Assembly (NCBI GenBank): GCA_021772975.1
Contig: JAJFKY010000022.1
Location: 1-64,000, forward strand
Reading direction: 5' to 3'
DNA from: Gammaproteobacteria bacterium
GTDB lineage: Bacteria > Pseudomonadota > Gammaproteobacteria > Xanthomonadales > Wenzhouxiangellaceae
DNA: 64,000 nucleotides
Part shown: positions 1 to 64,000 of the stretch, one piece after another
Numbering within the stretch: position 1 is the first letter of the stretch
How the letters are laid out: each line of letters begins with the position of its first letter
Translations under genes and position numbers: made by a program
The notes under the pieces: generated by a model
What the model was told of the DNA's origin: nothing
The model's database searches: none
What the model saw: only the letters and a program-made list of their open reading frames with translations

Positions 1-279
1 GCCGGTAAACGGCATGCCGAAGTAGTCCGCCTCAAAACGGCTTACAATCCAGCGTCCGCCCACCAGTTCCTTTTCCGCTATGCCGGTGATCTCTACCGGA
101 TCAGCATCTTCTGATACCTTGATCACCGCCTTGATGTCCCAGGTACCAACATACTTGTCCAGGTCTTCTTCTCCAGCAGCCTGCTGATCGCCCGCCAGCG
201 CGGAACCCGTCAGCAGCATACCCAGCGCCATAGCTAAAATCCTTGCCGGATAACCGGTCTTTAGCATGATGTTATTCAT
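1..279 (-). CDS. Secreted DUF1579-like protein, C-terminus cut by window edge
   Basis: Only the first 93 codons are visible; the reading frame runs off the left edge. Residues 1-29 look like a Sec signal peptide ending in A-L-A, and a GTWD motif follows at 45-48, as in DUF1579 proteins, whose function is unknown. The start is the ATG at 279, preceded by AGAGG eight bases upstream; a second in-frame ATG lies four codons on. A protein with the same design (signal, then YAGTWD) is encoded at 3434-4057, so the locus has two related secreted proteins. The family call rests on the short N-terminal motif only. Confidence 0.6.
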   Translation of the reverse strand, partial: MNNIMLKTGYPARILAMALGMLLTGSALAGDQQAAGEEDLDKYVGTWDIKAVIKVSEDADPVEITGIAEKELVGGRWIVSRFEADYFGMPFTG

Positions 280-365
280 TTTGCTTACCTCTTGACTGTT
301 TTGTTCGGAAAGATAACGTGTCTGCCATCGGCTAGTAACCTGCCCTGCATAACCGTGCAACGCCA

Positions 366-1352
366 TCAGGGAGTAATAATCCGTATTGAGCCGACCGCTT
401 CAACGCAGGTGTCGTTGCTGGCAAAGCCCGCCAGATCGACTTCCAACCATTCCACTTCAGGCGCGCTGTCGCCAAAAAATTCCGCGATCTGTGGCCGAAT
501 CGACTCTACCGTCAAGCCACTGGTTGCCACATAGCTGACTTTCAGCTTTTCAATGTCTTTACGGGTCGCGCCGATATCACGCAACACGATGTCCAGATTA
601 CTCAGGGCTGCCTTCGGCTGGTCTTCAGTCGCCACTGAAAAACCCAGATCCTGAGACATCAGACCACCGATTAAAAACGTGGCATGGCCATCCTTGCGGG
701 CCGGACTGGCCTTCAGATCACTCAGCCGTTCGGAAGTAGTGGTCTCCGGATCAAGTATGGTAGGCACCAGCACCAGACCACTGTCTGCGGCATCTCTGCC
801 ATACTGCTCACGCAGGCTTTTAACGCCGAAAATATTGCGTACAGGCATATCCACCAAGGTTTCAGGATTGGTTTTATAACTGGTCCGGGAAGCAAAGAAT
901 CCCTCCAGGATTTCAGAAATTGCCATAACGTCATCAAATTTTGAACCCTCAAAATAAACATCCAGCCCGATAATATGCCGGTTGGGTATAGCATTCTTTT
1001 TCAGCATCTGTTGCAGTCTTTTCAGGGCCGAGTGGGTCTGCTTCTGCATCCCGCCGTCACGACCTTCGGAAAATACCGGCGGCAGCTTTTTAAAGCCGGT
1101 CCAGTTATTCACCACCACCGCATTGGAATAACCAAAGCGTGCCAGTTCAGGCGGGTTCACGTAAACCGAACTGGCCCGCATCCGCTGGAAGATGGCGGCA
1201 GGTTTTTCGGTATGCGAATCGGCCACCGCATCAGCCACCAACAGACCCAGAATGCTCTCTGCCGCATCAATGGCGGACGTGTCCTTGACCACACTGTAGC
1301 CCGCCACTGCACCCAGCAGCGCGGCTATACTTATAATGCTTAATTTATTCAT
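366..1352 (-). CDS. Membrane-anchored or secreted tandem RidA-like protein
   Basis: A 328-residue protein with a hydrophobic N-terminus (residues 1-22) followed by two RidA/YjgF-like segments, roughly residues 74-165 and 222-326. Each shows the family pattern of a GYSNAV or FLIGG strand, a Q/P-x-x-ALxNLxxxL helix and a KLKVSYVA-type strand. RidA proteins are normally single-domain cytosolic enamine/imine deaminases; this one is fused in tandem and appears exported, so its substrate is unknown. The ATG at 1352 is preferred over the longer reading frame to 1415 because AGGAG lies eight bases before it and the signal sequence starts there. Two palindromes sit upstream (1415-1433 and 1445-1461). 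Confidence 0.65.
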   Translation of the reverse strand: MNKLSIISIAALLGAVAGYSVVKDTSAIDAAESILGLLVADAVADSHTEKPAAIFQRMRASSVYVNPPELARFGYSNAVVVNNWTGFKKLPPVFSEGRDGGMQKQTHSALKRLQQMLKKNAIPNRHIIGLDVYFEGSKFDDVMAISEILEGFFASRTSYKTNPETLVDMPVRNIFGVKSLREQYGRDAADSGLVLVPTILDPETTTSERLSDLKASPARKDGHATFLIGGLMSQDLGFSVATEDQPKAALSNLDIVLRDIGATRKDIEKLKVSYVATSGLTVESIRPQIAEFFGDSAPEVEWLEVDLAGFASNDTCVEAVGSIRIITP

Positions 1353-1414
1353 TATCCAACTCCTGTTGTATGTCCCACTGATTTGGGATCTTTTGTATTC
1401 AACATCTTTATCCA

Positions 1415-1433
1415 CCGATATTCATAGTATCGG
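1415..1433. promoter_or_regulatory. Inverted repeat, possible operator for the RidA-like gene
   Basis: CCGATA and TATCGG arms are separated by seven bases, about 65 bases upstream of the RidA-like start. A second perfect dyad, GCGTCAGC-g-GCTGACGC, lies at 1445-1461. Their position fits transcription-factor sites, but no regulator is identified. Confidence 0.35.
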
Positions 1434-1895
1434 CCTGTAAACCAGCGTCAGCGGCTGACGCCGCGGTAACACACTGTCATGACACTGATGGTTGCGCCGA
1501 TGTCGGTGGCGCAAAAAACTTTTGTGGAGAGCTACACTGTTGCCTGAGCAGCACACTCAAGATGAATTTCACGGTGCGGTTCAGTATATGGTGATCAGAA
1601 TATCTCGCCATGAGATAACCTATGGAGCACAAGCATCGGAATAAATCGCCCCCGCTAAGAATGGATTGTATATTGAACGCAAAAGCGGGGCTTTGACATC
1701 CGTGTAGATGACGAAAATATGTCAATAAGACTGCCCTACAGGCCATTGCCGTTCCCTCACGCTTATAGCTATTGCTTGAATTAACGCGCGTAATATATCG
1801 GGATATATACCTTCATCATAAACCTACTGGATAAGCCGTGCAACTGCACCACAAAGTATTCCGTAACGGCTTAATTAATTATGTATGGTTAATCT

Positions 1896-1925
1896 TTGAC
1901 CCATGTCATAAGCCTATGGCAGAAT
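1896..1925 (+). promoter_or_regulatory. Possible sigma70 promoter for the VOC gene
   Basis: TTGACC at 1896-1901 and CAGAAT at 1920-1925 are 18 bases apart, about 70 bases before the VOC gene start. The -35 element is good and the -10 is poor. Confidence 0.3.
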
Positions 1926-1997
1926 CAATCACGTTTAGCTAAAACCTGATCTGCTTGCCAGGATCGGCCAAGCCGCCCTAATCCGGAGATGATTAAC

Positions 1998-2363
1998 ATG
2001 CTCGATAAGCCCATTTTATTTCTCGCCACCACCGATACATCCAGAGCCAGAGATTTTTTTGAAAACACCCTGCAGTTGACCTGCCTGGGTGATGAGCCCT
2101 GGGCACTCAGTTTTCAGGTCGGCGATAACGTGCTGCGTATCCAGAAGGTCGATAAAGTAGAACCCCCTCCCTATACCGCTCTGGGCTGGCAGGTTGATGA
2201 TATAGAACGAGTGGTATCAGAACTGGCGGGACGCAATGTGGCGTTCGAGCATTATGACCAGCTACCGCAGGATGAACACGGCATTATGACCATTCCTAAT
2301 CAGGCCAGAATTGCCTGGTTCAAAGACCCGGATGGCCATACCCTCTCGTTGACGGAAAGCTGA
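1998..2363 (+). CDS. VOC (glyoxalase/bleomycin-resistance fold) family protein
   Basis: A 121-residue single-module VOC protein. It opens with the typical strand-helix unit (PILFLATTD then SRARDFFENTL) and ends with the FKDPDGHTLSL strand that in this superfamily often carries a metal-ligand or substrate contact. Members include dioxygenases, isomerases and drug-binding proteins, so the reaction cannot be named. The ATG at 1998 is preferred to the one at 1989, because GGAG (1985-1988) touches the earlier ATG but lies nine bases before the later one. Its stop abuts the end of the opposing membrane-protein gene. Confidence 0.75.
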   Translation: MLDKPILFLATTDTSRARDFFENTLQLTCLGDEPWALSFQVGDNVLRIQKVDKVEPPPYTALGWQVDDIERVVSELAGRNVAFEHYDQLPQDEHGIMTIPNQARIAWFKDPDGHTLSLTES

Positions 2364-2888
2364 TCAGGCCGAAGAGACGTGGGGCGGTTTGATAAAAGCC
2401 GCCAGCACCAGCGCAGCCACCACCCAGCAGCTTAAATCATAGGCTGCCTGCACCAGATGCCACCCCCAGCCTTGAGTAAACCAGATGGGATCACCCAGAT
2501 TGGCGAGCACAGTGGCTGCAATACCGATCACGCTGATCAGCATGACGCGTTTGAAATAGCTCGACGGCAGCACCGGTATCAAGCGTATCGCCACTGCCAG
2601 ACAGCCCGCGGCGATAATCATAAAGATCAGCCCCTGCCACAACATGCTAGCATAACCGTTGCTGCGCTGCAGAAAAACGGTGGCAACGATAGGGGTCTCC
2701 TGCTCTGAGAGATAACTGACGTGGGTACTGGGAATATCGTAACGCTGTTCCATAAAGCTGATTAACTGGCGATCATTCTGAGAAAGCTTGTAAGCATACT
2801 GATCGGACGGCAGCATCACCCAGAAAATGAAACCCCAGATAAATATAGCGACACCACCCAGCAGGGCTGACAGGATAAGGTTTTTCAT
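2364..2888 (-). CDS. Small integral membrane protein of unknown function
   Basis: A 174-residue protein with an N-terminal hydrophobic helix (about residues 3-25), a soluble loop of about 50 residues, then three further hydrophobic segments (about 82-104, 112-130 and 145-167). This suggests four membrane passes with an extracytoplasmic loop between the first two. I do not recognise the family. It is convergent with the VOC gene, with no bases between the stops, so the two transcripts must overlap at their 3' ends. Confidence 0.6.
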   Translation of the reverse strand: MKNLILSALLGGVAIFIWGFIFWVMLPSDQYAYKLSQNDRQLISFMEQRYDIPSTHVSYLSEQETPIVATVFLQRSNGYASMLWQGLIFMIIAAGCLAVAIRLIPVLPSSYFKRVMLISVIGIAATVLANLGDPIWFTQGWGWHLVQAAYDLSCWVVAALVLAAFIKPPHVSSA

Positions 2889-3015
2889 CGACTGGTCCTT
2901 TACATTGTTATCCAGTCAGGCGATGGTCGCCGGACACTCGATCTGATACGCAGGCGTTGCAGCACACGGTAATTTTAAGTCCACCGTTTGAATAAAATTC
3001 CCGATGGCCCTGACA

Positions 3016-3360
3016 TTACTTGATGGTGATGACCGCAACCCGCCCCACATCAACAGCGCGATGGTCATGCTCGCCGCTGTCAATCCAGAAAACATCGCCG
3101 GCAGCGTAGGTCACCTGAGACTGCTCACCGTCCTTGAGATATTCCATGGTAAATGGTTCCAGCACCACTACCAGCTGATTACCTTCATGCGAGTGCAGGC
3201 CTGTCCAGGTGGTTACCGTCGGCATACCCTGAACAATAACCTTGTCGTTATCCAGTAAAACCGGCGGAGGCGGAAGATTGGGATAGTGCTGAGGTTCAGT
3301 CCCGAAAACACAGTTCGATATGACAGCCAGCGAGACGATGCAAAACAGCTTGTGATACAT
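3016..3360 (-). CDS. Small exported cupin-like protein
   Basis: A 114-residue protein with a signal peptide (residues 1 to about 20) and one conserved beta-barrel. The segment TGLHSHEGNQLVVVLE matches the first cupin motif, supplying two His and a Glu-like metal ligand set. AAGDVFWIDSGEHDHRAV matches the second motif, with His near the end. The fold therefore probably binds a metal in the periplasm; ligand and reaction are unknown. A cysteine near the signal end (SNC) is a poor lipobox, so a lipoprotein is unlikely. Confidence 0.6.
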   Translation of the reverse strand: MYHKLFCIVSLAVISNCVFGTEPQHYPNLPPPPVLLDNDKVIVQGMPTVTTWTGLHSHEGNQLVVVLEPFTMEYLKDGEQSQVTYAAGDVFWIDSGEHDHRAVDVGRVAVITIK

Positions 3361-3433
3361 TAGACTAAACCTCCATAGTTCTGGTATGCGTCCGTTAACT
3401 CACCATAGTTAAACGCTATTTAACAAACAAACC

Positions 3434-4057
3434 ATGGTAGTGCATATGTCCAACAAAACTGATACTAGCAAAATTCTTCCTAGAGTCAATGCAATGCGTG
3501 GACCGGCGCTTAACGGCACGCTGCCGATCTGTCAGCTACTGGCCTGGCTCAGCATTCTGGTACTGTCTCCCATGCTTGGCGCCGACCAGCAGGATGTGGC
3601 TACTACCCTGCAGCGTTACGCCGGGACCTGGGATACCACCATTGAATGGAGCAATCCGGATATCGCAGAACCCATCAAATGGGATGGGCATTCCACCACC
3701 GACCTGATTGGCTCTAACTGGACAGCCAGCCGGCATCTGGGCAACTATCTGGGTATGGCTTACGATGCCAGTGAGTCCATGGGTTTTGATCAAAAGAAAA
3801 ATACCTGGACTTCAATCTGGGTGGATCGGATGCAGGATTACATTCAGGTGATGGAAGGGACCCGCATAGATGCTGACAGCCTGGAATTTACCGGTAAAGT
3901 CTTTGACGACGATTCCCAGCAATGGCTGGCGGTAACCAGAACCGATCACTGGCTCAGCGACGATAAATATACCAGCAGCTTCGTCAAAAAAAACCCCGCT
4001 GACGAAGTGGTGGAAACCTTGACTGTCACCCATGTTAAACGCAGCGGAGACAGCTGA
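3434..4057 (+). CDS. Secreted DUF1579-like protein
   Basis: A 207-residue protein with an N-terminal hydrophobic segment (about residues 30-48) and then a DUF1579-like body: YAGTWDTT, SNWTASRHLGNYLGMAYDASESMGFD, and a beta-rich C-terminus. The GTWD and the GxGxxGYD-like strand are the family hallmarks; the biochemical role is unknown. It shares design with the partial gene at 1-279. The start is uncertain: ATG 3434, ATG 3446 (with GGTAG upstream) and ATG 3494 (with the signal sequence closest) are all in frame. The last 26 bases overlap the next gene, suggesting co-transcription. Confidence 0.6.
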   Translation: MVVHMSNKTDTSKILPRVNAMRGPALNGTLPICQLLAWLSILVLSPMLGADQQDVATTLQRYAGTWDTTIEWSNPDIAEPIKWDGHSTTDLIGSNWTASRHLGNYLGMAYDASESMGFDQKKNTWTSIWVDRMQDYIQVMEGTRIDADSLEFTGKVFDDDSQQWLAVTRTDHWLSDDKYTSSFVKKNPADEVVETLTVTHVKRSGDS

Positions 4058-4922
4058 GCCGCCAACTCCCCGCCAGCCGGCCAGCAGCCATGTCCGGTGT
4101 TGTTTTATTGGCCTGCTGTTAAGCCTGACCGCGGCGCTCTGCCCCGCACAACAGCCTGAGCTGCCGGAGCCGGCACAACAGTGCCCGGCCATCACTGAAG
4201 GAGTCGTAAGCTTTCTGGGGGTAGACGTTATGATTGTGGTCGCCGGGTCGGCCGACCTGCAAGGTCCGCTGATTTTATACTGGCACGGCACTGGCACTGA
4301 TCCGCTGGACGAACTGAAAACCGCTTTCGACGCCCAGGCACAACAACAGCTGCGGGCCATGGGCGGGCTGCTGGTGGCTTTTCTGGATAGCACCGGCAAT
4401 GGTCAAACCACCAGTGGCAATGGCATCTGGAGCAGCGGTGACATGCTGCTTGCCGACGAAGTCATCGGTTGTGCAAACGCCGCGGGCGGCATTGACCCTG
4501 ACCGCGTTCACCTGATGGGCATGAGTGCCGGCGGTCTGCACGCCACCGCGATGAGCTATCAACGTGCCCACTATGTGGCCAGTATCGCCGTGCTGTCCGG
4601 CGGACATTTACTGTTCCAGGGCCAGGACAGCACCGAGACCACCGCGTCAAACCCTGATAACCCATTCGCGGCCCTGATCATCCATGGTGGTGAACGGGAC
4701 CGTTACATTCTGGATTTCCAGCTAACCAGCCGTGAATTTGCCGCCACCCTGCAGTCACGCGGGCACCCGGTGGTGCTGTGTAACCATCGCCAGGGGCATA
4801 GCATACCGATGGCGGTCAGCGCGGCGGCGTGGGGCTTTTTCCGGGCGCATCCATTTGCCAGCCCGGCGGACGAAAAAATTCAGTCCGGTCCGGAGTTGAC
4901 TGCTCTGTGCCAGCCGGAATAA
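4032..4922 (+). CDS. Exported alpha/beta-hydrolase (esterase/depolymerase-like)
   Basis: A 296-residue secreted hydrolase. After a signal segment (about residues 21-40) comes LILYWHGTGTDP (oxyanion region), then the nucleophile elbow GMSAGG with Ser165, a later GGERD acid site near residue 225 and a GHSIP histidine near 265. The arrangement is that of feruloyl-esterase and polyhydroxybutyrate-depolymerase-like enzymes (LpqC group), but the substrate is not evident. The gene starts inside the DUF1579 gene, with no clear ribosome-binding site, so translation may be coupled. Confidence 0.65.
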   Translation: MLNAAETAEPPTPRQPASSHVRCCFIGLLLSLTAALCPAQQPELPEPAQQCPAITEGVVSFLGVDVMIVVAGSADLQGPLILYWHGTGTDPLDELKTAFDAQAQQQLRAMGGLLVAFLDSTGNGQTTSGNGIWSSGDMLLADEVIGCANAAGGIDPDRVHLMGMSAGGLHATAMSYQRAHYVASIAVLSGGHLLFQGQDSTETTASNPDNPFAALIIHGGERDRYILDFQLTSREFAATLQSRGHPVVLCNHRQGHSIPMAVSAAAWGFFRAHPFASPADEKIQSGPELTALCQPE

Positions 4923-4961
4923 ACGCCTTAATAAACTTTCGGTTGCGGCCTTGGCAAAGGC

Positions 4962-6233
4962 CTATTCAGGCGTCTGTTGTTGATTCCAGGGCGCTACCTT
5001 GAACAGCAGCAGCATGCCGGGAATCGCCAGCGCAAAGCACAATAGATAAAAATTAAAATAACCGATCGCTTCGATAATAAAACCAGTGCTGGCATTGGCG
5101 AAGGTACGCGGCACCGCCGTCAGGCTGGTCAGCAGCGCAAACTGGGTGGCCGCAAACTTCAGGCTGGTCTGCTGAGCAATAAAAGCGGTCAGCGCCACGG
5201 TACCCAGGCCGACCCCGAAATATTCAAAACTGACCGCGGCAAACAGCATCAGCAGAGAGTACCCCACCCACGCCAGCAAAGCATAGCCGAGAATTGACAT
5301 GATCTGCACAACCCCGAACAGCCATAAGGCTCGGTTGATGCTGACCTTAAGCATCACCACCCCGCCGACGATCGAACCGGCAATGGATGACCACAGTGCC
5401 GACAGTTTCTTGACCGAGCCAATTTCCGTCAAACTGAAGCCCTGATCCAGAAAGAACGGCGTTTCCAGCGCTACCGCCATGTTGTCGCCCAGCTTATACA
5501 GCAGCATAAACAGCAGCACCAATAAGGCCCGGTGCCAGCCGTTACGCATGACAAATTCACGAAACGGCTCGATCACCGCGGCGTGTAAACTGCGTGGCGC
5601 AATGGCCGAGTCACTGACTTCACGGATACACAGCGTCATCACGATACCGACCAGCATAAATGCGCCGGTCACCCAGAATGCCACTTGCCAGGCAAAGTGA
5701 TCAGCCAGGATCAAGGCCAGCGAACCGGGCACCAGTGAAGACAGACGATAAGCATTAACGTGTATCGCATTGCCGGTACCCAGTTCATCATCCGCCAGCA
5801 ATTCACGCCGATAAGCGTCGATGGCAATATCCTGGCTGGCGCTGGCGATGGTGATAGCCAGCACCAGGTAAATGATCATCTGCATCGACTGGTCTGGCTG
5901 ATAACTGCCGATCCAGGCAATGCTGACCAGCAGCACCAGCTGGGTCAGCAGCATCCAGCCACGCCGCCGGCCCAAACCGGGAACCGCAAACCGGTCCAGC
6001 AGCGGTGACCACAGAAACTTCCAGGTATAAGGCAGCGAAATCAGGCTGAACAACCCGATGGTACCGAGATCAACGCCTTCAGTACGCAACCAGGCGGGCA
6101 GCAGCTGGATCAGCACGTACAGTGGCAGACCCGAGGTAAATCCAAGGAATATGCAGATCAACATCCGCCGGTTGAGCAGAATGTCCTGCCAGGAGCGTGT
6201 CACCCGGGCAGTGTCAGTCGGCTCCTGACTCAA
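4962..6233 (-). CDS. ampG: AmpG-type muropeptide permease (MFS)
   Basis: A 423-residue twelve-helix MFS transporter. AmpG signatures include GFTSGLPLYVL in helix 1, the LLDRF and RRRGWM loop after helix 2, and SQDIAIDAYRREL in the central cytoplasmic region. AmpG imports GlcNAc-anhydroMurNAc peptides from the periplasm so that the wall fragments can be reused. This fits the peptidoglycan cluster at 34-44 kb, which includes the lytic transglycosylases that make such fragments. It lies six bases downstream of xthA on the same strand. Confidence 0.85.
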   Translation of the reverse strand: MSQEPTDTARVTRSWQDILLNRRMLICIFLGFTSGLPLYVLIQLLPAWLRTEGVDLGTIGLFSLISLPYTWKFLWSPLLDRFAVPGLGRRRGWMLLTQLVLLVSIAWIGSYQPDQSMQMIIYLVLAITIASASQDIAIDAYRRELLADDELGTGNAIHVNAYRLSSLVPGSLALILADHFAWQVAFWVTGAFMLVGIVMTLCIREVSDSAIAPRSLHAAVIEPFREFVMRNGWHRALLVLLFMLLYKLGDNMAVALETPFFLDQGFSLTEIGSVKKLSALWSSIAGSIVGGVVMLKVSINRALWLFGVVQIMSILGYALLAWVGYSLLMLFAAVSFEYFGVGLGTVALTAFIAQQTSLKFAATQFALLTSLTAVPRTFANASTGFIIEAIGYFNFYLLCFALAIPGMLLLFKVAPWNQQQTPE

Positions 6234-6239
6234 GCTGAT

Positions 6240-7016
6240 TCAGGCCAGCTTGAAGTCATAGTCAATGGTCAGCGGGGCATGATCAGAAAATCGCTCATCC
6301 CGGTAAACCGCCGCGCTGCTGACCTTATCACTCAGACCCGGACTGATAACATGATAATCAATCCGCCAGCCGGTATTGTTGGCCCAGGCCTGGCCCCGGT
6401 TCGACCACCAGGTATATTGTTCAGCGCGGTCATCCACCACCCGGAAAGCATCCACCATACCCAATTCGCCGAAAACCCGATCCAGCCAGGCACGTTCTTG
6501 CGGCAAACAACCGGAATTTTTCTGATTACTTTTCCAGTTCTTGATATCTTTTTCGGTATGCACGATGTTCCAGTCGCCGCAGATAATCCACTCACGCTTA
6601 TCGCGTGACATCCGCAATAACCGCGGCGTCAGATAATCCATCACCTGGTACTTAACGTCCTGGCGCTGATCCCCGGAAGTGCCTGACGGCAGGTACAGTG
6701 ACACGATTGAAATATTATCGAAATCATACTGCAGCCAGCGTCCCTCCATGTCGATGTCCGGCCAATCCAGCCCCGCCTGCACAGCTCGCGGCTTCACCCG
6801 GCTGTAAATCGCGGTGCCGCTGTAACCCTTCTTGACGGCATCCGCGTACTCGCAGTGATAGCCGGCCGGGCTGAACATCGGATCACTCAGCTGCTCCACC
6901 TGCGCTTTGGTTTCCTGAATACACACCACATCGGCCTGCTGCGCCGCCAGCCATTCATAAAAACCTTTACGCGCCGCGGCCCGGATACCATTTGCATTTA
7001 ATGTTATAACTCGCAT
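6240..7016 (-). CDS. xthA: Exodeoxyribonuclease III
   Basis: A 258-residue EEP-fold nuclease that trims 3' ends and cleaves abasic sites in base-excision repair. Visible catalytic motifs are LNANGIR at the N-terminus (metal-ligand Asn), IQETK (Glu), GDWNIVH (Asp and Asn) and the C-terminal SDHAPLT (Asp-His). The frame opens further upstream to 7067, but the conserved N-terminus MRVITLNANGIR begins at the ATG at 7016, so that start is chosen. It diverges from pyrE, leaving 88 bases for both promoters. Confidence 0.92.
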   Translation of the reverse strand: MRVITLNANGIRAAARKGFYEWLAAQQADVVCIQETKAQVEQLSDPMFSPAGYHCEYADAVKKGYSGTAIYSRVKPRAVQAGLDWPDIDMEGRWLQYDFDNISIVSLYLPSGTSGDQRQDVKYQVMDYLTPRLLRMSRDKREWIICGDWNIVHTEKDIKNWKSNQKNSGCLPQERAWLDRVFGELGMVDAFRVVDDRAEQYTWWSNRGQAWANNTGWRIDYHVISPGLSDKVSSAAVYRDERFSDHAPLTIDYDFKLA

Positions 7017-7104
7017 GGCGGCCAGCATAACGGCAAGATTATGGAAAAGCCACGCACCCGACCGCAAATCAGTATCGAAATCTGCCTGCCAAAGTGAGTA
7101 ACGT

Positions 7105-7758
7105 ATGCATCAACACACCCAGGATTTTTTGCAACTGGCCGTCAGGGTTCAAGCCTTGCGGTTTGGAACCTTTACCCTTAAATCCGGCCGCCAGAGTCCC
7201 TACTTCTTTAATGCCGGGCAATTCTCCAGCGGCTCAGCCCTGCAACAGCTGTGCGCTTGTTACCGGGCGGCCCTGGAACAGTCCGGGCTGCGGTTTGATA
7301 TGTTGTTTGGACCAGCCTATAAAGGCATCCCGCTGGCAGCGGCGCTGGCAGCGGAATTTGCCCAGCCCCGGCCTGACAGCCCGGCGCGTGACCTGCCCTG
7401 GGCATATAACCGCAAAGAGATCAAAGACCACGGCGAGGGCGGACAACTGGTCGGGGCACCCTTGCAGGGTGGAGTCGTGATCATTGATGATGTGGTTTCG
7501 GCGGGCACCTCCGCACGCGAATCAATTGAGTTGATCAAAGCTGCCGGCGCTCAACCGGCGGCGCTGCTGATTGCCCTGGACCGGGAGGAACGCGGCCAGC
7601 GGGAAATGTCCGCCAGCCAGGAACTCACTGCCACGGGCATACCGGTCATCGCGATCGCCCGATTGCAGGATTTGATCGCTTATCTGGCTGGCTCTGAAAC
7701 CCTTCAGCAACATCGTCAGGCTATGCTAAACTATCAATCGCTATGGAGTGCACATTGA
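7105..7758 (+). CDS. pyrE: Orotate phosphoribosyltransferase
   Basis: A 217-residue type I phosphoribosyltransferase that joins orotate to PRPP in UMP synthesis. The PRPP-binding loop IIDDVVSAGTS is at residues 126-136, and the TLKSGRQSPYFFNAG strand near residue 24 contributes to orotate binding. Length matches the enterobacterial enzyme. The next enzyme of the pathway, pyrF, is at 14.8 kb on the same strand. The following DUF4124 gene overlaps its end by 16 bases. Confidence 0.95.
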   Translation: MHQHTQDFLQLAVRVQALRFGTFTLKSGRQSPYFFNAGQFSSGSALQQLCACYRAALEQSGLRFDMLFGPAYKGIPLAAALAAEFAQPRPDSPARDLPWAYNRKEIKDHGEGGQLVGAPLQGGVVIIDDVVSAGTSARESIELIKAAGAQPAALLIALDREERGQREMSASQELTATGIPVIAIARLQDLIAYLAGSETLQQHRQAMLNYQSLWSAH

Positions 7759-8396
7759 ATCAATGCCGTTTAATACTACGGCTGGCGCTGCTCTTCACGC
7801 TGGCCACCATCCCTTGTGCTTTCGCGCAATCCATTTATAAGTGGGTGGACGAGAACGGTGAAATTCATTTCGGCCATCATGTTCCTCCCGAAATGGTGCG
7901 CGCCGAACATCAGCGGCTGAGCAATCAGGGGGTGGTGCTGGAGCATATTGAAGACGCCAATGTGCCCGATATTCTGATAGAAACCGAATTGAGCCAAAAT
8001 CAGCGCGCTGCACGGGTACAGAAGCGCCTGCTGCTGGCCACTTACCGTAGCGTTGACGATATCGCCAGTGTGCGCGACCGCTCGCTGAACATCATCAGCA
8101 AGGAACGCGAAGTTACACAACGCCAGATTGCGCAACTGCGCGAACATCTGGCCGATGCCGAATCCATGCAGCGGCAGATTTCAGATCAAAAGGGGCTGGT
8201 CTACTCCACTTTGCACGATACCGCTCAATCGCTGCGTGAATCACTCAGCCGGCAGCGCACCCGGCTGGGAGATTTGACCAACAAACAGCAACTGGTACGT
8301 GAGCAGTATCAAATTGAAGTGCAGCGTTACAATGAGGCTCTATCATTGAGCGCCACCGACGAGCTAAGCCTGGAGCCTGTCAACGGCAGCCAGTAG
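7743..8396 (+). CDS. DUF4124 protein with coiled coil, periplasmic
   Basis: A 217-residue protein with a signal peptide (cleavage near AFA-Q, residue 28), then SIYKWVDENGEIHFG, the standard opening of the DUF4124 domain. The C-terminal half (about residues 115-200) is rich in Q, R, E and L heptads and should form a long coiled coil. Function is unknown; such proteins are common in Gammaproteobacteria. Its start lies inside pyrE (16 bases of overlap); a TTG at 7755 is an alternative start. Confidence 0.75.
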   Translation: MECTLNQCRLILRLALLFTLATIPCAFAQSIYKWVDENGEIHFGHHVPPEMVRAEHQRLSNQGVVLEHIEDANVPDILIETELSQNQRAARVQKRLLLATYRSVDDIASVRDRSLNIISKEREVTQRQIAQLREHLADAESMQRQISDQKGLVYSTLHDTAQSLRESLSRQRTRLGDLTNKQQLVREQYQIEVQRYNEALSLSATDELSLEPVNGSQ

Positions 8397-8427
8397 TTAC
8401 CGGCTCAACAAGAGCAGTCGAAGGGGG

Positions 8428-8455
8428 CTTATTGCAACAGTGATATGCCAATAAG
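8428..8455. promoter_or_regulatory. Inverted repeat upstream of fis
   Basis: CTTATTG and CAATAAG arms flank 14 bases in the 117-base gap before fis. It is AT-rich and could be a regulator site or part of the fis promoter region. I cannot assign clear -35 and -10 boxes. Confidence 0.25.
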
Positions 8456-8513
8456 ATTAGAATGTTAATTAAGGGTTCTATCCGAGCGCCTTGGAACAGA
8501 AGATAACAAAATC

Positions 8514-8762
8514 ATGCCAAATAACCGCTGCAACTCGTGTCTATCCGGCCATACTTATGAGATCACCCAACAGTTTCTGTCAGATATCGGGCATGCTGAG
8601 TGCACTGGTATCTATCAGCGCATCATTGATGAAACCGAGATCGGCATGCTGCAGGCAGTGATGGAGCACACTCAGGGCAACCAATCCAAAGCCGCGCAAC
8701 TGCTGGGCATTACCCGCGCCACCCTGCGTCAGCGCCTGGACCGTCATCAATTGCGCGGATAA
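8514..8762 (+). CDS. fis: Fis-family nucleoid protein
   Basis: An 82-residue DNA-binding protein. The C-terminal helix-turn-helix NQSKAAQLLGITRATLRQRL is the Fis/NtrC-type motif, and the preceding helices (IYQRIIDETEIGMLQAVME) match the Fis dimer core. In Pseudomonas and relatives fis directly precedes purH-purD, as here. The usual upstream partner dusB is absent. The N-terminal arm is shorter than in E. coli (98 residues) and carries two Cys. Confidence 0.85.
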   Translation: MPNNRCNSCLSGHTYEITQQFLSDIGHAECTGIYQRIIDETEIGMLQAVMEHTQGNQSKAAQLLGITRATLRQRLDRHQLRG

Positions 8763-8837
8763 AAGTCCTTGCTCAGAGTCGGTTAATTGAATGGGCCGCG
8801 TGGTAAACTTACCCGCTGTTCTCAAACACTCAGCGAT

Positions 8838-10430
8838 ATGCCCGATACCTGTGGTGAGCTTACCATCCAAACCGCTTTATTAAGCGTTTCTGACAAAACC
8901 GGAATAGTCGAACTGGCCCAGGCACTGGCAGCCAGTGGCGTACGCCTGCTCAGCACCGGCGGGACGGCCAGGACCTTGCAGCAGGCAGGCATTGCAGTCA
9001 CCGAGGTCAGCACCGTCACCGGCCAGCCGGAGATTATGGATGGCCGGGTCAAAACCCTGCACCCGGTTATTCACGGCGGCCTGCTGGGGCGCCGGGACCA
9101 GGATGCCCAGGTGATGGATTCCAATGGCATCACCGCCATTGATCTACTGGTGGTTAACCTGTATCCCTTTGCGGATACCATTGCCCGACCAGACTGCAGT
9201 CTGGTCGAGGCGATCGAACAAATCGACATCGGTGGTCCCGCCATGCTGCGCGCCGCCAGCAAGAATCATGCCTGGGTCACGGTGCTCACCGATCCGGCCG
9301 ATTACGCCACTCTCAGTCAACAATTGCCGTCCGCACCTGAACTGAGCATACGCCGGCAACTGGCGCTGAAAGGCTTTCAGATGACGGCCGCTTATGATGC
9401 CATGGTCAGCCACTATCTTGCCGGACAGTTTGGCCCTGCTGATGCTGAGCTGAGCGGGCAATTAAATCTGAACCTGACCCGGCAACAGGCTCTGCGCTAT
9501 GGCGAAAATCCGCAGCAGGCAGCTGCTTTTTACCGTCCGTCCGGACAATCGCCGCAGGGTTTTGCCGCAGCCCGACTGCACCAGGGCAAGCCGCTGTCAT
9601 ATAACAACATGATGGATGCCGACGGTGCCTGGAGTTGTCTGCAGGCCGTCACCACCCAGGCCAGCAGCGCCAATCCGGCCGCCTGTGTGATCGTCAAACA
9701 CGCCAACCCTTGCGGCGCTGCCTGCGGGGAGAATATCAGCGCCGCTTATCAGCGCGCCTTTGACTGTGATTCAACCTCGGCATTCGGCGGCATTATTGCG
9801 CTGAACCAGCGCCTGGATGAAGCTTTCGCCCGGCATTTGATCGGCAATCAGTTTTTGGAAGTTCTGCTGGCGCCGGAGATTGAGCCGGCCGCGCTGAAGG
9901 TCCTGTCCGATAAGCCCAATGTCCGGGTGCTGACCCTGCCGCTGAACCCGCTGCAGCGAAATGACGCGCTTGATTACCGCCGCATAGCCGGCGGTTACCT
10001 GGTGCAGCAACCCGATCTGGATACGGTCGCGCGGGAAGTCATGCAGGTGGTCAGCCAGCGCCCCCCGAGCGAACAGGAATGGCGCGATATGCTATTTGCC
10101 TGGCAACTGGTGCGGTTCGTCAAATCCAACGCCGTGGTATATGCCAAAAACCAGCAGAGCGTGGGCATCGGCGCCGGTCAGATGAGCCGCATCGACAGCG
10201 CCAGGATTGCGCTGGAAAAAGCCGCCCAGGCAAAGCTCACGGTAGCCGGATGCGCGATGGCCTCAGAAGCTTTTTTTCCATTCCGGGACAGCATTGATCA
10301 AGCTCATGCAGCCGCTGTCAGCAGTATCATTCAACCCGGCGGCTCGCGGCGTGACCAGGAAGTGATTGACGCCGCTAACGAACATGACATGGCCATGGTG
10401 TTCACCACCCGGCGGCACTTCCGGCATTAA
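8838..10430 (+). CDS. purH: Bifunctional AICAR transformylase / IMP cyclohydrolase
   Basis: A 530-residue enzyme for the last two steps of IMP synthesis. The N-terminal IMP cyclohydrolase domain begins [15 protein letters not shown] and contains [11 protein letters not shown] and [10 protein letters not shown]. The C-terminal transformylase domain shows [17 protein letters not shown] and STSAFGGI. The frame is open from 8787, but the ATG at 8838 places the conserved start about 10 residues in and is preferred; neither start has a strong ribosome-binding site. It follows fis and precedes purD. Confidence 0.95.
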
Positions 10431-10492
10431 CCTGATCGCCGCACGGCCTCAGCGCTAAGCTACAATTTCAATACGATGAATAACGGGTATCT

Positions 10493-11770
10493 ATGAAGCT
10501 ATTAATTGTCGGCTCAGGTGGCCGCGAACACGCCCTGGCATGGAAGCTGGCGCAATCACCATCAGTGACGGAAATCCTGCTGGCGCCGGGCAATGGCGGC
10601 ACCGCCGGGCTGAGCAAAACACGCAATGTAGCCGTGTCCGCCGAGGACATCTCCGCGCTGCTGTCGCTGGCACAAAGCGAAGCCATCGAGTTAACGATCG
10701 TGGGTCCGGAAGCACCGTTGGTGGATGGCATTGTCGATCGCTTCCAGGCGGCCGGTCTGCGTTGCTTCGGACCGACCGCCAGCGCCGCCCGGCTGGAAGG
10801 CTCCAAGGCTTTCGCCAAGGATTTTATGCGGCGTCACCATATTCCCACCGCCAGTTATGCCAGTTTCCAGCAACTGCAGCCGGCGCTCGACTATCTGCGT
10901 TCACAGTCAATGCCGGTGGTGATTAAAGCCAGCGGTCTGGCGGCCGGCAAAGGCGTGATCATCGCAGCGACCCCGACGGAAGCTGAACAGGCGGTACGCG
11001 ATATGCTGGAACATCAGCAATTTGGCAGCGCCGGTCAGCAGGTCGTGATTGAAGAATTCCTGACCGGCGAGGAAGCCAGCTTTATTGTGCTGGCGGCAGG
11101 CACTGACTACCTCGCTTTTCCCAGTTCCCAGGATCACAAACGCGCGTTCGATGACGACCGCGGACCGAACACCGGCGGCATGGGTGCGTATTCACCCGCA
11201 CCGGTGCTGAACGATGAGCTTCAGGCGCTGGTCGAAAGCCGGATCATTCAGGCCACCCTGCGGGGACTGGCCGATGATGGTCTGCCGTTTACCGGATTTT
11301 TATATGCCGGCCTGATGATTGACGAGCAGGGTCAGCCGCGGGTACTGGAATACAACTGCCGCATGGGTGACCCGGAAACCCAGCCGTTAATGATGCGCCT
11401 GAACAGTGATCTGGTGGAATTAATTGAGGCCGCGCTGGATAACCGTCTGGCCGGCGTGACCGCGGACTGGGACCCGCGTCCCGCGCTGGGTGTGGTACTG
11501 GCCGCCGAGGGCTATCCGGGCGCCTATGCAAAACACCTGCCGCTGGCTGATCTGCCCGCCGCCAGTGATGATCTGGTTGCCTTCCATGCGGGCACCACGG
11601 TAAATGAAGCGGGTCAGCTGGTCAGTTCCGGCGGGCGTATTTTATGCGTCACCGCGCTGGGCGATGATTTCGATACCGCCCGTCAGCGGGCTTATGCCGC
11701 GCTGCAGCAGATTTCCGCGAATAACTGTTTCTATCGCACCGATATCGGACACCGGGCGATCAACCGCTAA
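10493..11770 (+). CDS. purD: Phosphoribosylamine-glycine ligase
   Basis: A 425-residue ATP-grasp enzyme making GAR in purine synthesis. It starts MKLLIVGSGGREHALAWKL, the family N-terminus, and contains VVIKASGLAAGKGV (ATP-grasp loop), SFPSSQDHKRA-like sequence, GPNTGGMGAYSP and LEYNCRMGDPETQ. Length is typical. It lies 62 bases after purH and five bases before uvrD, so purH, purD and uvrD are probably one transcript. Confidence 0.95.
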   Translation: MKLLIVGSGGREHALAWKLAQSPSVTEILLAPGNGGTAGLSKTRNVAVSAEDISALLSLAQSEAIELTIVGPEAPLVDGIVDRFQAAGLRCFGPTASAARLEGSKAFAKDFMRRHHIPTASYASFQQLQPALDYLRSQSMPVVIKASGLAAGKGVIIAATPTEAEQAVRDMLEHQQFGSAGQQVVIEEFLTGEEASFIVLAAGTDYLAFPSSQDHKRAFDDDRGPNTGGMGAYSPAPVLNDELQALVESRIIQATLRGLADDGLPFTGFLYAGLMIDEQGQPRVLEYNCRMGDPETQPLMMRLNSDLVELIEAALDNRLAGVTADWDPRPALGVVLAAEGYPGAYAKHLPLADLPAASDDLVAFHAGTTVNEAGQLVSSGGRILCVTALGDDFDTARQRAYAALQQISANNCFYRTDIGHRAINR

Positions 11771-11775
11771 AGCGT

Positions 11776-13953
11776 ATGGATGTCTCACACCTGCTGGATC
11801 CGCTTAACGACGCACAGCGCGAAGCCGTTAGCGCGCCGCCCGGCCATCTACTGATTCTGGCCGGCGCCGGCAGCGGCAAAACCCGGGTGCTGGTCTACCG
11901 GCTGGCATGGCTGATTCAGGTCGAGCATGTCTCGCCACTGAATGTCATGGCGGTGACGTTCACCAATAAAGCCGCCAGTGAGATGCGCCACCGGGTCCAG
12001 GATTTACTGCAGGTGCCGACGCGTGGCATGTGGGTGGGCACATTTCACGGTCTGGCGCATCGCCTGTTGCGCAGTCATCATGAACTGGCCGGGTTGCCGC
12101 AGACTTTTCAGATCCTCGACAGCGACGATCAATACCGTTTAATCCGCCGCCTGATCCGTGAGCAGGGTCTGGATGAAAATCAATGGCCCGCACGGCAGGC
12201 GCAGTGGTATATCAACGCCCGCAAGGATGAAGGTCTGCGGCCGGATGAAATCGAGCATTACGACAATGCCATGATCAATGGCTGGGTGCAGATTTATCAG
12301 GCCTATGAGCAGCAGTGCAAGCAAAGCGGGCTGGTGGACTTTGCCGAGCTGCTGCTGCGCGCGCATGAGCTGTGGCTGGAAAACCCGCAGTTGCTGGCCC
12401 AGTACCAGCAGCGCTTCCCGCATTTACTGATCGACGAGTTTCAGGATACCAATACCATCCAATACGCCTGGATCAGAATGCTGGCCGGCCAGAGCGGTTG
12501 CGTATTTGCGGTTGGTGATGACGACCAGTCGATTTACGGCTGGCGCGGCGCGCGGGTCGAGAACGTACAGTTTTTTGTGCAGGACTTTAAACCCAAGACG
12601 GTGCGTCTGGAACAGAATTACCGCTCCACCGGCAATATCCTCGCCGCCGCTAACGCTGTGATTGCCCGCAATGAAGCCCGGCTGGGCAAAAACCTGTGGA
12701 CTGAATCCGCCGCCGGCAGTCCAGTGCGGATTTACAGCGCCTATAACGAACAGGACGAAGCCGAGTTTGTGATCGGCCAGGTCCAGCAATGGATAGCCAA
12801 TCAGCGGCGTGCTGAGGAAAGCGCGATTTTGTATCGCTCCAACGCACAGTCCAGACTGTTCGAGCAGGTGCTGCTGCGCGAAGGCCTGCCCTATAGGGTC
12901 TACGGCGGCCTGCGCTTTTTCGAACGGGCTGAAATCAAGGATGCGCTGGGCTATCTGCGCCTGATCGCCAACCCTGATGATGACGCCGCCTTCGAGCGGG
13001 TGGTCAACACCCCCAACCGTGCCATCGGCGAACGCAGCGTCAGTCAGTTGCGCGCCCTGGCGGCTGATGCCGGGGTATCGCTATGGCAGGCGGCGCAGCA
13101 ACTGTGCGCCGCGGACAAGGCGAGCAGATTACGCACCGCGCTGCGGAACTTTATGCAACTGATTACCGATCTCGGCGAGCCTGACACCGAACTGACGCTG
13201 GGACACCAGATACGCGCCGTGTTGCATGCCACCGAATTGCCGGCTCACTATGATAAGGAAGGTCCGGAAAAAGCCGAATCACGGCGCGAAAACCTGGACG
13301 AACTGATCCGTGCCGGGGACACATTTGATCTGTCCTACGAAGACGAGCAGGCCGGCATGACGCCATTGACCTCGTTTCTGGCCCAGGCGGCTTTGGAAGC
13401 CGGTGAAGCCCAGGGCGAGGACTGGGATGACTGCGTACAGCTGATGACCCTGCATTCGGCCAAAGGTCTGGAATTCCCACTGGTGTTTATGGTGGGTATG
13501 GAAGAAGGCCTGTTCCCGCATCAGCGCTCAGTTGAGGAGGCCGGCAATCTGGAGGAAGAGCGCCGTCTGTGCTACGTCGGCATGACCCGGGCCCGGGAAG
13601 AATTATTTTTATGCCACGCCGAAATCCGCCGTCTGCATGGCAATCAGAATCTGTGCCGGCCATCGCGCTTTATGCGTGAAATCCCGCAGGAATTGCTGGA
13701 AATGGTGCGTCCGCGGATCGGCCTTGGCAGTGACTTTTCCAGCGAGAATGCCAGCGCTGCCGGCGATCTCGGAAGTGCTGGTGGTTTCTATCTGGGACAG
13801 TCTGTCAATCATCATAAGTTTGGCGATGGCATGATCGTGCAGCTGGAAGGCAATGGCGCGCATGCCCGGGTACAGGTTAATTTTGAAGACGCCGGCAGCA
13901 AATGGCTGGTGCTGGCTTATGCCAACCTGACGTCGCTGGAATCCAACCCGTGA
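11776..13953 (+). CDS. uvrD: DNA helicase II
   Basis: A 725-residue superfamily 1A helicase for excision and mismatch repair. Walker A GAGSGKT is at residues 30-36, followed by TFTNKAA (motif Ia), LIDEFQDTN (motif II), DDQSIYGWRGA (motif III), LEQNYRST (motif IV), TLHSAKGLEF (motif V) and YVGMTRAREEL (motif VI). The C-terminal VNHHKFGDGMI segment matches the UvrD Tudor-like tail that contacts RNA polymerase. Length fits UvrD better than Rep or PcrA. The stop overlaps the next start by four bases. Confidence 0.92.
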   Translation: MDVSHLLDPLNDAQREAVSAPPGHLLILAGAGSGKTRVLVYRLAWLIQVEHVSPLNVMAVTFTNKAASEMRHRVQDLLQVPTRGMWVGTFHGLAHRLLRSHHELAGLPQTFQILDSDDQYRLIRRLIREQGLDENQWPARQAQWYINARKDEGLRPDEIEHYDNAMINGWVQIYQAYEQQCKQSGLVDFAELLLRAHELWLENPQLLAQYQQRFPHLLIDEFQDTNTIQYAWIRMLAGQSGCVFAVGDDDQSIYGWRGARVENVQFFVQDFKPKTVRLEQNYRSTGNILAAANAVIARNEARLGKNLWTESAAGSPVRIYSAYNEQDEAEFVIGQVQQWIANQRRAEESAILYRSNAQSRLFEQVLLREGLPYRVYGGLRFFERAEIKDALGYLRLIANPDDDAAFERVVNTPNRAIGERSVSQLRALAADAGVSLWQAAQQLCAADKASRLRTALRNFMQLITDLGEPDTELTLGHQIRAVLHATELPAHYDKEGPEKAESRRENLDELIRAGDTFDLSYEDEQAGMTPLTSFLAQAALEAGEAQGEDWDDCVQLMTLHSAKGLEFPLVFMVGMEEGLFPHQRSVEEAGNLEEERRLCYVGMTRAREELFLCHAEIRRLHGNQNLCRPSRFMREIPQELLEMVRPRIGLGSDFSSENASAAGDLGSAGGFYLGQSVNHHKFGDGMIVQLEGNGAHARVQVNFEDAGSKWLVLAYANLTSLESNP

Positions 13954-14825
13954 ATACTGCTGAGCCACTTGAACTGAAACTGCCCAGTGACGTCACTCTG
14001 CGCGGCCTGCGCTGGAATCGCGGCGCATCGGTACAAGTACTGGCGCTGCACGGCTGGCTGGACAATGCCCATTCATTTTTACCCATGGCGCCATTTTTAC
14101 CGGACAGCATTGATCTGGTGGCCATCGATCAGGCCGGCCATGGCTGGTCCGAACACCGTCCGGACGGCGGCTGGTACAGCATGATGGACTTCGCCCGTGA
14201 TGCCGAACTGGTCGCGGATGCCCTGGGCTGGCAGGCATTTTCCCTGCTCGGTCATTCGCTGGGCGGCGCCATCAGTTGCCTGATCGCCGCGGGTCTGCCC
14301 CAGCGGGTCCGCTGCCTGACCATTGTCGAAGGCCTTGGTCCACTGCCGGGCGAACCGCAACAGGCCGCCACCCGGATGCGCGAAGCATTGGCCGGGCTAA
14401 AACAGGCCTCACTCACTCAATTGCGCCGGCATGTCACTCCGGAAGCCGCGGCCCAGGCCCGTTTGAAAACCAATCGCATGTTGCCGGACAGCGCTGCGCA
14501 GCTGGTCGAACGCGGCCTGCGCCAGACATCGGAGGGCTGGGTATGGCGCACTGATCCGCGCTTGCGCATTGCCAGCCCGATGCGTTTTACCGAGTCAGAA
14601 ATCCTGTACCTGCTAGCAGGTATCCGTTGCCCGGTATTCCAGATCATGCCTGACCCGCCTTCGAAATTTATGTCAATGCCACATATGCAGCGGCGTAAAG
14701 CCATGCTGGACGATTATCAGCAACTCGACGTTGCCGGTCATCACCATGTGCATATGGATGCACCGGAAACCTGCGCCAGCGCGCTGTTTGATTTTTTGCT
14801 CCACCACCAGGATTTACCCGCATGA
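13950..14825 (+). CDS. Alpha/beta-hydrolase of unknown substrate
   Basis: A 291-residue cytosolic alpha/beta-hydrolase with no signal peptide. LALHGWLDNAHSF forms the oxyanion region, GHSLGG holds the nucleophile Ser103, and GHHHVHMDAPE near the end supplies the His. It resembles serine-hydrolase-like/MhpC-type esterases, but the substrate is unknown. The GTG at 13950 is chosen because it overlaps the uvrD stop as GTGA; the longer frame from 13902 has no support. Its own stop overlaps pyrF by ATGA, so uvrD, this gene and pyrF are translationally coupled. Confidence 0.8.
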   Translation: MNTAEPLELKLPSDVTLRGLRWNRGASVQVLALHGWLDNAHSFLPMAPFLPDSIDLVAIDQAGHGWSEHRPDGGWYSMMDFARDAELVADALGWQAFSLLGHSLGGAISCLIAAGLPQRVRCLTIVEGLGPLPGEPQQAATRMREALAGLKQASLTQLRRHVTPEAAAQARLKTNRMLPDSAAQLVERGLRQTSEGWVWRTDPRLRIASPMRFTESEILYLLAGIRCPVFQIMPDPPSKFMSMPHMQRRKAMLDDYQQLDVAGHHHVHMDAPETCASALFDFLLHHQDLPA

Positions 14826-15535
14826 GCCACTATCCACCGAAAAACATTCCCGCCAATGAGCGCCTGATCTTTGCGCTGGATGTCCCGGATGCCGAGACCG
14901 CGCTGAGCCTGATCGACCAGCTGGGCGATTCGGTACAGTTCTACAAACTGGGCCTGGAACTGTTCCTGTCTGGCGCTTACTTCGAACTGGTCACCGAGCT
15001 GAAACAGCGCGGCAAGAAAATTTTTGCTGATCTCAAACTGTTTGATGTACCCGCCACGGTAGCTGCCGCGGTACGGCAACTGGATAAGCATCAGGTGGAT
15101 TTCTGTACCGTACACGGTCAGGACGCCATGCTTAAAGCCGCCGCCGATGCCGCCCGGCATACTCAGGTGCTGGCGGTAACCGCGTTGACCAGCCTTGATC
15201 AGGGCGATCTGGATGATCTGGGTTTTCAATGCGATGCCCGCACGCTGGTGCTATCGCGCGCCAGACGCGCGCTGCAACTGGGCTGCGCCGGGGTCATCTC
15301 CTCCGGTCTGGAAGCTGAGGCACTGCGCCAGCATATCGATCATCAACTGCTGGTCATCTGCCCCGGTATCCGTCCGGTAGCCAACGATGATGATCAGAAG
15401 CGCACGGTTTCGGTAGCGCAGGCCTTTGCCCTGGGCGCCGACCACATCGTCGTCGGCCGCCCCATCCGTGATGCCACCAATCCAGCCGCCGCCGCGAATA
15501 CGATGCAACAGCAGATTCAATCAATTTTTCAATAA
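14822..15535 (+). CDS. pyrF: Orotidine 5'-phosphate decarboxylase
   Basis: A 237-residue TIM-barrel enzyme that makes UMP. The catalytic DLKLFDVPATV strand carries the Asp-x-Lys-x-x-Asp motif, and LIFALDVPD at the start is the first barrel strand. The phosphate-binding end is VVGRPIRDATNP. Size is normal. It is the last gene of the plus-strand run beginning at pyrE, and an intrinsic terminator follows at 15659. Confidence 0.95.
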   Translation: MSHYPPKNIPANERLIFALDVPDAETALSLIDQLGDSVQFYKLGLELFLSGAYFELVTELKQRGKKIFADLKLFDVPATVAAAVRQLDKHQVDFCTVHGQDAMLKAAADAARHTQVLAVTALTSLDQGDLDDLGFQCDARTLVLSRARRALQLGCAGVISSGLEAEALRQHIDHQLLVICPGIRPVANDDDQKRTVSVAQAFALGADHIVVGRPIRDATNPAAAANTMQQQIQSIFQ

Positions 15536-15564
15536 AAACAATGAGTTATAAGTTTTTAATAAAG

Positions 15565-15585
15565 TATTGCATTATAAATGCAATA
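15565..15585. repeat. Perfect AT-rich dyad after pyrF
   Basis: TATTGCATT and AATGCAATA are perfect 9-base arms around ATA, 30 bases after pyrF. It lies ahead of the intrinsic terminator and has no T-run of its own, so it may be a protein site or an mRNA hairpin. Confidence 0.35.
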
Positions 15586-15658
15586 TAAGCTACTATATAC
15601 GCATGAATTCCGATGTGCCCTAAACACAGAATTCCTTCCCGGCTTGACCGGAAACTTT

Positions 15659-15689
15659 AAACCGGATCAGACACTGATCCGGTTTTTTT
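15659..15689 (+). terminator. Intrinsic terminator of the pyrE-pyrF block
   Basis: A perfect 12-base-pair stem (AAACCGGATCAG with CTGATCCGGTTT, loop ACA) runs into seven T residues. This is a textbook factor-independent terminator on the plus strand, 123 bases past pyrF. The remaining bases to 15834 show no gene. Confidence 0.9.
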
Positions 15690-15834
15690 ATGCCAATTAG
15701 CATTGTATTCCCCAGTCATGCCTCCCAGTTTCAGATAAAACCTTGCCTACTGCTGTAGTGACAAAGATTTCAGCATCGATTATATCGAGTCAGACAAGCT
15801 CTCTATAATGCAACATAGCTGACAAACTCAACAA

Positions 15835-17874
15835 TTATGGTGCCTCTGTGTTACTGGCTTCCAAGTCGCTTCTGCTCCCGATATGCTGGTCCAGAAAAGC
15901 TTCCAGTTTCCGGTAAAACTCAATGCGATTATCCACATTGGCATAACCATGACCTTCGCGCTGAAACACCAGCCATTCAGGAGGGTTCCCGGCCTGCTGC
16001 AATGCCTCACGCATTTTTTCCGCGTGAACAATAGGTACTTGCGTGTCTTCACCGCCGTGTACCAGCAGGACCTTGGCTTTGATTTTATCCGCGTTCTGGG
16101 CCGGTGAACGTGCTTGCAATAACTCAGGGTCATGGCCTACGGCTTTTTCCAGATAGCCTTTGCCGGTGCGCAGTTTGGGAATATTGCCGACTTTCAGAAA
16201 AGTTTTAAGATCATATACACCGACGCTGCCCACCGCGCAGCGGTATAATTCCGGCTCTTTTGCGACCCCCATCAGGGCAGCATAACCGCCATAGCTGGCG
16301 CCATAAATACAAACTCTCTGTGCATCAGCGTGCCCCTGCTCGATCGCCCAGCGGGTTGCATCGGTCAGATCATCCTGCATCTTGCCACCCCACTCGCCAT
16401 AACCGGCCTGGATAAAATCGGGTCCAAAACCGCCACTGCCACGGTAATTGACCTGCAGCACGGCATAGCCACGATTAGCCAAAAACTGAGTATCGCTATC
16501 GTAGGACCACCAGTCGCGCGGCCCATGCGGACCGCCATGCACCATCACCACCAGCGGCGCCGGTTCACCGCTGTCATCCGGCAAGGTCAGATAACTCAGT
16601 AGCTTCAATCCGTCACGGGCCGGGATCATGACCGCTTGCTTGGGCCGCATCTTGCGCGGGTCCACCCAGGAACTCTGCGCAAATAAGAATTCGGCTTTGT
16701 TGGTTTTGGTGTTAAACAGATAAAACTCACCAGGATTGACACTGCTGGAAACTCGAATAATGATTTCCTCCGCATCATCGGTATGGCTGGTAATATCAAC
16801 ATCCTGCCCTTTAAAAGCGGCCATCAGACTTTTATGTAAATGAACCGTGGTATTGCTGTCAGATTGCAGGTACTCGTATTCAGGTTGTCCGGTATCCGCA
16901 AACAGGCCGACGATCGTCCGGTCCTGAATATCACGTACAAAACCACTGATATTCGCAACTTTGTTCTGATAGATCAGATCTTTTTCACCGGCAGCCAGGT
17001 GCAACTTATAAATCGCCCGGGTCCCGCCCTCATCCGGCTGGCCGGAAATAAACACCGCCTGGTTATCCTGTGAAAAACTGAACGGCACGGCGGAGCTGAT
17101 GCCAAGCCCGGTGACATCAAATTTCTGCCAGTCAGCATCCTCATCAGGCTTCCACTGCACCGCCAGGCTGGAGTCTTCATTGCTGCCGATAGCAAAGCGC
17201 ACAGCGTTATTGTTATCCACCAGTGCTCTGGCACCGGGTATCGGCAGCACATCCAGTTTACGTTGACGTCCTGAATATACATTCAGGCGGGTCACGGTCA
17301 CCAAGGCACGGCTGTCAGTCCTCCATAGCCGACCAACCTGCCGGAAAGGATATTCAGCAATAATGATTCGCTTATCGTCATCCGGCATGGTGCTGACCAC
17401 CTCATAGCTGGAATAGCTACTCTCCTTTTGATTGAGCAAAGAGCTGGTGTCATTCTGGTTGCCGGCATCAATGCCGTAGATCAAATCATGCTTGCTGCCA
17501 TTGCGATTGACCGCGAACAGATTGCCGTTACCAACCGGGGTATCCAGATAGCTGTCCCGAACCGATGCCTCATATAACACCCGTTCGTCATTGACCCAGT
17601 TAAACCAGATAACCGAACCGTCCCGCAGTGCACCGACACTGCCGGACATTTTCATTTTGGCCCGCTCGATAAAGACCATAACAATTCTGTCATCCTGCTC
17701 AAAGCGGATGCCATAGTGCTTGCCATCCGGGGAGATTTTGACATCGTGATAGTCGGTCGATTTGGCAAAATATTCATACGGCAGTCGTTCAGCGGCACTG
17801 GCGTCAGGCGCACCACCGGCCAACATCGCTAAAATCAAAGTCAGAACCATTAAGGTTTTCGGATAAATCTGCAT
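15835..17874 (-). CDS. Exported S9-family prolyl oligopeptidase-like peptidase
   Basis: A 679-residue secreted serine peptidase. A signal peptide (residues 1-28, ASAA-E) precedes an N-terminal beta-propeller (about 40-400), then the S9 catalytic domain. The triad is visible as Ser527 in GASYGG, Asp610 in HGGEDTQVP and His642 in REGHGY. VMVHGGPHGP forms the oxyanion strand. These enzymes cut short peptides in the periplasm; whether this is a dipeptidyl- or acylaminoacyl-peptidase cannot be told. The start is 160 bases from the chosen plsB start, divergent. Confidence 0.85.
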   Translation of the reverse strand: MQIYPKTLMVLTLILAMLAGGAPDASAAERLPYEYFAKSTDYHDVKISPDGKHYGIRFEQDDRIVMVFIERAKMKMSGSVGALRDGSVIWFNWVNDERVLYEASVRDSYLDTPVGNGNLFAVNRNGSKHDLIYGIDAGNQNDTSSLLNQKESSYSSYEVVSTMPDDDKRIIIAEYPFRQVGRLWRTDSRALVTVTRLNVYSGRQRKLDVLPIPGARALVDNNNAVRFAIGSNEDSSLAVQWKPDEDADWQKFDVTGLGISSAVPFSFSQDNQAVFISGQPDEGGTRAIYKLHLAAGEKDLIYQNKVANISGFVRDIQDRTIVGLFADTGQPEYEYLQSDSNTTVHLHKSLMAAFKGQDVDITSHTDDAEEIIIRVSSSVNPGEFYLFNTKTNKAEFLFAQSSWVDPRKMRPKQAVMIPARDGLKLLSYLTLPDDSGEPAPLVVMVHGGPHGPRDWWSYDSDTQFLANRGYAVLQVNYRGSGGFGPDFIQAGYGEWGGKMQDDLTDATRWAIEQGHADAQRVCIYGASYGGYAALMGVAKEPELYRCAVGSVGVYDLKTFLKVGNIPKLRTGKGYLEKAVGHDPELLQARSPAQNADKIKAKVLLVHGGEDTQVPIVHAEKMREALQQAGNPPEWLVFQREGHGYANVDNRIEFYRKLEAFLDQHIGSRSDLEASNTEAP

Positions 17875-18034
17875 GCTTAGCCTCCCAAACTATTCATTGC
17901 TAACCCCAACCCTAATGCTTACCATCGTTTCAGGCAAGCCAGTTGCCCTATCTGGCCGCTGGGCAAGCTTTACCCGTTGTGGCTGGCATGCGATCATGCA
18001 GCCCCGGCCTGACAGGCTGATAGTAAGTGATTGC

Positions 18035-20560
18035 ATGGTTGAGGTTTCTAACTTCTGGACTGGGTTGCACCATTGGTGGCTGCATCTGCTGCGCAAGATT
18101 CTGCATCTGTGGGTACGCGCCCGCAGCCTGCCCCAACCGCTGGCTGAGCTGGACATCAATCCACAGCAACCCGTCTGCTATATTCTGGAAAGTTACGCGT
18201 TATCCTCACTGCTGATTCTGGAGCAGGCCTGTCGCGATCACCAACTGCCCACTCCACTGGCTGCGTTGCACGTTGGTAATGCACACTTATCCCGCAGTTA
18301 CGGTGCATTGGAGCGCTTTCAGGGGCTTTTTTTGCGCCATAAGCAACCGCGGCGAAGTTCCGCGGTCTTGCAGCAACTGCTGACATCCGGCTCTATACCT
18401 GATGACCAGGAATTACAGATTGTGCCGGTCACGGTACTGGTCGGCCGGGCGCCGGACCAGGAAGTCAGCCTGACCAAAATCCTGTTCAGTGAAAACTGGG
18501 AAGTCGCCGGGCGCATCCGGCGACTGCTCAGCCTGCTGATCAACGGGCGCGGTACACTGGTTCAGTTTGGCCAGACCCAGCGCTTATCGGAACTGCGCGC
18601 CGAGGGGCTGGACGAGCAACGCACGCTGCGCAAGCTCAACCGCGTACTGCGTACTCACTTCCGCCGGGTCCGAACCGCCGCCATCGGTCCGGATCGCTCT
18701 CATCGCCGTACCCTGCTGGACAATATTATCAAGCGCGATGTGGTCCAGGACGCCATTGAGGCGCATGCCCGCAAGACGAACATACCGCACGCCGAGGCAC
18801 AGCAGGAAGCACACCGTTACGCGCATGAAATAGCCGCCAATTATTCATTTACCTTTATCCGCAGCTCTGAGATTCTGCTGAGCTGGTTCTGGAGCCGTAT
18901 TTACCGGGGAGTGGAAGTCCATCACTTCAAGCAGTTTCAAAAGATCGCGCCCGGACATGAAGTGGTGTATGTGCCTTGCCACCGCAGTCATATCGATTAT
19001 CTGCTGGTGTCTTTCATCCTGTTTCAGCGCGGCTTCGTGCCGCCGCACGTGGCCGCCGGAGTGAATCTGAATCTGCCGGTGCTGGGTTCTTTCATTCGCC
19101 GCGGCGGTGGTTTTTTTCTACGCCGCAGTTTCCGCAGCCAGGCGCTGTATGCCACGGTGTTTAATGAATACCTGAGCACCCTGCTGAATCGCGGCGTGCA
19201 TATTGAATACTTTATTGAAGGCACCCGCAGCCGTACCGGCCGGCTGCTGCCACCGCGCGCCGGCATGCTGGCGATGACCGTCAAGGCATTTTTGCAGGCG
19301 CCCAAACGGCCGGTGCTGTTTCAACCGATTTATGTCGGTTATGAGGCCCTGGTCGAAGGTCGCTCTTATCAGAAGGAGCTAAGCGGTTCGGCCAAACGCA
19401 AGGAATCCTGGTGGGATTTGATTACCAGCGTATTCAGCATATTGCGGCGCAATTACGGACAGGTCAATGTCAGTTTTGGTCAGCCGATCCTGCTGTCCGA
19501 GCTGCTGGATCAGCATCATCCTGACTGGCAGCAATTGCCTGCCGATGAACCGCCTAAAGCCAGTATGCTGAATCCGGTGGTGGATGACGTGGCGCAGCGC
19601 ATCATGGTCAATATCAACCGCTGTGCGCATGTCAATCCGGTTAATCTGCTGTCCATCAGTCTATTGGCGACCAGGCAGCGGGCACTGGATGAGCAGGACC
19701 TCAGCGACCTGCTGAACCTGTACCTCGAGCTGTTACCTGAAGTGCCTTATTCAGAATCCATCACGATTACCGAAAAAGACCCTGCCGGGATCATCCAATA
19801 CGGTATGGAACTGGGTATTCTGACCCGCCAGGAACACGAGCTGGGCAACATTATTCATGCTGAACCCAAACAGGCGGTACTGCTGTCTTATTATCGCAAT
19901 AATATTGCCCACCTGATCGCGGTCCCCTCATTGATAGCCAGCTGCTTTCTGCATACCCAGGTGGTCAAGCGCCAGCGGTTGATCGATATCTGCCGCTCGG
20001 TCTATCCATTATTGCGCAACGAACTGTTTCTGCCCTGGGCTGATGCCGCGCTGGAAGATGTGGTCGATGCCCACCTGGGAATATTTGAACAGCTTGGTCT
20101 GATTCAGGAAATCGATGCCGGTCAACGTTATCAAAGAGCCACCGGCGGCAGCCGTGAAGCTTATCTGCTGCGGCTGATTGCACACAGCCTGCTGCAAACC
20201 CTGGAGCGCATCTACATTACCGTAGCGGTATTGGAAAAAAATGGTTCCGGCAACCTGGGCCGGCTGGACCTGGAGAAACTGTGTCAGCAAAGTGCTGAAC
20301 GGCTCAGCATTCTGCACCAGTTCGAAGCACCGGAATTCGCCGACCGTTCACTGTTCAAACAGCTGATCGAACAGATGCTGATGATGGGCCTGCTGCAGCG
20401 CGATGACGACAGCCGGTTCGTGTTTGACCAGGCTCTGGCGCAGTTGAATATTGACGCCAAATTGATTTTGAGCAAGGAAATCCGGCACAGCATTCTGCAG
20501 ATCGCCCCCCGCAAAATCAGCCCGCCAGCGACCGATGAAAAGCCGCCTCAACCAGCCTGA
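18035..20560 (+). CDS. plsB: Glycerol-3-phosphate acyltransferase
   Basis: An 841-residue inner-membrane acyltransferase that adds the first acyl chain to glycerol-3-phosphate. The catalytic HX4D motif is CHRSHID, with His316 and Asp321; FIEGTRSRTGR and LFQPIYVGYE are blocks III and IV. The frame is open back to 17873, overlapping the S9 gene. The ATG at 18035 gives a length near the 807 residues of E. coli PlsB and starts just before a WWLHLLRKILHLWVR amphipathic segment like that in homologues. Residues before this have no conservation I can see. Confidence 0.9.
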   Translation: MVEVSNFWTGLHHWWLHLLRKILHLWVRARSLPQPLAELDINPQQPVCYILESYALSSLLILEQACRDHQLPTPLAALHVGNAHLSRSYGALERFQGLFLRHKQPRRSSAVLQQLLTSGSIPDDQELQIVPVTVLVGRAPDQEVSLTKILFSENWEVAGRIRRLLSLLINGRGTLVQFGQTQRLSELRAEGLDEQRTLRKLNRVLRTHFRRVRTAAIGPDRSHRRTLLDNIIKRDVVQDAIEAHARKTNIPHAEAQQEAHRYAHEIAANYSFTFIRSSEILLSWFWSRIYRGVEVHHFKQFQKIAPGHEVVYVPCHRSHIDYLLVSFILFQRGFVPPHVAAGVNLNLPVLGSFIRRGGGFFLRRSFRSQALYATVFNEYLSTLLNRGVHIEYFIEGTRSRTGRLLPPRAGMLAMTVKAFLQAPKRPVLFQPIYVGYEALVEGRSYQKELSGSAKRKESWWDLITSVFSILRRNYGQVNVSFGQPILLSELLDQHHPDWQQLPADEPPKASMLNPVVDDVAQRIMVNINRCAHVNPVNLLSISLLATRQRALDEQDLSDLLNLYLELLPEVPYSESITITEKDPAGIIQYGMELGILTRQEHELGNIIHAEPKQAVLLSYYRNNIAHLIAVPSLIASCFLHTQVVKRQRLIDICRSVYPLLRNELFLPWADAALEDVVDAHLGIFEQLGLIQEIDAGQRYQRATGGSREAYLLRLIAHSLLQTLERIYITVAVLEKNGSGNLGRLDLEKLCQQSAERLSILHQFEAPEFADRSLFKQLIEQMLMMGLLQRDDDSRFVFDQALAQLNIDAKLILSKEIRHSILQIAPRKISPPATDEKPPQPA

Positions 20561-20584
20561 CGGTGGCGGATAAACTGCACCCGC

Positions 20585-20788
20585 TCAGGCATTTAAGTCG
20601 GGGATCATCCTGGATTGCCAATAGATCATCTGGTCCTTAAGCATTAATTTGCGTTTCTTCAGGCGACTGAGACGCAGCTGGTCCGCACCCGCTTGAGCTG
20701 CCAGCGCGGCAATCGCCTGATCCAGGTCACGGTGCTGCTGGCGCAACTCCATCAGATGTGCGGCTATACTATCCTGATCGGCTTCCAT
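20585..20788 (-). CDS. YdcH/DUF465 small helical protein
   Basis: A 67-residue all-helical protein with the DUF465 pattern: LRQQHRDLDQAI, then LSRLKKRKLMLKDQM. Members are short coiled coils of unknown role, common in Proteobacteria. The ATG at 20788 is preferred to the GTG at 20797 because GAAGAG lies eight bases ahead of the ATG. It is convergent with plsB, 24 bases away, and divergent from ttcA. Confidence 0.8.
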   Translation of the reverse strand: MEADQDSIAAHLMELRQQHRDLDQAIAALAAQAGADQLRLSRLKKRKLMLKDQMIYWQSRMIPDLNA

Positions 20789-20897
20789 ATTGTGCACTCT
20801 TCGTTGTCCATGCTACTGACCAGTCCAAATCGAAATGCCGTATTGCACAAGCCGTATCCTGGAAAACTTAATTAATGATGATTACGATAACGCTGCC

Positions 20898-21776
20898 ATG
20901 AATTTAGCACAAGCACGCAAACAGCAATACGCCGGCAACAAATTATCCAAACGCCTGCGCCGCCAGGTCGGCCAGGCCATCGAAGACTATCGTATGATCG
21001 AACACGGTGATCGCGTCATGGTGTGCCTGTCCGGTGGCAAGGATTCTTACGTCATGCTGGATATGCTGTTGAGTCTGCAACGCAAGGCACCGGTGGAGTT
21101 TGAACTGGTGGCGGTCAACCTGGATCAGAAACAACCGGGCTTTCCTGAGCATGTACTGCCCACATACCTGCAGCGACTCGGTGTGCCTTACCACGTCATC
21201 GAACAGGATACCTATAGCGTGGTGAAGCGGGTTATTCCGGAAGGCAAGACGACCTGCGGATTATGTTCCCGGATGCGCCGGGGTGCGCTGTATCACTACG
21301 CGCATGAACATGGCTTCACCAAGCTAGCGCTGGGTCATCATATGGATGACATCGTGGAAACCCTGTTTCTGAATCTGTTTCATGGCGCCCGTCTGAAAGC
21401 CATGCCGCCTAAACTACGCAGCGATGACGGGCGGCATGTGGTTATCCGTCCACTGGCATACTGCCGGGAAAAAGACCTGGCTCGCCAGGCGCAGCAAGCG
21501 GAATATCCGATCATTCCGTGTAACTTATGTGGCAGTCAGATCAATCTGCAACGGCAGATGATCAAAGCCATGCTGGCCGACTGGGAACGCCAGCAGCCAG
21601 GCCGGGTGGAAAATATCTTTACCGCACTGCGTAATGTTTCACCTTCACAACTGGCGGATACCCGTTTATTCGATTTTCATAATCTGATCAGCAACTCCGG
21701 GCAGGACGCTGCCAGCCATCCGCAGGCCAGCGCCAGCAGCTGGCTTAAACCCGTCACCGCAGGAGCCTCGACATGA
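20898..21776 (+). CDS. ttcA: tRNA 2-thiocytidine(32) synthetase
   Basis: A 292-residue PP-loop enzyme that thiolates C32 of certain tRNAs with a [4Fe-4S] cluster. The ATP loop SGGKDS is at residues 45-50. Two CxxC pairs that define TtcA are at 120/123 (TTCGLC) and 208/211 (IPCNLC). [15 protein letters not shown] is the conserved adenylation helix. The ATG at 20898 starts the usual [11 protein letters not shown]-terminus; the frame opens earlier at 20835. It overlaps the next gene by ATGA. Confidence 0.93.
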
Positions 21777-22888
21777 GCATTTCAGATCACGGCCGGCGTC
21801 GCTTTATTGGCCAGAGCGGAGCTGCCGCCAGCACTCTGCTGTTGGCCGCCTGTGGTCAGAATGCCAGCGCACCGGCGTCGGTTGATTCCAGTGCGCAACA
21901 ACAGACCTTTCGCTGGAAAATGGCTACCACCTGGCCACGTGATCTACCCGGCGCGGGTACCGGTGCACAGCGACTGGCCGATACCATCCGCGCGATGAGC
22001 AACGGACGACTGGATATCAGTCTGTATGGCGCTGGCGAGTTGGTGCCGGCTTTTGAAGTATTTGACAGCGCCTCGTCGGGCACGGTTGAGATGGGGCACG
22101 GTGCGGCTTATTACTGGAAAGGCAAAGCGCCCGCCAGCCAGTTTTACGGCAGCGTGCCGTTTGGCATGAATGCGCTGGAGAACAATGCCTGGCTGTACTA
22201 TGGCGGCGGGCTGGAATTATGGAATGAGGTCTATGCGCCATTCGGTTTGCAGGCCTTTCCGGCCGGCAATACCGGGGTACAGATGGGCGGCTGGTATAAC
22301 CGGGAGATCCATTCGCTGGCTGATCTGCAGGGGCTGAAAATCCGTATGCCGGGGCTGGGCGGAGAGGTCATGCGCCGCGCCGGAGCGACGGTCCAGAATA
22401 TTCCCGGAGCGGAAATTTTCACCGCGTTATCCACCGGCACCATCGACGCTACCGAATGGATTGGTCCGTGGAACGACCTGGCCTTCGGTCTTTATCAGGC
22501 CGCCCGGTATTATTATTACCCCGGCTGGCAGGAACCCGGTTCCATCCTGGAATGCATCGTTAACCAGGCCGCCTTTGATGCCCTGCCCAATGACCTGCAG
22601 CAGATCGTGCGGATCGCCTGTCAGGCAGTCAATATGGATGTGCACTGTGAATACACTGCCCGTAATCAACAGGCGCTGGATACTCTGGTGAATCAGCACG
22701 GCACACAGCTGCGCCAGTTTCCGGATGAAGTCCTGGCCCGCCTGAAGACCATCAGCCAGTCAGTGCTGCAGGAGATTGCCGAAGGCGATCCCATGTCGCG
22801 GCGCGTATATGATTCATATTTCAGTTTTCTGTCCCAGGTGCGACAGTGGACCGCTAAATCTGAGCAGGTTTTTTTGCAGATCCGGTAA
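21773..22888 (+). CDS. TRAP transporter substrate-binding lipoprotein (DctP family)
   Basis: A 371-residue DctP-family binding protein. The N-terminus has a Tat-like HGRRRFIG motif and a lipobox LLAAC with Cys27, so it is probably a folded, lipid-anchored periplasmic protein. [49 protein letters not shown] and [12 protein letters not shown] match the 2-oxo-acid/mannitol-chloroaromatic TRAP subgroup (TakP-like). It is translationally coupled to ttcA. The matching large permease is on the opposite strand downstream, and no small permease is present nearby. Confidence 0.88.
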
Positions 22889-23017
22889 ATCAGCCTGCTG
22901 CTGTTCCGAATTCAGCGAGGAATGTCAGCTAATGGGCAAAATTGTCAACTTTGCTTGAGACAATAAACAACTAGTTCGGACGGTAACGCGTTCATGGCAG
23001 ATTAAATCAGAGGCTGC

Positions 23018-24376
23018 CTAACTTAATAAGCCCGGCAGCCAGGTCACCAGCCCCGGAAACAACGCCAGCAGTACCAGCAGCAATAACTGAATGCCGATAA
23101 ACGGCATTACGCCACGATATAACTGCCGCGTGGTAATCCGGTCCCCGGCAACGCCGCGCAGATAAAACAGCGCAAATCCAAACGGCGGTGTCAGAAATGA
23201 GGTTTGCAGATTAACCGCGATCATAATACCCAGCCACAGCGGGGAAATACCCATGCTGAATAATACCGGCGCGACAATCGGCACCACCACATAGGTGATC
23301 TCGATAAAATCGAGCAGAAAACCCAGCACGAAAATGACCGCCATCACCACCAGCATGGCAGTGATCACACCACCAGGCAGGTTTTCCAGCGCGTGGCTGA
23401 CTACCCGGTCTCCGGCAAAGCCCCGGAATACCAGCGCGAACAGTGCCGCGGCGATCAGAATCATGAAGACCATACTGGTTATTTGCGCGGTACGCAGCAC
23501 CACCGCGCGCAACACCCGCCAATTTAATTTGCCGCGCACAGCGGCCATCATTGTGGCGCCTGCCGCACCGACCGCGGCGGCCTCCGTCGGTGAGGCAACG
23601 CCGAATAATATCGAGCCCAGCACCAGCACAATCAGCAATAACGGCGCAGCCAGCAGTTTTAACACCTGCACGGCACCAGGTCTGGTCAGCTTGCCTGCCT
23701 CGGTTTGCTTCGGCCTGGCGAAGATCATGACATACAGGCAATACAGCGCCACCAGCAACACCCCCGGCAGTAATGCGCCTGCAAACAGATCGCCTACCGA
23801 GACCGTATCAGGGCTGAATATGCCCTGACTGATCTGAGCCTGCTGGTAAGCATTGGCCAGCACGTCGCCGAGCAACACCAGAGCGATCGAGGGTGGAATA
23901 ATCTGTCCCAGCGTGCCGGCCGCACAAATGCTGCCGGAGGCCAGGGCCGGAGAATAACCGCGCTGCAGCATGCTGGGCAGCGCCAGTAAACCCATGGTCA
24001 CCACGGTAGCACCGACAATACCGGTACTGGCGGCCAGCAGCGCGCCCACCAGCATGACCGCCAGCGCCAGACCACTACGGACATTTCCCAGCACCTGTTC
24101 CATAGTCAGCAACAGTTCTTCAGCCAGTTTGGAACGCTCCAGCATACTGCCCATAAACACAAATGCCGGCACCGCGACCAGTGTCTGGTTGAGCATCAGG
24201 CCAAAAACCCGGTTGGGAAAAGCGTTCAGAAAAGCGCTGTCGAATACCCCCAGCAGACTACCCAGACCGGCTGCCAGCAGCGATACTCCGGCCAGCGTAA
24301 AGGCCACCGGATAGCCCGCCAGCAGCACCACCAGCAATGCCACGAACAGTAACAGCGGCGGTACGAACTCCGGCAT
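23018..24376 (-). CDS. TRAP transporter large permease (DctM family)
   Basis: A 452-residue, twelve-or-more-helix DctM permease driving sodium-coupled import. Signatures include VPAFVFMGSMLERSKLAEEL, ASTGIVGATVVTMGLLALP, GTLGQIIPPSIALVLLGD, ASPTEAAAVGAAGA and LQTSFLTPPFGFALFYLRG. It suits the DctP upstream in subgroup, but the two genes converge and the DctQ small subunit is missing. The ATG at 24376 is preferred to the TTG before it. It sits 29 bases after the carbonic-anhydrase-like gene and is probably co-transcribed with it. Confidence 0.9.
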   Translation of the reverse strand: MPEFVPPLLLFVALLVVLLAGYPVAFTLAGVSLLAAGLGSLLGVFDSAFLNAFPNRVFGLMLNQTLVAVPAFVFMGSMLERSKLAEELLLTMEQVLGNVRSGLALAVMLVGALLAASTGIVGATVVTMGLLALPSMLQRGYSPALASGSICAAGTLGQIIPPSIALVLLGDVLANAYQQAQISQGIFSPDTVSVGDLFAGALLPGVLLVALYCLYVMIFARPKQTEAGKLTRPGAVQVLKLLAAPLLLIVLVLGSILFGVASPTEAAAVGAAGATMMAAVRGKLNWRVLRAVVLRTAQITSMVFMILIAAALFALVFRGFAGDRVVSHALENLPGGVITAMLVVMAVIFVLGFLLDFIEITYVVVPIVAPVLFSMGISPLWLGIMIAVNLQTSFLTPPFGFALFYLRGVAGDRITTRQLYRGVMPFIGIQLLLLVLLALFPGLVTWLPGLLS

Positions 24377-24405
24377 CAACCGTGCTGATTCAAACGCTGA
24401 TGCAT

Positions 24406-24960
24406 TCAGACCTCATCGGTATTACCGAGATATTTGTCCTTCAGGCGGGCATAATGCTGGGCTGAATAATCCAGCATTTCCAACTCTTTGTCGGTCAGAT
24501 CCCGAATCGGCCTGGCCGGCCGGCCAAACCATAGTTGTTTACCGGTTATCTGTTCGCCGGGACTGACCAGACTGCCTGCGCCAAGCATGGCCTGATCACC
24601 GATCACCGCACCATCCAGCACAATTGAACCCATCCCGATCAGGCAACGATCACCGACCGTGCAGGCATGCAGAATGACACCATGTCCGATCGTCACGTAC
24701 TCCCCCACCCGTAACGGGAAGCCACCCGGTGAATACGGACCATCATGGGTAACATGCAGCGTGGAATTATCCTGGATGTTGGTATAGGCGCCCACTGAAA
24801 TATGTTCCAGGTCTCCGCGCAATACGGTGCCGGGCCATACAGACACATCATTGGCCAGCTTGACTTTACCAATCACCGTGGCGCTGGGGTCGACATAGAC
24901 GCGTTCACCCAGCGATGGCTGATGCTCCAGAAAGTTACGAACAGAATAGTACTTAGACAT
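24406..24960 (-). CDS. Gamma-class carbonic anhydrase-like protein (YrdA/PaaY family)
   Basis: A 184-residue left-handed beta-helix protein with hexapeptide repeats (VYVDPSATVIGKV, VSVWPGTVLRGD and similar). The zinc-site pattern is visible: LHVTHD, then IGHGVILHACTVGD with two His. Members hydrate CO2 or act as CoA thioesterases; many cytosolic homologues have no shown activity. Start ATG 24960. It precedes dctM on the same strand. Confidence 0.85.
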   Translation of the reverse strand: MSKYYSVRNFLEHQPSLGERVYVDPSATVIGKVKLANDVSVWPGTVLRGDLEHISVGAYTNIQDNSTLHVTHDGPYSPGGFPLRVGEYVTIGHGVILHACTVGDRCLIGMGSIVLDGAVIGDQAMLGAGSLVSPGEQITGKQLWFGRPARPIRDLTDKELEMLDYSAQHYARLKDKYLGNTDEV

Positions 24961-25289
24961 AATGACAGCTTCTCATCTATTCACAGCACATCGGTTCTGT
25001 AACAAAACAGCTAGTTATTGGCATTTTGTCAAAAACAGTTCCAGAAAAATGCTTTAAGTTATTGATTTATATTAAATATTACAATGATCTTTTTTTAACC
25101 AAATCGTAAAGAAGCCAGCATTTACAATACTTTAAGAAGCTATCGCAAATCTTATCGACAGAGTTATCCACAGCCGGTGTGTATAAGCAAGTGTGTCAGA
25201 CGGGTTATGTCAGGGCCTCCAGACCGCTACAATAACTGACCTTTTTCAGACTGACTAGTCTAACCCATCGCCTGCAACAGGAAGGTACC
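24961..25289. other. AT-rich intergenic region with DnaA-box cluster
   Basis: This 329-base divergent gap lies between the carbonic-anhydrase-like gene and argS. Bases about 25054-25110 are strongly AT-rich. Just after them come two perfect DnaA-box matches and one near match within 35 bases (25152-25186). No gene is visible. It must hold the promoters of both flanking genes. Confidence 0.6.
25152..25186. promoter_or_regulatory. Clustered DnaA-box-like sites
   Basis: TTATCGACA (25152-25160, one mismatch to TTATNCACA), TTATCCACA (25164-25172, perfect) and the reverse complement of TTATACACA (25178-25186, perfect) lie in 35 bases. The two perfect sites face each other. An AT-rich tract adjoins. 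They could be DnaA regulation of argS, a titration site or an origin component. Confidence 0.6.
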
Positions 25290-27050
25290 TTGAAAGAAGT
25301 CATTCATGAGTTGATCAGCCAAGCCCTGCACCGTCTGCGACGCATGGAATTGCTACCGGCTGATATTGATCCGGTTATCAAAATTGAGCACTCGCGCGTG
25401 CCCGAGCACGGTGACTATGCCTGCAATGTGGCCATGATGCTGGCTAAACAGGCCGGTATGCCGCCGATGCAGCTGGCCGAAGCGATCGTCAAGAAGATCC
25501 CGCAATCACGTCATATCGAAGAAATCAATGTTGCCAAACCTGGATTTATCAATGTCCGCCTGAGTAAATCCTGTCTGCTGAGCCTGATCAATGACGTGCT
25601 TGAGGCAGGTGAGTCGTATGGCTGTCAGCAGCCGGACCAACGTCAGCCGGTGACGGTTGAATTTGTCTCCGCCAACCCGACCGGCCCGTTGCATGTCGGC
25701 CATGGCCGTGGCGCTGCCTACGGAGCCAGCCTTTCAGCGCTGCTGGATGCGGCCGGATATGATGTGCACCGCGAATATTATGTCAATGATAATGGCCGGC
25801 AAATGGACATTCTGGCGGTCAGTGTGTGGCTGCGCTACCTGGAGTTGTGTGGAGAAAAAATCGGTTTTCCCGACAACGGCTATCGCGGTGATTATATTTA
25901 TGACATCGCGCGTGCGGTGCGCAGTGATCACGGTGACCGATTACGCCACACTCAGGTCGAAGTCTATGACGGTCTACCGCCTGATGAAGCCCATGGCGGT
26001 GATCGTGAAGCCTTTATTGATGCCTTGATCGCACGCGCCAGAGAGGTACTGGGCAAAGACGGCTTTGCGATCTGTTTTAACGCCGCGCTGGAGAGCATCC
26101 AACAGGATATCAAGGCAGACCTGGAGGATTTCGGGGTCTATTTTGATCGTTGGTTCTCTGAACGGGAACTGGAACAAAGCGGGGCGGTCACCGCGGCTAT
26201 CGAGCAATTAAAACAAACCACCCAGGTCTACACTCAGGATGGCGCACTGTGGTTTCGCGCCACGCATTTCGGTGACGAAAAAGACCGGGTAGTGGTGCGG
26301 GAAAACAGCCGCACCACCTATTTCGCTTCGGATATTGCTTATCTGCGCGACAAACTGGAACGCGGCTTCAAACCGGCTATTTACGTGCTCGGCGCCGATC
26401 ACCATGGCTATGTTTCACGCCTGCGGGCAGCCGCTGAAGGCATGGGTTACAACCCGGATGACCTGGAGATTCTACTGGTCCAGTTTGCCATTCTGTATCG
26501 CGGCGGGCAGCGGGTTCAGATGGGTACCCGCAGTGGTGAATTTGTCACGCTGCGTCAGCTGCGTGAAGAAATCGGCAATGACGCCGCCAGGTTCTTCTAT
26601 GTGCTGCGCTCTCATGAACAGCACATGGACTTTGATCTGGACAAGGCCAAATTACAAAGCAATGACAATCCGATTTATTATATTCAATATGCCCATGCCC
26701 GGATCGCCAGTGTGTTCCGTAACCTGGAACAAAGTGGTGACCGGCACAACCAGGCCATCGGCAGCGCGGCGCATAAATTACTGACCAATGACCACGAGCA
26801 GAAACTGTTGCGCACGCTGAGCCGCTATAAGGAATGCATCATGAATGCCGCCAACAGTCGCTGTCCTCACCAACTGGCGCATTATCTGCATGAGCTGGCA
26901 GGTGATTTCCATACTTACTACAACGCTGAGAAAGCTTTGGTGGATGACGAAAACCTGCGCAACGCACGCTTGAATCTGATGGCGGTCACGGCTCAGATTA
27001 TTCGTAATGGACTGAGCCTGCTGGGTTGCAGTGCTCCCGAGGAAATGTAG
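25290..27050 (+). CDS. argS: Arginyl-tRNA synthetase
   Basis: A 586-residue class I synthetase. The N-terminal Add1 domain (about 1-110) is followed by the HIGH-equivalent HVGHGRG in NPTGPLHVGHGRG, and the KMSK region is replaced by MGTRSGEF, as is common in ArgRS. Conserved YVLGADHHGYVSRL and NDNPIYYIQYAHARI complete the family pattern. It starts with TTG at 25290, chosen because AGGAAGG lies a few bases ahead and the family N-terminus begins there. An FtsN-like gene follows 12 bases later, a linkage seen in many Gammaproteobacteria. Confidence 0.95.
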   Translation: MKEVIHELISQALHRLRRMELLPADIDPVIKIEHSRVPEHGDYACNVAMMLAKQAGMPPMQLAEAIVKKIPQSRHIEEINVAKPGFINVRLSKSCLLSLINDVLEAGESYGCQQPDQRQPVTVEFVSANPTGPLHVGHGRGAAYGASLSALLDAAGYDVHREYYVNDNGRQMDILAVSVWLRYLELCGEKIGFPDNGYRGDYIYDIARAVRSDHGDRLRHTQVEVYDGLPPDEAHGGDREAFIDALIARAREVLGKDGFAICFNAALESIQQDIKADLEDFGVYFDRWFSERELEQSGAVTAAIEQLKQTTQVYTQDGALWFRATHFGDEKDRVVVRENSRTTYFASDIAYLRDKLERGFKPAIYVLGADHHGYVSRLRAAAEGMGYNPDDLEILLVQFAILYRGGQRVQMGTRSGEFVTLRQLREEIGNDAARFFYVLRSHEQHMDFDLDKAKLQSNDNPIYYIQYAHARIASVFRNLEQSGDRHNQAIGSAAHKLLTNDHEQKLLRTLSRYKECIMNAANSRCPHQLAHYLHELAGDFHTYYNAEKALVDDENLRNARLNLMAVTAQIIRNGLSLLGCSAPEEM

Positions 27051-27062
27051 GAGATCATTGGC

Positions 27063-27614
27063 ATGACCAGACGTCGTCAGGTACGCACCACTAAAACCGG
27101 CTACGGATCGGCCTGGTTATGGTTCTTCTGCGGGTTGGTCAGCGGACTGCTGCTGGCGACCATTGCCTTGCAGTCGGGTTGGATCCGGACGCCGGAATCG
27201 CTGCAGATTCCCGAACAGCCGATCGATGATGATGATCCGGCAGGCATTGCCGGCGGACAGGGTGAGCTGCCCGAGCGCCAGTATGATTTCTTCCGGGTAC
27301 TGCCGGAACAGGACCATATTGTGCCGCCGGAACAAATCGAACAAGACAGCCGCAACAATAATGACGGCTTGGCCGATACGGCCAGCAGTTATCAGTTGCA
27401 GGTCGGGTCTTTTCGTTCTGAAACTGATGCCGATGCGCTCAAGGCGAACCTGCTGCTGCTGGGTGTGGATGTACGGGTTATTCCGGTCAACGTCGATGGC
27501 GTTACCTGGCACCGGGTAAGGGTGGGACCTTTAAACAGCGCCAGAGAAGCGAACGCCATTCGGCAGCGGCTGGAAAACAACGGCTATCAGACGCTGGTGC
27601 TGCGCGAACAATAG
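27063..27614 (+). CDS. FtsN-like membrane protein with C-terminal SPOR domain
   Basis: A 183-residue bitopic protein: a short basic cytoplasmic N-terminus, one membrane helix (about residues 17-40), an acidic linker, then a SPOR domain (about 108-183, YQLQVGSFRSETDADALKANL to VRVGPLNSAREAN). SPOR domains bind denuded glycan strands at division sites. Position right after argS supports an FtsN role in the divisome, but the linker is much shorter than in E. coli FtsN. Genes often found next (hslVU) are absent here. Confidence 0.8.
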   Translation: MTRRRQVRTTKTGYGSAWLWFFCGLVSGLLLATIALQSGWIRTPESLQIPEQPIDDDDPAGIAGGQGELPERQYDFFRVLPEQDHIVPPEQIEQDSRNNNDGLADTASSYQLQVGSFRSETDADALKANLLLLGVDVRVIPVNVDGVTWHRVRVGPLNSAREANAIRQRLENNGYQTLVLREQ

Positions 27615-27627
27615 GGGTAGGGATAGC

Positions 27628-27649
27628 GGTCCGGCCAGCTGGCCGGACC
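27628..27649. terminator. Perfect palindrome between convergent genes
   Basis: GGTCCGGCCAG and CTGGCCGGACC form a perfect 11-base dyad with no loop bases, placed between the FtsN-like gene and the convergent dehydrogenase. There is no T-run, so an intrinsic terminator is not certain; an mRNA end-stabilising hairpin is equally likely. Confidence 0.5.
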
Positions 27650-27664
27650 GGTCGTGGCTGCGCG

Positions 27665-28978
27665 CTAAATCTCCGGGTCTTCGAACCCATCCACCAGAAT
27701 AAATACTTCGTCTCCGGCAAACCGCAGCAGGCCCTCGTTGCGGGTCACAATATACACATTGCCCTGCTGATCTTCACCAAAGGCAGTCAGGCTTGAGTTC
27801 ATCAGATTAAAAACCACTTCGCTGGTCCAGCTGCCGGGGGATCCTTCCTGCCCCAGCCACACCTCACCGGTGCAAAAGTCACCATAGCTGTACAGGCCGT
27901 TCAACGAAGTCACCGGACCACGGTAACGGTAGCCCCCTTCAATTGAACATCGCCCACCGGTGTGCAGATATTCCAGTACCGGCAACACGCCCGTCGTGCA
28001 GTCATTATTTTGTGACCCCTGCAGGAAGCTGCCTTCGCATATGCTCCAGCCGTAATCCAGCCCGCCCGGTGTTTCCAGCGGTTCAAAATCGACTTCTTCC
28101 CAGGTGCCCTGACCGACATCAGCGATCAGCATGTCACCAAGCACCCGGTCAAAGCTGAACCGGAACGGGTTGCGCAGACCAAATGCCCAGACTTCATCGC
28201 AGGCGCTGTCCGGGTCGGCGCCATTAAACGGATTGTCGGCCGGAATGCCATACGGAGCCGAACCATCTGCTGCCGCGCCGCATAACTCATTGCTGCCCGC
28301 CGGGGTGGTGGTATCCACATCTATGCGCAGCATTTTGCCCAGCAGGGCGACCGTAATGTCATCCAGACAGGCGCCGGCGGTCAAGCGGTCGTCCGGGTCC
28401 AGTGTCCGTGAGCGATTACAGGGATCGCCGCCGGAACCGCCATCACCCATACCAATATAAAGATAGCCGTCCGGCCCGAAATGAATATCACCACCATTGT
28501 GGTTGGAAAAGTCCTGACGCACCGTCAGCAACACCCGTTCGCTGGTTGCATCGGCAATATTCGGATCGGCGCTGACCTGAAATTCTGAAACGACGGTGGT
28601 ACCGTCCGGAAAGGGCGAAGCGTTGCCCGCGCTGTAATTAACATAGAACAGGCCGTTATTGGCATAATCGGGATGAAAATCCAGCCCCAGCAAACCGCGT
28701 TCTCCACCCGAGACCAGCCGGCCGGATAAATTAATGAACGGAGTAGCCAGCAGTGTGCCGGTATTATCGAGAATGCGGATCGCGCCGCCCTGCTCGACTA
28801 CAAACAGACGGCCGGAATCATCACCGGCGTGCCGGGCCGCCAGCGGTGCGGATAACTGCCCGGCCGGGATAACGGTTTCCAGGCTCACATCCGCTGGCAG
28901 AATACCGCCAGCCTGCACCAGCACCGGGCAAGCCAGGCCCACTGCCAGCGTGAGCATCGCTCGGGTCATCTTATTCAT
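27665..28978 (-). CDS. Secreted PQQ-dependent sugar dehydrogenase-like propeller with DGFE tail
   Basis: A 437-residue protein with a signal peptide (about residues 1-23) and a six-bladed soluble-glucose-dehydrogenase fold. Visible elements are GERGLLGLDFHPDYANNGLFYVNY-type strands, SNHNGGDIHFGPDGYLYIGM with the likely catalytic His, GKMLRIDVD and WAFGLRNPFRFSFD. Such enzymes oxidise sugars with PQQ in the periplasm, though many homologues have no shown substrate. The last residues, FILVDGFEDPEI, resemble a C-terminal motif seen on other secreted proteins of some Gammaproteobacteria. AGGAG lies six bases before the ATG. Confidence 0.82.
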   Translation of the reverse strand: MNKMTRAMLTLAVGLACPVLVQAGGILPADVSLETVIPAGQLSAPLAARHAGDDSGRLFVVEQGGAIRILDNTGTLLATPFINLSGRLVSGGERGLLGLDFHPDYANNGLFYVNYSAGNASPFPDGTTVVSEFQVSADPNIADATSERVLLTVRQDFSNHNGGDIHFGPDGYLYIGMGDGGSGGDPCNRSRTLDPDDRLTAGACLDDITVALLGKMLRIDVDTTTPAGSNELCGAAADGSAPYGIPADNPFNGADPDSACDEVWAFGLRNPFRFSFDRVLGDMLIADVGQGTWEEVDFEPLETPGGLDYGWSICEGSFLQGSQNNDCTTGVLPVLEYLHTGGRCSIEGGYRYRGPVTSLNGLYSYGDFCTGEVWLGQEGSPGSWTSEVVFNLMNSSLTAFGEDQQGNVYIVTRNEGLLRFAGDEVFILVDGFEDPEI

Positions 28979-29063
28979 GCATACTCCTATTCATTGATCT
29001 GTCTATTTTAAGCTGAAAGGCGTGATAGACGCGTTAATATCCCGGTTATCTCCGCGGTGCTGC

Positions 29064-29091
29064 TTGACAATATCGTCGAATATTGTACGAT
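29064..29091 (+). promoter_or_regulatory. Sigma70-type promoter with internal dyad
   Basis: TTGACA (29064-29069) and TACGAT (29086-29091) are 16 bases apart, about 40 bases before the small lipoprotein gene. ACAATAT and ATATTGT form a perfect 7-base dyad at 29067-29086 that overlaps the -35 and fills the spacer, a position typical of a repressor operator. Confidence 0.6.
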
Positions 29092-29130
29092 AGGTTTCGT
29101 AATAAGATATTACGCCACCGGAGAGTTTCT

Positions 29131-29355
29131 ATGAATACTAAAGTAATGGTTTCCACACTGGTTATTTCGTTGGTTATGCTGGCTGGTTGCAGTACTGTGC
29201 CCAATACCTCCCAAGTGGCCGACAGCCACGTTGAATCAGACTTCAATCACGACAAGATTCAAAAAATTGATCGCACCAATCGCTCTCGCGGCATTGATAC
29301 CGTGTGGATAAATCCACCGCGTAAAAATGATAAAGATTCGGACGGCAGTCACTGA
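29131..29355 (+). CDS. Small lipoprotein of unknown function
   Basis: A 74-residue lipoprotein. The hydrophobic signal (about residues 4-18) ends in the lipobox LAGC, and the mature part is short, polar and highly charged, with no recognised domain. The ATG at 29131 follows GGAGAG by five bases; the frame opens earlier at 29083, which is not supported. A good promoter lies just ahead. It is a single-gene unit, convergent with priA. Confidence 0.8.
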   Translation: MNTKVMVSTLVISLVMLAGCSTVPNTSQVADSHVESDFNHDKIQKIDRTNRSRGIDTVWINPPRKNDKDSDGSH

Positions 29356-29389
29356 TCGAGCGTAGCACTGAAATAGTCAAATCAGTCCA

Positions 29390-29418
29390 CCGATACCCTG
29401 GTAACGCCAGGGTATCGG
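29390..29418. terminator. Strong hairpin between the lipoprotein gene and priA
   Basis: A perfect 12-base stem (CCGATACCCTGG with CCAGGGTATCGG) closes a five-base loop in the convergent gap. No T-run follows on either strand, so termination is likely but not certain. Confidence 0.6.
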
Positions 29419-29459
29419 CAGCCAGTGTCGCCGGCCAACCACACCGTGGCGCTGACGGC

Positions 29460-31640
29460 TCACAAAGCCACCGGATCCACATCAATATGCCAGCGCACAC
29501 CGCCCGCCTGGCGAATATCCTGCAGCGCATCAACCCAACCCGGCAATGCTTGTTGCAGCTGTTCACGTCGCTCAGCCTGCCACCACAGCTGATAGCGGTA
29601 ACGGCCTGCCCGCTTCTCCAGCAGCGCCGGGATCGGACCCAGCAACTCACCCGGTAATTCCAGTCTTAATCCAGCCTGCCTGGCACGGCGCAAAAACTGT
29701 TCTACCGCGCTGGCCTGAACGGCTTCGGCACGCAGTATGACCTGCGCGGCGTACGGCGGGAAACCAGCCTGTTGGCGCAAACTCAGCAGCCTGGCGGCCA
29801 CCTGGGCGTAGTCAGCGCTGATCAACAGACGCAACAGCGGATCTTCCGGCTGCCGGGTCTGCAGCAGTATGCGACCTGCCTGTCTGCCACGCCCCGCCCG
29901 GCCGGCGACCTGCACCAGCTGCTGGGCCAAACGTTCGGTAGCCCGGAAATCGGCACTGAACAGCGCCTGATCCACGTCCACCGTGATCACCAGGGTAATG
30001 TTGGGAAAATGATGCCCTTTGGTCAGCATCTGGGTACCCACCAGAATACACGGCTGACCGTTTAAGACCTCACGACGTAAGCGCTGCATGGCTTGACGGT
30101 TACGCATGCTGTCACTGTCAACCCGATGCACCGGGAAGTTGCTGAAGTTCTCAGCCAGCAGTTGTTCAAGCTGCTCGGTGCCACTGCCAAAGTGCTCCAG
30201 TTCAGGCGCCGCACAGGCCGGGCAATGGCGCGGCTGGCGCTGTTGCCATTCACAATGATGACAGTGCAGCCTGCCAGCCCCCCGGTGCCAGGTCATGTGT
30301 GCGCTGCAGCGCGGACAATCCGCCTGCCAGCCACAGGCCGGGCATTGCAGTAACGGCGCATACCCTCGCCGGTTCTGAAATACCAGTACCTGCTGACCCG
30401 CATCGAGCTGAGCATGCATCGCCGCGATACTGTCCGGATGCAGCAGACCATAGCTGCTGCCGCTGGCATGTGTCTGGCGGCTGGCAGCGGTACTCCGGCA
30501 GTCGACCAGCTGCCATTCAGGCAGCGCTCCCTGAGCATGCCGCTGGGTCAGCCGCAGCAGCGCATAGCGCTGTCGCTGAACATTCTCCAGTGATTCCAGC
30601 GAAGGTGTGGCAGACCCCAGTAACACCGGCACATCCAGCATCCGGGCACGTTTGATCGCAACATCACGCGCGGAATAATGAAAACCCTCAAACTGCTTGT
30701 AGCCGGGATCGTGCTCTTCATCAACAATCAGCATGCCGAGCGCGGCAAACGGCAGAAACACCGCGGAGCGGGTACCAACCACCAGTTCCGCCTGGCCGTT
30801 TTGCGCGGCCAGCCAGGTGCGGGCCCGCTGAGCATCGCTCATACCGGAATGAAAGGTATTGACCGGCGTCCCCAGTTGCTGCTGCAGACGCTGCACCAAT
30901 TGCGTGACCAGGCCGATCTCCGGAACCAGCACCAGAGCCTGTCGCTGGGCTGACAGCAATTCACGTATCAGCTCAATATATACCTCGGTTTTGCCACTGC
31001 CGGTGACCCCATCCAGCAAACAGCACTGATAGTGCCGCAGGTGCCCGCGTAGTTGCTTAACGGCGGCCTGCTGCTCCTGATTCAACTGGACTGGCCGCGC
31101 TTCGGCCACGCCTGACTGTTCACGGATGGTGATTTCACGCGCCGCCGCCCAGCCCTTGTGCTGTAATCGTTTGAAGGCCGCCGGCCAACCGTTGAGCAGA
31201 CTGTGCAGATGCTCTCTGCGCTGGGGGGATTGGCTCAACAGTTGCCATAACGCCAGCTGACTGGGCGCACGCGCAAAGCTCTGCTCACTCTGCCGGCGAC
31301 CGCTGGCGGTGAGGTAATACTCCAATTCCGGGTTGGGTTGATAGGGTTGATCAGATCGCAGCAGGCTGGGAATAGCCGCTGCCAGCACTTCGCCAGGCGG
31401 ATGCTGGTAGTAACGCCAGCACCATTTCAGTAACAGCAATTGATGTAGCGCAACGCGCCCTGGCTGAATGATGCGCAGCACTGACTTAAGCCTGCTGACC
31501 GCGGCAACGCTAACCCGCTCGATCACAATCGCCTGGCTGTTGCGCCGGCCGAATGGCACCTCGATAAGATCGCCGGGTGCGGCGGCACCGCTGCTATCCT
31601 GATAATCGAATAACTGTCTGAGCGGGCCGAACACAGCCAC
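29460..31640 (-). CDS. priA: Primosomal protein N' (replication restart helicase)
   Basis: A 726-residue superfamily 2 helicase that reloads the replisome at stalled forks. The N-terminal DNA-binding domain starts AVFGPLRQLFDYQ; Walker A GVTGSGKT is at residues 211-218 and the DEEH box is in IVDEEHDPGYKQ. Eight Cys in paired CxxC form the two zinc sites (CPAC, CPRC, CHHC, CPAC). The start is a GTG at 31640, since no in-frame ATG precedes the conserved N-terminus and a stop lies upstream. Confidence 0.95.
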   Translation of the reverse strand: MAVFGPLRQLFDYQDSSGAAAPGDLIEVPFGRRNSQAIVIERVSVAAVSRLKSVLRIIQPGRVALHQLLLLKWCWRYYQHPPGEVLAAAIPSLLRSDQPYQPNPELEYYLTASGRRQSEQSFARAPSQLALWQLLSQSPQRREHLHSLLNGWPAAFKRLQHKGWAAAREITIREQSGVAEARPVQLNQEQQAAVKQLRGHLRHYQCCLLDGVTGSGKTEVYIELIRELLSAQRQALVLVPEIGLVTQLVQRLQQQLGTPVNTFHSGMSDAQRARTWLAAQNGQAELVVGTRSAVFLPFAALGMLIVDEEHDPGYKQFEGFHYSARDVAIKRARMLDVPVLLGSATPSLESLENVQRQRYALLRLTQRHAQGALPEWQLVDCRSTAASRQTHASGSSYGLLHPDSIAAMHAQLDAGQQVLVFQNRRGYAPLLQCPACGWQADCPRCSAHMTWHRGAGRLHCHHCEWQQRQPRHCPACAAPELEHFGSGTEQLEQLLAENFSNFPVHRVDSDSMRNRQAMQRLRREVLNGQPCILVGTQMLTKGHHFPNITLVITVDVDQALFSADFRATERLAQQLVQVAGRAGRGRQAGRILLQTRQPEDPLLRLLISADYAQVAARLLSLRQQAGFPPYAAQVILRAEAVQASAVEQFLRRARQAGLRLELPGELLGPIPALLEKRAGRYRYQLWWQAERREQLQQALPGWVDALQDIRQAGGVRWHIDVDPVAL

Positions 31641-31711
31641 CCGGACGATGGCTTCACCATCCGGGGCTGGTACAGCAGCGTTACTTAAGATAGTAGCCGC
31701 AGGGGCAACCC

Positions 31712-34000
31712 CTAGCCCTCGGGGCGTTCAGATAACGCCTGTTCCGGACGGATAATATCCGCAGTGGTGTGGCTGGTCTCAAGCTGCGGCACCGCCACCA
31801 GGGTACGGTTTTCGCGCTGTAGCAGAATAATGTCTGCCAGAACCCGTGCCGACTCTTCCAGATAAACATCGGGTTGATCATCAGCCTGGTCTGTATCCGC
31901 CTGCTCATCGTCATCGTCAGCATCAGCGCCATCGTCATTCGTCACCAGCGCTTCCTCGGGCGGGTTCAGGGGAGTGCGCACCACCGAGGACAATAAACGG
32001 TCCCGCATTTCACGGCGTTCCAGCCGGCGCTGTTCAGCCGCATCCATTTCTTCCCGGCGGCTGGTCTCCAGCAACGACACCGATTTACGCTCTATATTGC
32101 GCTCATATTCGGCAATATCATCAAACAGATACTTGAACTCCTGGTCACTGTGCATACGCTGTTCAGCATTGCTCAGGGCACGCGCCAGCAATTGCTGCAG
32201 ATGATTACTGGCCTGGTAGTCGGCCGGCTCAATCCGGGTCCAGGGCAGTGCGTTATCCAGCGAGCTTTCACCGAAATCCTGTGGATCACCGGCGGACGGC
32301 AAGCGGATATCCGGAATCACGCCGCGGTTCTGAGTAGAGCCTCCATCGATCCGGAAAAACTGCGCCATGGTCAGTTTTAACTGGCCGTGGCGTTGCTCCC
32401 GGTCGGGATTACGCGCATCCAGATCGAGCAGATTCTGGACCGTGCCTTTACCAAAGGTCGGCTCACCGACAATCAATGCCCGGCCATAGTCCTGCATGGC
32501 AGCCGCGAAAATTTCGGACGCAGACGCGCTGTAACGATTCACCAATACCACCAGCGGTCCATCCCAGGCCATGCCCGGTATGTTGTCTTCCTGCACATCG
32601 ACGCGCTTCTGGCTGTCACGCACCTGCACCACCGGCCCCTGATCGATAAACAGGCCGCTCATGGTGGTGGCTTCCAGCAGTGACCCACCACCATTATTGC
32701 GCAGATCAATCACCAGGCCGGTAATGCCTTCCTGCTTCAGCCGGTTGATTAATTTACGTACATCACGGGTGCTGCTACGGTAATTGGGCTTGTTGCTGGC
32801 GTAGGCGTCAAAATCAATGTAGAAAGTCGGCAGGTCAATCATTCCGATACGAATCTTGCGCTCATTACCCGCTGCGTCAAAATCCGGAACATCAATCACC
32901 TCGGCACGCGCGGCCTGCTCTTCGAGCTGAATTTCGTTGCGCACCAGATCAATCATTTCAGTCGGGCCCTGCAGTCCGGAGTCCTCCGGCAGAGTATCCA
33001 GCACCACTACGCTATCTTTTTCACCACGGATCAGATCGACCACATCGTCAACCCGCCAACCGACCACATCGACAATTTCGCCGTCCGGCCCCTGTCCGAC
33101 TCCGACAATTCGATCGCCCGGCTGCAAGCGCTTGTCCATTTCCGCCGGACCACCCGGCACAATGCTGCGGATAATGGTGTATTCGCCTTCGGTGCCCAGC
33201 AGTGCGCCAATACCTTCAAAGGAAAGGCTCATGGCAATTTCAAAATTATCCGAAGAGCGTGGCGACAGGTAAGAAGTATGCGGCTCGACCGCGGACAGAT
33301 AAGAGTTCAGATACAGCTGAAAAATATCATTGCCGTCTAACTCGTCGATGCGACGCTGCAATTCCTCATAGCGAGTGGTCAGTGTGGTACGGATGTCTTC
33401 CGGCTCTTTATCAGCCAGACGTAAACGCAGCCAGTCATTCTTAATGCGTTTGCGCCAGTAATCGTTTAATTCCTGTTCATTGACGGACCAATGCGCATCC
33501 TCACGATCAATGACCAGTGATTCATCAACATCGAAACTGAATTCACCCTGCAGCAGCTCCTGCACATGCGCCATACGCTGTTTGACCCGCTGCCGGTAGA
33601 CATTGAAAATATCAAATGCAGGGCTGGCATCATCGCGCCGCAGGAAGTCATCCAGTTGTAATTCATTGCGCCGGAAGTATTCAATATCAGAGGCCAGGAA
33701 ATAAGCCTTGGAGGGGTCAAGGTTTTCCAGATAATCAGAAAACATCTGCCGGGATAATTCATCATCAATGGCGCGAGGCTGATAATGATAGCGGCCCAGA
33801 TGACGGCGGGTCAGGGCACTGACTCTGCCATGCACTTTACTGGGATGCAGCAGGCTTTCATCCTGCTCACTGGAACCGACACCGGAATATCCGTAGCTGG
33901 TGATCAGTAATAGCCCGGCAATCAGGCTACTGGTCAGAACCCAGCGTGCGGGCGTCCGGGCCCATCGAATATTATCCGCTAATCTTCTCTGCTGCTTCAT
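31712..34000 (-). CDS. prc: Tail-specific protease Prc
   Basis: A 762-residue periplasmic S41 protease. A membrane or signal helix (about 20-37) precedes the helical N-domain, a PDZ domain (about 255-335, FEGIGALLGTEG, PGGPAEMDKRLQPGDRI) and the catalytic core. Ser493 in RYSASASEIFAA and Lys518 in GEPTFGKGTV form the Ser-Lys dyad with the same 25-residue spacing as E. coli Prc. The C-terminus carries an unusual acidic, Asp-rich stretch (about residues 708-730). Prc trims FtsI and lytic enzymes such as MepS in other species. Confidence 0.93.
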   Translation of the reverse strand: MKQQRRLADNIRWARTPARWVLTSSLIAGLLLITSYGYSGVGSSEQDESLLHPSKVHGRVSALTRRHLGRYHYQPRAIDDELSRQMFSDYLENLDPSKAYFLASDIEYFRRNELQLDDFLRRDDASPAFDIFNVYRQRVKQRMAHVQELLQGEFSFDVDESLVIDREDAHWSVNEQELNDYWRKRIKNDWLRLRLADKEPEDIRTTLTTRYEELQRRIDELDGNDIFQLYLNSYLSAVEPHTSYLSPRSSDNFEIAMSLSFEGIGALLGTEGEYTIIRSIVPGGPAEMDKRLQPGDRIVGVGQGPDGEIVDVVGWRVDDVVDLIRGEKDSVVVLDTLPEDSGLQGPTEMIDLVRNEIQLEEQAARAEVIDVPDFDAAGNERKIRIGMIDLPTFYIDFDAYASNKPNYRSSTRDVRKLINRLKQEGITGLVIDLRNNGGGSLLEATTMSGLFIDQGPVVQVRDSQKRVDVQEDNIPGMAWDGPLVVLVNRYSASASEIFAAAMQDYGRALIVGEPTFGKGTVQNLLDLDARNPDREQRHGQLKLTMAQFFRIDGGSTQNRGVIPDIRLPSAGDPQDFGESSLDNALPWTRIEPADYQASNHLQQLLARALSNAEQRMHSDQEFKYLFDDIAEYERNIERKSVSLLETSRREEMDAAEQRRLERREMRDRLLSSVVRTPLNPPEEALVTNDDGADADDDDEQADTDQADDQPDVYLEESARVLADIILLQRENRTLVAVPQLETSHTTADIIRPEQALSERPEG

Positions 34001-34141
34001 TTGGAATTCCTTTAGCTACTCGCCGTTGTCTGCGTTATACCAGTTACTGACCACTAATCTAGCAGTTCGGTTGCGTCAGCGGAACAGTTTTATCGTGTGC
34101 CAACAACTGATGGGCGCTGCCATACCGGTCAGGCGACCGCA

Positions 34142-35122
34142 TCAGGCTACCTGGGCAGCATGCGCCTGTTGATCAGCATGATAGGAAGAGCGCACCAGCG
34201 GCCCGCTGGCCACATGCCGGAAACCCATGGCTTCACCAATCTGCTGCAACTGCGCAAATTCTTCCGGCGTCCAATAGCGCACCACCGGATGATGATGCGG
34301 CGTTGGCTGCAGGTACTGACCGATGGTCACCATATCCACGGCGTGCGTGCGCAAATCCTGCAGCAACGCTGTGACCTGCTCCAGTGTTTCGCCCAGCCCC
34401 AGCATAATCCCGGACTTGGTCGGGATATCCGGATGCTGCTGCTTGAACTTCTGCAGCAGTGTCAACGACCATTGATAATCAGCCCCCGGACGCACATTGC
34501 GGTACAGCGGCTGGACCGTTTCAAGATTGTGGTTAAACACATCCGGGGGATGAGTAGCCAGTACTTCCAGCGCACGTTCCATGCGGCCTTTGCCGCGAAA
34601 ATCAGGCACCAGAATTTCCAGCTTGATAGCCGGGCTTAACTCCCGGGTAGCCTGCATACAGGCGACAAAATGTGCGGCTCCGCCATCGCGCAGATCGTCC
34701 CGGTCAACCGAGGTAATCACCACATAACGCAAACCCATATCGCGAATGGTGCGCGCCAGATTGACGGGCTCCAGCGGATCGGGTGGTTTCGGCCGCCCGT
34801 GCGCGACATCGCAGAATGAACAACGGCGGGTGCAGATATCACCCAGGATCATAAAGGTTGCGGTGCCCTTGCTGAAGCATTCATGAATATTCGGACAGGA
34901 GGCTTCTTCGCACACCGTCACCAGGCTGCTGTCACGCAACCGTGATTTGAGTTGTTCGACCGCATTGCCGCTGGGCAGCCTTACCCTGATCCAGGGTGGC
35001 TTGCGCAGATTTTTAACGGTTTGATCAAACTGGGCGGTGTTGCGCGCCATTTTGTCGGCGCCGAGTTCTTTTTCAGCGGCATCGTGAAGCTGGATGGGAA
35101 TGGTTTGGCTGCGTTGAGTCAT
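34142..35122 (-). CDS. lipA: Lipoyl synthase
   Basis: A 326-residue radical-SAM enzyme that inserts two sulfurs into octanoyl chains. Auxiliary cluster cysteines are 71, 76 and 82 ([12 protein letters not shown]); the radical-SAM triplet is 97, 101 and 104 (CTRRCSFC). RSSYHA near the end carries the Ser ligand of the auxiliary cluster. The ATG at 35122 is preferred over an upstream TTG. It lies 18 bases after lipB, its pathway partner. Confidence 0.96.
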
Positions 35123-35140
35123 AAACAATCGTGCGTTGGT

Positions 35141-35842
35141 TTATTCATGCGCCAGACCATCCGGCGCGCAATAGCTATGAATATGGTTAGTGTAACCCAG
35201 TAATACAAGCAGCTCGCTGATTAAGCGCTGTTGCACACTGAGCAGTTTGACGCCTGGCTGCAGACGTTCAATGTCAACCACCTCCAGCCCGGCATAACCA
35301 CACGGATTAATGCGCGCAAACGGCTCCAGGTCCATAGCGACATTAAAGGCCAGCCCATGAAATGATTTACCCCGCCGCACCCGCAGACCCAGTGATGCTA
35401 TTTTGGCGTCCTGCACATACACACCCGGCATGCCCTCGCGACGCCGGGCAGTAATATCAAATGCCGACAGCGTATTGATAACCGCCTGCTCCAGGCGACA
35501 CACCAGTTGTTTGACGCCGAGCTTGCGACGGGTCAGATCCAGCAATGGGTAGGCGACAATCTGGCCGGGGCCATGGTAGGTGACCTGGCCACCTCGATCC
35601 ACCGGCAATACCGGAATATTTCCCGGCAGCAAAACATGTTCAGGTTTACCCGCCTGCCCCTGGGTGAAAATGGGTGGGTGCTGCAGGACCCATAATTCAT
35701 CCGCGGCAGCGGCATCCCGTTGATCGGTATACGCCTGCATCGCCCGCCACACCGGCGCATAGTCGCGCAGGCCCAGTTCACGCACCACCAGTTGAGCGTC
35801 TTCTGTGCGCGGATTGCCGTGGTCGGCGGCTACGCTGCTCAT
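35141..35842 (-). CDS. lipB: Octanoyl-[acyl-carrier-protein]:protein octanoyltransferase
   Basis: A 233-residue LipB enzyme that moves octanoate from ACP to lipoyl domains. [12 protein letters not shown] (83-94), Lys147 in DAKIASLG and Cys181 in INPCGYAG are the catalytic and substrate-binding residues of the family. The start overlaps the ybeD stop by four bases. It is followed at once by lipA. Confidence 0.95.
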
Positions 35843-36111
35843 AAAGCCATAACGACCCGCTCATCATCAGTCAGTGCCTGATAGATTGCATCCAGTTGAG
35901 CGCGCGAGGTCGCTGTCAGAACAACGGTCACCGAAATAAAGCGAGCTGCTTTGCTGGCCTGTATCCGCACCTCTACGGCGGCCGCGTCAGTATCCACATG
36001 CGTGCTGACCAGTTTTTCCACATGGCTGGCAAAATCCGGCGCATTCAGGCCCATGGCCTTGATCGGAAACCGGCATGGAAACTGGATGATTTCCTGGTTG
36101 TTTTCAGGCAT
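35839..36111 (-). CDS. ybeD: YbeD/DUF493 family protein
   Basis: A 90-residue ACT-like alpha/beta protein. [12 protein letters not shown], then [25 protein letters not shown] and a terminal VVMAL strand match YbeD. It lies between dacA and lipB in many Gammaproteobacteria, as here. Function is not established; a link to lipoate use has been suggested from gene order. It is coupled to lipB by an ATGA overlap. Confidence 0.88.
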
Positions 36112-36122
36112 ACAAAACCTGC

Positions 36123-37358
36123 TCAGTCGCTGTCATCGGCCTGGTCATCATCGGCAAAACGCAGCCGCATGCCATGCCACCAGCGTTTGACCCAGTTGCC
36201 CGCCGCCACCGCGTTGACCGCTACCAGCGGCTGACGCAACAGGGTCTGCTGATCCAGACTGACCACGATCTCACCCAGTAACTGACCGGCCTGAACCGGC
36301 GCAAGCAAAGGTTCCTGCAGTTCCATATGAGCATTCAGGTCTCCATATCGGCCACGTGGGATGGTCAGGTATACATCCTCGGGGATCTGCAGCGGCACGC
36401 TGCCGTCAGCCCCCTTCCAGACCCGCATATTACCGGGTTGTTCACCCTGCTGGTAAAGCCGTATGGTCTCAAAAAAGCGATGTCCGTAATTGAGCAGTGC
36501 CTGGGTCTGCTCGGCCCGGCTGGACTCGCTGTCAGTACCCATGACCGCGCTGATCAGCCGCATGCCATCAGCCAGCGAGGAAGCGGCCAGGCAGTAACCG
36601 GCGGCATTGGTGTGACCGGTTTTGATACCGTCCACTCGATCATCGCGATACAGCAGCAGATTACGATTCGGCTGACGAACGTTATTGAAAGTAAACTCGC
36701 GTTCCGAGTAATACTGGTACTGTTCGGGAAAATCCCGGATCAGGGCACGCGACAGCTGCGCGACATCCGCCGCGTTAGTGTAATGCTCAGGATCGGGCAG
36801 ACCGGTGGCATTGACGTAATGGGTACCGGTTAAGCCGAGGCGCTCGGCATAACGGTTCATCAGATTCGCAAAAGTGCTTTCGGTACCGGCAATATGCTCG
36901 GCCAGCGCCACGCTGGCATCATTACCTGATTGCACCACCAGACCACGGATCAGATCTTCCACGCTGACCTGCTTACCCACTTCGATAAACATTCGTGAGC
37001 CTTCCATACGCCAGGCTTTTTCACTGACCGTGACCATTTCGTCCAGCTTCAGATTGCCGGCATGCAACTCTTGAAAGACCACATAAGAGGTCATGATCTT
37101 GGTGATACTGGCCGGTTCCACGCGCTGGTCGGAGTTATGCTCCGATAAAATCGTCCCACTGTGAAAGTCCAATAGAATATGACTGCGCGCGGCAATCTCG
37201 GGGGCCTGTGGGCGGACCACCGCCGGTTCCGCCACGGGCGGGCTGATCCGGGCCGTCTGCGGCACTGTCTGAGCCAGCAGACCGCTGACTGGGGCACTCG
37301 CCAGCAAAGCCACCCCGCAAACGGTGCGGGCAATCCAATTGACCGATCTGCCTGACAT
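36123..37358 (-). CDS. dacA: D-alanyl-D-alanine carboxypeptidase (PBP5/6 family)
   Basis: A 411-residue low-molecular-mass penicillin-binding protein that removes the terminal D-Ala from stem peptides. After a signal peptide the active-site motifs are SITK (84-87), SGN (144-146) and KTG (246-248). The C-terminal beta domain and an amphipathic tail that anchors to the membrane are present. The ATG at 37358 shares one base with the rlpA stop; the preceding TTG is not needed. It is part of the envelope cluster. Confidence 0.93.
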   Translation of the reverse strand: MSGRSVNWIARTVCGVALLASAPVSGLLAQTVPQTARISPPVAEPAVVRPQAPEIAARSHILLDFHSGTILSEHNSDQRVEPASITKIMTSYVVFQELHAGNLKLDEMVTVSEKAWRMEGSRMFIEVGKQVSVEDLIRGLVVQSGNDASVALAEHIAGTESTFANLMNRYAERLGLTGTHYVNATGLPDPEHYTNAADVAQLSRALIRDFPEQYQYYSEREFTFNNVRQPNRNLLLYRDDRVDGIKTGHTNAAGYCLAASSLADGMRLISAVMGTDSESSRAEQTQALLNYGHRFFETIRLYQQGEQPGNMRVWKGADGSVPLQIPEDVYLTIPRGRYGDLNAHMELQEPLLAPVQAGQLLGEIVVSLDQQTLLRQPLVAVNAVAAGNWVKRWWHGMRLRFADDDQADDSD

Positions 37359-38179
37359 CAACCTGCTGCTCCTACTCTTGTTGAGCTACCCAGGCCCAGC
37401 CGCTCGACCTGCGCACCTGCCTGGCGAATATCAGCTTCATCCACATACGGCCCAATGCGCACCCGCCACAGCACCTGCCGGCCACGACGCACCCGGGTAA
37501 TGGTCACCGGCCCAAGCTTGCCGGCCCTGAGCCGACGCTTGATATCGTCCGCGGTCTGGCGATCCTGATAAGCTCCGACCTGCAGCCACACCTTGCCGGT
37601 GGTTTGTTCCGCCGCTAATACACCGATGGCACGCACCTCTACCCGGGCAGTGCCGGTCACCAGCATGTCCAGTTTCTCGGCTGCCGCGTAGGATAAATCA
37701 ATCAGGCGGTTGCCATGAAACGGACCACGATCATTAACCCGTACCACCACGCTGCGGCCATTATCCAGATTGGTCACTTCCACATAGCTTGGCAGCGGCA
37801 GTTCGCGGTGCGCCGCCGAAAACTGGAACATGTCGTAAATTTCGCCGCTGGAGGTTTTGTGACCGTGGAACTTGCGCCCATACCAGGACGCTACCCCGCT
37901 ATCACGGTAACCCTGACTGGAAGAACGCACATAGTAAGTCTGGCCGTTGACGGTATACGGGGAATGATTGCCGTAGCGGCTTAATGGTTCGGGCCTGGGC
38001 ACAGGTTCGCTCGCCCGCTGACTGGGCCGCTCGCGGGGCGGACCATCCTGGGACTCCGGATAGCGGCTGCCGTTCTGGGTCGGCGGGGTGGCACAGCCGA
38101 CCAACAGGCAACTCAGCCCCCAGGCCATTAACAGATAGGCCGGCCAGGGACGCTGGCGGCATCGCTCAATCACGTGCAT
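37358..38179 (-). CDS. rlpA: Septal ring lytic transglycosylase RlpA
   Basis: A 273-residue outer-membrane lipoprotein. The lipobox LLVGC puts Cys29 at the mature end. A double-psi beta-barrel follows (about 87-190, ASWYGRKFHGHKTSSGE, VRVNDRGPFHGNRLIDLS) and a C-terminal SPOR domain (about 195-270) that binds denuded glycan. In Pseudomonas RlpA cleaves such glycan; the conserved catalytic Asp in VNDRGPF and the His are present. Its start overlaps mltB by 14 bases. Confidence 0.92.
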   Translation of the reverse strand: MHVIERCRQRPWPAYLLMAWGLSCLLVGCATPPTQNGSRYPESQDGPPRERPSQRASEPVPRPEPLSRYGNHSPYTVNGQTYYVRSSSQGYRDSGVASWYGRKFHGHKTSSGEIYDMFQFSAAHRELPLPSYVEVTNLDNGRSVVVRVNDRGPFHGNRLIDLSYAAAEKLDMLVTGTARVEVRAIGVLAAEQTTGKVWLQVGAYQDRQTADDIKRRLRAGKLGPVTITRVRRGRQVLWRVRIGPYVDEADIRQAGAQVERLGLGSSTRVGAAG

Positions 38180-39161
38180 AGGCGGCCCGTAATGCCTGGC
38201 TCAACTGGGTCACTGCCATGGCGTACAGCGGGCTGCGATTATAGCGGGTAATGACATAAAAATTCTGCAGCCCCAGCCAGTATTCCGGACCATCCACACC
38301 CTCCAGGCGAATCACGCTGGCTTTGATATCATCCGCCAGCGCCTCGTCACTGCTGATTCCCAGCGCACGTAACTCGGCGATGCTGTGAGTGGGCTTCAAA
38401 TTGCCATCCAGCAGCTCGGCAAGCGCTGCATCCGTGCTCGTGCTGACCCTGGCCGGCACGGCTATGGCTGCGCCTGGCTGCCAGCGATGCGACTTCAGAT
38501 AATTGGCCACACTGGCCAGTGCATCAGCGCGTGAGCCCCATAGGTCGCGCTTACCATCATCATCAAAATCAACCGCGTATGCACGGTAGCTGGAAGGAAT
38601 AAACTGCCCCAGCCCCATCGCTCCGGCATATGAACCGGTCACTTCCGCCAACGGCACCTCCTCCTCGGAGGCCAGATATAATAACTCTTCCAGCTCGCCG
38701 CGGAAAAAAGCCCCGCGCCGCTCATAGTAAAAGCCCAGGGTGACCAAAGCATCCAATACGCGGTAACTGCCGGTAATCCGTCCATAACTGGTTTCCACCC
38801 CGACAATGGCCAGAATCACTTCCGGGGGAATGGCATACTCAGCAGCGATCTGCTGCACCAGGTCAGCATGTTCACGCCAGAACTTTCTGCCGTCACCGAT
38901 CCGTCGGCCGGTCAAAAAAATCTGCCGATACTCATGCCAGGGTTTGCCTTCCGCCGGGCGGCTGATCGCATCAATAATGCTTTGCCGGTATTCAGCTCCG
39001 GCCAGCAAGCTGCGCAAAGCCTGCTCGTCCAGTTGCCCGCTCTGTGTCAACTCGGCAATAAATGCTTCGCTGCCCGGATGGGACTCACCGGGCTGCTCAG
39101 TGGCAGCACTCGATACGCCACCCAGGGCCAGGATCAATCCGAAAAAAATTGCTTTACTCAT
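38166..39161 (-). CDS. mltB: Lytic murein transglycosylase B
   Basis: A 331-residue exported transglycosylase. A signal peptide ends near residue 20; there is no lipobox, so this form is probably soluble in the periplasm. The catalytic Glu123 is in VGVETSYGR, and GAMGLGQFIPSSY and DLWGSRADALASVANYL are hallmark blocks. It cuts glycan strands to anhydro-muropeptides, the substrates of AmpG. It lies 80 bases after rodA and overlaps rlpA. Confidence 0.93.
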   Translation of the reverse strand: MSKAIFFGLILALGGVSSAATEQPGESHPGSEAFIAELTQSGQLDEQALRSLLAGAEYRQSIIDAISRPAEGKPWHEYRQIFLTGRRIGDGRKFWREHADLVQQIAAEYAIPPEVILAIVGVETSYGRITGSYRVLDALVTLGFYYERRGAFFRGELEELLYLASEEEVPLAEVTGSYAGAMGLGQFIPSSYRAYAVDFDDDGKRDLWGSRADALASVANYLKSHRWQPGAAIAVPARVSTSTDAALAELLDGNLKPTHSIAELRALGISSDEALADDIKASVIRLEGVDGPEYWLGLQNFYVITRYNRSPLYAMAVTQLSQALRAAYARD

Positions 39162-39241
39162 AAATACTCAACTGTTCCACATCCGTTAGCACGTCAGTCA
39201 GCGCGCAAGCATGCCTCATCCAGGTCGGATTATTGTGATTT

Positions 39242-40342
39242 TTACCACACTTTTCGATGTCCATGGACGGACAATATAATTCCAAAACCAGCCGCCAGCG
39301 TAACCGCTGAAGTCCCGCCGTAGCTTATCATCGGCAGCGGCACGCCGACTACCGGCAGCAATCCGGATACCATTGCGCTATTGACCACGACATACACCAA
39401 AAAGGTCAATATCAGGCTACCCGCCAGCAGCCGCGCATAACTATCGCGCGCCTGGCTGGCAATATACAGACCCCGGGCGATGATCGCCGCATACAGGGTC
39501 AGCAGACCAGCGATACCGAGCCAGCCAAACTCCTCCGCAAATACCGCCAGTACAAAATCTGTATGTGGTTCCGGCAGAAACTCCAGATGCGACTGGGTGC
39601 CTTCCAGCCAGCCCTTGCCGGCAAAGCCCCCGGAACCTACCGCGGTCATCGATTGAATCACATTCCAGCCGTTGCCCAGCGGATCGCTTTCCGGGTCTAA
39701 AAAAGTGCGGATGCGATTGCGCTGATATTCATGCAAAAACTGCCACACCAGCGGCACGCTGGCACCGGCGATTACAACAGCCAGGCCAATGATGCGCCAG
39801 CTCAGCCCACTCAGGATGATCACAAACACCCCGCTGGCCAGCACCAGGATAGCGGTACCCAGGTCTGGTTGCAGTACCACCAGCGTCACCGGGATCATGG
39901 TCAGAAGCGTTAACACGATCAACATACCGAAACTCAACGGCAGACGCCGGCCGTGCATGGCCCAGGCCAGGGTCATGGGAATGGCCAGCTTCATAATTTC
40001 TGATGGCTGGAACCGGACCACACCAAGATCCAGCCAACGCTGGGCGCCACGCCCCTCGCCCAACACCAACACCAACATCAATAAACCCACTCCCAGCAGG
40101 TAAATCCAGGGTGTCCATAAGCGATATAGCGCAGGCGGAAATTGACTGATCACCAGCATCAACAGCAAGGCCAACACATAACGCACCGCTTGCCGATAAA
40201 CCAGCTCGATATGCATTTCGCCCGCACTGTAAATGGTGATCAATCCAATTACCATCAGCAATAAGATGCCCAGCACCAGCCAGCCGTCCAGACGTAACTG
40301 TCGGGTGATTGAGTCTATGTCTGGTAACCATTTACGCATCAT
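39242..40342 (-). CDS. rodA: Rod-shape peptidoglycan glycosyltransferase RodA
   Basis: A 366-residue SEDS-family polymerase with about ten membrane helices. The catalytic Asp262 lies in PEPHTDFVLAVFAEEFGW, at the same number as in E. coli RodA. GRGAQRWLDLGVVRFQPSE and the final PLPMISYGGTS are further signatures. It polymerises glycan together with PBP2, encoded six bases upstream on this strand. Confidence 0.95.
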   Translation of the reverse strand: MMRKWLPDIDSITRQLRLDGWLVLGILLLMVIGLITIYSAGEMHIELVYRQAVRYVLALLLMLVISQFPPALYRLWTPWIYLLGVGLLMLVLVLGEGRGAQRWLDLGVVRFQPSEIMKLAIPMTLAWAMHGRRLPLSFGMLIVLTLLTMIPVTLVVLQPDLGTAILVLASGVFVIILSGLSWRIIGLAVVIAGASVPLVWQFLHEYQRNRIRTFLDPESDPLGNGWNVIQSMTAVGSGGFAGKGWLEGTQSHLEFLPEPHTDFVLAVFAEEFGWLGIAGLLTLYAAIIARGLYIASQARDSYARLLAGSLILTFLVYVVVNSAMVSGLLPVVGVPLPMISYGGTSAVTLAAGFGIILSVHGHRKVW

Positions 40343-40348
40343 GCTGAC

Positions 40349-42226
40349 TCAATTGCGCTGCAACCAGTCGTCAATCACCGCAACCGCAACCGGGGCGGCC
40401 GCACGCGAACCGGAACCACCATGCTCGACCACACTGACCACTACAATCTGCGGTGCATCCACTGGCGCAAAAGCAATAAACAGCGCATGGTTTTGTAACT
40501 CCATGGCCAGGTTCTCAGTATCGATTTCTTCGCCCTCCTTACGGCTGAATACCTGGGCTGTGCCGGTTTTGCCTGCCATCAGATAGTCAGTCGGAGCAAT
40601 CGCAGAGGCGGTGCCGCGGCTACCATGAATCACATCCTGCATACCCTGCAGCACCAGATCCCAATGCGGCGGCGCAAACTCCAGCGGCGGCAGCGGTTCG
40701 GCACTGGCTTCACTCCACAAATGCGGTGTCACGCCCTGGCCTCGCGTCGCCAGTCGTGCAGTGGCAACGGCCAACTGCAGCGGCGTGCTGACATTCGAAC
40801 CCTGTCCAATGCCGGCAATGACTGTTTCACCTGGATACCAGGGCTCTCCGAAGCGTGCCTGTTTCCAGGCCCGGGAAGGTAAAATACCGGTGCGCTCGCC
40901 TTCCAGGTCAATCCCGGTGGCGCGCCCGAAACCAAACTGCTGCAGACCGTCATGCATGCGATCTATTCCCAACTCCAGCGCGAGTTGGTAGAACACGGTG
41001 TTAACCGATTGCTCCAGACCCTGTTGCAGATTGACCCAGCCATGCCCGCCCCGGCGCCAATCCCGGTAGGCACGCGTGCTGCCTTCCAGAAAGTACTCGC
41101 CGGTGGAGAAAAACTGCTTGTCGGAATTGACCACCCCGACATCCAGCGCCACCATCGCCACAAACGGTTTGAGCGTCGAACCGGGGACATACTCACCGCG
41201 CAGCGCCCGGTTCACAAACGGTGCCGAAGGCGAGTTCAACAGCGCATTGTATTCGGTCTGACTGATGCCATTGATAAAGGCATTGGGATCAAATGCCGGG
41301 TTGCTGACCAGCGCTAAGACCTCACCCGTTTGCGGCGCCAGCGCCACCACCGCGCCCGGCAACTGGCCCAGCGCCAGACTGGCATGCCGCTGTAACTGCA
41401 CATCGATGGTCAGGCGCAGATTTTCACCGGCCACCGGCGGTTGGCGCTCCAGTATGTCGACCAGCCGTCCGACTACATTGGTTTCGACCTTCTCATACCC
41501 GCTGGTACCGTGTAGACGCGATTCGTAATACCGTTCCAGTCCGGATTTACCAACGTGAGTGGTGGCACGGTAGTTTTCTTCCGCTAGCTGCCGCAGGTCA
41601 TTTTCATCAACGCGGCCGACGTAACCCACCACATGTGCCAGTAAAGTGGTAAACGGGTAATAGCGGGTCAAATAGGGACGCACTTCCACCCCCGGCAGCG
41701 CATGCCGGTCGACCGCAATACGCGCAACTTCCTGCTCGGTCAGGTTGTAACGCAGCACGATCGGGGCAAACGCCCGGTGTTCGTCATTGATGCGGCGATT
41801 AAAAGCATCCAACACACTGTCGGACAGCTCAATATTGCCGGCCAGTTTTTCCAGTACTTCTGTCAGTTCAGCATCCAGACGTTCGCGCACGATTTCCACC
41901 CGATAGGCTGGCCGGTTATCGGCCACCACAATGCCATTACGGTCAAAGATCAGGCCCCGGCTGGGAGGCAGCGCACGCAACCGAATCCGGTTGCTGTCCG
42001 AGCGCGCGGCAAAATCCTCATACTGGGGTATCTGCAGATACCAATACCGGGCCAGCACCGCCAGCAGCAATAGCGCCGCGATAATTCCGGCGATCAGCAG
42101 ACGACCGTTGATTAAGGCACGCAGCTCATTCTGATTGGACAGCATGCCCTGCTCGGCGGTTTTACGGCCCGGCGCCAGACCAGCCAGGTTGAGGGTATCG
42201 GGATAGCGCTGTCGGCGATTGCTCAT
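40349..42226 (-). CDS. mrdA: Penicillin-binding protein 2 (elongation transpeptidase)
   Basis: A 625-residue bitopic class B PBP that cross-links wall peptides during elongation. One membrane helix (about 42-62) precedes the pedestal (RGLIFDRNG) and the transpeptidase domain: STLK with Ser350 and Lys353, SVN at 407-409 and KTG from Lys553. The start is uncertain; ATG 42226 is chosen, though an upstream TTG and a downstream ATG at 42145 (closer to the usual length before the helix) are possible. Confidence 0.93.
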   Translation of the reverse strand: MSNRRQRYPDTLNLAGLAPGRKTAEQGMLSNQNELRALINGRLLIAGIIAALLLLAVLARYWYLQIPQYEDFAARSDSNRIRLRALPPSRGLIFDRNGIVVADNRPAYRVEIVRERLDAELTEVLEKLAGNIELSDSVLDAFNRRINDEHRAFAPIVLRYNLTEQEVARIAVDRHALPGVEVRPYLTRYYPFTTLLAHVVGYVGRVDENDLRQLAEENYRATTHVGKSGLERYYESRLHGTSGYEKVETNVVGRLVDILERQPPVAGENLRLTIDVQLQRHASLALGQLPGAVVALAPQTGEVLALVSNPAFDPNAFINGISQTEYNALLNSPSAPFVNRALRGEYVPGSTLKPFVAMVALDVGVVNSDKQFFSTGEYFLEGSTRAYRDWRRGGHGWVNLQQGLEQSVNTVFYQLALELGIDRMHDGLQQFGFGRATGIDLEGERTGILPSRAWKQARFGEPWYPGETVIAGIGQGSNVSTPLQLAVATARLATRGQGVTPHLWSEASAEPLPPLEFAPPHWDLVLQGMQDVIHGSRGTASAIAPTDYLMAGKTGTAQVFSRKEGEEIDTENLAMELQNHALFIAFAPVDAPQIVVVSVVEHGGSGSRAAAPVAVAVIDDWLQRN

Positions 42227-42262
42227 GGCCTTATACAGCAAACGGATATAACTGACACCGGC

Positions 42263-42745
42263 TTAACTCTGGCGCTGACGCTGACGGCTGCGCAGGCGAT
42301 CCAGCAACAGAAAAAACCACGGCCAGATCGCCGCGCCGAGCAACGGCGAGAGCCAGTATTCCCAGGTCGGTATCTGACCCGCCAGCCACAATACCCACAG
42401 TTGCAGAATTCGATCATTAAGCAGCAGCGCAAATACCACCAGGGTCATCTGCCAGGGTGGATAAAAACGGATGCGCTGCCGGAACAGCAATAACAGATAA
42501 GTCATAATCAACAGACTTAGAGCATGTTGACCGAGCAGTGTTCCAGTCAGCAGGTCCATTACCAGACCCAGCCCGAAGACCACTTCCAGGCGCCGGAAAT
42601 AACCCGACTCAAGCACCCAGTAAATCAGCACCAGAGCGACCCAGTAAGGCTTCAGCAAAGACATCGGAAGGGGCAGCATGGTCAACGCCAGCGCCGCGAC
42701 CATACTCAATCTGAGCAGTGTTTTTTCATTGCTTAGGATAGCCAT
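42263..42745 (-). CDS. mreD: Rod-shape-determining protein MreD
   Basis: A 160-residue protein with about five hydrophobic helices, including a central GLVMDLLTGTLLGQHAL segment typical of MreD. It links MreC and RodA-PBP2 in the elongasome. Identity rests on topology and on its place between mreC and mrdA. It is eleven bases after mreC. Confidence 0.88.
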   Translation of the reverse strand: MAILSNEKTLLRLSMVAALALTMLPLPMSLLKPYWVALVLIYWVLESGYFRRLEVVFGLGLVMDLLTGTLLGQHALSLLIMTYLLLLFRQRIRFYPPWQMTLVVFALLLNDRILQLWVLWLAGQIPTWEYWLSPLLGAAIWPWFFLLLDRLRSRQRQRQS

Positions 42746-42756
42746 ATGCTCAGACT

Positions 42757-43581
42757 CTAGCGGACAATCAATACCTGCCGGGCCTGATCCATGGCTGCCA
42801 GCGGGCGGGCGCGAACCCGGGCGAACCGGTCGGCATCCTGAACTTCGATGGCGATCACTTCGGCCACCGGCAAACCGGTCGGGAAGCGGCTGCCCAGGCC
42901 TGAGGTAACCAGCAGATCGCCAGGCGTCAGATCAGTATTGCGCGGCAGATCAGTGATCGCCAGCACATGTAGATCACCCGTGCCATAAGCAATCGTACGC
43001 ACGCCGTTGCGCAGATTGCGCACCGGCAGGGCATGGTTGGCATCGGTGATCAGGGTGACGCTGGCGCCGCTGAGGGTGGACTCGGTAACCTGCCCCAGCA
43101 GACCAGCCTGATCAACCACCGCCATGCCTACTTCAACACCGGATGATAAACCCCGGTTGATCACCACCCGGTGTGAAAAAGGATCCATGGAAACCTGGAC
43201 CAGATCCGCCAGAATCAATTCCGATGAGCTGACGTCGACGCCTTCCAGCAATTCGCGTAGTTCGCGGTTTTCCTGCAGGACCGTCGCCAGTTGCAGCAGC
43301 TCACCACGCAGACGGGTTTGTTCGGCCTGCAATTCAGTAATCCGTGCCAGCAGTTCACCCTGCCGTGTCAGGTAGCTCAGGCCGTCGCTGAGCGCGCGCT
43401 GTGGCCAGTCCAAAGCGCGATACAATGGAATGGTCAGGTGGGCGGCCTGGTTGCGCAAGGCCTGCAGATAGTGACCGCGATGATCCATTGACATCAGAAA
43501 AATCGCCACTATGCCCAGCACCAGCAGGCGGGTGGTGTAACCGCTAAGCTCGCGGGTTTGTTGGGTGGCTGTCATGGACAT
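42757..43581 (-). CDS. mreC: Rod-shape-determining protein MreC
   Basis: A 274-residue bitopic protein: one N-terminal membrane helix (about 18-38), a periplasmic coiled coil (about 70-110) and a C-terminal double beta-barrel. GLSSGVEVGMAVVDQAGLLGQV is the conserved MreC block. It activates PBP2. An ATG six bases further in is an alternative start. It lies 69 bases after mreB. Confidence 0.92.
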   Translation of the reverse strand: MSMTATQQTRELSGYTTRLLVLGIVAIFLMSMDHRGHYLQALRNQAAHLTIPLYRALDWPQRALSDGLSYLTRQGELLARITELQAEQTRLRGELLQLATVLQENRELRELLEGVDVSSSELILADLVQVSMDPFSHRVVINRGLSSGVEVGMAVVDQAGLLGQVTESTLSGASVTLITDANHALPVRNLRNGVRTIAYGTGDLHVLAITDLPRNTDLTPGDLLVTSGLGSRFPTGLPVAEVIAIEVQDADRFARVRARPLAAMDQARQVLIVR

Positions 43582-43650
43582 ACAGGATAGCGCGTTGTGC
43601 GCACTGCTGTTGAGCTTGCTCCAGCAGTCTCTGACTGCCGATAATTAACG

Positions 43651-44703
<1,053 letters not shown>

Positions 44704-44726
44704 CTAAAACCTCTGGAAAATCATTT

Positions 44727-44756
44727 AATGTATCGTTTGACGCAGCCAATAAGCAA
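44727..44756 (-). promoter_or_regulatory. Possible promoter of the mreB cluster
   Basis: On the minus strand TTGCTT and TACATT lie 18 bases apart, about 27 bases before the mreB start. The match is moderate. As mreB is the first gene of the cluster, a promoter is expected here. Confidence 0.35.
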
Positions 44757-44772
44757 GCATACGTTACCTTTG

Positions 44773-45630
44773 TTAATAAGTAATCAAGTCCTGATAAAGT
44801 TCCGGGCGGCGATCCCTGAACAGGCCCCAGCCCGCGCGCAGCTCACGCAACTGTGCCAGATCGAAGGTCGAAATCGCAATACCTTCCGCATCGCGCGATA
44901 ATCCGGCGGTTAGTTGCCCGTCCCAGCCGGCGATAAATGAACTGCCGTAAAAATTCAATTGCACACCGGCATCCTGCTCACGGCCGATCCGGTTAGCCGC
45001 AATCAGCGGGGTCATATTGGCGCCGGCGTGCCCCTGCATCACCGTCTGCCAGTGAGCCTTGGAATCAATATCAGGTTCTTCGGGTTCCGAACCAATAGCG
45101 GTGGGGTAAAATAATAACTCGGCGCCCTGCAGACACATACTGCGCGCCGCTTCCGGAAACCATTGATCCCAGCAGATACCCGCGCCGATGCTGGCGTAAC
45201 GTGTCCGCCACACCTGGAAGCCGCTATCACCCGGTGAAAAATAAAACTTTTCCTGATAACCCGGCCCGTCCGGGATATGCGCTTTTCGATAGCGCCCCAG
45301 GATGCCGCCGTCGGCATCAATCACCGCCAGTGAATTGAAATAACTCTGCCCGGCGCGTTCAAAAAAACTGACCGGTAAAACTACCTGCAACTCACTCGCC
45401 AGAGATTGCATCCGCGTCAGCATGGAATGCCCGGCGTAGGGCTCGGCCAGCTGAAAATATTCCGGCTGCTGAGTTTTACAAAAATACGGCCCGCTGAATA
45501 ACTCCGGCAGTAAAATGATCTGCGCGCCCTGTCCGGCGGCGTTGCGCACCCACTCCATCGCACGCTGGATATTATCCTGGCTATCATCACTGCAGGCCAT
45601 CTGTATGGCGGCGACACAAACCTGTTGCAT
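44773..45630 (-). CDS. aguB: N-carbamoylputrescine amidase
   Basis: A 285-residue nitrilase-superfamily amidase. The Glu-Lys-Cys triad is visible: Glu43 in LLPELF, Lys116 in RYRKAHIPDG and Cys153 in GICWDQWFPE. The sequence GPGYQEKFYFSPGD and the final WGLFRDRRPELY are typical of AguB. It releases putrescine, CO2 and ammonia from carbamoylputrescine, the product of AguA encoded just upstream. A 184-base gap separates the two genes, unusually wide for this pair. Confidence 0.92.
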   Translation of the reverse strand: MQQVCVAAIQMACSDDSQDNIQRAMEWVRNAAGQGAQIILLPELFSGPYFCKTQQPEYFQLAEPYAGHSMLTRMQSLASELQVVLPVSFFERAGQSYFNSLAVIDADGGILGRYRKAHIPDGPGYQEKFYFSPGDSGFQVWRTRYASIGAGICWDQWFPEAARSMCLQGAELLFYPTAIGSEPEEPDIDSKAHWQTVMQGHAGANMTPLIAANRIGREQDAGVQLNFYGSSFIAGWDGQLTAGLSRDAEGIAISTFDLAQLRELRAGWGLFRDRRPELYQDLITY

Positions 45631-45814
45631 AGTTAATGTATCTCGTTAATGGGCTAGGCCGGTAACCCGTCCACCAGCAGGTTTAAGCGGTAAACCAGAC
45701 TGAGCTGATCCTGTCCTGGTCCGGCACCAGCGCGGATCAGCGCCTGCGCTCAGGCCGCCGCGTTCGCTGATCATGCTGATAACCTTGCCTGGTCGTCGGC
45801 GCAGCATCACTGAC

Positions 45815-46843
45815 TTACCCGGCCAGCCCAATGGGCTGCTGCTGGGTGAGGCAATGAATGCCACCGCCACCAGCCACAATCGGCAACGCCGGTATCTGAC
45901 GAATGCTGCGGCCGGGAAACTGCTCCGCCACAATAGCCCGGGCCGAGGCGTCATAACGACGCTGTGCAAAGCCCGGCATTATCACGGCATCATTGGCCAG
46001 ATAAAAATTAATATACGACAGGGTAAGACGCTCACCGCCGCGCGCCTGGCGTTTTTCCGGTTGCGGCAGCGCAATGATATCGAGCGCATAACCGCCCGCC
46101 TCAGCCGCTGCCCGCAGGCGGCGCCCGGCATCCAGGATAACACCATGGTTAGCGTCATCAGGATCATCACAGCCACATAGCAGCAGCACGCCGGGCCGCG
46201 TAAAACAGGCCAGTTCATCGATATGACCGTCGGTATGGTCATCTTCCAGCCCCTGCCCCAACCAGATGATCTCATTCACGCCGGTCAGCCGGCGCAGTTC
46301 CCACTCGATCTCTGCCCTGGTTTTATCCGGGTTACGGTTGGGATTGAGCAGACACTGCTCGGTGGTTAACAGGCTGCCGGCACCTTCACTGGCCAGACCG
46401 TCAGTGTGTAGCGCGCCGCCCTCGGCGATAATATCGGCTGGCAGATAATCCAGTTGCAGCTCCCGCGCCAGGCGCCGGGCCAGGCTGCGATCATTATCCC
46501 AGGGCCGGAATTTATTCCCCCAGCCATTGAAGTTCCAGCCGGTAATACTTAAGTGCTGGTGCTGGTCAAGCACGAATAACGGTCCGCTATCCCGCATCCA
46601 GACATCGTCATAGACAAATGGCCAGCAATCAATCTGAGTTGAGAGGCTTTGCCGGGCGCGCTCCAGACAGGCCGGATCACACAACATGATCACCGGCTCA
46701 AACTCACTGATGCTGTTGGCTACCCGCGCGCTGGCTTGCTCGGCGGCCTGCCAGCCATCACCCCAGGTCTGAGCCCTGGGCCACGCCATCCAGGTTCGTG
46801 CATGCGGCTGCCATTCGGCTGGCAGGTGATAACTGCTGATCAA
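45815..46843 (-). CDS. aguA: Agmatine deiminase
   Basis: A 342-residue pentein-fold enzyme turning agmatine into N-carbamoylputrescine. The nucleophile is Cys331 in GGGGIHCLTQQQP. VWMRDSGPLFV, EGGALHTDG and DDHTDGHIDELACF supply the substrate and acid-base residues. It is one base from the ald stop, so the two are co-transcribed, and AguB completes the route. Confidence 0.95.
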   Translation of the reverse strand: MISSYHLPAEWQPHARTWMAWPRAQTWGDGWQAAEQASARVANSISEFEPVIMLCDPACLERARQSLSTQIDCWPFVYDDVWMRDSGPLFVLDQHQHLSITGWNFNGWGNKFRPWDNDRSLARRLARELQLDYLPADIIAEGGALHTDGLASEGAGSLLTTEQCLLNPNRNPDKTRAEIEWELRRLTGVNEIIWLGQGLEDDHTDGHIDELACFTRPGVLLLCGCDDPDDANHGVILDAGRRLRAAAEAGGYALDIIALPQPEKRQARGGERLTLSYINFYLANDAVIMPGFAQRRYDASARAIVAEQFPGRSIRQIPALPIVAGGGGIHCLTQQQPIGLAG

Positions 46844-46844
46844 A

Positions 46845-47963
46845 TCAACTGGTAGCCAGGGCTTGCTCAGGCGCTACGTACTGGTAATTCAAATCCTGCG
46901 CCACTTCTTCGCAGGTCACCATACCGCGATGCACATTCAGGCCGTTTAACAGGTGTGAATCTCGCAGCAATGCGTCGCGACCATGTTCCGCCAGCCGTAC
47001 CGTAAACGGCAAAGTGGCGTGATTCAACGCAAATGTGGACGTGCGGGCAACCGCTCCCGGCATGTTGGCCACGCAATAGTGCACAACGCTTTCTTCAATA
47101 TAAGTGGGTTCATCATGCGTGGTGGCATGTGAGGTTTCAAAACACCCGCCCTGATCAATAGCGACGTCCACCACCACCGAACCCGGCCGCATGGCGCGCA
47201 GATGTTCACGCGTTACCAGTTTGGGCGCGGCCGCACCGCGCACCAGCACGCCGCCGATCACCAGATCGGCGGTGGGAATGTGCTGCGCCAGCGCATCGGT
47301 ATTGGAGTGCGCTGTTTCAATCTGGCTGCCGAACAGCGCATCCAGATGCCTTAATACATCCAGATTACGATCCAGCACCACCACCCGCGCACCCAGTCCG
47401 ACCGCCATGCGGGTGGCGTTATAACCCACCACGCCACCGCCAATCACCGCAACCTTGGCGGGTGACACGCCCGGCACACCGCCCAGCAGCATGCCACAGC
47501 CTCCCGAAGCCTTTTCCAGGCAGTGCGCACCGGCCTGAATCGACAAACGCCCGGCCACTTCCGACATGGGTGCCAGCAACGGCAGACGGCCAGCCGCATC
47601 CGTCACTGTTTCGTAAGCGACACAGGTAGCCCCGGACTCCACCAGTTCCCTGGTCTGCTCAGGGTCCGGCGCAAGATGCAGATAGGTGAACAGAATGTGC
47701 CGTTCCTCAAGCATCGCCCGCTCCACTGCCTGTGGCTCCTTAACCTTGACGATCATGTCTGAATTGGCAAACACTTTTTCAGCGCTGCTGGCTATGGTCG
47801 CTCCGGCATCCGTATAGTGCTCGTTACTGATACTGATGCCCTCACCAGCGCCCGATTCAATAAATACCTGATGTCCACGCCGGGTTAATTCGAGCACCGC
47901 TGCTGGAATCAGCCCAACGCGATATTCATGATTCTTGATTTCTTTAGGCACGCCAATGCGCAT
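46845..47963 (-). CDS. ald: Alanine dehydrogenase
   Basis: A 372-residue NAD-dependent enzyme interconverting L-alanine and pyruvate plus ammonia. [18 protein letters not shown] carries the substrate Arg; [10 protein letters not shown] and the Rossmann motif [13 protein letters not shown] follow. The ATG at 47963 is seven bases after GAGGAG, better than the longer frame from 47978. It heads an ald-aguA-aguB unit. Confidence 0.94.
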
Positions 47964-48080
47964 CGCTTTTCTCCTCAACTGTGTGGTGGCGTGGTTGCCG
48001 CAGGCAGCAAATAATGCTCCTGCTCCCCGATTGGTCTATTCTACGCGTTTGCCAGCCAATCGTTAGCCAAACTTTTCTGC

Positions 48081-49100
48081 ATGCCAGTTAAACCAACCAT
48101 CGAAAAATCCGACGCACGGACTGTCCCCGCTGATAAATGGTCCAGCTATTGGGCCGGTAACCGGGTGGCCGCCTGTATGCAAGCCGCTGACGGCAATTAT
48201 GATCAGGTTATCGGCCGCCATTGGCGCGACTATTTTGCCCGACTGCCGGCTGACAGTCGAATCCTGGACCTGGCTACCGGTAATGGCGCGGTATTGCACT
48301 TTGCGCTCGACAGTGCGCAGCGGCACGACACAGGCTGGCAAATGTATGGCGTCGATCTGGCGTCGATTGACCCCTGGTCACATCTGGACCGGACACAGCT
48401 GCCGCAACTGACGCTGCGCTTTCTGCCCAATATCAATATTGAAACATTGCCATTTGCTGCCCGGATGTTCGACGCGGTGGTCAGCCAGTACGGGGTGGAA
48501 TATGCCGACTGGCGGCGCAGTATTCCGGAAGCCCTGCGGGTGCTGCGGCGCGGCGGCAACCTGAACTGGATCTGCCACTGCGATACCAGCAGCGTGTATG
48601 CCAACACGGTGCGGGAAATCAGTGATGCCAGGTATCTGTTAGAACAGGCGGCCGTGACCCAGCACCTGCGGCAACTGATCAATGTTCAGACTGACGGCGA
48701 TCAGTTTATCCCTGACTCACATCAGGCCACTCTGCGCACGCCCCAGCGTCAGGCCATGGTGCAGGCCCTACAGGGGTGTTTTATGCGCCTGCGGGAAGCG
48801 CCCCGCCACTCGGAAATTCTGGATGTCGCGTTACAGAATCTGGCTTATATCTATCAGCACCGGGAAGCCCACACACCCGCTCTGGTAAACGCCAAGATTG
48901 ATGAGATTTATGCTGAACTGAAGTTTTTTATCGAACGGCTGGAAGCATTGGTCGAAAGTGCGGTCACTGCAGCGGACCTGGACCTGATCACCGCATTGCT
49001 GACCGCCAACGGTATGCTCGATATTCAATCAACCCAGGTGCGAAAACCCGACGGCGTCATTGTCGGACTACAAATTACCGCCCGCAAACCCACCGACTAG
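48081..49100 (+). CDS. Class I SAM-dependent methyltransferase
   Basis: A 339-residue protein with a Rossmann methyltransferase core: RILDLATGNGAVLHFAL (motif I), YGVDLAS (motif II), FDAVVSQYGVEYAD and ALRVLRRGGNLNW (motif IV and post-IV). The C-terminal 150 residues are helical, with a probable coiled coil (about 270-300), and are not familiar. The methyl acceptor is unknown. It diverges from ald. Confidence 0.75.
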   Translation: MPVKPTIEKSDARTVPADKWSSYWAGNRVAACMQAADGNYDQVIGRHWRDYFARLPADSRILDLATGNGAVLHFALDSAQRHDTGWQMYGVDLASIDPWSHLDRTQLPQLTLRFLPNINIETLPFAARMFDAVVSQYGVEYADWRRSIPEALRVLRRGGNLNWICHCDTSSVYANTVREISDARYLLEQAAVTQHLRQLINVQTDGDQFIPDSHQATLRTPQRQAMVQALQGCFMRLREAPRHSEILDVALQNLAYIYQHREAHTPALVNAKIDEIYAELKFFIERLEALVESAVTAADLDLITALLTANGMLDIQSTQVRKPDGVIVGLQITARKPTD

Positions 49101-49180
49101 CCTGCAGCTGCGCAGCAACCAAAACCAGCGGCCTGCATTTAGAGACCGCTGTTTAAAGACCGGCACCTAGATACCTGCAC

Positions 49181-49546
49181 CTACAGACCGGTATACAGCA
49201 ACGCATCGAACAACAGCCCTCCGGCATGCACAAATGCCAGCAGGACCAGTCCGGCTTCCACCACCACGCCCAGCACATACCAGCCACCGGCAAACCGCCC
49301 ATCGGCATCCAGATACGGCGCACTCTGAGCGTAAAGCCAATGCCACAAATCATCTTCCGCGTAGCGCCGGGCACGCAGACTCTCACCGTGTCCCAGCAGG
49401 AATAAAAAAAATATCAGGTCGATCACCAGATACAGCAGGAAGAAGAAATCCAATACCGGAAAACCCCGGCTCGGCCACCAGCCAGGGCTGCTGAAATCGG
49501 TGTGATGCAGGCAATACAGACCTGCCAGAACAATGACTAAGCGCAT
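49181..49546 (-). CDS. Small membrane protein of unknown function
   Basis: A 121-residue protein with about three hydrophobic segments (near 1-12, 32-52 and 87-112) and a central polar stretch rich in Trp and Tyr. No family is recognised. It lies 84 bases downstream of the anti-sigma gene on the same strand and might belong to that unit. The gap after it toward 49101 contains only short AGACCG-type repeats. Confidence 0.5.
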   Translation of the reverse strand: MRLVIVLAGLYCLHHTDFSSPGWWPSRGFPVLDFFFLLYLVIDLIFFLFLLGHGESLRARRYAEDDLWHWLYAQSAPYLDADGRFAGGWYVLGVVVEAGLVLLAFVHAGGLLFDALLYTGL

Positions 49547-49630
49547 AATTAACGGCGCCCGCGGGGTCGCTATCCGTCCCTGTCAGAAACGTTGATCAGC
49601 CTTTGTCAGGCAGTGCATGAGATGTCCCTG

Positions 49631-50443
49631 TCAGGCTTCTACCGCGGCCACCACCAGCAACGGCCCCGCTGAAACCACCACGCCACCGGGCTGCTCACGG
49701 GTAATTGCAAATGCCGCCGGTGAAATGATCGGCAATTTGCTGTCTATCGGAACAATCACCTCACCGCTTTCGGTGACATCGAACACCCCGCCATCCACCG
49801 GGTGCTGATCGCGCTCAGGATCAACGATCCAGAGCTGATACTGTGATTTAGCCGGGTCATTGACCGGCAGATTGACCAGCCGCATGAAACCCTGCTGGGT
49901 GGCGTTGTCCCAGACCACATCACCGCTTACCTGCTGATAACCCGATACCGTCGGCGGCGCCCACGCAATGGGCTCTACGTCCGCCTGCTGTAACAGGCTG
50001 GCCCGCTGTTCGGCCACACTGGGAAGGCTATCGGTAGGCACTCTTTCCATGCCCAGGTAAATGACGGCTACCAGGGCCGCCGCGGCGGCATACCAACCCA
50101 GCCATTGAGCTCGATTGCGTTGCCCGGACTGGCTGCGCCTGAGCTGCTGCGCGCTCAGCTCCACTACTTCACCAGCCGGTTCAGCAGCATTATCCATAGC
50201 CTGCAGCACAGCTGCATCCAAACCCGCCGGCAGCGGCTCGGCCGGCTCCGTCGGGTAAGCCCGATCGACCGCGGCGGCGGCCAATGCAATCGAGTCGGCT
50301 TCGGTCTGCCAGTCAAACTCCGGGCTTTCCTCGGTCAGGCTGCGCTGCAGTTTAATAAGTTCCAGCTGAGCGGCGGCATCCAGACCAACCGTGCATTGAT
50401 CAACCAGCAACTCGCGGTAACGTGCCAGCAAGGTATCGTTCAT
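49631..50443 (-). CDS. Anti-sigma factor, RskA-like
   Basis: A 270-residue bitopic protein. The N-terminal cytoplasmic part (about 1-112) would bind the sigma factor, one membrane helix lies at about 113-132 (QWLGWYAAAAALVAVIYLG), and the periplasmic part is an RskA C-terminal domain (about 150-270, YQLWIVDPERDQHPVDGGVF). The signal that releases sigma is not known. Its start overlaps the sigma stop by ATGA. Confidence 0.85.
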   Translation of the reverse strand: MNDTLLARYRELLVDQCTVGLDAAAQLELIKLQRSLTEESPEFDWQTEADSIALAAAAVDRAYPTEPAEPLPAGLDAAVLQAMDNAAEPAGEVVELSAQQLRRSQSGQRNRAQWLGWYAAAAALVAVIYLGMERVPTDSLPSVAEQRASLLQQADVEPIAWAPPTVSGYQQVSGDVVWDNATQQGFMRLVNLPVNDPAKSQYQLWIVDPERDQHPVDGGVFDVTESGEVIVPIDSKLPIISPAAFAITREQPGGVVVSAGPLLVVAAVEA

Positions 50444-51021
50444 GCCTCACCTCGCGATGCGCTTGCACCGGCAGCACTCAGCTGATCACGCACTCGCATC
50501 AGACCACGCCGGATGTGCGTTTTGACGGTACCAATGGGAATACCGGTTTTAGCGGCAATTTCGCCATGCGAATAACCCTGCACCACTGACAGGCGGATCA
50601 CTTTCTGCTGATCCGGAGTCAATATCGATAAGGCCCGCGATACATTGACCAACTCGGCGTTATCCTCACCCTCAGGCCGATGATCCAGTCCCAGGTCAAC
50701 CACTTCATCAATATCCGTCAGGGCTGGCTGGCGCTGAAATTTACGCAGCCGGTCAATCATCCGGCGGCGCGCTATCATGGTGATAAAAGTACCTTCACTG
50801 GCAATATTCGACTGATAACGGCGTGCGCTACGCCAGATTTCCAGGAAAATTTCCTGCACCGCGTCTTCACGATCGCCGGGCTGTGGACAAAATCGGTAGA
50901 CCACCGACCAGACCAGCTTGCCGTAACGGTCGAAGCATTCCTTTACGGCGCCGCGGTCACCCTCAGCCATGCGCTGCAAGATAGGCTTTTCCGTAGCTGT
51001 TTCCTGAGTGGCATCAGTCAT
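50440..51021 (-). CDS. ECF RNA polymerase sigma factor
   Basis: A 193-residue group 4 sigma factor. Region 2 is visible as YGKLVWSVVYRF, DAVQEIFLEIWRSARRY and FITMIARRRMIDRLRK; region 4 as LSILTPDQQKVIRLSVVQGYSHGEIA with the recognition helix GTVKTHIRRGLMRV. It belongs with SigK/RpoE-type factors paired with RskA-like anti-sigmas. The ATG at 51021 is preferred; the frame opens further to 51156, but those residues have no conserved pattern. Confidence 0.88.
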   Translation of the reverse strand: MTDATQETATEKPILQRMAEGDRGAVKECFDRYGKLVWSVVYRFCPQPGDREDAVQEIFLEIWRSARRYQSNIASEGTFITMIARRRMIDRLRKFQRQPALTDIDEVVDLGLDHRPEGEDNAELVNVSRALSILTPDQQKVIRLSVVQGYSHGEIAAKTGIPIGTVKTHIRRGLMRVRDQLSAAGASASRGEA

Positions 51022-51463
51022 GATTAAATCATCATCTCTCGCTTGATCAACTTGCCTGTTCTTAACCCGCGAAGCTTTTGCAGCGCAGGCAAACCTTGCC
51101 CAGCGCGCATTAAACGGCGCTGATTCAGCAGGCATAAAGAACGAATTCAGCAGCATTTTAGACTAATTCCGATTATAACTCAGTAAACAGTTGTGATTGC
51201 TAGCCCCACTAGCGGCAAACACCGTGGAGCTGGGTATCTTTTACCAATTGATATTGCTGAACTTCGCCATCGCCGGTTGGCTAGTTTCAGTAGCAGCGCC
51301 CCGGCAGTCCTACCCGGCAGCTTATTTAGGCTAAAATCAAGTATGGCCATACCGTTCAACGCGTCCGGAGGCTGTTTACAATAATGTTAATTAAAACCAG
51401 ATCAGTGGCTCTAACCGGCGTGGCTGTAAACAATGCTGCCATTGATAGACAAGGGAACTAGAC
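51022..51463. other. Divergent control region of sigma and sensor kinase genes
   Basis: This 442-base gap precedes both the sigma gene (minus) and the kinase gene (plus). It contains an inverted pair TGTTTACA (51373-51380) and TGTAAACA (51425-51432), 44 bases apart, close to the kinase start. CTAGCC (51200-51205) and GGCTAG (51279-51284) can close a stem around a small hairpin. I see no open reading frame worth calling. Confidence 0.4.
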
Positions 51464-54400
51464 ATGTCAGAAGCACCCGGTTCCAGCCCCCTGGCCAGCA
51501 CCATCTTCATATTGCTTAAGCGCGCTGCGCTGGTATGCGGCAGCTACCTGCTGCTTGCGCCGGTCTGCGCGCAGGACATCCGATTTGAGAATTACACCTC
51601 CGAGGATGGCCTGCCCTCCAACGAACTCAATGTCTTGTCAGAATCGTCCTCGGGCTATCTGTGGCTCGGCAGCAAAGCGGGACTGACCCGTTTTGACGGC
51701 ATGAATTTTAAATCCATCCTGCATGAGCGTAACGATGATCTGGCGCTGCCTGGCCGCAGCGTCCAATACCTGCTGAACGACTCCAAGGGCCGCCTATGGG
51801 CCGGCCTGGAAGCGGGCGGTCTGGTGGAAGTGGATAATCAGTTGAATATCCTTCGTCACCTTACCGTCAGCACTACTCCGGCCTTGCTGGATGACAATAT
51901 CTGGAGTATGGCCGAGGATTGCTCCGGCAAAATATGGCTGGGCTTTGCCGGTGCCGGAGGGGTGGCTTTATATGATCCTGAGGCCAGTACACTGCAACCG
52001 GTAGAGATGCACACCACCGATACACTGACTGAAACCAAGCTGGTAACCAGCCTGCACGTGGATGCCAACTGCCAGGTCTGGGCCGGCATCTTCAGTGGTG
52101 GCCTGATGGCTTGGGATGAAGCCGGCGAGCATTTTGTGCGGGTCGCCAGTGAAGCCTGGCCAATCGCTGACAAAAGTATTCTGGCCATCACCAGCCATGG
52201 TGACAACGTGTATGCCGCTGATAATGACGAAATCGGCGTATTCAACAGCCTGACCCGCGAATATCTTGACAAAATCAACATCAAACAGCTGGCTGATATC
52301 GACCGGGTAGCGATACGCTCATTGAGCATAGCCGGCGACACCCTATGGGCCGCGACCGGCTCGGGCCTGTACAGCATTCTGCTCAGCCAGCCAGGCTCCA
52401 CACCGGCTGCCGAGCTGGATCAGTTGCTGGCCGCCGGCACCTTTGTCTCGGATTATTATGTGCAACGCTATCAACGCCAGGAGACCTTAAGCGGATCACT
52501 GGCCAGTAACCAGTTGTTTTTTGTCACCAGCGACAACAACGGCAATGTCTGGATCGCCAGCCAGGACGCGGGGCTGGTCTACAAACCGCCCGGCTGGGAT
52601 AACTTTGACTTACTGCGGCGCAATCTGCTGGCTGACGAGTATTTGCCCAGTAATAATATCAACAGCGTGGTCGTTAACGGCGATAAGCTGTGGATTGGCA
52701 CTTATGATGCCGGGCCTGCCAGCTATAACTACCGGGAGCGGCGGCTGGATACGCCAGCCACCCTCAAACCACCTCCTTTCCGGCGAATCTGGGCAACCCA
52801 TGTCGACCGTTCCGACAACATCTGGATCGCCGGGGTTCGCCGAATCGTCAGGTATCAACCCGATCAGCGCCTGGTCGAGCTTGAACTGCCGGACACGATT
52901 GCGGTGAAATTACGTGCCATCCGGCCATTGGGTATTGTCGAGTTGCGCGACTCACTGTGGCTGGTGGCCAAGCACCGCTATTTGCTGCGCCATGAGCTGG
53001 GCACCGGAGAATGGGACTTACGCGAAACAGATAACGCTGAGAGCGGCCAGACTTTTATGCATTACCTGCCGGTTGATGACCAGCAGTTTCTGTTTGCCAG
53101 TGAATCCAGGCTGTACCGTTACCATGCCGACACGGACGGCTTCGAGGTTCTGCTGGACGCCAGGCAGGATCATATTCAGCAAATGGCGTTTGCTCGGGAC
53201 GGCCAGTTATGGCTGGCGCAACGTAGCGGCATCGTTGTGTATAACATCGCGGATCGCCAACTGAAACCTTTATTGAAGCTGCGTTACAACAATGCCCTGC
53301 GCAACACCGTAATCAACAACATGTCGTTCGATCAGGACGGCCAACTGTGGCTGGGCACACTCAATGGCCTGTTCAAAATGCTGACCAACCGCGCGGCGCT
53401 GACCGAAAATATGCAACCGGTGTTTTTGCATCTTACGCGCGGTGACGGATTGCCCTCCAGTGAAATGAGTGAGAACACCCTGGTGCGCCTGCTGGACGGG
53501 CGCATGGCTATCGGCACCAATCAGGGTATGGCCTTGTTCGACCCACGCAGCGTGAAACCGCAGCACGCCCAGCCGCGGGTGGACATCAATGGTCTGAGTT
53601 CACTGGACCGTGATCTGACCGAAGAGCTGTTGAAATCCCAGTCGCTGGTTTTTGGGCATGACGATAACACCGTCTCGATCCGCTTCAATGCGGTGGCCTT
53701 CAACAACCGTGATGAGCTGATTTATCAGTACCGGCTGGATGGCTGGGATGAAGACTGGATCAATACCCGACAGGTGCCCCAGGTGACTTACAGCCGGTTG
53801 GAGCACGGCAGTTATCAGTTTAATGCCCGAGCCCGCGTCGGCAGTGGTGAATGGGGTGCAATCAACCGCTCGCTAAGCTTTTCTATCCAACGCCCGCCCT
53901 GGATGACCTGGTGGGCCTATGCCATCTACGGCATTGTGCTGTTGTTATCCCTGGCCCTTCTGCAACAACGTCGCCAGCGCGCCAGAGCCCGCCGGATAGC
54001 CTTGAACCAGGCCCAGGAGCGGCAGGAATTTGCCGAGACCCAGACCAGAATCGCAACTGATTTCGCGCGCGCCATCCATTACGAGGAAATTGCCTCGACC
54101 ATGTCCGCGACGTTGAAAGAAGCTTTGCCGGTAGCCCGCATGCTGGTGCATTTCCGCCAGGAGCAAACCACCCTGCATGAATATATTTATCTGCCCGAAC
54201 TATCCCGGATGCAGCTGGCGCCCAGTGATTTTAAAGCGCTGTATGAAAGTTTTGACAGCAACCCGGACATGCGAACCCGGCTTGAGCAATTCCCCATCCC
54301 CGACCAGCCGGACGGCAGTCAGCTGAGCCTGCCGCTGGGTGCCAAACGGCCGGTGCAGGCGATTGCCTGCCTGCAGTTCACGGCTGACAAGCCTCCCTCT

Positions 54401-55558
54401 GAAAACGATATTGCGCTGGCTTCACTGGTCGCTCAAACCGCCGAAACTTCAGTACACAACACCATGCTGCTGGAACAGGTCAGCCAGTTGGCGGTATTGA
54501 AGCAGCGCGCCAATGATGCCAAGAGCGAATTTATCTCGACCGTCAGCCACGAAATCCGTACCCCCCTGCATGGTTTGATGGGCATGCTGGATCTGATGAA
54601 TAACTGCCCTTCCGATACTGAGCGGCAAGTCCTTCAGCAACGCTTAACCGATTCCAGCAAGCAGTTGCTGACCGTGGTTGATGATGTGCTGGATATCTCC
54701 AAAATCGAGGCGCACAAAGTTGAGTTGAGCGTGGACACCTTTGAACTGACGGAAGTCTGCGGACATGTCATCCGCTTGTTCGAAGATCAGGCGCACGCCA
54801 AGGAACTGTGTCTGCAGGCACTGATTGCCGCCGGCACCTGCAGTTGGTGGCTGGGCGATAAAACCCGCCTGATTCAGATTCTGACCAACCTGGTTAACAA
54901 TGCCATCAAATTCACCAGCCACGGCGGTGTTTTTGTGACCGCCAGGGAAACCCGGCAGGCGCCTTTCGGGCTTGAACTGAAGGTCATTGACAGCGGCCTG
55001 GGGATGTCCGGAGAAGTGCTTGAGCGCTTATTTGATGAATATCAGCAGGCCGACGACTGGACCTGGAAAAAATATGGCGGCTCCGGGCTCGGCCTGTCGA
55101 TCACCAAGCGCCTGGTCGAACTGATGGGTGGTACGATTGCCGTCAGTTCCAAGCCGGGTGCCGGCACTCAGTTCAGTATTTTTCTACCGCTGGACAAACC
55201 CGCCATCCTGAACCTGATCAAACCGGTGCAATGGTCCAGCGACTTTGAACTGCTGCTGGCCTGCGACCAGCTTAATCAGGTCCTGGCGCCACTGTTTGAT
55301 TGTCATCAGCAACGGCTGGACAACGCCTCGCAAGCCGACTTAAGACCAGCAGCCACGGCTGAGCGAACGCAGGTTTTGCTGACCACACTGCCTGAGTTGG
55401 CGAACCGCAGCCCCTACCCGACCGCATTGGTTTATTGCGGCGCTGAGCAGCCGGTCAGTTCCGCCAATCCGCTGGCGCAGCAGTTCAAATTGCCCGAGCA
55501 ATGGTCTCAGTTGCTCGCCTGGTTGCTGGCCCGCTCGATTAAATCCGGCCGGTCATGA
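51464..55558 (+). CDS. Large periplasmic-propeller sensor histidine kinase
   Basis: A 1364-residue membrane kinase. After a signal segment (about 10-37, ending VCAQ) come two-component-regulator propeller repeats (about 40-700, such as SSGYLWLGSKAGLTRFDG and DGQLWLGTLNGLFKM), a Y_Y_Y domain (about 735-805), a membrane helix (about 816-836), a coiled coil, a GAF-like region (about 860-1000), HisKA with His1029 in SHEIRTPLHG, and HATPase_c (about 1130-1245) with NNAIKFT, DSGLGMS and YGGSGLGLSITKRL. The last 110 residues are a cryptic domain. No response regulator is adjacent. The sensed ligand is unknown; related propeller kinases sense glycans. Confidence 0.88.
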   Translation: MSEAPGSSPLASTIFILLKRAALVCGSYLLLAPVCAQDIRFENYTSEDGLPSNELNVLSESSSGYLWLGSKAGLTRFDGMNFKSILHERNDDLALPGRSVQYLLNDSKGRLWAGLEAGGLVEVDNQLNILRHLTVSTTPALLDDNIWSMAEDCSGKIWLGFAGAGGVALYDPEASTLQPVEMHTTDTLTETKLVTSLHVDANCQVWAGIFSGGLMAWDEAGEHFVRVASEAWPIADKSILAITSHGDNVYAADNDEIGVFNSLTREYLDKINIKQLADIDRVAIRSLSIAGDTLWAATGSGLYSILLSQPGSTPAAELDQLLAAGTFVSDYYVQRYQRQETLSGSLASNQLFFVTSDNNGNVWIASQDAGLVYKPPGWDNFDLLRRNLLADEYLPSNNINSVVVNGDKLWIGTYDAGPASYNYRERRLDTPATLKPPPFRRIWATHVDRSDNIWIAGVRRIVRYQPDQRLVELELPDTIAVKLRAIRPLGIVELRDSLWLVAKHRYLLRHELGTGEWDLRETDNAESGQTFMHYLPVDDQQFLFASESRLYRYHADTDGFEVLLDARQDHIQQMAFARDGQLWLAQRSGIVVYNIADRQLKPLLKLRYNNALRNTVINNMSFDQDGQLWLGTLNGLFKMLTNRAALTENMQPVFLHLTRGDGLPSSEMSENTLVRLLDGRMAIGTNQGMALFDPRSVKPQHAQPRVDINGLSSLDRDLTEELLKSQSLVFGHDDNTVSIRFNAVAFNNRDELIYQYRLDGWDEDWINTRQVPQVTYSRLEHGSYQFNARARVGSGEWGAINRSLSFSIQRPPWMTWWAYAIYGIVLLLSLALLQQRRQRARARRIALNQAQERQEFAETQTRIATDFARAIHYEEIASTMSATLKEALPVARMLVHFRQEQTTLHEYIYLPELSRMQLAPSDFKALYESFDSNPDMRTRLEQFPIPDQPDGSQLSLPLGAKRPVQAIACLQFTADKPPSENDIALASLVAQTAETSVHNTMLLEQVSQLAVLKQRANDAKSEFISTVSHEIRTPLHGLMGMLDLMNNCPSDTERQVLQQRLTDSSKQLLTVVDDVLDISKIEAHKVELSVDTFELTEVCGHVIRLFEDQAHAKELCLQALIAAGTCSWWLGDKTRLIQILTNLVNNAIKFTSHGGVFVTARETRQAPFGLELKVIDSGLGMSGEVLERLFDEYQQADDWTWKKYGGSGLGLSITKRLVELMGGTIAVSSKPGAGTQFSIFLPLDKPAILNLIKPVQWSSDFELLLACDQLNQVLAPLFDCHQQRLDNASQADLRPAATAERTQVLLTTLPELANRSPYPTALVYCGAEQPVSSANPLAQQFKLPEQWSQLLAWLLARSIKSGRS

Positions 55559-55614
55559 TGATCCGGCAGCCGGTCAGGCTGCCGGATCATACTCAGACTC
55601 GCCCGGGGCGAGTC
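55558..55614. terminator. Two tandem hairpins between convergent genes
   Basis: A perfect 14-base stem with loop GGTCA (55558-55590) starts at the last base of the kinase stop codon. A second perfect dyad, GACTCGCCC with GGGCGAGTC around one base, is at 55596-55614. Neither has a T-run. Placement between convergent genes suggests bidirectional 3'-end formation or mRNA protection. Confidence 0.6.
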
Positions 55615-55668
55615 CTGCGGGGGGGCCATGCTGCTAGTTAGTGGTCGCTGATACGCCCGGCGGTATCC

Positions 55669-56925
55669 TTACTGGCCCAGAATCAAATGCACCACTTCAA
55701 AGCCGGTTAATACATAATCCGGCAGGCCATCCAGATTGACGTCACCGGCGGAAAATGCGTCCACCCCCAGAAAGGCGTTCGGCAGCGTGCCTGTCATGGT
55801 GCGTAACAATGCGCCATCCGCACCGGAATGCAGATAAGCTTTGCCTTCTGAATTGGCGCCGAATGTAAACGCCGCCAGGTAGATATCCGCTTGCCCATCG
55901 CCATCCGCGTCCGGGACAATACGGCCCGGGCCAATGCCATCGCCATTGTTCTCGGCATTAAACAAATGCAGTTTTTTACCGTTGGTGCCGGAATAAACAT
56001 ACGCGCGGCCGGTGGCGGAGTTAGGTGGGCCCCTGCGGGCAGCGAAATCACCAATAAAAATATCGCCGATGCCATCGCCATTCACGTCACCGCCGCCGGC
56101 GCCATGAAAAGTAGCATAGGTGCTGACTGGCGTGGCAGGCAGTCCAACCGGGCGCATAGTATAAATAATAGAACCATCCACACCGGATAAGGCAAACGCG
56201 GTGCCGCGGTCTTTTTTACCACCCGAACGCACGCCGGCCACCACATCCAGAACACCATCGCCGTTCACATCATCCAGGCGGCCTACCGAACTGCCCATCC
56301 TGTCAAATGCCTCGGCGCCATCCTGACGCCATAAAATCGAACCGTCAGCTCCGGACAATAAGTAAGCCGCTCCGCTGGCCTGGCCATTGGTTGCGGTCGC
56401 ACTGGCGCCAACAATCACCTCACTCAGACCATCGCCGTTGATATCTCCGGCAGTATCCAGATCAAAACCAAAATTCTCACCGCCGCGTGGTACTTCCCAC
56501 AACACCTGATGATCGGCACCCGACCAGGCGATCACCCGGAATAAAGTGCCCGAGGCATAATCGTTGACGCCATCGTTGTTCAGATCACCCGCGTTGCTGG
56601 CGCTGAAGCCCATAAATTCACCGGTATTGCCGGTGTGACTGATAATCAGGCTGCCATCGGCGCCGGAATAGACATAGGTACGGCCAATATTGTTGCCATT
56701 GGCATCGGTCAGAAACGGCGCTGTCACGACAAAATCGCTGGCGCCATCTCCATCTATATCACCCAGGTTTTCACCCACCCAGCCAAAACTGGAACCAGGC
56801 TGTTCAGTCACCAGGGTGTACTGGACATCAACGTCAGGTTCGACAAAATTTGGATCAGCCGCGAGGGCTCCACCCGCCAGCAAAGACAAGACGCCGGTCC
56901 ATCTGATTGTTCGCATTGCATGCAT
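55669..56925 (-). CDS. Secreted FG-GAP (integrin-like propeller) protein
   Basis: A 418-residue exported protein (signal about residues 1-22) made of FG-GAP repeats. At least seven calcium-loop motifs of the DxDxDG kind are visible (DIDGDGASD, DLNNDGVND, DINGDGLSE, DVNGDGVLD, DVNGDGIGD, DADGDGQAD, DVNLDGLPD), each before a VGA/TAP strand, and YVYSGADGSL-type strands link them. It should fold as a seven-bladed propeller. Partner and role are unknown. The ATG at 56925 follows AAGGAG by six bases; the longer frame from 56997 is rejected. Confidence 0.85.
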   Translation of the reverse strand: MHAMRTIRWTGVLSLLAGGALAADPNFVEPDVDVQYTLVTEQPGSSFGWVGENLGDIDGDGASDFVVTAPFLTDANGNNIGRTYVYSGADGSLIISHTGNTGEFMGFSASNAGDLNNDGVNDYASGTLFRVIAWSGADHQVLWEVPRGGENFGFDLDTAGDINGDGLSEVIVGASATATNGQASGAAYLLSGADGSILWRQDGAEAFDRMGSSVGRLDDVNGDGVLDVVAGVRSGGKKDRGTAFALSGVDGSIIYTMRPVGLPATPVSTYATFHGAGGGDVNGDGIGDIFIGDFAARRGPPNSATGRAYVYSGTNGKKLHLFNAENNGDGIGPGRIVPDADGDGQADIYLAAFTFGANSEGKAYLHSGADGALLRTMTGTLPNAFLGVDAFSAGDVNLDGLPDYVLTGFEVVHLILGQ

Positions 56926-57145
56926 GCTTTTCTCCTTGGTTGTGATCGACTTAATCGCTATCTGAGAATAAGCGGCAAAACACTGCGTGACTGTCAAAAT
57001 CTTGCTCGTTAGCTAACTTTTGGAAGCTGTAGTCAGTTATTTAAACCGGTGATCGGCTTGACTGTGAAAGCATCACAATGCGGCCAGCAAGGCAGCTTGA
57101 AAATAACCGGGAACGGGCGAACAGCCGGCATTCTGCCGTGTTGCA

Positions 57146-58093
57146 TCAGTTTCGAATGGCGGCTTTCACCCGTCCCTCAGTTAAGCTGCTGGCATTGCGA
57201 GCGCTGGCCGGGCGGCCAGCCGCTGTCCCGCGATGGCTGACAAACTGTCCCGGCGGCATGCCAAAACTGCTCCGAAAAGCATCGGTAAAGTGGCTGGGGG
57301 TGGCAAAACCGCAGTCCAGAGCCAGATCCGTCAAGCGTTGTTGCGGTCGGTCCAGCAAGCCATCCAGGGCCCGCCGCAGACGCAGCTGCCGTTGATACTG
57401 ATGAATGCTCTGTCCGGTCCGCGCTTTGAAAATGCGGGCCAGATGAAACGGGGTACTACCGACCCTGGTGGCTAAATCCGACAGCAACAGACGCTGATTC
57501 CAGTGCCGGGTCAGCAACGCCTGACACTGGATCACCAGGTCACGGTGCCGCCGGGCGGTCGCTTGGCGAAGCTGACGGTTATGCGCAGGCGGATCAGTGA
57601 TCGAGAGCAGCTGATCAAGCAATTGCAATGCTGTTTCCTCAATCAGCAGTGGTTCGGAGCTGGCGCAGTTCAGCAGATAGCGGTGCAGCCAGCGTTCCTG
57701 AATAAACGCGCGACTGCTGATCAACTGATGGGTGCTGGCAAACGGCTGGTTATCCATGTTGCGGTGTCCCAGGCCGGCAGCCTGCATGGCTGAGACCAGC
57801 ACCGCGCGCGGGAAATGCAGCCAGACTGAATAATCGCCATATTCAGCCAGCGCTGTGCGCCGATAAGTCTGCCCCTTGTTGTACAGCGTGATCACCTGAT
57901 GATTGGCCAGGACTTCGCGCCGGCCGGAATGTCTGATGTAAACCGCATGCCGCGGAAACACCATAATGTCATTGCCGATGGGTCCGGAATCCCCAAAGCA
58001 AGGGTGCTGACGCGGACAGTTGAAGACCCCGATCGCCAACGTATTGCTGCGATAAAGAACTTGACCGATGGCCGTCCTGAGATGCTGATGCAT
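57146..58093 (-). CDS. AraC-family transcriptional regulator
   Basis: A 315-residue regulator. The C-terminal two-helix-turn-helix domain is clear (about 185-290): LLLSDLATRVGSTPFHLARIFKARTGQSIHQY, then LTDLALDCGFATPSHFTDAFRSSFGMPPGQF. The N-terminal half looks like a cupin-type effector domain (FPRHAVYIRHSGRREVLANHQVITLYNKG). Effector and targets are unknown. The next gene upstream by position is hemE, on the same strand, but a separate promoter is likely. Confidence 0.85.
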   Translation of the reverse strand: MHQHLRTAIGQVLYRSNTLAIGVFNCPRQHPCFGDSGPIGNDIMVFPRHAVYIRHSGRREVLANHQVITLYNKGQTYRRTALAEYGDYSVWLHFPRAVLVSAMQAAGLGHRNMDNQPFASTHQLISSRAFIQERWLHRYLLNCASSEPLLIEETALQLLDQLLSITDPPAHNRQLRQATARRHRDLVIQCQALLTRHWNQRLLLSDLATRVGSTPFHLARIFKARTGQSIHQYQRQLRLRRALDGLLDRPQQRLTDLALDCGFATPSHFTDAFRSSFGMPPGQFVSHRGTAAGRPASARNASSLTEGRVKAAIRN

Positions 58094-58125
58094 GCCCGCC
58101 TGATAATTACATCTAATTACGTACT

Positions 58126-58155
58126 AATATAATCGTACATAGTGCTTTACTGCAA
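58126..58155 (-). promoter_or_regulatory. Possible promoter of the AraC-family gene
   Basis: On the minus strand TTGCAG and TATATT lie 18 bases apart in an AT-rich stretch 33 bases before the gene. GTAC motifs repeat around the -10, a possible autoregulation site. Confidence 0.4.
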
Positions 58156-58274
58156 CTGACAGGGATTATTTGTTACTGCAAGGCCTGTCCAGCCAGACCG
58201 AATCAGATAGTCTGGCTCAGGATCGCTTAACGATGGCCAATATCAGTGTCAAATACCGTCGGCGTCGAATACCC

Positions 58275-59327
58275 TTATTGCCGTGCACTCAGGGCATGTA
58301 CGGTATCCAGCAGGCAACTGACATTATCGGGTGGCACCTGCGGCATAATTCCATGGCCCAGATTAAAGATAAAACCCGGCTGGCTGACAGCCGCGGCAAA
58401 CTGCTCGGTGGCAATCTGACGGATGGCAGCCGGTTCAGCCAGTAATGCCGTCGGGTCCAGATTGCCCTGTACCGCCACGCGCCCCCCGGCCTGCCGCAAG
58501 GCGGCATCAATGCTGATCCGCCAGTCCACTCCGAGCCCGGCACAGCCGGATTTCAGCATCTCGTCAATCTGTGTGTGACAGCCTTTACTGAACAGGATGA
58601 CCGGCAAACTGCAGCCATGCCGGCTTTTCAGCTGCGCGATGATATTGGCCATCGGCTGCAATGAAAACTTACGGTAATGCGCTTCGCTCAATAAACCGCC
58701 CCAGGTATCAAACAGCATCAACACATCCACCCCCGCTTCGGCCTGGGCGGCCAGGTAGTCGGTGACCGTGATCACCAGCTTATCCAGTAGTTGCTGCAAC
58801 GCCTGTGGTGCACGCCATAACCACGAACGCGCGGTGGCGAAATCCCGGGTACCCTGGCCTTCCAGCATGTAACAGGCCAGTGTCCAGGGGCTGCCGCTAA
58901 AACCGATAATCGGTAAATCCTGACCAATTTTGACCCGCATTGCGCGCACCACATCCATCACATAACCCAGTTCATCGTGGACATCCGGTGACGGCAGTTT
59001 TTCAATATCCCGGAGGGTTTTAACAGGCCGCTCAAATACCGGCCCTTCACCACTGACGAATTGCAGACCAAGCCCCATCGCATCAGGGATGGTCAGAATA
59101 TCGGAGAACAGTATCGAGGCATCCAGCGGATAACGGCGCAGCGGCTGCATGGCCACTTCGCTGGCCAGCTCGGCATTGCGGCATAAATCCATAAAACTGC
59201 CAGCTTCGGCACGCACCTGCAGATATTCCGGCAGATAACGCCCGGCCTGCCGCATCAACCATACCGGCGGACGGTCTACCGGCTCCAACCGCAGCGCTTT
59301 AAGCAACCGGTCATTGATAATTGTCAT
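58275..59327 (-). CDS. hemE: Uroporphyrinogen decarboxylase
   Basis: A 350-residue TIM-barrel enzyme of haem synthesis. The N-terminal substrate motif PPVWLMRQAGRYLPEY, the VSGEGPVFERPV region, and GFSGSPWTLACYMLEGQG are conserved. The ATG at 59327 follows AAGGA and begins the family N-terminus TIINDRLLKAL; the frame opens earlier at 59390. Its start lies inside the end of aroB (17 bases of overlap), so aroK, aroB and hemE form one unit. Confidence 0.96.
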   Translation of the reverse strand: MTIINDRLLKALRLEPVDRPPVWLMRQAGRYLPEYLQVRAEAGSFMDLCRNAELASEVAMQPLRRYPLDASILFSDILTIPDAMGLGLQFVSGEGPVFERPVKTLRDIEKLPSPDVHDELGYVMDVVRAMRVKIGQDLPIIGFSGSPWTLACYMLEGQGTRDFATARSWLWRAPQALQQLLDKLVITVTDYLAAQAEAGVDVLMLFDTWGGLLSEAHYRKFSLQPMANIIAQLKSRHGCSLPVILFSKGCHTQIDEMLKSGCAGLGVDWRISIDAALRQAGGRVAVQGNLDPTALLAEPAAIRQIATEQFAAAVSQPGFIFNLGHGIMPQVPPDNVSCLLDTVHALSARQ

Positions 59328-60432
59328 GCTGATCCTTGAATAATAACTGGGTGGGAAACGATTGCCGCAGTTCAGCCGACTGATGGCCACTGCTGATCGT
59401 GGCCTGGCCGATCTTCTGCAATAAAATCAAATTCAGGCCGGCACTGCTGGCTTTCTTATCGATGCGCATCGCCGCGACAATGTCATCCGCACGCAATCCG
59501 GCGGGAACGCTCAGGTCGAACTGCATACCCGCCAACAGCCGCGCTAACCTTGCTGCCGTTCCAGCCGGGGTGATGCCGGTCCGTTCCCCGTAGGCGCAGG
59601 CCATTAACATTCCGATAGCCACCGCCTCGCCATGCAGCCAGTGGGAGTATTCAGTCAGGGTTTCCAGCGCGTGACCGAAGGTATGTCCGAAATTCAGCAA
59701 TGCTCGCTGACCCTGTTCACGATCATCCGCGCTGACCACCGCCGCCTTATGCCGCACGCTGGTCGCGACCATGTATTGAACTGTCTCACGCTGCTGTGCC
59801 AGCACCGCGCCCTGGTTAGCTTCCAGCCAGGCGAAAAAATCAGCGTCCATGATCAGGCCGTATTTGATCACCTCGGCGATCCCCGCCCGGTATTCGCGCT
59901 TACCAAGGGTCCGCAAGGTGTCGATATCAGCCAGCACCAGAGCCGGTTGATGAAAGGCGCCCAACAGGTTTTTACCGGCCGGCAGATTGACACCCGTTTT
60001 GCCACCCACCGAGGCATCCACCTGTGCCAGCAGGGTGGTGGGTACCTGAATAACCCTGATCCCGCGCATATAGCAGGCGGCCGCAAAACCGGCCATATCA
60101 CCGATCACGCCACCACCCAGGGCAATCACCGCGCTGTTTCGATTAGCCGGCAGTTTCAACAGCTGGGTGATGATCTGTTGCCAGGTTGCCGGGGTCTTGT
60201 ATTGCTCGCCATCCGGCAGCACACACTCAGCATAGGGAATGCGCAACTGCTCCAGCAACTCGGTTAAGCGCTGCAGATACAGTGGCGCGACCGTGTTATT
60301 GCTGACCAGCAGCACGCCATTGGCATCCAGATGCCGCCGCCAGTAGTCCGGGTTGGCCAGCACATTACTGCCGATCAGCACCTCATAACTGGCGGCTCCC
60401 AGTTCGACCGTGACGGTTTCTACAGCGTGCAT
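59311..60432 (-). CDS. aroB: 3-dehydroquinate synthase
   Basis: A 373-residue NAD- and metal-dependent enzyme, the second step of the shikimate route. ALGGGVIGDMAGFAAACYMRG binds NAD, PTTLLAQVDASVGGKTGVN is the substrate loop, and FGHTFGHALE and WLHGEAVAIGM supply metal-ligand His. Length is typical. It overlaps aroK by 13 bases. Confidence 0.96.
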   Translation of the reverse strand: MHAVETVTVELGAASYEVLIGSNVLANPDYWRRHLDANGVLLVSNNTVAPLYLQRLTELLEQLRIPYAECVLPDGEQYKTPATWQQIITQLLKLPANRNSAVIALGGGVIGDMAGFAAACYMRGIRVIQVPTTLLAQVDASVGGKTGVNLPAGKNLLGAFHQPALVLADIDTLRTLGKREYRAGIAEVIKYGLIMDADFFAWLEANQGAVLAQQRETVQYMVATSVRHKAAVVSADDREQGQRALLNFGHTFGHALETLTEYSHWLHGEAVAIGMLMACAYGERTGITPAGTAARLARLLAGMQFDLSVPAGLRADDIVAAMRIDKKASSAGLNLILLQKIGQATISSGHQSAELRQSFPTQLLFKDQHDNYQ

Positions 60433-60977
60433 TCGGATGACTCGCAGTAATGCTGCAATGCCTGCAGGGTGATTTTGGCCATCTGTTCAACCGGCAGATT
60501 GCGGGCGGTGACCACCACATCCGCCAATGCTGAATAGATCGGATTACGCTGCTGCGCCAGCAATTGCAGGCGCTGTTCTCGATCCGGGCGTTGCAGCAGC
60601 GGACGGGCTTTGTCCCGTTCCAGGCGATCCAGTTGCTGACTGACTGAGGTCTGCAGATAAATCACCGTGCCAAAAGCACGCAGCAACTGGCGGTTATCCG
60701 CCTGCAGCACACTGCCGCCGCCGGTCGCCAGCACGGTGTTCTTCTGCTGACACAGCTGTTGTAACAGCAACTGTTCGCGACGCCGAAAACCGGCCTCCCC
60801 CTCAAGCTCAAAAATCAGTGCTATTTTAACGCCCAGCCGTTGTTCCAGAACTTCATCACAATCGATGAACTGCTTGTCCAGCAGCGCGGCCAGACGCCGT
60901 CCGATAGTGGTTTTACCGCTACCCATTGGCCCGATCAGCACAATGTTATCCGGAATATTGCTGGCTTCAGATTGCAT
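60420..60977 (-). CDS. aroK: Shikimate kinase
   Basis: A 185-residue P-loop kinase. Walker A GPMGSGKT is at residues 16-23, IDCDEVLEQRLG and AGFRRREQLLL bind shikimate, and VLATGGGSVL is the Walker B region. The frame is open to 61226, but the ATG at 60977 gives the usual N-terminus and length. It is followed by aroB, as in many Gammaproteobacteria, and diverges from the exosortase gene. Confidence 0.94.
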   Translation of the reverse strand: MQSEASNIPDNIVLIGPMGSGKTTIGRRLAALLDKQFIDCDEVLEQRLGVKIALIFELEGEAGFRRREQLLLQQLCQQKNTVLATGGGSVLQADNRQLLRAFGTVIYLQTSVSQQLDRLERDKARPLLQRPDREQRLQLLAQQRNPIYSALADVVVTARNLPVEQMAKITLQALQHYCESSECTL

Positions 60978-61065
60978 AGGTCGCAATGCTAGCACGAAGC
61001 AGCCGCCGGGCTGGTAGCAGTTTATCGGATTCAGGCGGCTGGCTGCCGCTGCAACCGATGGGTGC

Positions 61066-61095
61066 TTGTAGCGGCGGATTTGGCTACCATATAAG
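61066..61095 (+). promoter_or_regulatory. Possible promoter of the exosortase gene
   Basis: TTGTAG and TATAAG lie 18 bases apart, ending 50 bases before the gene, in the 168-base divergent gap with aroK. The match is moderate. Confidence 0.35.
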
Positions 61096-61145
61096 CAGTT
61101 GATCACGATGGACGCCCCTCCCCAGGCGCCGCTAAGGATTTCTTG

Positions 61146-61709
61146 ATGATACGTTTTTTTGTCCTGTTTCTGGTCTTGCTGATCGGACTGTTTACGCTGG
61201 AAGTACTGGAACCGGTCCAGCAGCATGTTATTTTCCCTTTCACGGCCGGTATTGCCAAGGTCTGCAGTTGGCTGGTGCAGATGTTTGACAGTGATGTTAT
61301 ATCCAGCGGCAAAATACTGCGCAGTTTAAGTAATGGTTTTGCGGTGGAAATTCAGCCCGGCTGTAACGGCGTGGAGGCATTGATCATCCTGTTTGCCGCG
61401 ATGTTCGCCTTCCCGGCGCCACTGAAAAGCAAACTGATCGGTTTTGGGATTGGCTTTATCGCGATTCAGGCCTTGAATCTGGTGCGCATCATCAGCCTGT
61501 TTTACCTGGGTCAGTGGGATATGACCTGGTTTGAATGGTTCCATCTGTATCTCTGGCAAGCCTTGATTATTCTGGATGCACTGGTGGTCTGGCTGATCTG
61601 GCTGCGCATGCTGCCGCCGCCGGCCTCCAGCGGTGGTACCGATGACAACCCTGACGATTCGGCCGGCCCTGATTCAGCAGTTTCCGGCGATACCGACGTG
61701 CCGGCTTAA
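61146..61709 (+). CDS. xrtH: Exosortase, XrtH type
   Basis: A 187-residue membrane protein with about five helices. The exosortase catalytic triad is visible: Cys73 in QPGCNGVEAL, Arg114 in LNLVRIISLF and His133 in WFHLYLWQAL. Its small size and the GCNGVEA context fit XrtH, which processes proteins with an IPTLxxWG C-terminal signal. The C-terminal 30 residues are soluble, Asp-, Gly- and Ser-rich. The ATG at 61146 follows AAGGA. No substrate with that signal is in this window. Confidence 0.85.
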   Translation: MIRFFVLFLVLLIGLFTLEVLEPVQQHVIFPFTAGIAKVCSWLVQMFDSDVISSGKILRSLSNGFAVEIQPGCNGVEALIILFAAMFAFPAPLKSKLIGFGIGFIAIQALNLVRIISLFYLGQWDMTWFEWFHLYLWQALIILDALVVWLIWLRMLPPPASSGGTDDNPDDSAGPDSAVSGDTDVPA

Positions 61710-61731
61710 GCAAACCGTGGCTTGATCTGTC

Positions 61732-62628
61732 ATGCATAACCAACCGCGGGTATTACTGGCCGGCTGCGGACGGCTCGGCCAGTTGCTGGCGCAACGCCTG
61801 GCAGCCGACGGTTTTCATGTAACCGCCTTGCGCCGGCGCAAGCTAAGTGGTCCAGGTATTCATCGCAGCGTTGCCGCTGATCTGACCAACCCCGCCAGTC
61901 TGCACGAACTGGATAAAGGCTACACAGCGGTTATCTACAGCCCAACTCCTGATAAACGTGAAGCCGAAGCTTATCGAAAGACTTTCTGCAGCGGCCTGAA
62001 GAACCTGCTGAGACGGCCCATTCTGGCCGCCGGCGGCCGGCTGATATTTGTTTCTTCAACCGCGGTTTATGGCCAGAACCATGGCGAAATCGTGACTGAA
62101 GACAGCCCGACCGAACCAACCCGCTTCAACGGCAGAATTCTGTTGGAAGCCGAACAACTGGCACTGGCCAGTGGCCACGCAGGCACGGTGCTCAGACTGG
62201 GTGGACTGTACGGTAATAAGACCAGTTATGTGGTGCAAAAACTGCTCCAGGGCGAGCTGGACAGTGACACCCTGCATCACTGGACCAACCGCATTCATCT
62301 GGAAGATGCAGCCGGATTAATCGCACATTTGTTAACCCTGCCGCAAACACCCGCACGACTCAATGGTGTCGATGACCATCCATGCCTGCGCTTTGAACTG
62401 TTTAACTGGCTGGCGCTTGAAGCTGCCCGCCGATTGCCGGCACTTGACCTCGATAAAAAGCTGGCGCAGTTAAAGCAATTGTCCTTAGCCGATCACTCCG
62501 GTACGCCACCACATGGCAAGCGCATCAGCAATGCACTGTCACGCAGCCTGGGTTACGACTATCAATACCCTGATTTTCGCACCGGCTATATAGCGGTGCT
62601 TGACTCCCTGAAACTCGGCCAGCGATAA
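61732..62628 (+). CDS. NAD-dependent epimerase/dehydratase family protein (YeeZ-like)
   Basis: A 298-residue Rossmann protein. RVLLAGCGRLGQLLAQRL is the dinucleotide-binding start (GxGxxG), FVSSTAVYG the SDR-like Ser strand, and TVLRLGGLYG and RIHLEDAAGLI the substrate-side blocks. The usual YxxxK is replaced (GRILLEAEQLA), as in YeeZ relatives, so ordinary SDR catalysis is doubtful. It lies 22 bases after xrtH. A decayed copy of its C-terminal half follows at 62650. Confidence 0.78.
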   Translation: MHNQPRVLLAGCGRLGQLLAQRLAADGFHVTALRRRKLSGPGIHRSVAADLTNPASLHELDKGYTAVIYSPTPDKREAEAYRKTFCSGLKNLLRRPILAAGGRLIFVSSTAVYGQNHGEIVTEDSPTEPTRFNGRILLEAEQLALASGHAGTVLRLGGLYGNKTSYVVQKLLQGELDSDTLHHWTNRIHLEDAAGLIAHLLTLPQTPARLNGVDDHPCLRFELFNWLALEAARRLPALDLDKKLAQLKQLSLADHSGTPPHGKRISNALSRSLGYDYQYPDFRTGYIAVLDSLKLGQR

Positions 62629-62649
62629 GCCTATGTCTGATAGGCCATA

Positions 62650-62964
62650 CCAGCCAACGGCGTTCATCAGGATAATGCCGCAGGTTTGATCACACACTGG
62701 CTGCACAACAGACCCGAAGGTCCAGCCGTCAACGCCGTCGATAACAGCCCACCGCTACGAGTAGAACTGCTTACATGGCTGGCCGGTATTGCGTAAGATT
62801 CGCCCTGACGGCAAGCTGGGTGCCTTGCTGAAGCGACTGAATGAACACCAGATTCGCGAGGACGAGCACACCGGCAAACGTGTCCGTAGCGATGCGGCAT
62901 AAGACTCCGGTTATACTTTCCAATATCCCGACTACCGCGGTGGATACATGGAAATTATCCAAAA
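62650..62964 (+). pseudogene. Decayed C-terminal half of a second YeeZ-like gene
   Basis: Reading in frame gives HQDNAAGLITHWL, then VDNSPPLRVELLTWLAGIA and a stop, later LLKRLNEHQ, TGKRVRSDAA, another stop, and SGYTFQYPDYRGGYMEII. These align in order with the C-terminal half of the preceding gene (HLEDAAGLIAHLL, VDDHPCLRFELFNWLAL, KRISNALSRSLGYDYQYPDFRTGY). The match is diverged and interrupted by at least two stops, and the N-terminal half is missing. It is therefore an old relic, not a recent copy. Confidence 0.8.
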
Positions 62965-63038
62965 AAACACACTGATAATCATTCCTGCGAAGGCACGAAG
63001 CCCTCTTTGAAACACATCCATCGCTTACGCAGATTCTA

Positions 63039-63105
63039 CAATCACTGGTCCGATCAGCCCACCGCCAGCCAACAACCATGCCGTCATTCCCGCGCAGGCG
63101 GGAAT
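63039..63105. repeat. 67-base direct repeat, copy 1
   Basis: It begins CAATCACTG and ends GCGGGAAT. It matches copy 2 at 65 of 67 positions (GT in place of AA after CAATCACTG). Only the left arm and core of the terminal palindrome extend into this copy. Confidence 0.85.
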
Positions 63106-63321
63106 CCATGCCGCAACGCACTTCCACTGCCGGAATAATTACCACCAGGCAGTAGCACTTATCATCTTTGAATTTAATTATCTTACTGATTAGCCGGTGG
63201 TGTTTTTATTATCAAAGGCTTGAGTTTCAAGCAAATTGCCAGGCAAATCGCCAAATAAGTTGTCAAGTAAACTGCCAGGCATATTGAGTCAGTATTCACT
63301 CAATTTGTCGATGCGGGTCTG

Positions 63322-63388
63322 CAATCACTGAACCGATCAGCCCACCGCCAGCCAACAACCATGCCGTCATTCCCGCGCAGGCGGGAAT
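63322..63388. repeat. 67-base direct repeat, copy 2
   Basis: The second copy lies 283 bases after copy 1 in the same orientation, with two mismatches. Its 3' end runs into a complete palindrome (63365-63392). Confidence 0.85.
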
Positions 63389-63392
63389 GACG
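63365..63392. repeat. REP-like palindrome
   Basis: CGTCATTCCCGC and GCGGGAATGACG are perfect 12-base arms around GCAG. This is the common proteobacterial intergenic palindrome that often stands alone or in pairs, sometimes as a mobile miniature element. Confidence 0.8.
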
Positions 63393-63529
63393 ATAAACTG
63401 AAGTCTTTGAGTTATTGCTGCAGCTTTGAAGGATATCCTCAAGGCATTGGTGGCCTTCAACAACGTTGGATTTCACACCACCAAACCGGGAAGTTTGCAG
63501 TACGATCTGCCACTGCTAATATATCCAGC

Positions 63530-64000
63530 ATGCCCAACCAGCCACCACCGCTGTCCGCCGAGGTTGTTGACCAATTCAACACCGGCCTGCAAGCCGCCCA
63601 AGACGCCGGCATCGTCGAACCCACCGCCATGACCGTCGCCACCCGCGAAGCCGACAAGGTATCCGCGCGAATTGTGCTGTTAAAGGATTTCGATGCCAAC
63701 GGCTTTGTTTTCTACACCCACCTGAACAGTAATAAAGGCCGGCAACTGCAACAGCATCCGGTGGCCGCACTGACCTTCTTATGGCGGGAAATTAATCAGC
63801 AGGTGCTGGTGGAAGGTGTGGTTGAACAGATTTCCGACCAGCAGGCCGATACCTATTTCGCCAGCCGTCCCCGCGCCAGCCAGATCGGCGCCTGGGCCTC
63901 GGACCAATCCCAGCCACTGGACAGCCGCCGGACATTCGAAAACAGAATTGCCGAATATGAGCAGAAGTTTGAGCAACAATCGGTGCCACGGCCGGCAGGC
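63530..64000 (+). CDS. pdxH: Pyridoxamine 5'-phosphate oxidase, 3' end cut by window
   Basis: The first 157 codons of PdxH, an FMN enzyme making pyridoxal phosphate, are visible. EPTAMTVATREADKVSARIVLLK and GFVFYTHLNSNKGRQL bind FMN, and SRPRASQIGAW is the second FMN block. Against E. coli PdxH the N-terminus lacks about 20 residues, including the LRREYTKGGL segment; the upstream frame is open but holds nothing like it. The ATG at 63530 has no clear ribosome-binding site. The C-terminus is outside the window. Confidence 0.85.
   Translation, partial: MPNQPPPLSAEVVDQFNTGLQAAQDAGIVEPTAMTVATREADKVSARIVLLKDFDANGFVFYTHLNSNKGRQLQQHPVAALTFLWREINQQVLVEGVVEQISDQQADTYFASRPRASQIGAWASDQSQPLDSRRTFENRIAEYEQKFEQQSVPRPAG

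Follow-up and report, generated by a model that had tools for sequence, protein, structure and literature searches.

The intergenic region between argS and a yrdA-like gene in a Wenzhouxiangellaceae genome (GCA_021772975.1) holds a tight cluster of DnaA boxes with neither dnaA nor dnaN near it, which raises the question of what a DnaA-responsive module would be doing there. The window, to which all unprefixed coordinates refer, is the whole stretch of 64,000 nucleotides analysed (positions 1 to 64,000 of contig JAJFKY010000022.1, forward strand). A preliminary description of it had recognised a DnaA-box cluster and offered three roles for it, namely replication origin, datA-like titration and control of transcription. 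The cluster has proved real and conserved, but these roles fit its geometry worse than does a DARS, an element promoting ADP release from DnaA. The module and its flanks are laid out as follows, with offsets counted from box III, reading from box I to box III and on.

24406 to 24960, minus strand: YrdA-like gene of the gamma carbonic anhydrase family (166 bits to the best NCBIfam model, whose cut-off is 250), flanking the module
24977 to 24985, plus strand: fourth DnaA box (CTATTCACA) with one mismatch, running parallel to boxes II and III, at +166
25055 to 25067, minus strand: IHF consensus site AATCAATAACTTA, a perfect match to WATCAANNNNTTR, at +84
25086 to 25100, minus strand: weak Fis-like site GGTTAAAAAAAGATC, three mismatches to GNTYAAAWTTTRANC, at +51
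25152 to 25160, plus strand: DnaA box III TTATCGACA, one mismatch, parallel to box II and 3 bp from it
25164 to 25172, plus strand: DnaA box II, perfect, TTATCCACA as read on the plus strand
25178 to 25186, minus strand: DnaA box I TTATACACA, perfect, facing box II across 5 bp
25228 to 25236, plus strand: TACAATAAC, -10-like element of the presumed argS promoter, adjoining the module
25290 to 27050, plus strand: argS, arginine--tRNA ligase (TIGR00456, 441 bits, above cut-off), flanking the module

Boxes I to III are identical in the congener G001. The core they form spans 35 bases (25152-25186) and, on the minus strand from 25186 down to 25152, reads TTATACACA-CCGGC-TGTGGATAA-CTC-TGTCGATAA, which is the box geometry of the E. 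coli DARS elements. Our box search bore out the original claim of two perfect facing boxes and a one-mismatch box within 35 bases; the fourth box, which lies outside the span then described and 16 bp upstream of the yrdA-like gene, also fits the module. The core is intergenic, about 100 bp upstream of argS and away from oriC. The AT-rich DNA reported beside the cluster is there as well (80% AT from 60 to 120 bp beyond box III), and is better read as a tract carrying an IHF consensus and a weaker Fis-like site at conserved distances than as an unwinding element. The argS start at 25290 is a TTG by mechanical ORF call, as it is in the congener (L067). A comparison of the surrounding DNA with a plasmid collection gave short, uninformative matches in four records, in three cases to gamma carbonic anhydrase genes.

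What is improbable about this locus is the arrangement of the boxes, not the density of single ones. The window contains 49 boxes with at most one mismatch where 40.6 are expected, and 12 of 100 shuffles reach that count. With 106 perfect boxes in 3,735,965 bases, a simple estimate gives 0.08 perfect-box pairs within 26 bp per genome, in keeping with the early judgement that two perfect boxes this close are improbable, and for facing pairs at any single given gap it gives 0.0007 per genome. Two facing perfect pairs are in fact present, both with a gap of 5.

Searching relatives by DNA similarity (41 genomes) returned the site itself and the congener alone, because intergenic DNA diverges outside the motifs. 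A pattern search solved this, with TTATNCACA-N5-TGTGGATAA-N3-TGTNNATAA as the motif and up to three mismatches allowed. All 43 family genomes carry it, at 76 sites (28 genomes with two, 13 with one and 2 with more), as do 143 of 151 genomes of the order, 292 of 369 of the class and 217 of 398 of the phylum; conservation in relatives had been put forward as the check on function. The reversed pattern found nothing in the family or the order and one match in the class, in the same genome (G404) as its phylum match. The spacing is equally specific. Changing only the gap from 5 to 6 left a match in 1 of the 151 order genomes, and by hand count 62 of the 68 facing pairs of exact boxes at gaps of 0-20 bp in the family have a gap of 5, the other six having gaps of 2, 3, 12, 13, 13 and 16; the reversed control of this second search matched in one genome. 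The sole gap-6 match (G004:C34:59939-59974) lies in a family genome with just one gap-5 site and perhaps carries one inserted base.

Farther afield, an exact scan of named contigs gave at least 119 stretches. The 80 named loci among the matches listed are nearly all from Gammaproteobacteria in the broad sense, and include Nitrosomonas, Gallionellaceae, Janthinobacterium and Neisseriaceae, together with one bin each from Magnetococcales and Phycisphaerales and two whose name is only Proteobacteria. Within family f193, several genomes (G605, G663, G684, G750, G774 and others) carry exactly two matches per genome, of which one closely resembles E. coli DARS1 and the other DARS2; the remaining f193 genomes have none to three, with none in three very small ones (1.0-1.2 Mb). 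Matches in the phylum outside the class include many genomes of family f217 and some of f221, f225 and f238, while the 93 genomes of six non-class families (f216, f222, f223, f226, f229 and f233) are without the motif by hand count. Genomes of f217 often hold several core matches, up to nine (G455), where one or two are usual.

In E. coli K-12 the motif is found once upstream of uvrB (DARS1), with two mismatches, and once between rppH and mutH (DARS2), with three, and none of 200 shuffles of the uvrB-upstream or rppH-mutH region contained a match. The best matches in the datA region, the oriC region and the 18 kb around the window genome's own dnaA have five, eight and nine mismatches. The uvrB-ybhK gap was considered as the place of DARS1 and rejected, there being no match in it and one upstream of uvrB. 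In the datA region (L202:2733-2767) a pair resembling boxes II and III stands at 3-bp spacing but lacks a facing box I; a relationship with the DARS core is possible. The available text of PMC4585315 gives two published primers that bracket exactly the 35-bp rppH-mutH match as DARS2 boxes I-III, and that of PMC5742627 describes the same box spacing, with box I opposite to II and III, as the core feature shared by DARS1 and DARS2. The argS/yrdA site has these three boxes in this orientation and at this spacing.

The accessory layout here, on the other hand, is best read as unlike that of E. coli DARS2. Both share the orientations and spacings of the three-box core, and both have, on the side of box III and in the same orientation, a match to the IHF consensus, but in DARS2 this match, which we take to be the known IHF site IBS1-2, is at +74, and at the argS/yrdA site it is at +84, about one helical turn further out. 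The Fis-like site lies between core and IHF (+51), whereas the Fis-consensus match of DARS2 lies beyond IHF (+110), so at motif level nothing here corresponds to the DARS2 order in which FBS2-3 follow IHF. DARS2 also has a DnaA box beyond IHF, at +176, which is inverted, unlike the fourth box here. The locus differs too, being argS/yrdA rather than rppH-mutH. DARS1, whose core geometry is the same as here, offers nothing better than an IHF-like sequence at +86 with two mismatches, and is active in vitro without additional factors according to the portion of PMC5742627 available.

The genome carries exactly two copies of the motif, and the second is found here:

G000:C11:4055-4089: second copy of the core, between comEA and an acetyl-CoA hydrolase-like gene, with sbcB beyond

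In this second copy the IHF site (TATCAAATAGTTA, +74) is 10 bp closer to the core than in the argS copy and thus stands at the DARS2 offset, while the Fis-like site is 11 bp closer and the fourth box (TGTGCATAA, +156) 10 bp closer. At +40 the same element (L021:4055-4254) has a near-perfect Fis-like palindrome, GGTCAAAAATTGACC.

Both locations recur in the family. Of its 76 sites 39 were examined, and 17 lie at argS/yrdA, flanked by relatives of the YrdA-like gene in other genomes as well, and 22 in the sbcB/comEA/recR region, with L028 and L030 placed there by sbcB alone and L037 on weaker evidence, an acetyl-CoA hydrolase-like neighbour as in the window's genus. At 30 loci from the order, priA is the neighbour in 11 and argS in 1 (12 of 30 together). 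priA also adjoins 10 of the 80 named loci among the matches listed, in a neighbour search that used fourteen proteins and identified no neighbour for most of them; the Algicola locus (L145) adjoins rppH/mutH, which is the DARS2 locus.

Closed genomes of relatives give positions relative to dnaA. Two argS-type copies lie at distances of 92 and 97 kb, or 0.05 of the half chromosome (E. coli DARS1 is at 0.66 and DARS2 at 0.41), two priA-type copies are 115 and 248 kb away, and three sbcB-type copies are 1.1-1.6 Mb away, at 0.60 to 0.91 of the half chromosome. Overall, the 17 sites in eight closed genomes range from 92 kb to 1.6 Mb from dnaA, and six of the eight combine a copy no more than about 250 kb from dnaA with a distant one. 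Other single-contig genomes agree by subtraction, the nearest site being 84 kb from dnaA (G367).

The accessory motifs hold fixed positions beside the core. Fis and IHF sites were read from consensus motifs and are candidate sites throughout, an IHF match being WATCAANNNNTTR with at most one mismatch on the same strand. Such a match falls at +84 to +86 in 10 of the 17 argS-type sites and at +73 to +75 in 13 of the 22 sbcB-type sites; since the relatives are not independent, these and the following counts of accessory sites are not probabilities. Any IHF match within 260 bp on either strand is found at 13 of the 17 and 21 of the 22 sites, where shuffles lead to an expectation of 4.8 and 6.7, and perfect matches at 3 argS-type and 13 sbcB-type sites against 0.3 and 0.5. 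The 150 bp on the box I side of both types contain no perfect IHF match. Fis-like palindromes cluster at +39 to +41 in sbcB-type sites (17 of 22 Fis-like matches); the argS-type sites have only five Fis-like matches, four of them at +48 to +53, where the looser TTGGTCAA matches 11 times. A parallel box stands at +165 to +170 in 16 of 21 box matches of argS-type sites and at +153 to +158 in 21 of 26 of sbcB-type sites. In other genera, sbcB-type sites (for example L042 and L057) have extra IHF-like sites, at +143 to +147 on the same strand in 14 of 22 and at +194 to +198 on the opposite strand in 13 of 22; at these positions neither was seen in L021 or L066, the two sites from the window's genus.

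The arrangement at argS extends to the more distant matches. Among the 80 named loci listed, IHF is at +83 to +87 in 57 and at +72 to +76 in the Algicola locus only, a Fis-like palindrome is at +48 to +53 in 47 of 103 Fis-like matches, and a parallel box is at +165 to +170 in 34 of 88 box matches. The 30 loci from the order, which were fetched by core match and not by flank, have IHF at +84 to +87 in 27, a Fis-like site at +50 to +52 in 27 and a box at +159 to +172 in 24, although they are not independent because they come from four families (f9 21, f4 7, f6 1, f10 1), 21 of them from one.

The genome encodes candidate proteins for such a module. Its DnaA is 58% identical to that of E. coli, with Arg285, Leu290 and Asp269 conserved, its IHF-alpha and IHF-beta genes score above curated cut-offs, and an Hda-like protein reaches 178 bits, slightly below the cut-off of 194.8. 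A Fis homologue is encoded in the window itself (8514-8762, plus strand; sharing 32% identity with E. coli Fis across 60 residues) and is a likely helper protein for the module. It lies directly upstream of a gene that by eye looks like purH (8787-10430).

Nucleotide exchange on ADP-DnaA is the best-supported function for this site, because the core has the DARS geometry and the IHF site is on the same side as in DARS2, and we consider it likely that the argS/yrdA site is a DARS. Behind this stand the geometry, its conservation, the specificity of the spacing, the fixed positions of the accessory motifs and the presence of genes for DnaA and IHF and of Fis and Hda homologues; the binding of proteins to the site, ADP release, its timing and any looping we infer. 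ADP-DnaA would bind boxes I and II, which face each other across 5 bp, and their AAA+ domains are therefore proposed to meet head to head, the contact that available passages of PMC5742627 and PMC8682772 describe for DnaA on these two boxes. DnaA on box III, together with the head-to-head pair, would loosen the ADP, and the apo-DnaA released would rebind ATP, so that the level of ATP-DnaA would rise ahead of initiation. Bound 84 bp past box III, IHF would bend the DNA, perhaps together with Fis at +51, and the bend would let DnaA on the fourth box at +166 be brought back to the core. The two elements of this genome, at argS/yrdA and on the comEA/sbcB side, would act in this way, the origin-proximal copy presumably like the distant one.

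Several observations count against a DARS. Box III (TTATCGACA) does not fully match the consensus, although the congener has the same sequence. The site's own Fis-like sequence has three mismatches, and Fis-like matches at +48 to +53 are found in few argS-type sites of the family; the IHF match at the main offset is missing from 7 of the 17 argS-type and 9 of the 22 sbcB-type sites. In two closed relatives the argS-type copy is close to dnaA, unlike E. coli DARS1 and DARS2. The low identity of the Fis homologue, the Hda-like score below its cut-off, the place of the Fis match beyond IHF in E. coli DARS2 and the non-independence of the 30 order loci weigh on the same side.

That proximity to dnaA is also what recommends a datA-like site, at which DnaA boxes and IHF would promote ATP hydrolysis on DnaA or soak up DnaA after early duplication near the origin. 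E. coli datA combines DnaA boxes with an IHF site (available text of PMC5742627), as this module does with its IHF site and extra box. The distances of 92 and 97 kb in two relatives would suit an element like datA, which lies at about 0.20 of the half chromosome, nearer to oriC than the DARS sites, and the datA region does hold the pair resembling boxes II and III. Its best match to the whole motif, however, lacks a box I facing at 5 bp, the most fixed feature here, so the box arrangement of the argS/yrdA site is not that of datA, and the sbcB-type copy has the same core at 0.60 to 0.91 of the half chromosome. We consider a datA-like function improbable.

A DnaA-controlled promoter region for argS, yrdA or both would explain why the core and the fourth box lie so close upstream of these genes, and why the -10-like TACAATA beside the core is conserved (in an alignment of the 17 argS-type sites, 85% or more keep TATTGTA, its other strand). 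But the same core with the same flanking distances stands beside quite different genes, among them sbcB/comEA, priA and mutH/rppH, and we rate this explanation lower still. A dual role, with a DARS that also controls argS or yrdA, may apply.

An origin, which boxes adjoining AT-rich DNA might suggest, is contradicted to the point of being negligible: GC skew, read along 504 of the 505 kb of the window's contig (C15), has negative values in 23 of the 24 bins (21 kb each) and no switch at 25 kb, 28 of the 43 family genomes carry exactly two motif copies, and the dnaA-dnaN intergenic region on contig C17 (about 290 bp) is itself AT-rich with two perfect boxes. The doubt about an origin voiced in the preliminary description was thus well placed, as was its remark that dnaA and dnaN are not nearby. 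The skew on C17 (68 kb) is a weak sign in the same direction: it goes from mostly negative to about zero, and its cumulative curve descends as far as about 44 kb, stays level from there and climbs towards the end of the contig. E. coli oriC has TGTGGATAACTCTGTC beside one perfect box, like boxes II and III, and differs from the argS/yrdA site in its eight mismatches and the absence of a facing pair with a 5-bp gap. Motif matches in other species were also considered as oriC and rejected, as the sites in eight closed genomes are far from dnaA and no DnaA or DnaN match occurs in the available flanks of 130 loci, which in many cases extend just 1.5 kb to each side. A chance cluster, for which one could cite the unenriched number of boxes in the window, is already refuted by a motif present in 43 of 43 family and 143 of 151 order genomes and, at the wrong gap, in 1 of 151.

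DARS as a kind of element is already known, because earlier papers and reviews report its conservation among gammaproteobacteria. In the parts of these sources available, the DARS2 core is conserved in gammaproteobacteria related to E. coli (Kasho 2014), a species comparison of 2021 reaches Vibrio cholerae and Shewanella, conservation is extended to E. coli-proximal beta- or gamma-proteobacteria (PMC5742627), and identification in a number of Gammaproteobacteria is credited to Fujimitsu 2009 (PMC4451416). In the partial texts returned by a full-text literature search we saw no DARS upstream of argS or priA, although the species list of Fujimitsu 2009 may be wider, nor the order core, Fis, IHF and further box, the sbcB locus, the +84 offset or a class-wide count.

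A pair of DARS-like elements is carried by many lineages, the window's included. There is an even chance that the ancestral DARS architecture across Gammaproteobacteria in the broad sense (beta lineages included) was a three-box core followed by a Fis-like site (about +51), IHF (about +85) and a fourth, parallel box (about +168), in many cases next to priA or argS, and that E. coli DARS1 and DARS2 are derived or alternative forms; DARS2 would then be a version with IHF one helical turn closer. In the available text of PMC4245941, moving the DARS2 IHF site outward by 10 bp left moderate activity and by 5 bp only partial activity, and moving it inward by 5 or 10 bp also left only partial activity. 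The outcome of the outward 10-bp shift agrees with two natural versions that differ by one helical turn; the inward result agrees less well. With the natural pair at +74 and +84, the helical phasing of IHF against the core can be tested.

DARS was worked out in E. coli, and its conservation has mostly been described, in the literature as available, for species related to E. coli, Vibrio cholerae and Shewanella included. If our reading is true, most of the class has a DnaA-recharging switch, which sits at recurring loci with its helper sites in a fixed layout, and the DnaA recharge cycle would be a class-wide system instead of an E. coli speciality. One could then test whether replication in distant lineages such as methanotrophs and Nitrosomonas is timed by the DnaA-ATP cycle as well as by synthesis or titration of DnaA.
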